This document shows positions 1-29,676 of a stretch of DNA of 29,676 nt, piece by piece. The position numbers were made by a program, and so were the translations under genes. The notes below the pieces were generated by a model. That model saw only the letters and a list, made by a program, of their open reading frames with translations. It had not been told where the DNA came from and made no database searches. The first letter of the stretch is position 1, and each line of letters opens with the position of its first letter. Source of the stretch: a virus; IMG/VR virus record IMGVR_UViG_3300034106_000793, positions 1 to 29,676 of that record. One strand, written 5' to 3'.

Positions 1-126
1 GATGTCGTTGTAGGTTCCGCAATCAAATGTGATTTGGAATCGGTAGGTGTTGGTTTCGTGTTTGGTTTTGGTTGGTAGGTGGTCAATGGCGATTGGTGCG
101 CCGACCAGTTTGGTTGTGGTTGTCAT
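1..126 (-). CDS. Hypothetical protein, partial (C-terminus beyond window)
   Basis: An open frame starts with ATG at 126 and runs off the left edge of the window, giving 42 residues that begin MTTTTKLVGAPIAIDHLP. A good Shine-Dalgarno sequence, AAGGAGACAACC, sits just before the ATG. The gene follows the 148..480 gene by about 20 nt in the same direction, so it is probably the next gene of the same transcript. The visible part has alternating Thr and hydrophobic residues and one Cys near the cut end. I do not recognise a family. The start is well supported by the ribosome binding site; the function is unknown. Confidence 0.6.
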   Translation of the reverse strand, partial: MTTTTKLVGAPIAIDHLPTKTKHETNTYRFQITFDCGTYNDI

Positions 127-147
127 TGGTTGTCTCCTTGGTTGTGG

Positions 148-480
148 TTATTTGGTGAAGTTGAAAATGCGCTCTGCATTCTGAGTCCACTCAGTGATTC
201 TGTTGCAGAGTTGTCGGAGTCGTCGAGCTTCGTTGCGGTCATACTGTTGCTCATCGTCGGCAACTGACAGAAGTAGATCGGCTTTGTCTCTAAGTTCGTC
301 ACATACCGCCGACCACTCTTTTGCGTCGGCGGCGAACTCAATGCTCTGCTTCTTCGTCGTGCCAAATGCGTAGAAGATGCGGTCAACGAGTTCGGCGTGA
401 ATGGCTGTCTCGTCGTTGGCTGTGGTGTCGTCGTTGAGTTCGGCGGCGATGCTTCGTGTGATGTTGAGTGTGATTTCCAT
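148..480 (-). CDS. Hypothetical acidic helical protein
   Basis: The product is 110 residues and starts MEITLNITRSIAAELND. I chose the ATG at 480 because AAAGGAGG lies six bases upstream; the frame stays open 18 codons further up, but those codons cover the ribosome binding site and a promoter-like sequence. The protein is rich in Asp, Glu and Ala, and its C-terminal half looks fully helical (segments such as WSAVCDELRDKADLLLSVAD and RLRQLCNRITEW). No catalytic motif or membrane segment is visible. It is the first gene after an apparent transcription boundary, so it may belong to a separately controlled early group. I do not recognise the family. Confidence 0.7.
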   Translation of the reverse strand: MEITLNITRSIAAELNDDTTANDETAIHAELVDRIFYAFGTTKKQSIEFAADAKEWSAVCDELRDKADLLLSVADDEQQYDRNEARRLRQLCNRITEWTQNAERIFNFTK

Positions 481-505
481 GATGGCCTCCTTTGCCATGT
501 ATGAC

Positions 506-534
506 AAGTTATCAGGTCTGTTAGACAAATGCAA
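506..534 (-). promoter_or_regulatory. Candidate sigma70-type promoter
   Basis: Read on the minus strand, TTGCAT (529-534) is followed after exactly 17 bases by TAACTT (506-511), which fits the TANNNT -10 pattern of actinobacterial housekeeping promoters. The predicted transcript start near 499 leaves a short leader of about 20 bases that contains the AAAGGAGG ribosome binding site of the gene starting at 480. It lies directly downstream of a terminator-like hairpin, which supports a real transcription unit start. Short promoter motifs do occur by chance. Confidence 0.45.
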
Positions 535-540
535 CTACCC

Positions 541-566
541 TCAAAACCCCCCTATTTGTGGGGGTT
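541..566 (-). terminator. Candidate intrinsic terminator
   Basis: On the minus strand a 7-bp stem, AACCCCC paired with GGGGGTT, encloses an 8-base loop and runs into TTTT. It lies downstream of the gene ending at 665 and upstream of the candidate promoter at 506-534. The U tract is short, so termination may be partial or helped by Rho acting on the C-rich tract just upstream. Confidence 0.5.
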
Positions 567-660
567 CATGGGGTGGGGTGGGTTGTGGCGGGTGCAGGTC
601 GGGGGTGTGGTGGGGGTGATGTGGAGGGTGATGTGGTTGGGGCATCGGGGGCAGTGCCAA
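567..660 (-). promoter_or_regulatory. C-rich, G-poor tract (possible Rho loading site; G4 on the other strand)
   Basis: This roughly 95-base non-coding stretch is very C-rich and G-poor in the minus-strand RNA, as expected of a Rho utilisation site. It leads into the hairpin at 541-566. The plus strand carries a canonical G-quadruplex pattern at 570-592: four runs of at least three G separated by loops of 1, 1 and 7 bases. Further G5 runs lie at 601-605 and 612-616. I see no gene here that is better than a shadow frame. Confidence 0.4.
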
Positions 661-664
661 CGGG

Positions 665-901
665 TCACTCTTCTTCGGCTTCTCTGTCCATCCATGCTTT
701 TGCAATCTTGGCTTTCTGTATGTGCGAGACAGCTTCGCAGAGGCCGATCGTTTCGGCTGCTGTCTGGTTTTCTAAGCATTGTATGTAGAACGATTGGTCT
801 GAGTCTTCGTCTTCAACGACGGCGATGAGCACGTATTTGATGCACCAGCCTGCCCCGGTGCTGTTCAAGTAGTGCTCGATGGGGTCAGTCTTCTTCGTCA
901 T
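665..901 (-). CDS. Small conserved-type phage protein, unknown function
   Basis: The product is 78 residues, starting MTKKTDPIEHYLNSTGAGWC and ending in an acidic tail (DREAEEE). I placed the start at the ATG at 901; another in-frame ATG lies two codons upstream at 907, and neither has a strong ribosome binding site. A central beta-like part (CIKYVLIAVVEDED) is followed by a helical C-terminal part. The general form resembles small orphan proteins common in the accessory regions of actinobacteriophages, but I cannot name a family. It is the last gene before the C-rich tract and terminator-like hairpin. Confidence 0.6.
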   Translation of the reverse strand: MTKKTDPIEHYLNSTGAGWCIKYVLIAVVEDEDSDQSFYIQCLENQTAAETIGLCEAVSHIQKAKIAKAWMDREAEEE

Positions 902-970
902 CGCCATCTTCGCATTGTGGATGGGTGGGGAGTGGACTGCATCCGCATGGTCGGATCGGGTCAAGTGTGT

Positions 971-1195
971 TCATTTGCGTTCCAAGGTTATTGGTGGCGA
1001 CCATGTGGTTTGCCAGTGTCGCCCTGGCTTGAATGCGACGGTGACGTCGCCTTCAGGGTTGAGCGTGACGAGCAGGTGGATGCCTCCGGTTCGGTAGGCG
1101 TTCATGATGTCGGTGGCGTCAATGTGTCCTATCCAGCGTGAGTGGCCGTCTTGGTCAGCGAGCACGGTGGCGAATTTGGGGTCGGCGATGTTCAC
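971..1195 (-). CDS. Hypothetical small protein, GTG start
   Basis: The product is 74 residues and begins at a GTG at 1195 (M)NIADPKFATVLADQDGH. AAGGAG lies five bases upstream, and the GTG overlaps the stop of the preceding gene as GTGA, which indicates translational coupling. The sequence alternates polar and hydrophobic residues and reads as a small beta-rich fold (GHSRWIGHIDATD, IHLLVTLNPEGDVTVAFKPG). No catalytic motif is visible. The family is not recognised. Confidence 0.65.
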   Translation of the reverse strand: MNIADPKFATVLADQDGHSRWIGHIDATDIMNAYRTGGIHLLVTLNPEGDVTVAFKPGRHWQTTWSPPITLERK

Positions 1196-1515
1196 GAGTT
1201 CTCCTTGAATCGGGTGACGGCATCTTCACGTTTCTGTTGGATGTGCTCATGGACCATGCTGAGGCAGCCGAGGTATCCGGCTGCGTCGACGACGGAGTCT
1301 CGGTGCCAGCGTCCGTGTTGGTCGTTGGTGGCGATGCGTGCGAGTTTGACGCAGATCATGAAGGTAATGGCTTGTTTGATGGACAGTTGGATGCCGGTCA
1401 TGTTGTGGAACAGTTGGGTGACTTTCCAATAGTCGTCGAATGGGTGTGAGTAGGCCTGTTGGCGTGGTCCGGTGATGAGGTTGTGGGCTTCGGTGAGTAT
1501 TTCGGAGCCGTTCAT
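1192..1515 (-). CDS. DUF6378-like phage protein
   Basis: The product is 107 residues. The pattern ILTEAHNLITGPRQQAYSHP, followed by FDDYWKVTQLFHNMTG, IKQAITFMICVKLARI and DSVVDAAGYLG, matches my memory of the DUF6378 family, small helical proteins frequent in phage early and middle regions. The length is usual for the family. The biochemical role is unknown; the helical pattern with conserved acidic and His residues loosely recalls MazG-like folds, but that is inference only. The ATG at 1515 is preceded by GAAGGA and overlaps the upstream stop as ATGA; the stop overlaps the next start as GTGA. Confidence 0.75.
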   Translation of the reverse strand: MNGSEILTEAHNLITGPRQQAYSHPFDDYWKVTQLFHNMTGIQLSIKQAITFMICVKLARIATNDQHGRWHRDSVVDAAGYLGCLSMVHEHIQQKREDAVTRFKENS

Positions 1516-1850
1516 TTGTTGTCCTTCTTTCTGCGTCGTTCAAGTTCTTCTTTGATTCGTTGTTGCGCCTGTTGCAATGGCACGATGGCGGCTATGCGAG
1601 CAGATTCCATCTGGCCGTGAGCCCTGTCGACACGGTCACTCAATCGCGTGATTGCAAGAAGGATGCTGTCTAGTTGATCTTGTGCCTCGTCATCGAGCTT
1701 GTGCCAGAACTCTTCCGTCAGACTTGAATGGTGGCGCATGTAGTGAATGCGCATCCTCACCACGGAATCCATTAGAAAAAGAAGATTCTCTTGGAGCCAT
1801 ACCAGTGAATCGTTTGCTTCCTCGATGTGGTCAACAAACTCGGGGTTCAT
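1512..1850 (-). CDS. Helical, basic-tailed hypothetical protein
   Basis: The product is 112 residues, starting MNPEFVDHIEEANDSLVWLQ. The ATG at 1850 is preceded by AAGGAG at seven bases and overlaps the stop of the upstream gene as ATGA. The frame is open for about 80 codons further upstream, but that part is Arg/His/Pro-rich and is only the shadow of the gene at 1847-2071. The protein is predicted almost all helical, with long amphipathic stretches and a lysine/arginine-rich end (ELERRRKKDNK), suggesting a coiled-coil or nucleic-acid-associated protein. No family is recognised. Confidence 0.7.
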   Translation of the reverse strand: MNPEFVDHIEEANDSLVWLQENLLFLMDSVVRMRIHYMRHHSSLTEEFWHKLDDEAQDQLDSILLAITRLSDRVDRAHGQMESARIAAIVPLQQAQQRIKEELERRRKKDNK

Positions 1851-2071
1851 AGTTCTACTCCTTGCTGGATGTGGAGGCGTAGGCGTTCTACGGTGGCGGT
1901 GAGGTGGCTGATGTGGGTTTTGTGGGCGTCGAGTTCGTGGATGGCTGCGTTGAGTGAGTCTTCCAGGTTGTCTCGTTGTTCGGTGATGTTGGCGAGGGCG
2001 GTGGAGAGTTCGCTGATGCGTATCTGTGCCTCCTCGTTCATTTGTCGTAGGGCATCCAGGTCGTAGGTCAT
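1847..2071 (-). CDS. Small coiled-coil protein
   Basis: The product is 74 residues, starting MTYDLDALRQMNEEAQIRI. Nearly the whole length shows heptad-like spacing of Leu and Ile with charged residues between, typical of a parallel coiled coil. The ATG at 2071 overlaps the stop of a 43-residue gene as ATGA, and AAGGAG is found 12 bases upstream. Such short coiled-coil proteins are common in phage early operons; the role here is unknown. Its stop overlaps the next start, so the five genes from 2199 to 971 form one coupled chain. Confidence 0.7.
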   Translation of the reverse strand: MTYDLDALRQMNEEAQIRISELSTALANITEQRDNLEDSLNAAIHELDAHKTHISHLTATVERLRLHIQQGVEL

Positions 2072-2199
2072 TTTTTGTTTCTCCTTGCAAGTTCGGTTTC
2101 TAGGGCTTTGATGACTGCTTCGAGGCGATCTACGTCTCCTTGGCCGACAAACACTCGTCGCAGGAAGTTGATGGCGTCTCGTATCTCTTGTTTTGTCAT
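2068..2199 (-). CDS. Very small helical protein (43 aa)
   Basis: An ATG at 2199 opens a 43-residue frame, MTKQEIRDAINFLRRVFVGQ followed by GDVDRLEAVIKALETELARRNKK. It ends in an ATGA overlap with the coiled-coil gene at 2071. The composition is like that of its neighbours (amphipathic helices, basic end), and the perfect coupling supports it as a real gene despite its size. The ribosome binding site is weak (AGAAAG). No family is recognised. A hairpin lies 20 bases upstream at 2219-2264. Confidence 0.6.
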   Translation of the reverse strand: MTKQEIRDAINFLRRVFVGQGDVDRLEAVIKALETELARRNKK

Positions 2200-2218
2200 A
2201 GGAACTTTCTAGTGGGAT

Positions 2219-2264
2219 GTGACCGGGACAGGAAAAGGGGAAGGGAAAAACCTGCCCCGGTCAC
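2219..2264 (-). repeat. Inverted repeat, 14-bp stem with purine/pyrimidine loop
   Basis: GTGACCGGGACAGG (2219-2232) pairs with CCTGCCCCGGTCAC (2251-2264) with one G-U position, enclosing an 18-base loop that is all purine on the plus strand and all pyrimidine on the minus strand. It lies between the stop at 2270 and the start at 2199. In the minus-strand RNA it would be a strong hairpin with a U- and C-rich loop, but no U tract follows it. It could be a terminator that needs help, an RNA processing site or an operator. Confidence 0.5.
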
Positions 2265-2269
2265 GAGAA

Positions 2270-2365
2270 TTACTGATTGTGCTGGTCGTTCTCTGACCTA
2301 CGCAGGGCAAGCCAGAGAACGACCAGCATCAACGCCCCAGCAGAGAGTGGGGCGATGAGGCTCAC
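2270..2365 (-). CDS. Possible 31-residue single-pass membrane peptide
   Basis: A GTG at 2365 overlaps the stop of the upstream gene as GTGA and opens a 31-residue frame. The first 21 residues are strongly hydrophobic (LIAPLSAGALMLVVLWLALR), followed by a polar, charged end (RSENDQHNQ). A GGCGGAA sequence upstream could serve as a ribosome binding site. The layout resembles other tiny membrane proteins of phages. A perfect inverted repeat lies inside the frame, so the region may instead be only a structured RNA; I rate coding and non-coding about equally. Confidence 0.4.
   Translation of the reverse strand: MSLIAPLSAGALMLVVLWLALRRSENDQHNQ
2281..2327. repeat. Perfect 15-bp inverted repeat
   Basis: GCTGGTCGTTCTCTG (2281-2295) and its exact reverse complement (2313-2327) flank a 17-base spacer, and pairing extends one or two bases outwards. 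It lies 16 bases from the second hairpin at 2219-2264. Both sit downstream of the gene ending at 2362. It could be a terminator without a U tract, a protein binding site or an RNA processing element. Confidence 0.6.
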
Positions 2366-2766
2366 CACATTTCCGCCGAGGCGTCGTTCTTTGCTGGTTC
2401 AACTTTGGCGGCGTACAGCTTGGGTGCGTTGAATGCAGCCGATTTCTTTTCGCCGTCGCCTGTGTAGCGGACGCTGAGGGTGGAACCGACGAGCGTTTTG
2501 ACGGATGCTTTTTCGGCTGCTTCTCGGATGGCTTTGACCATCTGGCCTCGTACCCACAGGTTTGATGCACCGGTTGGGGTGTCGAGGGTGAAGACGAACA
2601 CCCAGCGTGGATCACCGTTGTCATAGGTTTTGACGTTCCCTGCCGGGTCTTTGTCTTGCAGTTTGGTCACCTCTGTGACGACCCCTGTGTGGGTGTCGCC
2701 GACTTTGGCGAATTTGAGTGCAGGCAGTTTCGGGCCGCCTGATGTTGATTCCATGAACTCATCCAT
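2362..2766 (-). CDS. Possible OB-fold single-strand DNA binding protein
   Basis: The product is 134 residues. After a short lead, residues 20-75 look like the beta strands of an OB-type fold (KVGDTHTGVVTEVTKLQ, RWVFVFTLDTP), followed by a helix (MVKAIREAAEKA) and another strand pair (GSTLSVRYTGDGEKKSA). Small proteins of this layout next to a RecB-like nuclease are often annotated as SSB-like in actinobacteriophages. It lacks the acidic tail of bacterial SSB. The ATG at 2766 is preceded by AAGGAG and overlaps the upstream stop by 8 bases. The function is inferred from form and context; a different nucleotide-binding role is possible. Confidence 0.55.
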   Translation of the reverse strand: MDEFMESTSGGPKLPALKFAKVGDTHTGVVTEVTKLQDKDPAGNVKTYDNGDPRWVFVFTLDTPTGASNLWVRGQMVKAIREAAEKASVKTLVGSTLSVRYTGDGEKKSAAFNAPKLYAAKVEPAKNDASAEMW

Positions 2767-3166
2767 GAGTTTTCTCCTTGATGATGTAGTGGTTGCTTAT
2801 TGGGATGTATTCGAGTTGCACCCGATTCGCATAGATGTCTTGGAATGACGACCAAACTCGTTCGGCGTCAACCCATGACAGGTCTGCCAGGGCTTCTCCT
2901 GCGGTGTTGTATTTCTTACCTGTGCGCAGTTCGCAGATGCTACGCACAAGATCCTTATCTATCACGTCGTCCTGCTCAGCGATTTCAAGCAGGATTCGGG
3001 CGATGCCGATTCGTCGTTCGGTTGGGGGGTTCATGCTGATTGAGCCGTGGGCTTCCTCAGCGATGTCAAGGATGATGCGTCGATGCTTGTCGGAGAGCTT
3101 CTTGAATCGGCCTTGCAAGATGATGACGGTTTCCTCGGGGACGAGTTTGCCTTCGGAGGCGCTCAT
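2759..3166 (-). CDS. Hypothetical protein in recombination cluster
   Basis: The product is 135 residues, starting MSASEGKLVPEETVIILQGR. Residues 15-70 are helical (FKKLSDKHRRIILDIAEEA, IGIARILLEIAEQ) and the C-terminal third looks mixed alpha/beta. The ATG at 3166 overlaps the stop of the RecB-like nuclease as ATGA, and its own stop overlaps the following gene, so the three are translated as a unit. It may be an accessory factor for the nuclease or the DNA-binding protein. I do not recognise a family. Confidence 0.65.
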   Translation of the reverse strand: MSASEGKLVPEETVIILQGRFKKLSDKHRRIILDIAEEAHGSISMNPPTERRIGIARILLEIAEQDDVIDKDLVRSICELRTGKKYNTAGEALADLSWVDAERVWSSFQDIYANRVQLEYIPISNHYIIKEKTHG

Positions 3167-4266
3167 TTCTTGACCGGCTTTCGGGCTGGGGTCTTCTTCT
3201 TGGTGGTGGTTGTGGCGATGGGTTGGAGTTCTGGTTCGTTGTTCGGGAGGAACGGGGCTGAGAACTCTGTCTCCAACTGGTCGAGGCGCACCATCAGGAT
3301 GTCCAACTGTGCTTCGTCAAGGTCGGGAAGTTTGACGCCTGGGGCAGGCCAATGTTTCTTCAACAACTCTTGTGCTGGGGCTGGGAGGTTCTTGATTCGG
3401 GTGAGGGTGTCGGTGCGATTGAAATCGCTGGATGCGGCGACGTCTGGGGTGGTGGTTGTGTCGGCGTGGACTTTGATGTGGAGGTCTTTGCGTTTGCGCC
3501 ATGCTCGAACTTCCATCGCCAACTGTGCTGCTTCCCATCCGGCTACGAGGTCTACTTCGTAGAGGGCGAGGGTGCCTTGGCCTGCTGGGAGGTGCAGGAT
3601 GACGCCACGAGTTTTGTCGATGTCTGGTATCGGGATGTGTTCTTGAGTTCGCCAGTCGTAGATGTAATCAGCGTTGGCGTACATCGCCATTTGGACTGCA
3701 ATGGCGTTCATGGCGTAGTCAATGGAACCTGTTTTCAAGTCCATGATTTGTTTCTTTTTGCGGTTGCTGAATCGGGCGATGCGATCCGCCGTACCGGCAT
3801 ACTCAAACTTTTCGTTCACCAACAACACTTCAACGAAGCGTGGGTCGATGATGACGCCGTGTTGGGTGATGCCTGTGGTGTAGGCGTTGACGTCGGTTTG
3901 GAGTCCTGGGAGGATTGCTGGTTGTTGGCCGAGGTCGAGTGCTTGGGTGAGTGAGTGGAGTGCGGTGCCGATGTTGGCTTTGCTGGATGCTCCTGCTGCT
4001 TCGATGGCTTGTTGGACGATGCGGTCTAGTGCGCTTCGGTCTTCGAGGGCTGCTGATGCTGCGACGAGGAGGTCGTTGCGTTGAACGAGTCCTGTGGCGG
4101 TCATCCTTCCTTTCCATGCGGTGAGCGCACCTTCGTCGTCCAAGCTCTTGGCGATGGTGGTGACTCGTGGAAAGGATGTTTCTTTTCCGCTTCGGGTTTT
4201 GATGAGGTATCGACCCCATCGGTCTTTGGGTGCTTCACCTGTGGTGAAGTTGTCGCTGGCGGGCAT
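3163..4266 (-). CDS. PD-(D/E)XK nuclease, RecB/Cas4-like exonuclease
   Basis: The product is 367 residues. The motifs of the RecB-type PD-(D/E)XK superfamily appear in order: GTALH (100-104), EYAGTADRI (155-163), IMDLKTG (174-180) with D176 and K178 as the likely metal and catalytic residues, and QMAMY (192-196) as the QxxxY motif. The N-terminal 90 residues are helical. The last 50 are low complexity and end in a basic TKKKTPARKPVKK tail. Such proteins act as 5'-3' exonucleases in phage recombination and replication, usually with an annealing protein. No clear RecT or Erf partner is visible here. The start has a good AAGGAG, and the gene heads a coupled set with 3166 and 2766. Confidence 0.85.
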   Translation of the reverse strand: MPASDNFTTGEAPKDRWGRYLIKTRSGKETSFPRVTTIAKSLDDEGALTAWKGRMTATGLVQRNDLLVAASAALEDRSALDRIVQQAIEAAGASSKANIGTALHSLTQALDLGQQPAILPGLQTDVNAYTTGITQHGVIIDPRFVEVLLVNEKFEYAGTADRIARFSNRKKKQIMDLKTGSIDYAMNAIAVQMAMYANADYIYDWRTQEHIPIPDIDKTRGVILHLPAGQGTLALYEVDLVAGWEAAQLAMEVRAWRKRKDLHIKVHADTTTTPDVAASSDFNRTDTLTRIKNLPAPAQELLKKHWPAPGVKLPDLDEAQLDILMVRLDQLETEFSAPFLPNNEPELQPIATTTTKKKTPARKPVKK

Positions 4267-4314
4267 TCGTTTTCTCCTTAGTGTTGTGGGCTTATTGGGA
4301 TTAGGGGGTGAACC

Positions 4315-4668
4315 TTAGCGTGGGGGTGTTGGTTGGTCAAGCATGGCGAGCAGCTCGGCCCAAAGTTTGGCGGGGAGGACAGCGTACCAGTCGTCTACGT
4401 CTTCTGATCCTCGCCGTTTGACGATGACTGCACCAGTCCATGCTCGTGCGTTTGACATTTCACGCTCAAGTTCTTTCAGGTAGCCGGGTAGGTCAATCTT
4501 CTTTTCGGCTTTGATTTCAATGCAGACACCTGGGATGCCGTCAATGTCGCCTCGGTCATCAGTCCAACCGGCACGACTCCGCTCAGCGTTCACCCATCCG
4601 TACTTTCGTAGCCATTTGGCTACTAGAAGCTCTGCTCGGTTGCCTTTGCGTTTATTGGGATGCGCCAC
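4315..4668 (-). CDS. Small PD-(D/E)XK nuclease, VRR-NUC or Holliday-junction-resolvase-like
   Basis: The product is 117 residues. GNRAE with E13, DRGDIDG with D41, and CIEIKAEKK with E51 and K53 give the E...D...ExK pattern of small nucleases of the restriction-endonuclease-like fold. The size is right for archaeal-type Holliday junction resolvases and for phage VRR-NUC-like proteins. The likely role is resolution of branched DNA in replication or recombination before packaging. It overlaps the end of the WhiB gene by 17 bases. Assignment to the fold is firm; the exact subfamily is not. Confidence 0.75.
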   Translation of the reverse strand: MAHPNKRKGNRAELLVAKWLRKYGWVNAERSRAGWTDDRGDIDGIPGVCIEIKAEKKIDLPGYLKELEREMSNARAWTGAVIVKRRGSEDVDDWYAVLPAKLWAELLAMLDQPTPPR

Positions 4669-4948
4669 GAATCCTCATCCTACGACGCACCTCACGCCTG
4701 CGCTCAGTCGTTGTCATCCCACCCCACACACCAACCTCTTCATTGACGATGGCGTGTTCAAGGCAGTTGATACGAACGGGGCATTTGACGCAATACGACT
4801 TGGCTTCGATGACGAGTCGCCGTACACCTTCCTCAAAGAACAGGTCTCCTGATTTGCCGTAGCACGCTGCGTGACGGTACCACGAGGGGTGTCTGCCGAT
4901 GAAGACGTTGTCTTCGTTTGTCCAGTTAGCGATTGGTTCGTCGGTCAC
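4652..4948 (-). CDS. WhiB-family iron-sulfur transcription regulator
   Basis: The product is 98 residues from a GTG at 4948, with GGAG five bases upstream. The four cysteines of WhiB proteins are present at C29, C53, C56 and C62 in the CxxCxxxxxC arrangement, followed by EHAI and the turn GVWGG (73-77), then a basic end (ERRREVRRRMRIRG) that would contact DNA or sigma factor. WhiB/Wbl proteins bind a 4Fe-4S cluster and act with the principal sigma factor in Actinobacteria. A phage version (TM4) is known to interfere with host WhiB2, cell division and superinfection. The start overlaps the upstream membrane protein gene by 23 bases. The frame is open further upstream, but that part is a shadow. 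Confidence 0.93.
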   Translation of the reverse strand: MTDEPIANWTNEDNVFIGRHPSWYRHAACYGKSGDLFFEEGVRRLVIEAKSYCVKCPVRINCLEHAIVNEEVGVWGGMTTTERRREVRRRMRIRGASQ

Positions 4949-5168
4949 GGCGCTCCAAGATTTCTTTGAGACGCTCAGCGTGACGTTGTTGAAGCAGTTG
5001 TGTCCATGAACGGACAGCCGATATGAATCCTGCGACGAGCACGACAGCGAAGATAGCAAGTTGCCATCCTGTGTACGGGGTGTCAGGGTTCTCTGGTCCG
5101 ATCAACCAGAGGCCTATCCATGCGAACATGAACATGCCGTTGAGTAACAGTTTCTCTGATGGTTTCAT
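4926..5168 (-). CDS. Small two-helix membrane protein
   Basis: The product is 80 residues. Two hydrophobic stretches, about residues 7-24 and 35-53, are joined by a short Pro- and Gly-containing loop. A charged, helical C-terminus follows (LQQRHAERLKEILERRDRR). A strong AAGGAGG precedes the ATG at 5168. It overlaps the WhiB start, suggesting joint expression. It could affect the membrane or act in superinfection exclusion, but nothing specific is visible and holin candidates elsewhere are better placed. Confidence 0.65.
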   Translation of the reverse strand: MKPSEKLLLNGMFMFAWIGLWLIGPENPDTPYTGWQLAIFAVVLVAGFISAVRSWTQLLQQRHAERLKEILERRDRRTNR

Positions 5169-5204
5169 GAGCCCTCCTTGTGGGTCAGATTCGACGCTAG
5201 GGGA

Positions 5205-5723
5205 TTACGGTTGCAAGGTGGTGGATGCAAGTTTGTGGGTTGTCCACTGCTTCCAGCCACCCACCCGCCAAATCTCCAACGCCGCCCTCGCAGACACCTC
5301 GGGCGTCATCAGGTCTTTACAGGTGGTCACTATTTGCATGGCTTGCAAATAACCGTCTGGCCAATACCGGTTGGGGCGACACCACGATTTTGTATGGATC
5401 TGCCATGCGGTCCATGAGATGCCGTTGTCTCCCCGTACCGAGTTGAGGCATCGGGACTCGAAGTAGGTGACGGCTCCAACCATCGGGAGTTCCTCTTCAG
5501 GCCACCCGGCATCTTTGGCGACGTCCATCCAACCTGGGCATGATTGCCCTTCAGCGACCTCCAGAGGCCTCCTGGTGGGGGGTGGGTTGGTTGTGGTGGG
5601 GGTGAGGGTGGTGACGCTTCTGGGGGGCTGTGGAGGCGTTTGGGGGGCTTCTGCGGCCATCGCTGGGACAAGTCCGAGGATGGCGGTGCAGGCGAGTATC
5701 ACGCTGATGGTGATGGCTTTCAT
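5205..5723 (-). CDS. Secreted lysozyme / transglycosylase-like protein
   Basis: The product is 172 residues from the ATG at 5723. A Sec signal peptide (1-23, MKAITISVILACTAILGLVP with an AMA-A cleavage site) is followed by a Pro/Thr-rich linker (26-53). The lysozyme-like domain follows: YFESRCL with probable catalytic E89, and SWTAWQIHT (103-111), the counterpart of the Y-G-L-W/F-Q-I signature of lytic transglycosylase and Rpf-like folds. It would cleave peptidoglycan outside the membrane. The frame remains open to an ATG at 5828 that has a far stronger ribosome binding site (AAGGAGG), adding 35 Arg- and Ser-rich residues. I prefer 5723 for the signal peptide, but the longer start is a real alternative. 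Confidence 0.75.
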   Translation of the reverse strand: MKAITISVILACTAILGLVPAMAAEAPQTPPQPPRSVTTLTPTTTNPPPTRRPLEVAEGQSCPGWMDVAKDAGWPEEELPMVGAVTYFESRCLNSVRGDNGISWTAWQIHTKSWCRPNRYWPDGYLQAMQIVTTCKDLMTPEVSARAALEIWRVGGWKQWTTHKLASTTLQP

Positions 5724-5747
5724 GGGGTAGTCCCTTTCTGTAAATAA

Positions 5748-5775
5748 CCGCACAGCCAAGGAGGAAACTGTGCGG
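5748..5775 (-). promoter_or_regulatory. Hairpin with anti-Shine-Dalgarno loop
   Basis: CCGCACAG (5748-5755) pairs perfectly with CTGTGCGG (5768-5775). In the minus-strand RNA the 12-base loop contains CCUCCUUG, exactly complementary to the CAAGGAGG ribosome binding site about 70 bases upstream (5837-5844). The hairpin lies between the two possible starts of the lysozyme gene. Loop pairing with the ribosome binding site could hide the upstream start. Confidence 0.4.
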
Positions 5776-5858
5776 GGTCGTCGACTCCTGACGCCCGCCG
5801 AGGCAGAGGACTGACCGTCCTTCAGCATAGTGGACACCTCCTTGTGATGTCTAAGTTG

Positions 5859-5887
5859 ACCCTAGTGGAGGTCGCTGCGATTCACAA
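5859..5887 (-). promoter_or_regulatory. Weak candidate promoter
   Basis: On the minus strand TTGTGA (5882-5887) is followed after 17 bases by TAGGGT (5859-5864). A start near 5852 would give a leader of about 24 bases carrying the AAGGAGG that serves the ATG at 5828. The layout copies that of the candidate at 506-534, but the -10 match is poor and part of it lies in the end of the preceding gene. Confidence 0.25.
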
Positions 5888-6122
5888 TGCTGACTTTCAC
5901 AACCATTCCGAGGGGGATTGAGAGGACGCTGTCGACTGCGTCGTCGCAGGCGATGCTTTGGATGAGCACGACGTGGTTGTCTTTGGCGTCGGGGAGAAGC
6001 CACCCGGCGGATCGGACAACGTAGGGGTCTTGGTCGATGTCGCTGACGTCCATCCAGTCGGGTTCGGAGTGGGTGTCGTGCCAGGTGACGACAGCGAAGA
6101 GGGCTTCGTTTAGGTCAGCCAT
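5862..6122 (-). CDS. Small conserved phage protein, unknown function
   Basis: The product is 86 residues, starting MADLNEALFAVVTWHDTHSE. The order VVTWHD, DVSDIDQDPYVVRSAGWLLP, HVVLIQSIACDD and IPLGMVVKVS is a pattern I associate with a small protein found in many phages, in which a work-order-like D-x-D-P-Y-x-V-R segment is followed by QS and IP-x-G-M. No function is known to me. The ATG at 6122 overlaps the end of the metallophosphoesterase gene by 13 bases. The ribosome binding site is weak, so translational coupling is likely. Confidence 0.7.
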   Translation of the reverse strand: MADLNEALFAVVTWHDTHSEPDWMDVSDIDQDPYVVRSAGWLLPDAKDNHVVLIQSIACDDAVDSVLSIPLGMVVKVSIVNRSDLH

Positions 6123-7117
6123 ACGACGTACTCTGCTGTGACGCTGCCTCGTTCCGGGTTGATGAAGTGGAGGCGTTGGGATGGTTTGCCTGTGGCGGCC
6201 ACGAACTCTTTTGCGTATTCGGAGTCTGATTCGATTGAGCCGGACACGAATACTCGTCCACCGTTGGCGAGGGTCATGCTGATGTTTTGGTGGTAGTGCC
6301 CCATGTAGCAGTCGTCGAAGTCTCCGATGACTCCTGATGCCCAGGCGTTGACTTTGCGCATGATGCCGAACGCCGGTACGTTGCCTCCGAAGCTCTTGAT
6401 TTCGTCGCCGTGGACGAGGAGTACCCGATAGTTGCCGACGGAGAACTGTTGGTACCAGGCGTCGGAATGTTGCCAGATGACGGGAAGGTCGTGGCATCGG
6501 TCTTGGGCAATCTTGTAGGCCATACGGTCAGCGTTGTCGCCGGCGTAGGTGCCGTCACCATACCGACCCAACCTGCCGTGATTGCCCCACTCACATACGA
6601 CCCGTAGGGGTTTGGCGAAGTTGGCTTGGAGGGTGCGCACCATGCGTTCAATGAGTCGAGCGGTCTCAAAGAACTGCTCAAATAGATGCGCTTCAATCTC
6701 CCAAACTTGAGAACTAAATACGTTCCCGCCCCCCTCCACCATGTCCCCACCCAACATCAACACGCACTCGTCAACCGGGTGGTCTTTGCGTTGGATGTCG
6801 GTGAGGGAGATGACTTTGTCGGTGAACTCTGCGATGCGACGATCCGCCACCGCAATGTTGTACGACGCAGTCTTCTTACCTAACTGCCAGTCGGTTGCGT
6901 GAACTAACGCAACCTCATGTCCTTTGCGTCGTTTATCCACGGCAGGGCGCTTGACAGCGAGTCCACGCCCAGATCCCTTAGCCGCCTCATAGGCTGCCTG
7001 ATAGATGGCTTGGACGAGGTCGTCGGTTCGTCGTTTGTTTCGGGCTGCCTCTCCTTGTGCTTTTTTGAGGAGTCGTTGAAGTTCGTCAATTTGTGATTGT
7101 TCTTCATAGGCGGTCAT
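6110..7117 (-). CDS. Calcineurin-like metallophosphoesterase
   Basis: The product is 335 residues. The metal-binding motifs of this superfamily occur in order: HATDWQLG (73-80; D76 with Gln in place of the usual His two residues on), GGDMVE (123-128), GNH (178-180), VHGDE (235-239) and GHYHQN (273-278). The N-terminal 65 residues form a charged helix that may be a coiled coil or DNA contact. Related phage proteins occur beside recombination nucleases and are thought to be SbcD/Mre11-like nucleases or phosphoesterases. No SbcC-like ATPase is visible. The start overlaps the stop of the HTH-like gene as ATGA. Confidence 0.85.
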   Translation of the reverse strand: MTAYEEQSQIDELQRLLKKAQGEAARNKRRTDDLVQAIYQAAYEAAKGSGRGLAVKRPAVDKRRKGHEVALVHATDWQLGKKTASYNIAVADRRIAEFTDKVISLTDIQRKDHPVDECVLMLGGDMVEGGGNVFSSQVWEIEAHLFEQFFETARLIERMVRTLQANFAKPLRVVCEWGNHGRLGRYGDGTYAGDNADRMAYKIAQDRCHDLPVIWQHSDAWYQQFSVGNYRVLLVHGDEIKSFGGNVPAFGIMRKVNAWASGVIGDFDDCYMGHYHQNISMTLANGGRVFVSGSIESDSEYAKEFVAATGKPSQRLHFINPERGSVTAEYVVWLT

Positions 7118-7347
7118 GATTCCTGAATCTCCCCACGCATACGAGCCAACGCCGTATATGAGATAGAGAACCCTTTAGATTTGAGAACCCTGTGGATAAC
7201 TGATGTGTTGAGTGCCAAATCTCGGCACGCTTTCTCAAAGTCTTTCCACCCTGAATCACCCAGAAACTCACGCAGCCGTCCGTCGGCCTTATTGGCGTTA
7301 GGACGCTTTGCGGCTTCCTGTTTTATTGCGTCGAGGAACTCTCCCAT
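7114..7347 (-). CDS. Small HTH-like DNA-binding protein (putative)
   Basis: The product is 77 residues. Residues 40-70 (CRDLALNTSVIHRVLKSKGF then ISYTALARMRGE) fit two helices with a turn and a recognition-type helix, a pattern common in short phage proteins that carry a resolvase- or MerR-like HTH. AAGGAGG precedes the ATG at 7347. The gene overlaps the end of the upstream membrane protein gene by 50 bases, longer than is normal here. It may regulate the left operon; this is inference. Confidence 0.55.
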   Translation of the reverse strand: MGEFLDAIKQEAAKRPNANKADGRLREFLGDSGWKDFEKACRDLALNTSVIHRVLKSKGFSISYTALARMRGEIQES

Positions 7348-7555
7348 TAGTGGCCTCCTTGAAGTGCCATTCGATGTGTGAGTCCACCTTACCTTCCACC
7401 CGTTCCATCGTGTGCGATACCCGCTTCAACGTATCCATCACCACCGCATGATCCCTGTGATTCTCCTGCCGGAACTGTTGGATGAGCACTACCAGAACTG
7501 ACCCCACAGCAGCGACGGCTGCCGCTATGACGAGTGCCCAGCCTTGGTCAAGCAT
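7298..7555 (-). CDS. Membrane-anchored coiled-coil protein, lysis-associated (putative)
   Basis: The product is 85 residues. One membrane helix (about 6-26, LVIAAAVAAVGSVLVVLIQQ) is followed by a helical charged region with heptad spacing (VVMDTLKRVSHTMERVEGKV) and a basic end. This form matches the small membrane/coiled-coil proteins next to lysin genes in actinobacteriophages (DUF2746-like), which are sometimes called accessory holins. Its ATG overlaps the stop of the endolysin gene by 8 bases, so it is probably translated with the endolysin. Confidence 0.65.
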   Translation of the reverse strand: MLDQGWALVIAAAVAAVGSVLVVLIQQFRQENHRDHAVVMDTLKRVSHTMERVEGKVDSHIEWHFKEATNGRVPRRNKTGSRKAS

Positions 7556-8105
7556 TGTCGTCGGCTGGTTTGTTTGCCAACCATTCCTTCACAGCTTCGG
7601 GAACCTGGTCACCGCACACCATGCGCAAATGCCACGGCTCACTCTGCAACTCCCATGAGAATCCGAATCGGTGGGCGTTCGCCAGCAACCAGTCCAACCG
7701 TTTCCCTGAAGCGTTGGCAATGTCGATGGCGATACCCCAGTTGTGATTGGAGGTACCCGGTACGGCCATTGGAGCCATGCCTTTCTTCAGGTACCACGCT
7801 TTGCCTTTGTAAATCCGTGGCTGCTGCTTCATCAACTTCTTGTTCGGCTTATCGGTGTAACGCTGATAGAAGCCGTACTCCTGAGTTTCCAAACTGCGAT
7901 ACGTGTCAGCCTGCGACGTTGGCGATAGGTCGATACCTGCTGCGTTTGCTGCCGCATCCATAGCCTCATAGCAGTCGGCTGCGAGATGATGCAATCTTCC
8001 CTTCCCCTCAATGGGGCGTAGCAGGTTGGCAGGAATCTCTCCTGCCTTGCATCCCTTCAGATCCGAAGGGAGAACGACCTTGACGATGGGGAACTGTTTT
8101 GCCAT
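7548..8105 (-). CDS. Endolysin, M15 family D-Ala-D-Ala/L-Ala-D-Glu peptidase (VanY-like)
   Basis: The product is 185 residues. The zinc motifs of peptidase M15 are present: SNHNWGIAIDI (119-129) supplies H121 and D128, and EPWHLR (156-161) supplies catalytic E156 and zinc ligand H159. There is no signal peptide, so release needs a holin. No separate cell-wall binding domain is obvious; the first 60 residues (helical) may position the enzyme. It would cut peptide cross-links of the host wall. It lies between two small membrane protein genes upstream and one downstream, forming the lysis cassette. The start overlaps the upstream stop as TAATG. Confidence 0.88.
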   Translation of the reverse strand: MAKQFPIVKVVLPSDLKGCKAGEIPANLLRPIEGKGRLHHLAADCYEAMDAAANAAGIDLSPTSQADTYRSLETQEYGFYQRYTDKPNKKLMKQQPRIYKGKAWYLKKGMAPMAVPGTSNHNWGIAIDIANASGKRLDWLLANAHRFGFSWELQSEPWHLRMVCGDQVPEAVKEWLANKPADDNA

Positions 8106-8368
8106 TACTTCTTGCCGTTGCTGAACGCTTCTTTGATTTCGTCGCTGGTGAGTTCACCGTCGGTTGATGCTGAGGCAAGTTTTTGGACGACTTCGAGAAC
8201 GGCCATTGCGCCTGCCAAGATGGCGGCTTTGCTGACCGACACTCCGATGACGGCTCCACCGGTGACTGCTGGGAGGGCTCGTGCTAGGAACAGCGAGAAG
8301 AGCCGTTGGCCGAGGTCAAGGAATCGTGCGATGGTTGCGTTCTGTTTGATACCCATGTCAGTTGTCAT
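8105..8368 (-). CDS. Small membrane protein, holin candidate
   Basis: The product is 87 residues. A long apolar stretch from about residue 22 to 66 (LFSLFLARALPAVTGGAVIG, then SKAAILAGAMAVLEVVQ) can form one or two membrane helices. The soluble end contains DGELTSDEIKEAF, which resembles an EF-hand loop, though it may be chance. Position directly before the endolysin and size suit a holin. Its start overlaps the end of the 58-residue membrane gene by 11 bases. Confidence 0.6.
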   Translation of the reverse strand: MTTDMGIKQNATIARFLDLGQRLFSLFLARALPAVTGGAVIGVSVSKAAILAGAMAVLEVVQKLASASTDGELTSDEIKEAFSNGKK

Positions 8369-8534
8369 CTCCGTCTCCCTGTGTTGCTGTTCCTGCCAAG
8401 TGTAGTGCCAGTGAGAGGAACGTGAAGAAGAGCGCCCAGTTTTGGATGGGTCCTGAGAGGGTCATGATGGTGATTGCTGACGCTCCGAGGGTGAAGCCGA
8501 GCGCCAAGATTTCATGCCCTATTTTCTTGAACAT
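8358..8534 (-). CDS. 58-residue two-helix membrane protein, holin candidate
   Basis: An ATG at 8534 opens MFKKIGHEILALGFTLGASA, followed by ITIMTLSGPIQNWALFF and TFLSLALHLAG, ending in an acidic DGDDN. Two membrane helices with short ends match the class II holin layout. It lies three bases after the stop of the PA14-like gene and overlaps the next membrane protein gene by 11 bases. Together the two could form a holin/antiholin pair or two-part pore for the endolysin. No ribosome binding site better than GGA is seen. Confidence 0.65.
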   Translation of the reverse strand: MFKKIGHEILALGFTLGASAITIMTLSGPIQNWALFFTFLSLALHLAGTATQGDGDDN

Positions 8535-8536
8535 TT

Positions 8537-9904
8537 CTAATTCCGTCTACGCAGGCTCGTTCCGACTGCCACAAGTGTAGAAGAGACGGCAACCAATGTT
8601 CTACGTTCGTCAACGGGAATCGTTGAGCCGATCATCACATACGAGTCGAACAGCCCGGTGAACACGTTGATGGCTGACTCGAACGCTTTGCGTACCTTGG
8701 TTGGTGCGTCTTGAACTGCGGCCACGATGGCTTCACCGTCTGCTGCGGTGAGGTCTTCAACGATGATGGTCTCAAAGATGGCTTCGGCTTGTTGTTCGGT
8801 GATGGCGACGAGGACTTGTGGGCTGGTGGCAAGTTCGGTGGCCTGTTCTGAGGTGGGTGTGGCTGCGAGCACTTGATTGATGGCTTCAACGATTTGGTCG
8901 TCGGGGAGGTTGGTGATGTCTTGGAGGAGTTCTTGGATGGCGGTGTCAACTTGTTCTTCGGAGAGTACGGTGGCTGGTTGTGATTCTTCTTCTGGCTGTG
9001 GCTGTTCTGTTGGCTCCTGGGGTGTTGTGGTTGTGGGTGTTGGTTCGCTGGTTGTTGATTGAGGAAGCTCAGGTTCGGTTGGCTGAGTCGTCTCAACAAC
9101 TGGATCGGGAGTCTGGGTTGTTGTAGTTGTCTCCGGTTCTGGTTCGGAGGTTGTGGTTGTTGGCTCTGGTTCGGTGGTCGTGGTTGTGGTTGTGGTTGGT
9201 TCGGGTTCGGGTTGGGTGGTGCTGGTGACGGGTGGCGTGTAGACCGTCGTTGTCGTGGTGGTGAGTTCTGTGGTGGTGGTTGATTCGATGGTGGTGGTGA
9301 CTGGATCAGTTGTTGTGGTTTCGGGTTGAGTGGTTGTGGTGACGGGTTCAGTTGTGGTCGTTGGCAATTCGGTGGTGGTTGGTGGGATGTTGTTGCGGGT
9401 GAATGCTTCGTCGGGGACGATGGCCCAGCCTTCGTTGTCAATGTTCCAGGCGAGCATGTAGCACGTTCCGCCACCCCACTCAAAGAACCAGCCGTCCAAC
9501 GGTTGCGAACCAGGCTCGACGTTGAGGGTGACTTGTTGGCTCCATTGGCAGCCTTTGATGTTCCATGTGCCGAACTCTGTCCCGGCGATATTTATGGTGC
9601 CGCCGTCGTCGGCTGCAACCATGAACTGAATCGTCTCATGTTCAGGGATGGTGATGAACCCTGTGTAGTGAACCATGAAGAAGTCATAGCCGCAGTCTTG
9701 GAATGGTTCGCCGTTGAAGTTGCGGTTGATGTTGTTCTCCACCTCCGATCCGCACACCGGATAGAGGTCATCGGTGGGTTGAGGTATGCCTGTTGGCTGA
9801 TAGGTGTAGCCGACAGCGTTCAGACCTGGTTGTGGTTCAGCTTGCGCCTGGAGAGGCCAGAACGCAAAAACAATGGCGGGAAGCGCAATCAGCGCCCGCT
9901 TCAT
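8537..9904 (-). CDS. Secreted PA14-like, Thr-rich surface protein
   Basis: The product is 455 residues. A signal peptide (1-22, ending AQA) leads into a PA14/GLEYA-like beta domain (about 25-165) with the VAADDGGTINIAG segment (97-107) typical of the PA14 fold and four Cys (51, 71, 119, 148) that could form disulfides. Residues about 175-310 are a Thr/Glu/Pro-rich stalk. Residues 312-430 are helical and acidic. The end is a short apolar segment followed by LRRRN, like cell-surface sorting tails but without LPXTG. It lies between tail genes and lysis genes, yet looks like a host surface protein. It could be a virion adhesin that binds sugars, or a protein displayed on the infected cell. Confidence 0.7.
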   Translation of the reverse strand: MKRALIALPAIVFAFWPLQAQAEPQPGLNAVGYTYQPTGIPQPTDDLYPVCGSEVENNINRNFNGEPFQDCGYDFFMVHYTGFITIPEHETIQFMVAADDGGTINIAGTEFGTWNIKGCQWSQQVTLNVEPGSQPLDGWFFEWGGGTCYMLAWNIDNEGWAIVPDEAFTRNNIPPTTTELPTTTTEPVTTTTQPETTTTDPVTTTIESTTTTELTTTTTTVYTPPVTSTTQPEPEPTTTTTTTTEPEPTTTTSEPEPETTTTTQTPDPVVETTQPTEPELPQSTTSEPTPTTTTPQEPTEQPQPEEESQPATVLSEEQVDTAIQELLQDITNLPDDQIVEAINQVLAATPTSEQATELATSPQVLVAITEQQAEAIFETIIVEDLTAADGEAIVAAVQDAPTKVRKAFESAINVFTGLFDSYVMIGSTIPVDERRTLVAVSSTLVAVGTSLRRRN

Positions 9905-10149
9905 TCCTCAACAGTCGGCGTGACGAACTCGTCCAACTCGGCATCGTAAATGTCACCGAGGCCTGCATACTTGCCACGGAAGTTGGCGTGGTAGGAAGTC
10001 TGCAACCATTCACCAGTCAAACCGATTGCCGCAATAAATGCTTGGCCGATTGGTTCTGATTCTGGGAACTCACCGCCGCCGCAATCGTCGTTGGATACGA
10101 CGATGACACGCTGAACGATGCCGTTAGTTACTTGTGCGAAGTGAGCCAT
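9901..10149 (-). CDS. Small tail-fibre-associated protein (cyanophage-like family)
   Basis: The product is 82 residues. The order MAHFAQV, VIVVSND, GEWLQTSYHANFRGKYAGLGDIYD and DEFV is a pattern I know from short proteins encoded by tail-fibre regions of many aquatic phages, including cyanophages. They are virion or fibre-assembly proteins; the exact function is not known. AAGGT lies before the ATG at 10149. Its stop overlaps the start of the PA14-like gene as ATGA-type contact (9901-9904). Confidence 0.7.
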   Translation of the reverse strand: MAHFAQVTNGIVQRVIVVSNDDCGGGEFPESEPIGQAFIAAIGLTGEWLQTSYHANFRGKYAGLGDIYDAELDEFVTPTVEE

Positions 10150-10151
10150 GA

Positions 10152-11168
10152 TTAGACCTTGAACCTAACTAGCACTATGCCGGAGCCGCCTTGTCCTGCG
10201 CTATTTGTGCCGCTATTGTTATTTCCGCCACCGCCGCCACCTGTGTTGGTGCTACCATTTGCGCCCGCATTGCCGCCACCGCCTGTGCCGCCTGTGCCAG
10301 ATGTGCCACCGCCTGCGCCACCGCCTGCATACAAGGTTGTGGCTGCTGTTTCACCTCTGAATGATGACGCATCATAACCTGCGCCACCTGTGCCGCCAAC
10401 CGACGAACCAGCACCATTTGAGCCGTTACCACCGCCGCCACCGCCACCACCACCACCAAAACTTGTGGAAGTTCCTCCTGCGTTACCACCGTTGCCGCCT
10501 TGTTGTCCTGCTCGACCTGTTGCACGACTGTCTGCCGTTGAACCGCCACCACCGCAACCACCGACATAGCCACAACCATTGTCACCTGCACCGCCAGCGA
10601 CATAACGCATACCAGCACCACCACCACCGCCGACAGCACTAATGGGTCGGTCAGCAACCGTACCAATACTTGATGCGCTACCGTTTATCTGAACACCACC
10701 ACCAGCACCAACTGTCACAGTTTGATTAGCGGAAAAATAAACAGTTTGCGTGACAACACCACCACCACCGCCGCCACCCATAAAAGCTGTTATGTTGTTT
10801 TCACCGCCACCTGCACCACCGCCAATCATCAAAACATCAAACAAGCCAGCCTTGGTCACCGTCAAGGTACCTGTCGCCGTAAAAGTCAACAACGTGTAAC
10901 TTGTTCCGCTTACGGTGATAGTTGCAGTAGAAGCGCCACCAGTCCCAGATCCGTATCCGGTTGAAACATCAACCCAAGCGGTGCCGTTGTAGACCTGCAA
11001 ACCTGTTGCCGTTGAATAGGCAGTCATCCCAACCTCGGGTGAGGGGAGTGCTGATGCTCGTGCTGCTGTACCAGCGAACACCATGACGGCTTGATCCATC
11101 AAATAGTTCTGAACATTGGAGGCAGTGAGAACTTCTCCAGAGGCGAAGGTGCGGAAGCCGGAACCCAT
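10152..11168 (-). CDS. Glycine-rich tail fibre / adhesin
   Basis: The product is 338 residues from the ATG at 11168. Residues 1-68 form a tail-attachment module (MGSGFRTFASGEVLTASNV and a GLQVYNGTAWV end) also present as a separate protein upstream. Residues 85-118 (ITVSGTSYTLLTFTATG then a VLMIGGG strand) open a glycine-rich domain. From 115 to 330 there are many GGGG runs separated by short turns, as in polyglycine-II adhesins at the tip of phage fibres; variable loops between Gly runs often decide receptor choice. It ends IVLVRFKV. No clear ribosome binding site is seen; reinitiation after the upstream stop is likely. Confidence 0.8.
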   Translation of the reverse strand: MGSGFRTFASGEVLTASNVQNYLMDQAVMVFAGTAARASALPSPEVGMTAYSTATGLQVYNGTAWVDVSTGYGSGTGGASTATITVSGTSYTLLTFTATGTLTVTKAGLFDVLMIGGGAGGGENNITAFMGGGGGGGVVTQTVYFSANQTVTVGAGGGVQINGSASSIGTVADRPISAVGGGGGAGMRYVAGGAGDNGCGYVGGCGGGGSTADSRATGRAGQQGGNGGNAGGTSTSFGGGGGGGGGGNGSNGAGSSVGGTGGAGYDASSFRGETAATTLYAGGGAGGGTSGTGGTGGGGNAGANGSTNTGGGGGGNNNSGTNSAGQGGSGIVLVRFKV

Positions 11169-11172
11169 AGGA

Positions 11173-11379
11173 CTAGATACTAACCCAGGCTGTGCCGTTA
11201 TAAATCTGCATACCTGTCGCCGTTGAGTATGCGACCATTCCTGTTTCTGGTGACGGCAACGCTGAGCCACGTTCTGCTGTACCTGCGAACACCATGACCA
11301 TCTGTTTCATCAGATAGTCCATCACGTTTGTGCTTGTCAATACTTCGCCACTGGCGAAGGTGCGAAATCCTGCTCCCAT
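11173..11379 (-). CDS. Stand-alone copy of tail-fibre N-terminal module
   Basis: The product is 68 residues, starting MGAGFRTFASGEVLTSTNVM. About 53 of 68 residues are identical to the first 68 residues of the next gene (10152..11168), so this is a tandem duplication in which only the attachment module exists as a separate protein. It ends with TAG at 11173 and the next ATG follows four bases later in another frame. It may cap or prime fibre attachment, or be a remnant of a lost second adhesin. The start lacks a strong ribosome binding site. Confidence 0.75.
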   Translation of the reverse strand: MGAGFRTFASGEVLTSTNVMDYLMKQMVMVFAGTAERGSALPSPETGMVAYSTATGMQIYNGTAWVSI

Positions 11380-11391
11380 GATGCGTTGAGT

Positions 11392-12645
11392 TTAGCCGAG
11401 CCCAACCGTCGCATCATCAAGTTCGCTGGTGTCAAGGATGAATTGGGTGAGGAGTTGGGCTTGACCGAGGCCGAGTCGGATGCGATGAAATCCTGGTGTG
11501 ATGTCATGACTCAGATTCTCAATGAACATCGTTTTCGTGACGGTGCCTGGTGCGCCCTGCTGGTAGGTCTTGCTGATTTCTACGAGGTCGCCGATGTCCA
11601 GGATGGAGACGGCTTGGCCGTTGCTGGCGCTGAGTCCGTTGACGAGGATGCTCATTTCGTTGAAGCGGACGACGGGGTCTTTGTATTTGGCGAGGAGGTT
11701 GGCGGCGAGGGTGTCGCCTGCTGCTTGGGTGTTGAGTGGGACGTCGGAGAGGCTGAGTGTGTTGACGCCGAATTCGGTGGTGCTGGTGGTGTCTACTGCG
11801 GTGGATACGGCGAAGCCTTGGACGCCGACTTGGATTCGGTTGTAGAGGGTTTCTGCGCCGTAGCCGACGGAGAGTTCTTGGTAGGGGATGACGGTGCCGG
11901 CTGGGGTGTCTGAGAATTGGATGTTGGCGGTGTCGAAGGAGTAGGTGATGCGAGGTTGGAAGACTGCTGTGCCGCCACGATCTACGAAGAACCGTCCGTC
12001 TTCTGCGAGCATGACTGCGTCGATGGCTGATTTGACGTTGTCGTTGGCTTCGTAGGCGACGGTGCCAACGGTGGCCACCCCGGTGCCGATGCTGCGGGTG
12101 GCTGTTGAGTAGGCAACTTCTGAGCGGTCCAGGATGGCGGTGACTCGGGCGGAGGTGAGTTGGCTGGATGGGTTGAAGGCGGTGAGGTTGGTGCGGCCTA
12201 GGGCGGAGAGGTCGTCGACGCAGGTGATGATGGCGAAGCTGTTGTCTGGTTGCTGATAGTCGATGTCAAGGTCGTTGACTCGTCCGACGAAGAGGGGTTC
12301 TTGTCCGGCTGTGCCTGCATAGATTTGGACGAAGCGTCGTGGGGCGATGCCGTAGCCGTTCTGAACGTAGGGGGATGCGGTGTTTGCCGGGTCAAATGAT
12401 CTGCCTGATGCTTTGTCGTCAAGGACGATGGTGGCTTGTCCGACGCCCATCGTGTCAAGTTGGCTGGCTCGACCTCGACGGATGGAGACGCTGGTGACAT
12501 ATTCGGTGACGTCAGCAAAATCGGTTGAACCGTCCAATGTGTCAGGGCCGTTGAGTGTGGATGAGTCCAGGGTGAACGCATCTTGCAACAACCCGGTGTC
12601 CATCAACACCTTGTATGTTTGACCCCAAATCGCCGTCTTTGCCAT
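11392..12645 (-). CDS. Minor tail protein (tail tip)
   Basis: The product is 417 residues, directly downstream of the tape measure, which is the place of distal tail or hub proteins. The N-terminal 50 residues contain FTLDSSTLNGPDTLDG (24-39), then beta-rich segments (VTSVSIRRGR, GQATIVLDDKASGRSFDP, APRRFVQIYAG) as in phage baseplate/minor tail proteins of actinobacteriophages. The end has MFIENLSHDITPGFHRIRLGLG, typical of that family, and a second FILDTSELDDATVGLG (402-417). Starts at ATG 12645, three bases after the tape measure stop. Its exact place in the tail tip cannot be told. Confidence 0.75.
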   Translation of the reverse strand: MAKTAIWGQTYKVLMDTGLLQDAFTLDSSTLNGPDTLDGSTDFADVTEYVTSVSIRRGRASQLDTMGVGQATIVLDDKASGRSFDPANTASPYVQNGYGIAPRRFVQIYAGTAGQEPLFVGRVNDLDIDYQQPDNSFAIITCVDDLSALGRTNLTAFNPSSQLTSARVTAILDRSEVAYSTATRSIGTGVATVGTVAYEANDNVKSAIDAVMLAEDGRFFVDRGGTAVFQPRITYSFDTANIQFSDTPAGTVIPYQELSVGYGAETLYNRIQVGVQGFAVSTAVDTTSTTEFGVNTLSLSDVPLNTQAAGDTLAANLLAKYKDPVVRFNEMSILVNGLSASNGQAVSILDIGDLVEISKTYQQGAPGTVTKTMFIENLSHDITPGFHRIRLGLGQAQLLTQFILDTSELDDATVGLG

Positions 12646-12648
12646 CGG

Positions 12649-14736
12649 CTACACCATGAAATTCAGAGGGCCGTTGACTCGTTCATAGTCCCGCAAATAC
12701 TGATATATCTCCTCACCAACCTGAGCACCATTCAACACACCCGACTGCACAATGATGTTGATTGGACTGTTACTATCACCCGCAACACCAGCACCAGTCG
12801 CAAACGGTTGAGGCGTCACCGCAGCAGGAACCGCAGGAATCAAACCCTCAGCCGGACGATTCGTCGCAATCTTCGGGAACTTCTTGGCAGCGTCAGCCAA
12901 TTCAGCCAACGCTGTGGTGTAATCCTCCAACGCCGAAGTCTGAGCCTTGATAGAAGCAGTCAACTCATCATTCGCCAAAGTCTGCTGACGTTGAGCCATC
13001 TCCACGGCCTTCTGCAACGGCAACAACTCCTCATCACCCTCACGCAACCCATCGGTCGCAATACGCAGATTCCGTCGAGCCTCAGCCAACCCGTTCGCAG
13101 TTTCAATCTGACGATCCTCAGAATCGGCAACATTGAACTTTGCCTCAGCCAAGTCAATTTCGGCACGACGAATCTCATCCGCCGTAGCCTCTGGGTCTTT
13201 GCGAATATCAGCCAGTTTCCGTTCAGCGTCACGAACCGCAATGATGGCCTCCTCATGACTGAACTTTGACCGGGCAATACCACGCTCAGCAGCAGCCACC
13301 GCACGTTGAGCCGCAGCAATGTCCTGAGCAGTACCACCCTGCTGAGCCTTCGTCAACGCATCCTGCGCCTGCTTCAACGCATCGTTCGCATCAGCCACCG
13401 ACAACTGGGCGCTACCAACTCGTTTCTGAGCTGCACCGAACGCATCCGACGCACCCTGCGCACGCTTCAATACCGAGGTGTACTCGGCAATCTTCTCTTT
13501 AGCCGTCATCACCGTCTTGGAAGCACCACCAGTCTTTTCATCAAACTGACCCGTCTTGAACGTGGTGACACCATACGAACGAGCCAACGCCTCCAAACGA
13601 TTACTCTGCGTAGCCAGAACATTGACCGTCCTTGACAGACTGGAGTTGAGGAGTAGCACCTTGCCGGTGAGATAGACGTAGGAGTTGCCTGCTGCCCGAA
13701 CTATGCCATCCGCACCAGCCGTTGCCGACTGCAACTGTTTCGTCGCCTTCTCAGCCTTGAACAACGCATTGGCTGCCAGCACCGTCACCGACACCAACGC
13801 ACTCATCGCCAACACGAATCCACCGATTCCACTGGCCGAGATAGTTGTACCGAGGACTCGAGTTGCGACCGCAGCCAAACCAGCCGCCACCGCATAACCC
13901 TTCATCGCAAGACCCAGAACCGTCATCGTCCCGGTGAAAGTAAGAACCGTTATCACGACCGCCGAGAAGATGGTGGCGTTATCCTCAATGAGTTGAGCCA
14001 ACTTGGTCAACGGACCAACCGCCGCAGAGATTGCCGGAATCAACCCGGCACCAATCGCCTCCCTCGCTTCAGAAACACTGTTCTGAAGAATCTTCATACG
14101 ACCAGCGGTCGTTTCTGCAGCAGCCGCAGCCGCACCAGAGAAGGTGCTATTCAGTTCAGCAAAGACCTGATCAAGTGACTGTCCTTCTTTGACGTTGTCA
14201 CGCAACGCCGGAACCAACGCCACCAACGACTTGAAATTATCCACATTCGCACGGGCCAACGCATTTGATACTTCAACCAGTGGCGCCCCGGTCGCAGCAG
14301 CAATGTTTTGGGCCAGAATAACTTGATTCTCAGCCTCCGCAAGATTCCCAGTCGCACGAACCAAAGACTCAATCGACGGACGAAGTTCACTATCCGTGAA
14401 CCCCGTCAACCGTGACTGAGCCTTGATGAAGTTCTCCGTCTCAGCAACAGCCTCACTCGTCGCACCAACGACGTTCTCCAACGTCTTGGCCAACTTCGCC
14501 TGCTCAGCCTCATCCTCAATCGCAGCCTTCGCTGCTCCGGAAGCAAACGCAGCAAGACCAGCAAAGGCTGCTGCCGAAGCCAGGGCAATCTTTTGGAAGT
14601 TTGGTAGAAGTTCATTGACCTTCTTGTTGGCTGCACCGAACGCATCGGTGGCGGCCTTGCCTGTCTCACCGAACGCCTTGAGCAGGTCTTTCGGGTCAGC
14701 AATCAGCTTGACAAGAAATGTGCGCTCAACGGCCAT
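12649..14736 (-). CDS. Tape measure protein
   Basis: The product is 695 residues from the ATG at 14736 (MAVERTFLVKLIADPKDLLK); a TTG lies three codons upstream. The gene is the longest in the window and follows the tail assembly region. The first 250 residues are helical with Ala-rich stretches. Residues about 255-330 carry several apolar, membrane-like segments (TIFSAVVITVLTFTGTMTVL). From about 420 to 620 there is a long charged coiled coil (AQLSVADANDALKQAQDALT). It ends in a short beta part. Tape measures set tail length at roughly 0.15 nm per residue, suggesting a tail of the order of 100 nm. The length is modest for a siphovirus. Confidence 0.88.
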   Translation of the reverse strand: MAVERTFLVKLIADPKDLLKAFGETGKAATDAFGAANKKVNELLPNFQKIALASAAAFAGLAAFASGAAKAAIEDEAEQAKLAKTLENVVGATSEAVAETENFIKAQSRLTGFTDSELRPSIESLVRATGNLAEAENQVILAQNIAAATGAPLVEVSNALARANVDNFKSLVALVPALRDNVKEGQSLDQVFAELNSTFSGAAAAAAETTAGRMKILQNSVSEAREAIGAGLIPAISAAVGPLTKLAQLIEDNATIFSAVVITVLTFTGTMTVLGLAMKGYAVAAGLAAVATRVLGTTISASGIGGFVLAMSALVSVTVLAANALFKAEKATKQLQSATAGADGIVRAAGNSYVYLTGKVLLLNSSLSRTVNVLATQSNRLEALARSYGVTTFKTGQFDEKTGGASKTVMTAKEKIAEYTSVLKRAQGASDAFGAAQKRVGSAQLSVADANDALKQAQDALTKAQQGGTAQDIAAAQRAVAAAERGIARSKFSHEEAIIAVRDAERKLADIRKDPEATADEIRRAEIDLAEAKFNVADSEDRQIETANGLAEARRNLRIATDGLREGDEELLPLQKAVEMAQRQQTLANDELTASIKAQTSALEDYTTALAELADAAKKFPKIATNRPAEGLIPAVPAAVTPQPFATGAGVAGDSNSPINIIVQSGVLNGAQVGEEIYQYLRDYERVNGPLNFMV

Positions 14737-14751
14737 GAGCGCCAATTCTAC

Positions 14752-15489
14752 TCAGTCCAAAGACAACGACTTTCTGAGATCAGCAAACTCACTACGCAAC
14801 GCCACCGCAACCTGCTGTTGAGTCATCCCAGCAAACCGACTCAAATCCTGCGGCTCATTCCACCACGCCTCATCCTGCCAGTAGTACTTCGCTTGATTGT
14901 GCGACTTCACGGTTCGAGGCATACGAGCCACATGCAAACGAGGGGGAACAAACAGTTCACCCAACCCAGCATCCAAGAACTCGCCATGCCCATACTTCCG
15001 AGACGACCAATCAAACCGTCCCACAGGATGCTGAGGCAGATAGAAGATGCGTGCAGGGTCCTTCGTGGCTGGGTCACCGACGACGTTGATGCGTTCATGC
15101 AACCGAGTCCATACCTCTGCCCAACGATGTGCAGGCACCGGGTCTTTGAGCGGAAGCACCAAGTGCCAATGCTCATCGTTCGGGCGATGCGACCAAGTCG
15201 TGTACGCAAACCATTCCAACCCATCCAGCCGTGCATAGTCGAACGACTCACCGTCCATGTCCACCACGAGACAGGTCACAGCCTCAACGTTGCGATTGCT
15301 TCGTGTGGTGCCTGATGCGTAGATGACTGGCGACCACAACGCACGCTGATCCTTGCGTTGAGTTTCCTTACGGATGCACAGACGAGACCACAACTGCACC
15401 CACGAACCAGCGAATGGCTTGGGGACGACAGACTTGACGTAGTCGAACCTGACGGCACGGACGTTGTCCAACTGAACTTCTGGGAACAT
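14752..15489 (-). CDS. Archaeo-eukaryotic primase-like (prim-pol/Rep-like) protein
   Basis: The product is 245 residues from the ATG at 15489, with AAGGAG before it. VTCLVVDMDG (71-80) holds a DxD metal pair (D77, D79). H101 follows in a TTWSHRPNDEHWHLVLPL segment, and DPATKDPARIFYLP (139-152) is the arginine-containing segment found in the N-terminal prim-pol domain of plasmid and phage replication proteins. No helicase domain follows, so it is a catalytic domain alone or a protein derived from one. The location is strange: between the gp10-like gene and the tape measure. It could be a moron, a replication protein out of place, or a primase fold reused. Confidence 0.65.
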   Translation of the reverse strand: MFPEVQLDNVRAVRFDYVKSVVPKPFAGSWVQLWSRLCIRKETQRKDQRALWSPVIYASGTTRSNRNVEAVTCLVVDMDGESFDYARLDGLEWFAYTTWSHRPNDEHWHLVLPLKDPVPAHRWAEVWTRLHERINVVGDPATKDPARIFYLPQHPVGRFDWSSRKYGHGEFLDAGLGELFVPPRLHVARMPRTVKSHNQAKYYWQDEAWWNEPQDLSRFAGMTQQQVAVALRSEFADLRKSLSLD

Positions 15490-15517
15490 GGCGGGCTCCT
15501 TACAAGTCAGCGTAGCG

Positions 15518-16057
15518 TCAGGTCGCACCCTGCGCAAGCTCTTTGAGAACCCGGTCAATGGCATCGCTGTATTCCTTAGCAATGAAGCCATTACTGTCCC
15601 GAACTGCCTGCCAGAAGAAATAGCCTTGACGGCCACGGTGACGCAAGAACTGTTGCGTCGTAGGACGACGACGACCACCGAACTCGGCACCAAAGAACAC
15701 ATCGCCCATCGTCACCTTCGTCTTGCGTTTGCGGTTGGGACGGGACGCTGAAACGAAGCCACGCTTGGAATCCAACTTGATAGTCGGGATGCGATCACGT
15801 CGAGCACGCAACCCATTCACCACAGCCTGAGCCTGAGACATCCCAGAGGAACCAGGCCGATTCGCACCATGCTTCGGCTGCCCTTGAGCGTTCACCTTCG
15901 CCTTGTCCACCACATGCTGGGCAACCTCTTGGGCTGCGATTCGCATCATCCTGTTGAAATCTTTGTCAGCCTGACCGGCGACTCGCAGAAACTCAAACAG
16001 GCCGTCAGCAGCGAACTGCACTTCACCGGCACGACCTATCGGTTTGGAAACAGCCAT
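15518..16057 (-). CDS. HK97 gp10-like tail completion / neck protein
   Basis: The product is 179 residues from the ATG at 16057. The helical start (FEFLRVAGQADKDFNRMMR then IAAQEVAQHVVDKAK), a basic middle and the end FFWQAVRDSNGFIAKEYSDA are typical of HK97 gp10-family proteins, which join tail to head. The usual place of this gene is before the tail terminator and major tail gene; here it follows the tail assembly chaperone. Two bases separate its ATG from the stop of the frameshift extension. A different tail role is possible. Confidence 0.65.
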   Translation of the reverse strand: MAVSKPIGRAGEVQFAADGLFEFLRVAGQADKDFNRMMRIAAQEVAQHVVDKAKVNAQGQPKHGANRPGSSGMSQAQAVVNGLRARRDRIPTIKLDSKRGFVSASRPNRKRKTKVTMGDVFFGAEFGGRRRPTTQQFLRHRGRQGYFFWQAVRDSNGFIAKEYSDAIDRVLKELAQGAT

Positions 16058-16058
16058 C

Positions 16059-16483
16059 TCAACGATTGTAGGGCGTGTTCGGATTCTGCTTGACTGCTTT
16101 CCAACGCAGATACGCAAACATCGTGTACAACATGCGTGGTGATTCAGCCAGCAACACTGACGGAGCTATCCCCGTTTCGACTGCCAAATAGGCAATCAAC
16201 CAGTGGGCTGACTGCTCTCCAAAGGGACAATCTTGTTGTCCTCCGCATCTCCCAGGCTGACCATGTCAACTCCTTCACGCCACACCTCGAAGGATAGGTT
16301 GTGCAGCTTGTTGCGTTTCTCGCAATGCCATGCCAACCATCCGAGGTCTCGTATCTTCATCTCTGCTTCAATCTTGGCCATTGAGCAGTTGTGTACTTCC
16401 TCAAATGCGCAGAAATCTGCGTATTGAACAACAGCCAATCGTTGTTTGCCGTCGTTTGAGTGAACGATGAGACCGAGTTTCAT
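16059..16483 (-). CDS. Tail assembly chaperone, -1 frameshift long form (gpGT-like)
   Basis: If ribosomes slip back one base on CCCTTTG (16220-16226), the first 88 residues of the short form are joined to 53 more residues, GEQSAHWLIAYLAVETGIAP and onward to NTPYNR, giving 141 residues. The extension has the Trp-, Tyr- and Leu-rich helical form seen in the T part of lambda gpGT and in other siphovirus chaperones, and has no strong start of its own. Long and short forms at a fixed ratio help the tape measure and tail tube assemble. The stop is at 16059-16061, directly before the next ATG. Confidence 0.75.
16196..16483 (-). CDS. Tail assembly chaperone, short form (gpG-like)
   Basis: The product is 95 residues, starting MKLGLIVHSNDGKQRLAVVQ. 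GGAGGTAGAAA before the ATG is among the strongest ribosome binding sites in the window. It lies between the major tail protein and the tape measure genes, in the classic chaperone place. The helical middle (RDLGWLAWHCEKRNKL) fits the family. Near the end the frame reads through C-CCT-TTG (16226-16220), a -1 slippery heptamer, and a second frame continues for 53 codons to 16059. The long form is described separately. Confidence 0.82.
   Translation of the reverse strand: MKLGLIVHSNDGKQRLAVVQYADFCAFEEVHNCSMAKIEAEMKIRDLGWLAWHCEKRNKLHNLSFEVWREGVDMVSLGDAEDNKIVPLESSQPTG
16220..16226 (-). other. Slippery heptamer CCCTTTG for -1 frameshift
   Basis: Read on the minus strand the zero-frame codons are GTC-CCT-TTG, so the heptamer fits X-XXY-YYZ exactly (CCC, TTT, G). 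After the slip the frame runs GGA-GAG-CAG and stays open for 53 codons. I did not find an obvious strong pseudoknot just downstream by eye. Confidence 0.75.
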
Positions 16484-16514
16484 TTTCTACCTCCGCAGGG
16501 TGAAGTGGTTATGT

Positions 16515-16925
16515 TTAGGCGCCGACGCTCTTGGTGATTGCACCAGAGATTGGGAAGGTGACATCGGCAGTGGCAAGTTCGCCGACTGCGCCGTTCACTG
16601 GAGTCCACTCGGTGACGAGCACCGAGAAGCTATAGGACGGGTTGGCAGATGAAGCTGCTGCGGTGCCGTTTGGCTTGATGACGCAGTTGACTGCGGTTGA
16701 GCCGACCAACGGGAAGAAGATTCCGTCGATGGCGTTGTAGTCGTTGTGGATGCTGAACGTCACCGAGTTGTCAATGAGACCCGATACTCGAGTGACTGCT
16801 GACGATCCGAAGGCGGTGGTTGCAACTTCTGCGGCAGTGGTCGACAGCGACACGCTCGCCACGTTTGCCGAGATGTCGGTTCCGTTGAACACGATGTTCG
16901 CATCTTTGAGGACCAATTTTGCCAT
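16515..16925 (-). CDS. Major tail (tube) protein
   Basis: The product is 136 residues, starting MAKLVLKDANIVFNGTDISA. It is a beta-rich protein with few charges (VASVSLSTTAAEVATTAFG, SVTFSIHNDYNAID), ending in a strand pair (LATADVTFPISGA), like small major tail proteins of siphoviruses. AGGAG precedes the ATG. It lies just before the chaperone gene, the usual place. The length is at the short end for tail tube proteins, with no extra Ig-like domain. Confidence 0.78.
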   Translation of the reverse strand: MAKLVLKDANIVFNGTDISANVASVSLSTTAAEVATTAFGSSAVTRVSGLIDNSVTFSIHNDYNAIDGIFFPLVGSTAVNCVIKPNGTAAASSANPSYSFSVLVTEWTPVNGAVGELATADVTFPISGAITKSVGA

Positions 16926-16930
16926 GACTG

Positions 16931-17101
16931 TTATTCTCCTGCCTTATCGGCCTTGGGGGATTTCTTGGAAACTTCTACCACTGGCGAAAGGATGCCAGCC
17001 GCAATCAACAACTCTACATTGTCAATGCCGCTTCCGTCCACATGTCCACCCGGCTGAACGCCAGTGACAGGGAACGGTCCGCAAACCAGATACTTTGCCA
17101 T
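16931..17101 (-). CDS. 56-residue tail-region protein
   Basis: An ATG at 17101 opens MAKYLVCGPFPVTGVQPGGH, followed by VDGSGIDNVELLIAAGILSPVVE and a lysine-rich end, stopping at TAA 16931. The centre (GG-x-V then a helix ending in an AAGIL turn) resembles the small head- and tail-region phage proteins that carry a short beta hairpin and one helix. The 97-residue frame at 20955-21248 begins in a broadly similar style. It follows the terminator gene's stop after three bases, so it is translationally coupled. The function is unknown. Confidence 0.65.
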   Translation of the reverse strand: MAKYLVCGPFPVTGVQPGGHVDGSGIDNVELLIAAGILSPVVEVSKKSPKADKAGE

Positions 17102-17104
17102 TGT

Positions 17105-17515
17105 CTAAGCGTACACCGTGACCTTGAAATCCATCGTCAGATACAACGTGTCATTGGCGTCAATGTTCGTGAAGTTCCCAGCCGAACTGACAATCAAGTC
17201 ATCACACACACCACCTAGGGTGCGGTCTGCTTCGATGGTTGCACGCAACGACTGCGCACCACTCCACGCCGTGTACTGATCCAACGCATCCTGAGCTGTG
17301 CGCTCCGACGCACGATTCACCACGATGGTGACGGTGAAGTCCATGACCACACCACCACTCGCCATACCTGTCTGATGGAATCGAATCTCATCCAGCGTCG
17401 GCCACGCAAACGGAGGGTTCACCTGATCTGGCTGATAGTCAAAAGCACGCAACCCCGGCACCGACTGGATAGCGGTTTTGAGTCCGTCTTTGACTTGGCT
17501 TGGTGTTGCTGGCAT
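17105..17515 (-). CDS. Tail terminator protein (putative)
   Basis: The product is 136 residues. It has a helix at the start (VKDGLKTAIQSVPGL), then strands (FAWPTLDEIRFHQTGMASGG, VVMDFTVTIVVNRASER), a helix (TAQDALDQYTAW) and a final strand (YLTMDFKVTVYA). This alpha-beta order is that of lambda gpU-like terminators. The place between connector and major tail protein agrees. The ATG overlaps the last base of the connector stop region (17515). Confidence 0.65.
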   Translation of the reverse strand: MPATPSQVKDGLKTAIQSVPGLRAFDYQPDQVNPPFAWPTLDEIRFHQTGMASGGVVMDFTVTIVVNRASERTAQDALDQYTAWSGAQSLRATIEADRTLGGVCDDLIVSSAGNFTNIDANDTLYLTMDFKVTVYA

Positions 17516-18150
17516 TAGGCAAACATCCGCATACGTCGGTAAGGCTCAACCAACTGAGCCATGTCAGGGTCAAGGAACCGAGATACACGAATCGCACCCA
17601 AGTCACCGAACCCAGCCACACCGAGCGGGGAGTCGTAACGCTTGAAGATACGGGAAGCCTGAATGATGCAAGCTTGGGTGATTGGCTCCGGTATCGTCGC
17701 CCAACCCCATCTGGCAGTCACCTGCACCAACGCCTGCTCACCATAGTTCGCATTCACCGTCGGGAATAGATATGCGCCAACGGCACGAATCTTGTCATAG
17801 GACCAAGTGAGACCGTCGAGGATGCCGTTCAACGGCTCCAACTGATAGTCACTTGTCGACCATGTCGTATCAAAGTTGCCGTCAGCAAACGACGAAGTCT
17901 TCAACACGAAACCTGTGGTCGTATAGAAATCGTCCACATCACACACATACTCAGTGTTCGCCTGAAACACACGAGCAGTGGCGGTAGTAGCAGCCCAGAA
18001 CTGGCGGTTGCAATAACCGTCAATCATTCGAGACGCAGCACCCGCACAGTTGTCAATCAACGAATCATCAACCGTGTCGGCTGTGCCGATACGAAGAGCC
18101 GCCTTGACCTGGGCTCGTGTCGCATACAAGTTCTCATTGGCCATACTCAT
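17515..18150 (-). CDS. Head-tail connector / adaptor protein
   Basis: The product is 211 residues. Helical start (ATRAQVKAALRIGTADTVDD, LIDNCAGAASRMIDGYCNRQF) is followed by a beta insert and a helical end (EPITQACIIQASRIFKRYDS), the layout of HK97 gp6-like and Phage_connect_1 adaptors that bind under the portal. The ATG at 18150 has AGGA upstream; another ATG lies two codons later. It restarts the structural series after the modification cassette. Confidence 0.8.
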   Translation of the reverse strand: MSMANENLYATRAQVKAALRIGTADTVDDSLIDNCAGAASRMIDGYCNRQFWAATTATARVFQANTEYVCDVDDFYTTTGFVLKTSSFADGNFDTTWSTSDYQLEPLNGILDGLTWSYDKIRAVGAYLFPTVNANYGEQALVQVTARWGWATIPEPITQACIIQASRIFKRYDSPLGVAGFGDLGAIRVSRFLDPDMAQLVEPYRRMRMFA

Positions 18151-18156
18151 CCAATC

Positions 18157-18822
18157 CTACTTGCCAACAAGCCACTGATTCCCAACAACCTCAACCTGAG
18201 CACCAACCGACCCAGCAAACTTGTAGACATCATTCCTCACAGCAGGCCAATCCAAATCATCACCCATCAACAACCCGCCCTTCACCAAAAAATCCCACGC
18301 CGTTGACAACTCCAAAAACGTCTCATCCTCCTCATGAGCCGAATCCACATACACCACATCAGGCCGATAGTTCGACACCCGCTCCAACACATTCATCCCC
18401 ACAATCCCCGTCGCAGGCAACGGAGTAATCACACCCTCAAACCCGGCATCCTTCACATTCGCCAAGAACCGTTGCCGAATCGTCGGAGCACCATTCACCA
18501 ACCCAAGAAACCGCCACTTCCCTTGACGCACCAAATCCTGCTCCCACGCCCACATATTCACATCACCCGTGAACGGATCAACACACACAATGTCCAACTC
18601 ACACCCAAGACGCTCAGCCACACGAGCCACCAACAACGCCGACCCACCCAACATCGACCCCACCTCAACCCAATACTGAGGCTTCCGCTCACCAATCACA
18701 CGCTCAACCAACGCCTCCGAAAGATGAGTATGCGGATACCCGTTATCCGACGGGCCAGCATCCGCATACACATCCTGCGAACCGAACAACACCCGGCGAA
18801 TCTCCTGACCGATCAGCCCCAT
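18157..18822 (-). CDS. Class I SAM-dependent methyltransferase
   Basis: The product is 221 residues. WVEVGSMLGGSALLVARV (51-68) is the glycine-rich SAM loop, IVCVDPFTGD (78-87) holds the acidic end of the second strand, and DVVYVDSAHEEDE (155-167) with LVKGGLLMGDD (179-189) completes a Methyltransf_24/cephalosporin-hydroxylase-type domain. Enzymes of this type act on sugars or small molecules. Linked by a 10-base overlap to the GT-like gene, it probably methylates a glycan built by the neighbours. There is no DNA methylase motif. Confidence 0.82.
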   Translation of the reverse strand: MGLIGQEIRRVLFGSQDVYADAGPSDNGYPHTHLSEALVERVIGERKPQYWVEVGSMLGGSALLVARVAERLGCELDIVCVDPFTGDVNMWAWEQDLVRQGKWRFLGLVNGAPTIRQRFLANVKDAGFEGVITPLPATGIVGMNVLERVSNYRPDVVYVDSAHEEDETFLELSTAWDFLVKGGLLMGDDLDWPAVRNDVYKFAGSVGAQVEVVGNQWLVGK

Positions 18823-19334
18823 GTTCCCTTGAACTTTCTCAAATAGTCATTCTCCAACACCATGTTCCGACGCCCATGATGCTCCACAAACCCCACATTC
18901 CGAGAATCCCGAAACTCAGGAAACACCACCGGCACCACACCAGCCGCAGCCGCATAGCCCCGAGTCCACTCCACCTCAGCCCGAATCGAATCCCGTTGCG
19001 TCACCGGCGAATACAACTCCACCCGCCCCAAATGCTCCCTCGTATAAATCCCCATAAACATCCCAAAAATGCCAGGGTCATCAGTCACCGACACCGAACC
19101 CTCATGCTCAAACATTCGGTCAAAGAACGCCTGGTCTTTCACCACCACCGAATCATGCAGAAACAGAAACCGATCCAGTTGAGTGTTCTCATACAGCCAC
19201 TTGATTTTCCCCAACTCCCACGTCCCACCCTGACGCAACACCAACACCTCACGCTCAATGCTCGCCAAACATTCAGCCAACCAAGCTTCACGCCCAGGAG
19301 TCGTGGCCACCACCACCGTCTCTTTCAATCCCAC
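18813..19334 (-). CDS. Glycosyltransferase-like protein
   Basis: The product is 173 residues from a GTG at 19334, chosen because GGAG lies six bases upstream. It starts like GT-A enzymes (KETVVVATTPGREAWLAECL). FLFLHDSVVVKD (57-68) is in the place of the donor-binding DxD strand, with HDS instead. FMGIYTREHLG and VEWTRGYAAAAG follow. The length is short for a complete GT2, so acceptor parts may be reduced. It overlaps the GT2 gene by 10 bases and the methyltransferase gene by 10. Membership in the GT-A fold is likely; activity is not certain. Confidence 0.6.
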   Translation of the reverse strand: MGLKETVVVATTPGREAWLAECLASIEREVLVLRQGGTWELGKIKWLYENTQLDRFLFLHDSVVVKDQAFFDRMFEHEGSVSVTDDPGIFGMFMGIYTREHLGRVELYSPVTQRDSIRAEVEWTRGYAAAAGVVPVVFPEFRDSRNVGFVEHHGRRNMVLENDYLRKFKGTWG

Positions 19335-19975
19335 CCCAACTCCAATCGTCGATTCAAGTCCCAATCCAACGGAACATCCTGCACCATACGCTCCTCAAAC
19401 AACCGACGATTCGCATCAAACGTCGCCTGATTCTTCTGCTGAAACTGAGCACTCGACTGCAACGTGCTGGAGTTCCGATGATAAATCGCAGCCGACGAAC
19501 GCACAATCTCTACACCCTTACGTTGCGCCCGAATCTCATAGTCATTGTCCTCAAAGTACGCCGGATGAAACCCCTCATGAAACAAGCCAACTTTCTGCAC
19601 CACACCAGCACCCAACCAGAAACACGACCACGGCGGCTTCCCACCCAACACCAAATTGTTCGTCGACGCCAACCGAAACATATCCTCAACACCGTTCGCA
19701 CCAAACGCCACATCATGATTCACAATCAACCAACCCGACGCCTTGCACGTCGCCTTGATCCCAAGATTCCACGACGCAGCCACACCCAAATTCGTTGGCA
19801 TCCGATAATGAAATATGCGTTGCGCCTTATCAGTGAACGGCACCCACTTCGGATGATTCCCATTGTCAATCACCACCAGGTCACAAATACGGCCATCAAA
19901 CGAAGCCAACATCGAATCCACTCGATGATGCTCCGTAAGCACCGGGACGACTACGACTGGGACAAGCGGCACCAC
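19325..19975 (-). CDS. GT2-family glycosyltransferase
   Basis: The product is 216 residues from GTG 19975, with AAGGAG eight bases upstream. DLVVIDNGN (32-40) holds the nucleotide-binding Asp. NLGVAASWNLGI (62-73) is the classic GN-G-A/G-x-N-x-G segment. WLIVNHDVAF (82-91) is the DxD equivalent, and YFEDNDYEIRAQRKG (140-154) carries the catalytic acidic pair E142/D143. This is a rhamnosyltransferase-like layout. It overlaps the GT4 gene by 25 bases. It would add a sugar to a glycan or to a virion protein. Confidence 0.85.
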   Translation of the reverse strand: MVPLVPVVVVPVLTEHHRVDSMLASFDGRICDLVVIDNGNHPKWVPFTDKAQRIFHYRMPTNLGVAASWNLGIKATCKASGWLIVNHDVAFGANGVEDMFRLASTNNLVLGGKPPWSCFWLGAGVVQKVGLFHEGFHPAYFEDNDYEIRAQRKGVEIVRSSAAIYHRNSSTLQSSAQFQQKNQATFDANRRLFEERMVQDVPLDWDLNRRLELGWD

Positions 19976-21252
19976 TCAGCAATCTCCTTCATCGCCGGCT
20001 TCCAATGCGACTCAAACACAGCATCAGCCTCATAACGCTTCGCAAAGTCAACAGCCTTCTTAGAACGGCCACGACCACGGGCATACGCCTGCTCCAACGC
20101 ATCCAAAATGCTCGGCACCGAAGGCGTCAAAAACCACGACTTCTGAGCAGCATCCCAAAACGGCTGACCCTCCACAACCCAACCATCCCCAACCAACTCC
20201 GGCTGAGCCGTAAAGTTCGAGACGACAACGGGCGTACCACACGCCTGAGCCTCCACCACAGGGATACCGAAGCCCTCCCCCATGCTGGCAGCCAGAAGCA
20301 CGTCAGCGCCGCTGTAGAGGGCTGCCATAGCGTTCTGGGGCAAACCTAGACGGTAGAGGTAGGCGTCGGCATATTTGATGCGATGCGGCTCAATACCGCA
20401 CATCTCAGCCAACTCTTTCAAGTTGATACCACCAGCCGACCCCATCTCCTCAGAATGCATGTACAGGACTGCGTCCGGGTGTTTCTGGGCAAACATGCTG
20501 AACGCCATAAAGTTCTCAGCGAACGCCTTGCGTGGCGGATAGACACCCTTGTTCGCTGCGGTCATCATGACCACAAACTGATCCTCAGCAAACCCCATGA
20601 TTTCACGGCCAGTGATTGACTTGCCACTCTGGTCTTTGATGTTTGGCGTCGGCTTGAACACCGACTCGATACCGTGAGGAACATACAGGCTGCGAATCCC
20701 TAACTGCTCCAACATGCGAGCACCGAACTGGCTCATCGCAATAGGCATCACATTCGGACGTTGACAAAACGCAGCAACCTCCGGCGGACACGGCTGGTGA
20801 TCCACCGGCACCCACGACGCAATGTTCGGAACCTTGTCCAGGTTCGGGGCCTTCAACACCCACACGTCAAACAACGTCATCAGCAACTTGGGCAGATTTG
20901 TTGCCTGAGTCCACTCCATCCAATGCGCAACGACCACATCGTCGCTATATGCACTCATTCCCCTCGGGTAGATTTTGATGCCGTTCCACGTCGACGTTGA
21001 CCCTTCGAGCCCGTAGATTGCGTGGATTGCGATTTCGTGCCCGTCTTTGATGAGCCTTTGGACCGCTTGCTGGGTTTGTTGGCCGTAGCCCGTTCCCGCC
21101 CACGGGGCGTTCGAGTACCAGAGGGCTCGGACTGCGTCCGAGGATCTACGACTGACTCCTCTGGTAAGTGTGCTGCGCCCCGTTGCAAGAGCAGGATCGC
21201 CGTCGGGTCGGGTAAGTCCAATGGGACTCCCTTGATGATGATTCGCATTCAC
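19951..21252 (-). CDS. GT4-family glycosyltransferase (GT-B fold)
   Basis: The product is 433 residues from GTG 21252, with GAGGAG before it. The GT-B part begins near residue 43 (ALWYSNAPWAGTGYG), has a YVPHGI turn (190-195), and shows the donor-binding segment GEGFGIPVVEAQACGTPVV (325-343) with the E-x7-E pair E326/E334. No ATG, GTG or TTG occurs between residue 1 and residue 99, so the conserved start of the fold can only be reached from 21252 (or by an unusual start or a frameshift). The first 42 residues look unlike a domain and overlap another frame (20955-21248). It probably acts with the two following GT genes. Confidence 0.82.
   Translation of the reverse strand: MNANHHQGSPIGLTRPDGDPALATGRSTLTRGVSRRSSDAVRALWYSNAPWAGTGYGQQTQQAVQRLIKDGHEIAIHAIYGLEGSTSTWNGIKIYPRGMSAYSDDVVVAHWMEWTQATNLPKLLMTLFDVWVLKAPNLDKVPNIASWVPVDHQPCPPEVAAFCQRPNVMPIAMSQFGARMLEQLGIRSLYVPHGIESVFKPTPNIKDQSGKSITGREIMGFAEDQFVVMMTAANKGVYPPRKAFAENFMAFSMFAQKHPDAVLYMHSEEMGSAGGINLKELAEMCGIEPHRIKYADAYLYRLGLPQNAMAALYSGADVLLAASMGEGFGIPVVEAQACGTPVVVSNFTAQPELVGDGWVVEGQPFWDAAQKSWFLTPSVPSILDALEQAYARGRGRSKKAVDFAKRYEADAVFESHWKPAMKEIAEWCRLSQS
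20955..21248 (-). CDS. 97-residue frame nested in the GT4 gene
   Basis: An ATG at 21248, four bases after the GTG of the GT4 gene, opens a 97-residue frame. The first 40 residues (MRIIIKGVPLDLPDPTAILL, QRGAAHLPEE) look like a real small phage protein with a beta hairpin and helix, similar in style to the 56-residue protein near the major tail gene. From about residue 45 it becomes a Lys/Ser/Thr/Arg-rich tail that is probably only the shadow of the GT4 domain. Both starts share one ribosome binding site. Either the two are dual-coded, or an ancestral short gene and the GT4 gene have been fused by indels. Confidence 0.5.
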   Translation of the reverse strand: MRIIIKGVPLDLPDPTAILLLQRGAAHLPEESVVDPRTQSEPSGTRTPRGRERATANKPSKRSKGSSKTGTKSQSTQSTGSKGQRRRGTASKSTRGE

Positions 21253-21294
21253 GCAGTCTCCTCTCGCAGGTAGCAGGTTGTTCTATCAAGTGTA

Positions 21295-21335
21295 GATGGG
21301 CCGAGGCGACCCTGCGTGTTTCGCCCCGACCCATC
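21295..21335 (-). terminator. Strong hairpin after the capsid gene
   Basis: A 15-bp stem (21295-21309 with 21321-21335), two of the pairs being G-U, encloses an 11-base loop about 45 bases after the capsid stop. No U tract follows. Such hairpins after phage capsid genes often act as partial terminators or protect the 3' end of the capsid message, which would keep capsid expression above that of the glycosyltransferases downstream. Confidence 0.55.
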
Positions 21336-21380
21336 CAACTTTTGTAGCCCCAATCAAGGGACTTCTTCAACTTGGCTGAA

Positions 21381-22559
21381 TCAGCTGTTGTTGATGAAGT
21401 ACTTGATGTGGCTTGGTTGTGGCAGGTTACCGTCCACACGCATTGACGCACGGAAGGTGACGAGGTCCGCATTGAATGCGTAGTCGTCGCTGCGATCCAA
21501 ACGGAGACCGCCAGCCATACGGACGTAGTAGCTGGGGAGGTGTCCGAACAGGACTGACTTGGCTGCCGAAGCCTGCGAGGCCATTGCTGGGTTCTCGTAG
21601 ACCGGGAAGTTGAGGACCTGGTCGTTGCCATCTGCCAGCGCTGGGCTGAAGATGTAGTAACCAGCAGTGTCCTTCAACTTACGGACAGCACCCAGGGATG
21701 CGGTGTTCATCATCCAGCCGACTGAAGGCAGACGCCGCGCCGCGCCATCAAGGCTGTACGCCAAATCAATGAGATTGTCTGCGGTGAAGAGTCCACCTGC
21801 GACGGTTCCGAGCACGCCCGAACCTGCGGCAGCAACGACACCCTTCGGCTGGGTTGTACCAGTTCCGACGGTGAGTGCGTTGTTGACGGCGAAGCCGATT
21901 GCGTTTCCGGTTTGCGTGGCAAGGAAGCTCAAGATGTCAACACCCGAGTCTTCGATGAGTTCACGGCTCAACTGCACCAGGAACGAGTACTTGTAAGCAC
22001 CCAAGGTGATGAAGCTGTTGAACGTCGGGTCGGACTCGCTGATGGCTGAGCCTTCAGCGGTGATTGCCGCCGTTGACCAACCAGCCTGCGATGGAATCTG
22101 GAGGTTCTCGCCACCGGCAGTGCGCAGCACTGTGGAGGTGTCAAGCATTGGGCCGACAAGGCGAGCCTGCGCAATGACCTGGTCGTAGAACGACGTTGGT
22201 ACTGGTGCGCCGGTGGATGCCTTGGTGACGTCACGCTGCTCGAAGGTGAACGAACGGGTTTCGCCACGAGCCATCGAACGGAGCACGTCTGCGTCGGTTG
22301 ACACAGCCTTGGCCGTTGGACGTACTTGGCCGGAGATTTCACGGGTTGCCGCTTCAATCTTGGCCTCACGCTCTGCATCAGCCTTGAGGGCTTCGATGCG
22401 TGCAGCACGCTCGCTGAGTTCGTCGTTCATCTTCTTGTACGACGCTTCTTCTTCGGAGGTCAGGTCACGCTTCTCGGCAGCAGCCGTGTCGAGAAGAGCT
22501 TTCGCTGCTTCCCAAGTGCGCTGACGCTGTTCGACCTGACGGTCAATATATTCCTTCAT
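21381..22559 (-). CDS. Major capsid protein, HK97 fold
   Basis: The product is 392 residues from the ATG at 22559 with AAAGGA about ten bases upstream. Residues 1-75 are a charged coiled coil (MKEYIDRQVEQRQRTWEAAK and onward), the delta/scaffold region normally cut off by the protease. A Gly/Thr linker near 110-120 probably holds the cut. The rest is the HK97-type shell domain, with VPTSFYDQVI, LQIPSQAGWSTAAITAEGSA and YKYSFLVQLSRELIEDS, and the C-terminal strand AFNADLVTFRASMRVDG. It follows the protease gene as usual. Confidence 0.92.
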   Translation of the reverse strand: MKEYIDRQVEQRQRTWEAAKALLDTAAAEKRDLTSEEEASYKKMNDELSERAARIEALKADAEREAKIEAATREISGQVRPTAKAVSTDADVLRSMARGETRSFTFEQRDVTKASTGAPVPTSFYDQVIAQARLVGPMLDTSTVLRTAGGENLQIPSQAGWSTAAITAEGSAISESDPTFNSFITLGAYKYSFLVQLSRELIEDSGVDILSFLATQTGNAIGFAVNNALTVGTGTTQPKGVVAAAGSGVLGTVAGGLFTADNLIDLAYSLDGAARRLPSVGWMMNTASLGAVRKLKDTAGYYIFSPALADGNDQVLNFPVYENPAMASQASAAKSVLFGHLPSYYVRMAGGLRLDRSDDYAFNADLVTFRASMRVDGNLPQPSHIKYFINNS

Positions 22560-22650
22560 TTGAGTGAATGTCCTTTCTTGGACGGTTTTGGGGTACGCAA
22601 GGATTTGGTATCGCACCCAGCGAGGCTCCTCAACTGGCAGTAGCAGCGGC

Positions 22651-22671
22651 TCCGCACATCAACTGTGCGAA
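22651..22671 (-). other. Hairpin between protease and capsid genes
   Basis: TCCGCACA (22651-22658) pairs with TGTGCGAA (22664-22671), six strong pairs plus two weaker ones, around a 5-base loop just after the protease stop. The gap to the capsid start is 117 bases and contains no gene that I can support. It may be a processing site or partial terminator. Confidence 0.35.
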
Positions 22672-22676
22672 GAATC

Positions 22677-23384
22677 CTAGGCGATGGTCTTCAGCAAATC
22701 AAGTTGCTTCTGCAACACACCGATTCGAGATGGTGCAGCTTCGGGTTGTTTGCGCAACTTGGCAACAACATCACTCAACAAACCTGCCTGATCGTCATCC
22801 AACTCCGAACCAGATTCCAGCATCGTGATTGCGACAGCCAGTTTGTCTGCGTCAACTTGTGCACGCTGAGCCAAAGTGTCAAGACTGCGCACGCTGGCAG
22901 AGGTGGCTGCGTATGCCGGGAAACCAGTCACCACAGAAACCTCATACAGTTTCACTTCCTTCAGTTCACGAACATTGCCATCATTTGACCATTGGTCGCC
23001 ACGAGCAGGGACAGAGAAACCGAACGACATTGAGTCCACATCGCCACGCTTGATGAGCGTTGACAAGTCACGCCCAACTGTGGTGTCTGGCAAATCGGCA
23101 TCAACTTTCAGACCACGCTCATCTTCTTCAAGACGCAACGTCTTGGCACGAGTTGTCGCCAACAGCATTGACGAGTCGTGGTTGAGGTACATGCGCACAT
23201 TGTTTCGTGAACGCAACGACTTTCTGAATGCACCAGGCAAAATGCGTTCCGTGAACGGCAACGGTTCTGAGTCAGAGTTGAAGACTGCGGCATAACCACT
23301 GAATGCCATGCCGTCACCGGCTGGACCTTCACGCAACTCAAACTGGTTGACAGTAAGGCGGCGGGTCTCAATCTTCTCAGTCAT
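22677..23384 (-). CDS. Prohead maturation protease, HK97/S78 family
   Basis: The product is 235 residues from ATG 23384. FSGYAAVFNSDSEPLPFTER (28-47) and ILPGAF (48-53) are typical. YLNHDSS (66-72) carries catalytic H69, and VDSMSFGF (116-123) carries the active Ser (S118 or S120). The C-terminal 65 residues form a helical tail (VVAKLRKQPEAAPSRIGVL). It processes the coiled-coil part of the capsid protein during head assembly. It lies directly upstream of the capsid gene. Confidence 0.9.
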   Translation of the reverse strand: MTEKIETRRLTVNQFELREGPAGDGMAFSGYAAVFNSDSEPLPFTERILPGAFRKSLRSRNNVRMYLNHDSSMLLATTRAKTLRLEEDERGLKVDADLPDTTVGRDLSTLIKRGDVDSMSFGFSVPARGDQWSNDGNVRELKEVKLYEVSVVTGFPAYAATSASVRSLDTLAQRAQVDADKLAVAITMLESGSELDDDQAGLLSDVVAKLRKQPEAAPSRIGVLQKQLDLLKTIA

Positions 23385-23412
23385 GGCAACCAATGCTAGT
23401 AGGGGACTGATG

Positions 23413-24528
23413 CTACTTGTCCAAGAGTAGGCGAGACAAACGAGTCAAGGTCTTGAAGTAGCCGAGGCGGCCTTCTTCTTCTCGGACACGTTCTGCTTGA
23501 CGCTCAAACCATTGCATCGCAGGACTCGGATCTAGCGGGTTGATTCCCCACAGGTAGAACGCCACCGCACCAGCACCGGGGAACATGTCGTTGTTGGCGT
23601 CGGAGTTTTGTGGGGCTTCCAAGTCGACGAGATGTCGAGCACCCCAGGCGTTTGCCCTGATGACTTTGTCTTCGGTGATTCTACCTGCGGCCATGTCACG
23701 AGCTTCACGGATGGTGCGAGCCACAAGCCCGTCACCGCCGAGTCCTTGACCGTAGTAGTCCAAACCTTTTCTGGCTGCCGCCCGCACATATTCGGGGACA
23801 TCAAATGAGAGTTGGCGGTAGATGTTGATGCCTGGGTCGTAGTAGTAGGGGTTTTCTGAACTGACGTTGCCGATCTGAACGGTTTGTCCAGGGTTCTCAT
23901 TTGGCAGTCCACTGACGGGTTCCCATGCGTTGCAGTAGTACGACGGCGCCACCAACGCTTCCCATCTCAGGCAATAGAAATCTTTGTAGTAGCCGCAGTT
24001 GCCACAGTTGTGGTTGGCTGGCACGTCGGCTGTGACGGCAGGACGATAGTTGTCGGGTAGTTCCCGATCCTCCATGTCGTCCTCATCTTCGCCCTCTGGC
24101 TCATCCTCTGGTTCTTCCAATTCCCCGATTCGAGTGAGGGTGGAGAACTTGTGGCCGACGATGACATCGGTGTCTTCCCAGCCACCTTCAACTTGTTGAT
24201 ATATCTGGATTAGGGCCACCGGGTCATCTTCTGAGGCTTCCAACTCAAAGTCGGTACCTGGCACCCGCACCTTGCCCGAACGGAAGATTTCCTGAATCTC
24301 GCCACGAGCACGACCACCCGAACTATTCCACGAAACATAGTCACCCACCTGCAACTCATCAGGACGAGCACGCTCGCCACCCGGCTCCATCTCCTCAGCA
24401 ATAGAGACCGCAACCATCTGGTCAATGGCCGCCTGCTTCGTGGTATGGCAACCGATGACCTCACCGTCATCTTTCTCAACTGCCCAACCTGAACAGTTGG
24501 CATTGGAATCAGAAATGAAGTACGGCAT
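23413..24528 (-). CDS. Tudor-like and Cys-cluster head-region protein
   Basis: The product is 371 residues from ATG 24528. Residues 59-134 (LQVGDYVSWNSSGGRARGEI and on to FSTLTRI) match the HVA1/DUF2945 Tudor-like domain. An acidic linker (135-158) follows. C175, C178, C186 and C199 form a CxxC-x7-C-x12-C cluster like the HiPIP-type motifs reported in phage head-region proteins. The C-terminal part contains ARKGLDYYGQGLGGDGLVA, EDKVIRANAWGARHLVDLEA and PGAGAVAFYLWG, a domain seen next to prohead proteases in aquatic phages. It could be a virion or head-assembly protein binding metal or nucleic acid. The combination of parts is unusual. Confidence 0.65.
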   Translation of the reverse strand: MPYFISDSNANCSGWAVEKDDGEVIGCHTTKQAAIDQMVAVSIAEEMEPGGERARPDELQVGDYVSWNSSGGRARGEIQEIFRSGKVRVPGTDFELEASEDDPVALIQIYQQVEGGWEDTDVIVGHKFSTLTRIGELEEPEDEPEGEDEDDMEDRELPDNYRPAVTADVPANHNCGNCGYYKDFYCLRWEALVAPSYYCNAWEPVSGLPNENPGQTVQIGNVSSENPYYYDPGINIYRQLSFDVPEYVRAAARKGLDYYGQGLGGDGLVARTIREARDMAAGRITEDKVIRANAWGARHLVDLEAPQNSDANNDMFPGAGAVAFYLWGINPLDPSPAMQWFERQAERVREEEGRLGYFKTLTRLSRLLLDK

Positions 24529-24791
24529 TACGGCGTGATGTGCAACCAAGTAACAGTGTGATTGGATTTCGTTGAGATTGCGTAGATGACGGTGTCCGCA
24601 TAAATCGTCAACTCCACATCACCACTCTTAGGAATGCCGTGACCATTTGATGTCGTGACAGCCTCACCGCCGACATACACCGTGTTCGTGTTGTCTTGAT
24701 TTACAACGTGAATCACACCAGGCTGCGCCCGTGACGGATTGAGAACAGTCGCCACAGTTCCAACAGTTACTTGACCTTGATACACAGCCAT
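24528..24791 (-). CDS. Small beta-rich virion protein (putative)
   Basis: The product is 87 residues, starting MAVYQGQVTVGTVATVLNPS. Alternating strands (GVIHVVNQDNTNTVYVGGEA, VELTIYADTVIYAIS) with few charges and an HTVTWLHITP end suggest a small decoration or fibre-base protein on the capsid or portal side. GAGGT precedes the ATG at 24791. The stop overlaps the next start as TAATG. The family is not certain. Confidence 0.6.
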   Translation of the reverse strand: MAVYQGQVTVGTVATVLNPSRAQPGVIHVVNQDNTNTVYVGGEAVTTSNGHGIPKSGDVELTIYADTVIYAISTKSNHTVTWLHITP

Positions 24792-24799
24792 GATTTACC

Positions 24800-25558
24800 T
24801 CAGAGCATCAACACTACTTGCAAGTCATCCTCTTCAGCAGAGAATGCAATCACACCAACAGCCGACGCCTGACAACCAATCACAATCGGCGCCACATACC
24901 CCTCAACAACTCGCACAGGTTCCACAACCATCTCAACAACATCAACAACAGACTCAACCTTCTTGCGAGGCCGTTGACGTCGATACGGATACGGCTGACC
25001 GCCACCATCCGACACAGGCTCAGGCTGAGGCTGAGGCGTCACCGTCCCAACAGCAACACCAACCAAACCACCCAAACCAGCAGACGCAGAACCAATCTCC
25101 GACGCAACACCAACCGCCGACGCATCAACACCACCCAACAAACCCTCACCAGAACCCACCACCGTCAACACACCAGAAGCACTCGACGACACACCACCCA
25201 ACCCGCTCGACGCTGACGCAACCACCGTCACCACACCCGACGCCGAAGCCGTCAACCCACCAAGATCGGAAGAAGCGTCACCGAAATCCTCAATCGTCAC
25301 ATCACTCACATCGGCGAACAGTTCGCCGAGTTCGGCTGATGCCACACCGGTGACAACTGGTGTCACCGTGCCGATGGCTGTGGCTGCTATTGCACCGAGG
25401 TTTGCTGATGCTGTGGCGGTGGTGGTGAAGTTGGCGCCGTCTAGTTTGCCGTCACCGTCAAGCGTTGAGGTGTCAAGGACGAACGCTGGGGATGGGCCGC
25501 CGAGACCGACGTTCTCGTCGTTGAGTTGCGACTGGTCAAGGTAGAACCGTGTGACCAC
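24800..25558 (-). CDS. Repeat-containing structural protein (six ~21-residue repeats)
   Basis: The product is 252 residues from GTG 25558. It begins with two related short motifs, FYLDQSQLNDENVGLG (5-20) and FVLDTSTLDGDGKLDG (26-41). Six repeats follow with the LG pair at residues 54, 77, 99, 120, 141 and 162, so spacing is 23, 22, 21, 21 and 21; a consensus is ASAxLGGLxASAxGVVTVV. Then comes a Pro/Gln-rich hinge with a basic patch (PYRRQRPRKK, 191-200) and a V-rich end. Repeats like this probably form a beta stalk. It sits between portal and protease genes and may be a head fibre or a connector decoration. Confidence 0.65.
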   Translation of the reverse strand: MVTRFYLDQSQLNDENVGLGGPSPAFVLDTSTLDGDGKLDGANFTTTATASANLGAIAATAIGTVTPVVTGVASAELGELFADVSDVTIEDFGDASSDLGGLTASASGVVTVVASASSGLGGVSSSASGVLTVVGSGEGLLGGVDASAVGVASEIGSASAGLGGLVGVAVGTVTPQPQPEPVSDGGGQPYPYRRQRPRKKVESVVDVVEMVVEPVRVVEGYVAPIVIGCQASAVGVIAFSAEEDDLQVVLML

Positions 25559-25568
25559 GGGTGCCTAC

Positions 25569-25952
25569 TTAGGAGGCGAGCGTCAACGAGACGTTCAGTG
25601 AACCTGACGAGATGGTGAAGGTGTCGCCTGCCGTATAGGCGTTTGCGGTGATCGTTCCTGAGAACAGGAAGTTTCCGGCTGAGACGTTGTCCCATGCGGT
25701 GAAGTGGGTGGCGTCTTGCGAGTCGGCGATGTTCGTCCATGTGAGTGCGCTGTCAGATGCGAGCGCACCCGATGACGCTGCCGAGAACGACGCTTCTTTG
25801 CGGGTCGTTTCCGTTGCCGCATTTGCTGTGCCGTTTGCGCCAGGGTCACCAACATGAAGTTTCACATACACAGCGGCCACAGCGAAAGTGTCATTGTTGC
25901 CCAATGCATCAAGCCACTGGTCTGCCAGATAGGAGCTGATTCCCGTTGCCAT
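25569..25952 (-). CDS. Small virion protein (gp80-like family)
   Basis: The product is 127 residues, starting MATGISSYLADQWLDALGNN. The pattern VYVKLHVGDPGANGTANAA, TRKEASFSAA, LTWTNI, THFTAWDN and FLFSGTITANAYTAGDTFTI is well known to me from actinobacteriophage structural proteins (often named after mycobacteriophage gp80), probably a head- or tail-associated protein. The ATG overlaps the portal stop as TAATG. The exact place in the virion is not known. Confidence 0.7.
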   Translation of the reverse strand: MATGISSYLADQWLDALGNNDTFAVAAVYVKLHVGDPGANGTANAATETTRKEASFSAASSGALASDSALTWTNIADSQDATHFTAWDNVSAGNFLFSGTITANAYTAGDTFTISSGSLNVSLTLAS

Positions 25953-27505
25953 TACTGTTCAGGCCTTTCCGTGATGTGGAGGATTCGACCTTCTGCATCA
26001 CGCTCAACTGTGCGAACAACGGTGCGCTGCTCCGGCACATTGACATTGACAACAGTTTCGGGAATGTTCACAACTGGTGCATCCACTCGAACCGATGGTG
26101 GTGTGACGTGGATGATTTGTTCTGGCATGTTCAAGTTCAACTCTCGTGTCCCGGTGTCATAGACCGTTGCTGGGGCAATCGGGTTGATAGCGGCCACCGG
26201 CTGCAATGCAGCAGTCGGAACACCCGTGTGTTCAATGTCTGGCATGTCGAGAGCTTTCAATACGGCAGCAGGTTGGAAACCTGATGCGATGAGACGTTGT
26301 GCGATAGCCGATTTGCGATCCAAGTCGGCAAGGTTCGCAGCCGTGATGTCAATGTTCGTCAACGGGACTCGATACACATCGCCACCCTCAATCGGGGTCA
26401 TGTCCTCAAATCGGCGCACATCATTCACCGACATGTAGCCGTTATTCAAGCCCGACTGGTAGGAGGCGTTGCGTGCTGCGATGTCGCCACGCAGAAGACC
26501 TGCGGTGGAGAATCGGATGAACGCACGACCAGCCAATAACACGCTGTATTCGGATTCAACCTTCGCCAAAATTGGGGTCAACGAATGAACCAAGAACGAC
26601 AAGTTGTTCGCCTCAACCGACGCATACGACATCGCACCTGGTGTCGTGACACCAATCATCGACGGTGGAACACGGAAGATTCTGGCAATCTCCTCAACAG
26701 CGAACTGTCGAGACTCAATGAACTGCGACTCGTTCGGTGGCACACCAGTCTTCTCAAACGTGGCACCACCAAACAAGATGCCGGGACGATGCGCACGACG
26801 CAACCCCTTGTGCCCATCCTCAAACGCATCCACAAGATTCTTGGCCTGCTCACGAGACAAGTTGCCAGGGAACTGAATGATGCCAGAAGTGTTCGACCCT
26901 TGACCAAAGAAACGGGAGGCGAACTCTTCCAACGCTCGTGCCAAACCGAGATTCTCTTTCATCAAGTCAATTCGTGATTTGCCACGCAACTCACCCGGCA
27001 AAGTCAAGTCACGGATATGAATCATGTCCACATCCTCAATGCGGTCACGAGCCTCATAGACGTAAAAGAGACGTCCGTTGTTGTCTCGACGAATCTCCAC
27101 CACCTGCGGATTCAGCACCGACAACGCCAACACTTCACCATCCTCATCACGAATGATGCGAGTGAACGAGTTGCCGTTCAGCAACAGTGAAACAATCACC
27201 TGCTGAAAGTGATCCTCTTTCGTCACCCCAATATCGGGTGCGTCAAGCCATGCAGGTCGTGGACGATACTGAAGACGCACACCCTCCTGGCGAATATAGG
27301 CATCAACTGGCAGAGTGGAAATCGTGTCGGCAATCAGACGCACACACGCATAGACCGTCCCAATCTTGATGGAATCATCCTGCGTGACATAGACACCAGA
27401 GTTCGTCGTGAACGTGTAGCCGTCACCGAGAGCGAACAACGACTGGAACGAAATTGCACGTTCCTCCTCATTGCCACCACGGCCAACTAGACGGTCAACA
27501 ATCAC
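25952..27505 (-). CDS. Portal protein, HK97 type
   Basis: The product is 517 residues from GTG 27505, with AAGGA upstream and a GTGA overlap with the upstream membrane gene. VYACVRLIADTISTLPVDAY (52-71) is the portal entry motif. LLLNGNSFTRIIRDEDGEVL, a DMIHIRDLTLPGELRGKS segment and EEIARIFRVPPSMIGV follow as in HK97-like portals. The last 80 residues are a Val/Pro-rich extension (VDAPVVNIPETVVNVNVPEQ) beyond the usual core. It forms the dodecamer at the head vertex through which DNA enters. Confidence 0.92.
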   Translation of the reverse strand: MIVDRLVGRGGNEEERAISFQSLFALGDGYTFTTNSGVYVTQDDSIKIGTVYACVRLIADTISTLPVDAYIRQEGVRLQYRPRPAWLDAPDIGVTKEDHFQQVIVSLLLNGNSFTRIIRDEDGEVLALSVLNPQVVEIRRDNNGRLFYVYEARDRIEDVDMIHIRDLTLPGELRGKSRIDLMKENLGLARALEEFASRFFGQGSNTSGIIQFPGNLSREQAKNLVDAFEDGHKGLRRAHRPGILFGGATFEKTGVPPNESQFIESRQFAVEEIARIFRVPPSMIGVTTPGAMSYASVEANNLSFLVHSLTPILAKVESEYSVLLAGRAFIRFSTAGLLRGDIAARNASYQSGLNNGYMSVNDVRRFEDMTPIEGGDVYRVPLTNIDITAANLADLDRKSAIAQRLIASGFQPAAVLKALDMPDIEHTGVPTAALQPVAAINPIAPATVYDTGTRELNLNMPEQIIHVTPPSVRVDAPVVNIPETVVNVNVPEQRTVVRTVERDAEGRILHITERPEQ

Positions 27506-27654
27506 TTCTTATCATCCTTAGTGATTCGAGCCAAACTCCACGCAGACACAAACGCAGCAACACCAATCACAGCAAACCCCAACGCTGGTGCCACCAACCA
27601 TCCTGCAACCACAAGACATACCAATCCAATCAGCTCCAGCCATAAAACTTTCAT
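27502..27654 (-). CDS. 50-residue two-helix membrane protein
   Basis: An ATG at 27654, with AGGAGG five to six bases upstream, opens MKVLWLELIGLVCLVVAGWL, followed by VAPALGFAVIGVAAFVSAW and a basic end RITKDDKK. Two membrane helices joined by a short turn are clear. The stop overlaps the portal start as GTGA, so the pair is coupled. A membrane protein between terminase and portal genes is unusual, although small membrane proteins do occur there in some actinobacteriophages. The function is unknown. Confidence 0.75.
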   Translation of the reverse strand: MKVLWLELIGLVCLVVAGWLVAPALGFAVIGVAAFVSAWSLARITKDDKK

Positions 27655-27686
27655 CCCAGCCTCCTATCGTAGTTGAACCAGCCTAC

Positions 27687-29153
27687 TCACACCACGAAGA
27701 ACCCAGGCTCCGCCACAGGTTCAGGAGTCGTAGTAGCACGATCCGACGCCATCGCCAACGCAATCACAGCGTCAATCTTCCGCTTCGACTTACCCTTCGA
27801 CAACGTCCAACCATTGTCCTTCATCCGTTGCGCAGCCGACAACACCTGATCCGAAAACAACGGATTCCCATCATGCGCAAGTTTCTGATTCACAATCAAC
27901 TCATACAAATTCCCACACGCAGGAACCATACGCTGCGGAGACTGCGGAAACTCCACCATCGGAAACCCATCCTCAGCCAACGCCTCAGCAGTCCTCTGAA
28001 AAAACGCTGGGTCAAACGCAATCTCCTGAATATCAAACTGTTGCGCAACCTCACGCAAATACGACTCCACCGCAGACACATCCAACACACCACCCTCCGG
28101 CAACCAAATCTTCGCCCGAGCCACCAACTTCCCCTCAACATGCTGAACCAACACCACCGCCGTCGTATCACGCTTCAACGCCATATCAACCCCAACCCAC
28201 GTCGCAGCACCAGGCACAAGCTCCAACGTCGAACGACACAACTCCCAAGCACCCTGCGGCAACCACGAATCAGCAGCCGTCCTCACCCACTGATTCAGAC
28301 GGTACCTACGCACCGAAACCTCAGAAGTTTGACGCACCGCAATCTCCATATCCTCCGGGTCAAGAAGACCCTCAGCCAGATTCGGATTCGCCTCCAACCA
28401 CGCCTGCCGATCATTCAAGTCACAACCCTCAGCAGCCTCCCACCACCAAAACCCAAACGTCTCATCCTCAATCTCACCACGACACACCTTTTGGCCATAG
28501 CCATACAACAATCCACAAATACTCGTCAGGTCATACCCGGCAGTCGTAATCGCCACAATCTGCGGATCACGACGAGCACCCGAACCCAACGTCAACGCAT
28601 CCCAAAGTTCAGAGTTCGGTTGCACATGCAACTCATCAAACACCACCGTTGACGGATTCAGACCTTGCTGAAGTTTGGCGTCACTACTCAACACCCGATA
28701 CACGCTGTGCGTCGAAGGCACCTCAATCGCATCCCGATACACCTTGCAAATCCCAGACAACGCAGGCGACTGCTGCACCTGCCACTTCGCCTCATCAAAC
28801 ACCACACGAGCCTGACGCCTATCACCAGCAGCCGAATACACCTCAGCCCCATGCTCACCCTCAATCAACCCATACAACGCAACCAGCGACCCAATCAACG
28901 ACTTCCCGTTCTTACGACCCAACCCAATCACACTGCGCTTGTATCGCAGCAACCCATCGGCCCGACGCTCAAACAAATTGTCAATCAAACTCTTCTGCCA
29001 CGGCGTCAACACCAACGGCTCACCAGCACGAATCCCCTTGGATACATGCATGAAGGTCTCCGCAAAATCGGCGACCTTATGACCCTCAGTCTTCGGATAC
29101 TTCCACGGAGTCGACCACCTTGGTGTTGCGACGACGGAATTGGTCAAGTTCAT
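27687..29153 (-). CDS. Terminase large subunit
   Basis: The product is 488 residues from ATG 29153 (a TTG lies two codons upstream). The ATPase has Walker A in GLGRKNGKS (77-85) and Walker B VVFDELH (170-176), with a coupling motif near AITTAGYD (201-208). The RNase H-like nuclease has D323 in VGVDMALKRD, D381 in FDPAFF and D461 in KIDAVIALAMA. It is of the Terminase_1 type common in HK97-like siphoviruses. It cuts and pumps concatemer DNA into the prohead. Its start overlaps the small subunit gene by 68 bases. Confidence 0.93.
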   Translation of the reverse strand: MNLTNSVVATPRWSTPWKYPKTEGHKVADFAETFMHVSKGIRAGEPLVLTPWQKSLIDNLFERRADGLLRYKRSVIGLGRKNGKSLIGSLVALYGLIEGEHGAEVYSAAGDRRQARVVFDEAKWQVQQSPALSGICKVYRDAIEVPSTHSVYRVLSSDAKLQQGLNPSTVVFDELHVQPNSELWDALTLGSGARRDPQIVAITTAGYDLTSICGLLYGYGQKVCRGEIEDETFGFWWWEAAEGCDLNDRQAWLEANPNLAEGLLDPEDMEIAVRQTSEVSVRRYRLNQWVRTAADSWLPQGAWELCRSTLELVPGAATWVGVDMALKRDTTAVVLVQHVEGKLVARAKIWLPEGGVLDVSAVESYLREVAQQFDIQEIAFDPAFFQRTAEALAEDGFPMVEFPQSPQRMVPACGNLYELIVNQKLAHDGNPLFSDQVLSAAQRMKDNGWTLSKGKSKRKIDAVIALAMASDRATTTPEPVAEPGFFVV

Positions 29154-29628
29154 TGGCAACCCTTATCTCGGCGAGACCAAGACGAGCCCGGTCAGACGGT
29201 GTGAACCCCAACAACGATAGCCACGCCGTGATCTGCGCATTGAGTTCCCCTTTCTGCTTGATGAGCGGATGGGTGACCAACTGGCCGTTCGCCGTCTCAT
29301 AGAACCAGCGTGACACATCCGAACCCTGCCACTGTTCAATCAACGCCACCTGCTCGATGGCTGCACACAACTTCTGCACCAACGCCGAGTCATGCTTCTC
29401 CGACAGATGCCGACGGCCTGCATCCCAGAACAACGTCCAATGAGCCCGCCCATACTCCCCCAACGACACCGGGGCAGGAGGCAAATCGGTCAGGCTCACG
29501 GTTGCCAGGGCGAACTCAGGCACCGGCATGGCAGACAGACCGTTGCGGATCCTGGCGCCACGCAACCGCTTCTTCTCAATCGGTTCGGCCTTGCGGCCTC
29601 CGCCGGTTCCTGTTCGTGGCTTGGGCAC
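29086..29628 (-). CDS. Terminase small subunit, P27 family
   Basis: The product is 180 residues from GTG 29628. The basic, Gly-rich start (PKPRTGTGGGRKAEP) is followed by PAPVSLGEYGRAHWTLFW, helices around the SEKHDSALVQKLCAAIEQVA region, and a C-terminal FTPSDRARLGLAEIRVANE segment, the pattern of P27-type small terminases that recognise the packaging site. The ribosome binding site is weak (AGG). It is the first gene of the structural operon visible here. Confidence 0.85.
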   Translation of the reverse strand: MPKPRTGTGGGRKAEPIEKKRLRGARIRNGLSAMPVPEFALATVSLTDLPPAPVSLGEYGRAHWTLFWDAGRRHLSEKHDSALVQKLCAAIEQVALIEQWQGSDVSRWFYETANGQLVTHPLIKQKGELNAQITAWLSLLGFTPSDRARLGLAEIRVANELDQFRRRNTKVVDSVEVSED

Positions 29629-29642
29629 GCAACGAGCCTAGG

Positions 29643-29662
29643 CGGTAGGGCGCAACCTACCG
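29643..29662. repeat. Short perfect inverted repeat upstream of terminase
   Basis: CGGTAGG (29643-29649) and CCTACCG (29656-29662) flank a 6-base spacer, 15 bases upstream of the small terminase GTG. It may be part of an operator, an upstream terminator or a packaging-related site; the window ends too soon to say which. Confidence 0.45.
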
Positions 29663-29676
29663 TGCGTCCATTGCGC

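Follow-up and report, generated by a model that had tools for sequence, protein, structure and literature searches.

A stalked PA14-type phage protein and its 58-residue neighbor as a probable surface-display unit with relatives in Acidimicrobiia

The locus and its gene neighborhood

The DNA analyzed here (the window), a virus record, spans 29,676 bases and encodes terminase, portal, capsid, tail, and lysis functions on its minus strand. It also carries a gene for WhiB, which an excerpt of PMC10202952 describes as a marker of actinobacterial phages, and we regard the window as a virus of actinobacteria. Our focus is a minus-strand gene at 8537..9904 that encodes a protein of 455 aa, here called the stalk protein. 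The ORF list, the sequence, and the relatives described below agree that this ORF is real, as the first-pass annotation had proposed; that annotation had missed its minus-strand orientation.

The stalk gene sits in a tight run of genes, all on the minus strand. Upstream, the gene for a Gly-rich protein and putative tail-tip adhesin (10152..11270; Gly_rich_2, E 1.3e-11) follows the tail genes, and next to it is a gene for an 82-aa protein of PHROG 7759, of unknown function (9901..10149), whose stop codon overlaps the ATG of the stalk gene (ATGA). Downstream, an apparent gap is filled by a gene of 58 aa (8358..8534), which begins with an ATG 2 bases after the stalk stop codon. The next gene (8105..8368) shares 11 bases at its start with the 58-aa gene and encodes an 87-aa membrane protein that is termed holin-like solely from position and hydropathy; after it comes the gene for an M15/VanY-type peptidase, the probable endolysin (7548..8105; Pfam VanY, E 2.1e-14). 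Between 8300 and 10300 on the minus strand, we found no terminator-like or promoter-like site. Altogether, the ATGA overlap, the 2-base gap, the 11-base overlap, and the run from tail-side to lysis genes suggest that the stalk protein is probably made late in infection. A distant DNA search with 7000-10200 gave no match in phage records.

Elsewhere in the window, the minus strand encodes a second secreted-looking protein (5205-5837), with a Sec-like signal, a Pro/Thr linker, and lysozyme-like similarity to SLT_3 that narrowly misses the cut-off (E 5.8e-5); many related phages have relatives of it. Between the capsid and tail genes (18157-21252, minus), we recognized by eye a putative methyltransferase and three putative glycosyltransferases, which possibly act on virion or surface glycans. 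A primase/replication-like protein, also recognized by eye, is encoded within the tail module (14752-15702, minus), adjoining the tape-measure gene, and the product of 24800-25558 (minus), downstream of the portal gene, consists largely of imperfect Ala/Ser/Gly/Val repeats.

Anatomy of the stalk protein

The protein begins with a Sec signal peptide (residues 1-22; 9839..9904, minus), MKRALIALPAIVFAFWPLQAQA, in which an AxA-type site precedes EPQPG. The Sec signal named in the first-pass annotation is thus recognizable here, and similar signals occur in relatives: a crude pattern, which asks for a hydrophobic run and then AxA no later than residue 75 of a stop-to-stop ORF, fits 128 of 174 relatives.

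The signal is followed by the head (residues 23-172; 9389..9838, minus), which had been described as a PA14-type domain with probable disulfides. Structure prediction, which the same annotation had proposed for the head and the C-terminal domain, gave a beta PA14 fold for the former and helices for the latter. AlphaFold models residues 23-175 as all-beta with a mean pLDDT of 94.7, and Foldseek against the PDB ranks the Marinomonas primoryensis adhesin highest, through its PA14 domain (6x8a; E 4.6e-9, TM 0.79), with anti-sigma PA14 domains and the yeast adhesins Epa and Flo at lower ranks. A profile built from 46 heads likewise matches PA14 chains in the PDB (best E 6.8e-25). The Pfam PA14 family (PF07691) stays below threshold for the window protein (E 0.09; 13 bits vs a cut-off of 24), and the head is a member of the PA14 superfamily by its modeled fold rather than by PF07691. 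Of the 46 aligned heads, 36 have all four cysteines (51, 71, 119, and 148) and the other 10 have none; kept or lost together, the cysteines fit two disulfides. An adjacent Asp-Asp pair is invariant (46/46), and we take it to be the Ca/sugar site of Ca-dependent PA14 lectins. The head is probably sugar-binding and is treated here as a candidate lectin.

Composition defines the stalk (residues 173-308; 8981..9388, minus): 61 Thr, 26 Pro, and 21 Glu in 136 residues, very close to the 135-residue Thr/Glu/Pro stalk first described. The C-domain (residues 311-455; 8540..8974, minus) is delimited by alignments and by an all-helical AlphaFold model with a mean pLDDT of 81, in which the last helix (431-448) is weakly predicted and pLDDT in the final two blocks, at the hydrophobic end, falls to 54 and 51. 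A fold search with the C-domain gave no PDB match below E 0.5. When one fixed rule is applied to the 136 distinct phage proteins that are full-length and have this C-domain, every one has a Thr-rich stalk, which indicates that the arrangement is more than chance.

The C-domain ends in 16 uncharged hydrophobic residues (436-451; 8552..8599, minus) and then RRRN, so that the helical domain, apolar end, and Arg of the earlier description all stand. Among 83 distinct C-terminal tails, this end is short, mostly 15-18 uncharged residues, and the net charge of the last eight residues is +3 in 60 and +2 in 20. None of the C-domain sequences inspected has an LPXTG-like motif before the hydrophobic stretch; their conserved stretch is YVPxGSxIPVxxRR, and we rejected an LPXTG-like sorting signal because the motif is absent.

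A two-helix partner of the stalk protein

By profile and sequence comparison, the 58-aa gene encodes a two-helix membrane protein with a TLSG motif, the partner of the stalk protein. In some large phages and several bacteria, the C-domain continues into a Gly/Ser linker and two hydrophobic helices. A profile built from these fused tails matches 120 of 14,576 ORFs at phage loci: 11 are stalk ORFs, 109 lie directly downstream of one, and none lies elsewhere, in a set of loci that were all picked by the C-domain, so that solitary partners elsewhere would escape the count. Of the distinct phage stalk proteins, 157 are closed at the 3' end; too little DNA lies behind 10 of them, and these were left out. 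All of the 147 testable proteins have a partner, as a separate gene in 140 and fused in 7. The partner is equally constant at the bacterial loci described below (15/15; nine fused, six separate), and in a search of one bacterial family, 14 of 14 genomes with the C-domain also carry the two-helix protein. TLSG is kept in 99-100% of 111 distinct partner sequences. A search of 50,697 phage records with the window's 58-aa protein matched a single place, in Actinomycetia phage DSL-LC01, where the match falls at the 3' end of the stalk ORF (E 7e-3). The 58-aa protein has no Pfam match, its closest PHROG (E 0.068) has no assigned function, and no holin family was matched.

Two further genomes, G889 and G938, have the two-helix protein without a C-domain match, and two more have marginal two-helix matches (E about 9e-4). 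The phage-like locus in G889 (L277) has a signal, a head, and a Thr-rich stalk, and although its base differs, it retains both the partner and the hydrophobic end, here with SRR; these two elements may thus make up the core of the anchor. The end of the stalk protein, first described as surface-sorting-like, is not of the LPXTG type and instead resembles a short membrane anchor that is always paired with a two-helix partner. The first-pass annotation saw the stalk protein itself and missed both its cellular relatives and the partner, which falls below the 60-aa limit of the ORF list; a gene of 58 codons is easily overlooked.

The pair lies directly before the holin-like and endolysin genes (75 and 70 of 76 small-phage loci, respectively, have these genes downstream of the stalk gene). 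This would fit a part in lysis, in which the two-helix protein is holin-like and the stalk protein regulates or helps lysis, and actinobacteriophage lysis cassettes with two-helix holin-like proteins have been described (PMC13056207, in excerpt). We nevertheless consider a lysis role quite improbable: bacterial chromosomes and some large phages encode this two-helix piece as an extension of the stalk protein, only 24 of 45 large-phage loci have a relative of the window's holin-like or M15 gene downstream, and the head exchange described below is not expected of a lysis protein.

Viral relatives and exchange of heads

The whole stalk protein as query found 41 viral loci. The C-domain alone found at least 577 confirmed stretches in viral contigs among the 599 pattern matches listed, and a second C-domain alignment at least 370 among 599 listed; the best 80 were kept from each. 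The collected loci hold 197 C-domain ORFs, which represent 159 distinct proteins; 136 of these are distinct and full-length, and in 92 of the 136 the head is of the same PA14 type as the window's. Among the records of the GenBank phage collection, the C-domain was found only in DSL-LC01, described in the available part of PMC10611076 as a metagenome-assembled actinophage from a lake, and there was one faint head-side match in an unannotated record. We did not find the stalk-gene/partner pair described in Pfam, PHROGs, or the open-access literature searched. One contig in a Gammaproteobacteria MAG (L206) combines a stalk protein with M15, holin-like, and exonuclease-like genes and is likely a misbinned phage contig; given these neighbors, we rejected it as cellular evidence and counted it with the viruses in the tree below.

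The heads are diverse. Compared with Pfam, 74 heads include 30 PA14 (E 0.01 or better), 12 FN3, 5 LCCL, 5 EPTP, 5 GLEYA, and 4 PPC, and beta-helix heads also occur. The 85 small-phage proteins compared give 646 pairs whose C-domains are at least 80% identical, and in 139 of these the heads fall below 40% identity; in two example pairs with 92% and 96% endolysin identity, the heads share no sequence. In the same set, 284 pairs have heads at least 75% identical on C-domains less than 55% identical. These comparisons indicate that related phages exchange heads and that divergent phages can share them. Head identity also tracks that of the putative tail adhesin once relatedness is removed (partial Mantel r 0.19, 39 phages; 0 of 500 permutations as high), a weak correlation that could be explained by linked transfer of nearby genes.

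Heads swapped in the manner of receptor-binding proteins, encoded directly after tail-side genes and before lysis genes, could belong to a virion attachment protein, either exported and joined to virions after lysis or a virion part with an unusual leader. We regard this as highly unlikely: the same signal, stalk, base, and partner are encoded in chromosomes without nearby phage genes, and the constant two-helix partner points to the membrane.

Relatives in Acidimicrobiia and the origin of the unit

A first pattern scan of genome contigs confirmed none of 151 matches as the C-domain, and a second scan with other conserved stretches confirmed 2 of 221 pattern matches. Profile searches found chromosomal copies, and we rejected a phage-only C-domain on this basis. 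The homologue search in actinobacterial genomes that the first-pass annotation had suggested thus yielded relatives in Acidimicrobiia: the C-domain is present in 7 of 395 genomes of this class (class from taxonomy look-up) and in 14 of 221 genomes of one family, that of the Acidimicrobiaceae MAG with locus L205, while the two matches in a phylum sample of 396 genomes had both been found already. Genome completeness is not stated in these tallies, which makes absence of the C-domain soft.

Fifteen Acidimicrobiia loci sit among cellular genes, which by eye include ABC transporter, aldo-keto reductase, P450, and MFS genes, as well as GroEL with IMP dehydrogenase and VOC with an enoate-reductase-like gene. 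The bacterial copies have the same signal-stalk-C-domain-two-helix plan as the phage unit and are either headless or carry RCC1, DUF4082, or DUF285 heads. Three small genomes (L234-L236) encode a headless stalk whose last residues are closely like the window's, and their partner gene begins 2 bases behind the stalk gene, as in the window. Tetranucleotide correlation with the window is 0.56-0.82 over the 15 loci and only 0.56-0.64 in L234-L236, the most window-like in gene layout, which speaks against these three as the host. The relatives indicate that a surface-anchor unit is common to phages and Acidimicrobiia.

We placed the bacterial copies in a C-domain tree of 64 rows (49 viral, 15 bacterial) with an arbitrary root, leaving out short-span C-domains, merging phage rows alike at 88% or more, and using the 3' ORF alone for the L205 copy, which is split over two ORFs. 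The bacterial rows fall in three places among phage rows and need three changes, and a one-change tree appeared in 0 of 200 bootstraps; the three changes may equal one gain and two losses, and several rows are long-branched. For the earlier suggestion of a captured host surface gene, kinship with chromosomal genes is thus supported, and with three placements and an arbitrary root, transfer may have gone in either direction. The unit could instead be of phage descent and taken up by the bacterial family, perhaps as a superinfection defense. The patchy bacterial distribution (14/221) vs the abundance in viral contigs (at least 577 stretches) and the three places in the tree favor this, while the tree has no safe root and the RCC1, DUF4082, and DUF285 heads of bacteria are absent from the Pfam families of the 74 phage heads; we find phage descent somewhat doubtful.

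The same family bears on another possible use, adhesion, in which the displayed head would stick infected cells to cells or particles so that progeny are released beside new hosts, or would replace a host adhesin. A PA14 head on a Thr-rich stalk with a membrane end is the plan of cellular adhesins, adhesin PA14 domains are the closest folds, and PA14 heads occur in chromosomes of 18 of the family's 221 genomes (E 1e-6), some of them on other stalked, membrane-ended proteins. The late position beside lysis genes would leave little time for aggregation, and we judge adhesion unlikely. Among the chromosomal PA14 surface proteins (L252-L257), several have a lipoprotein-like signal, a Thr-rich stretch, and a membrane end.

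A model for display on the infected cell

We consider it likely that the stalk gene and its 58-aa neighbor together make up a surface-display unit of two parts. The first-pass annotation had suggested, among other options, display on the infected cell, and this gains support from the plan of signal, stalk, C-domain, and two helices common to phage and chromosomal relatives. The stalk protein would be exported by Sec, the hydrophobic end and the partner would hold it in the cell membrane (a topology predicted from hydropathy and charge), and the stalk would carry the head past the wall of the infected cell. There, the head may bind surface or released glycans on the infected or lysed cell, which would keep virions, foreign or progeny, from adsorbing.

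This use, a block to superinfection by other virions or to re-adsorption of the phage's own progeny, is a tentative proposal; the explanation as a whole, display unit plus blocking, we put a little short of an even chance. Among the uses we prefer masking, because the exchange of heads is reminiscent of receptor-binding proteins and head identity shows a weak correlation with that of the putative tail adhesin. Bacteria keep the unit in their own chromosomes, in some cases headless, so its basic role need not be antiviral, and the FN3, LCCL, beta-helix, and PPC heads found besides PA14 argue against a confident single use. More speculatively, and with some doubt on our part, a large group of actinobacterial phages may display exchangeable lectins through a unit that moved between phages and bacteria more than once; the heads would co-evolve with the tail adhesin and serve to mask receptors or as decoys. 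If this is true, the glycan arms race is fought on infected-cell surfaces as well as at the tail tip.

To our knowledge, the majority of genes in phages of aquatic actinobacteria lack an assigned function. The stalk-partner pair is very common, occurring in hundreds of viral contigs, and has a clear anatomy and cellular relatives; the 58-aa partner, these relatives, and the head exchange are new here. The pair would be a case of tailed phages remodeling the infected-cell surface with modules of bacterial surface proteins, and it may help connect many uncultured phages with Acidimicrobiia.

Comparison with known systems

PA14 adhesins, such as the M. primoryensis ice-binding adhesin and yeast Flo/Epa, have a head-on-stalk plan. 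The phage head is like theirs in fold and in its conserved Asp-Asp pair, but they use other anchors, and identity to the head is about 10-15% in structural alignments. The phage protein shares a C-terminal hydrophobic stretch and basic tail with LPXTG and other C-terminal sorting signals; unlike LPXTG-type signals, it has no LPXTG, its hydrophobic stretch is short, a second gene lies alongside, and some of its relatives extend past the stretch with a linker and two helices. The partner resembles the LysF1a-type two-helix holin-like proteins of actinobacteriophages, as described in an excerpt of PMC13056207, in small size, two helices, and proximity to an endolysin gene; this likeness is by description only, and a difference is that bacteria and some phages carry the partner piece joined to a surface stalk.

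CwpV of Clostridioides difficile, a variable surface protein that excludes phages, is a precedent for exclusion by a surface protein (PMC4737114, in excerpt). It is a cell-wall protein encoded by a host gene and leaves adsorption unaffected, so it lends no support to receptor masking as such, and we do not class the phage unit with it. The PA14 protein of a cryophage that infects a Bacteroidota host is likewise phage-encoded, exported, surface-sorted, and part of a variable gene module, and it uses a host type IX sorting domain, according to the accessible portion of PMC7468147. What sets the phage unit described here apart from the cryophage protein is its constant partner gene, its Thr-rich stalk, and a C-domain that has no name, together with the link to actinobacteria.
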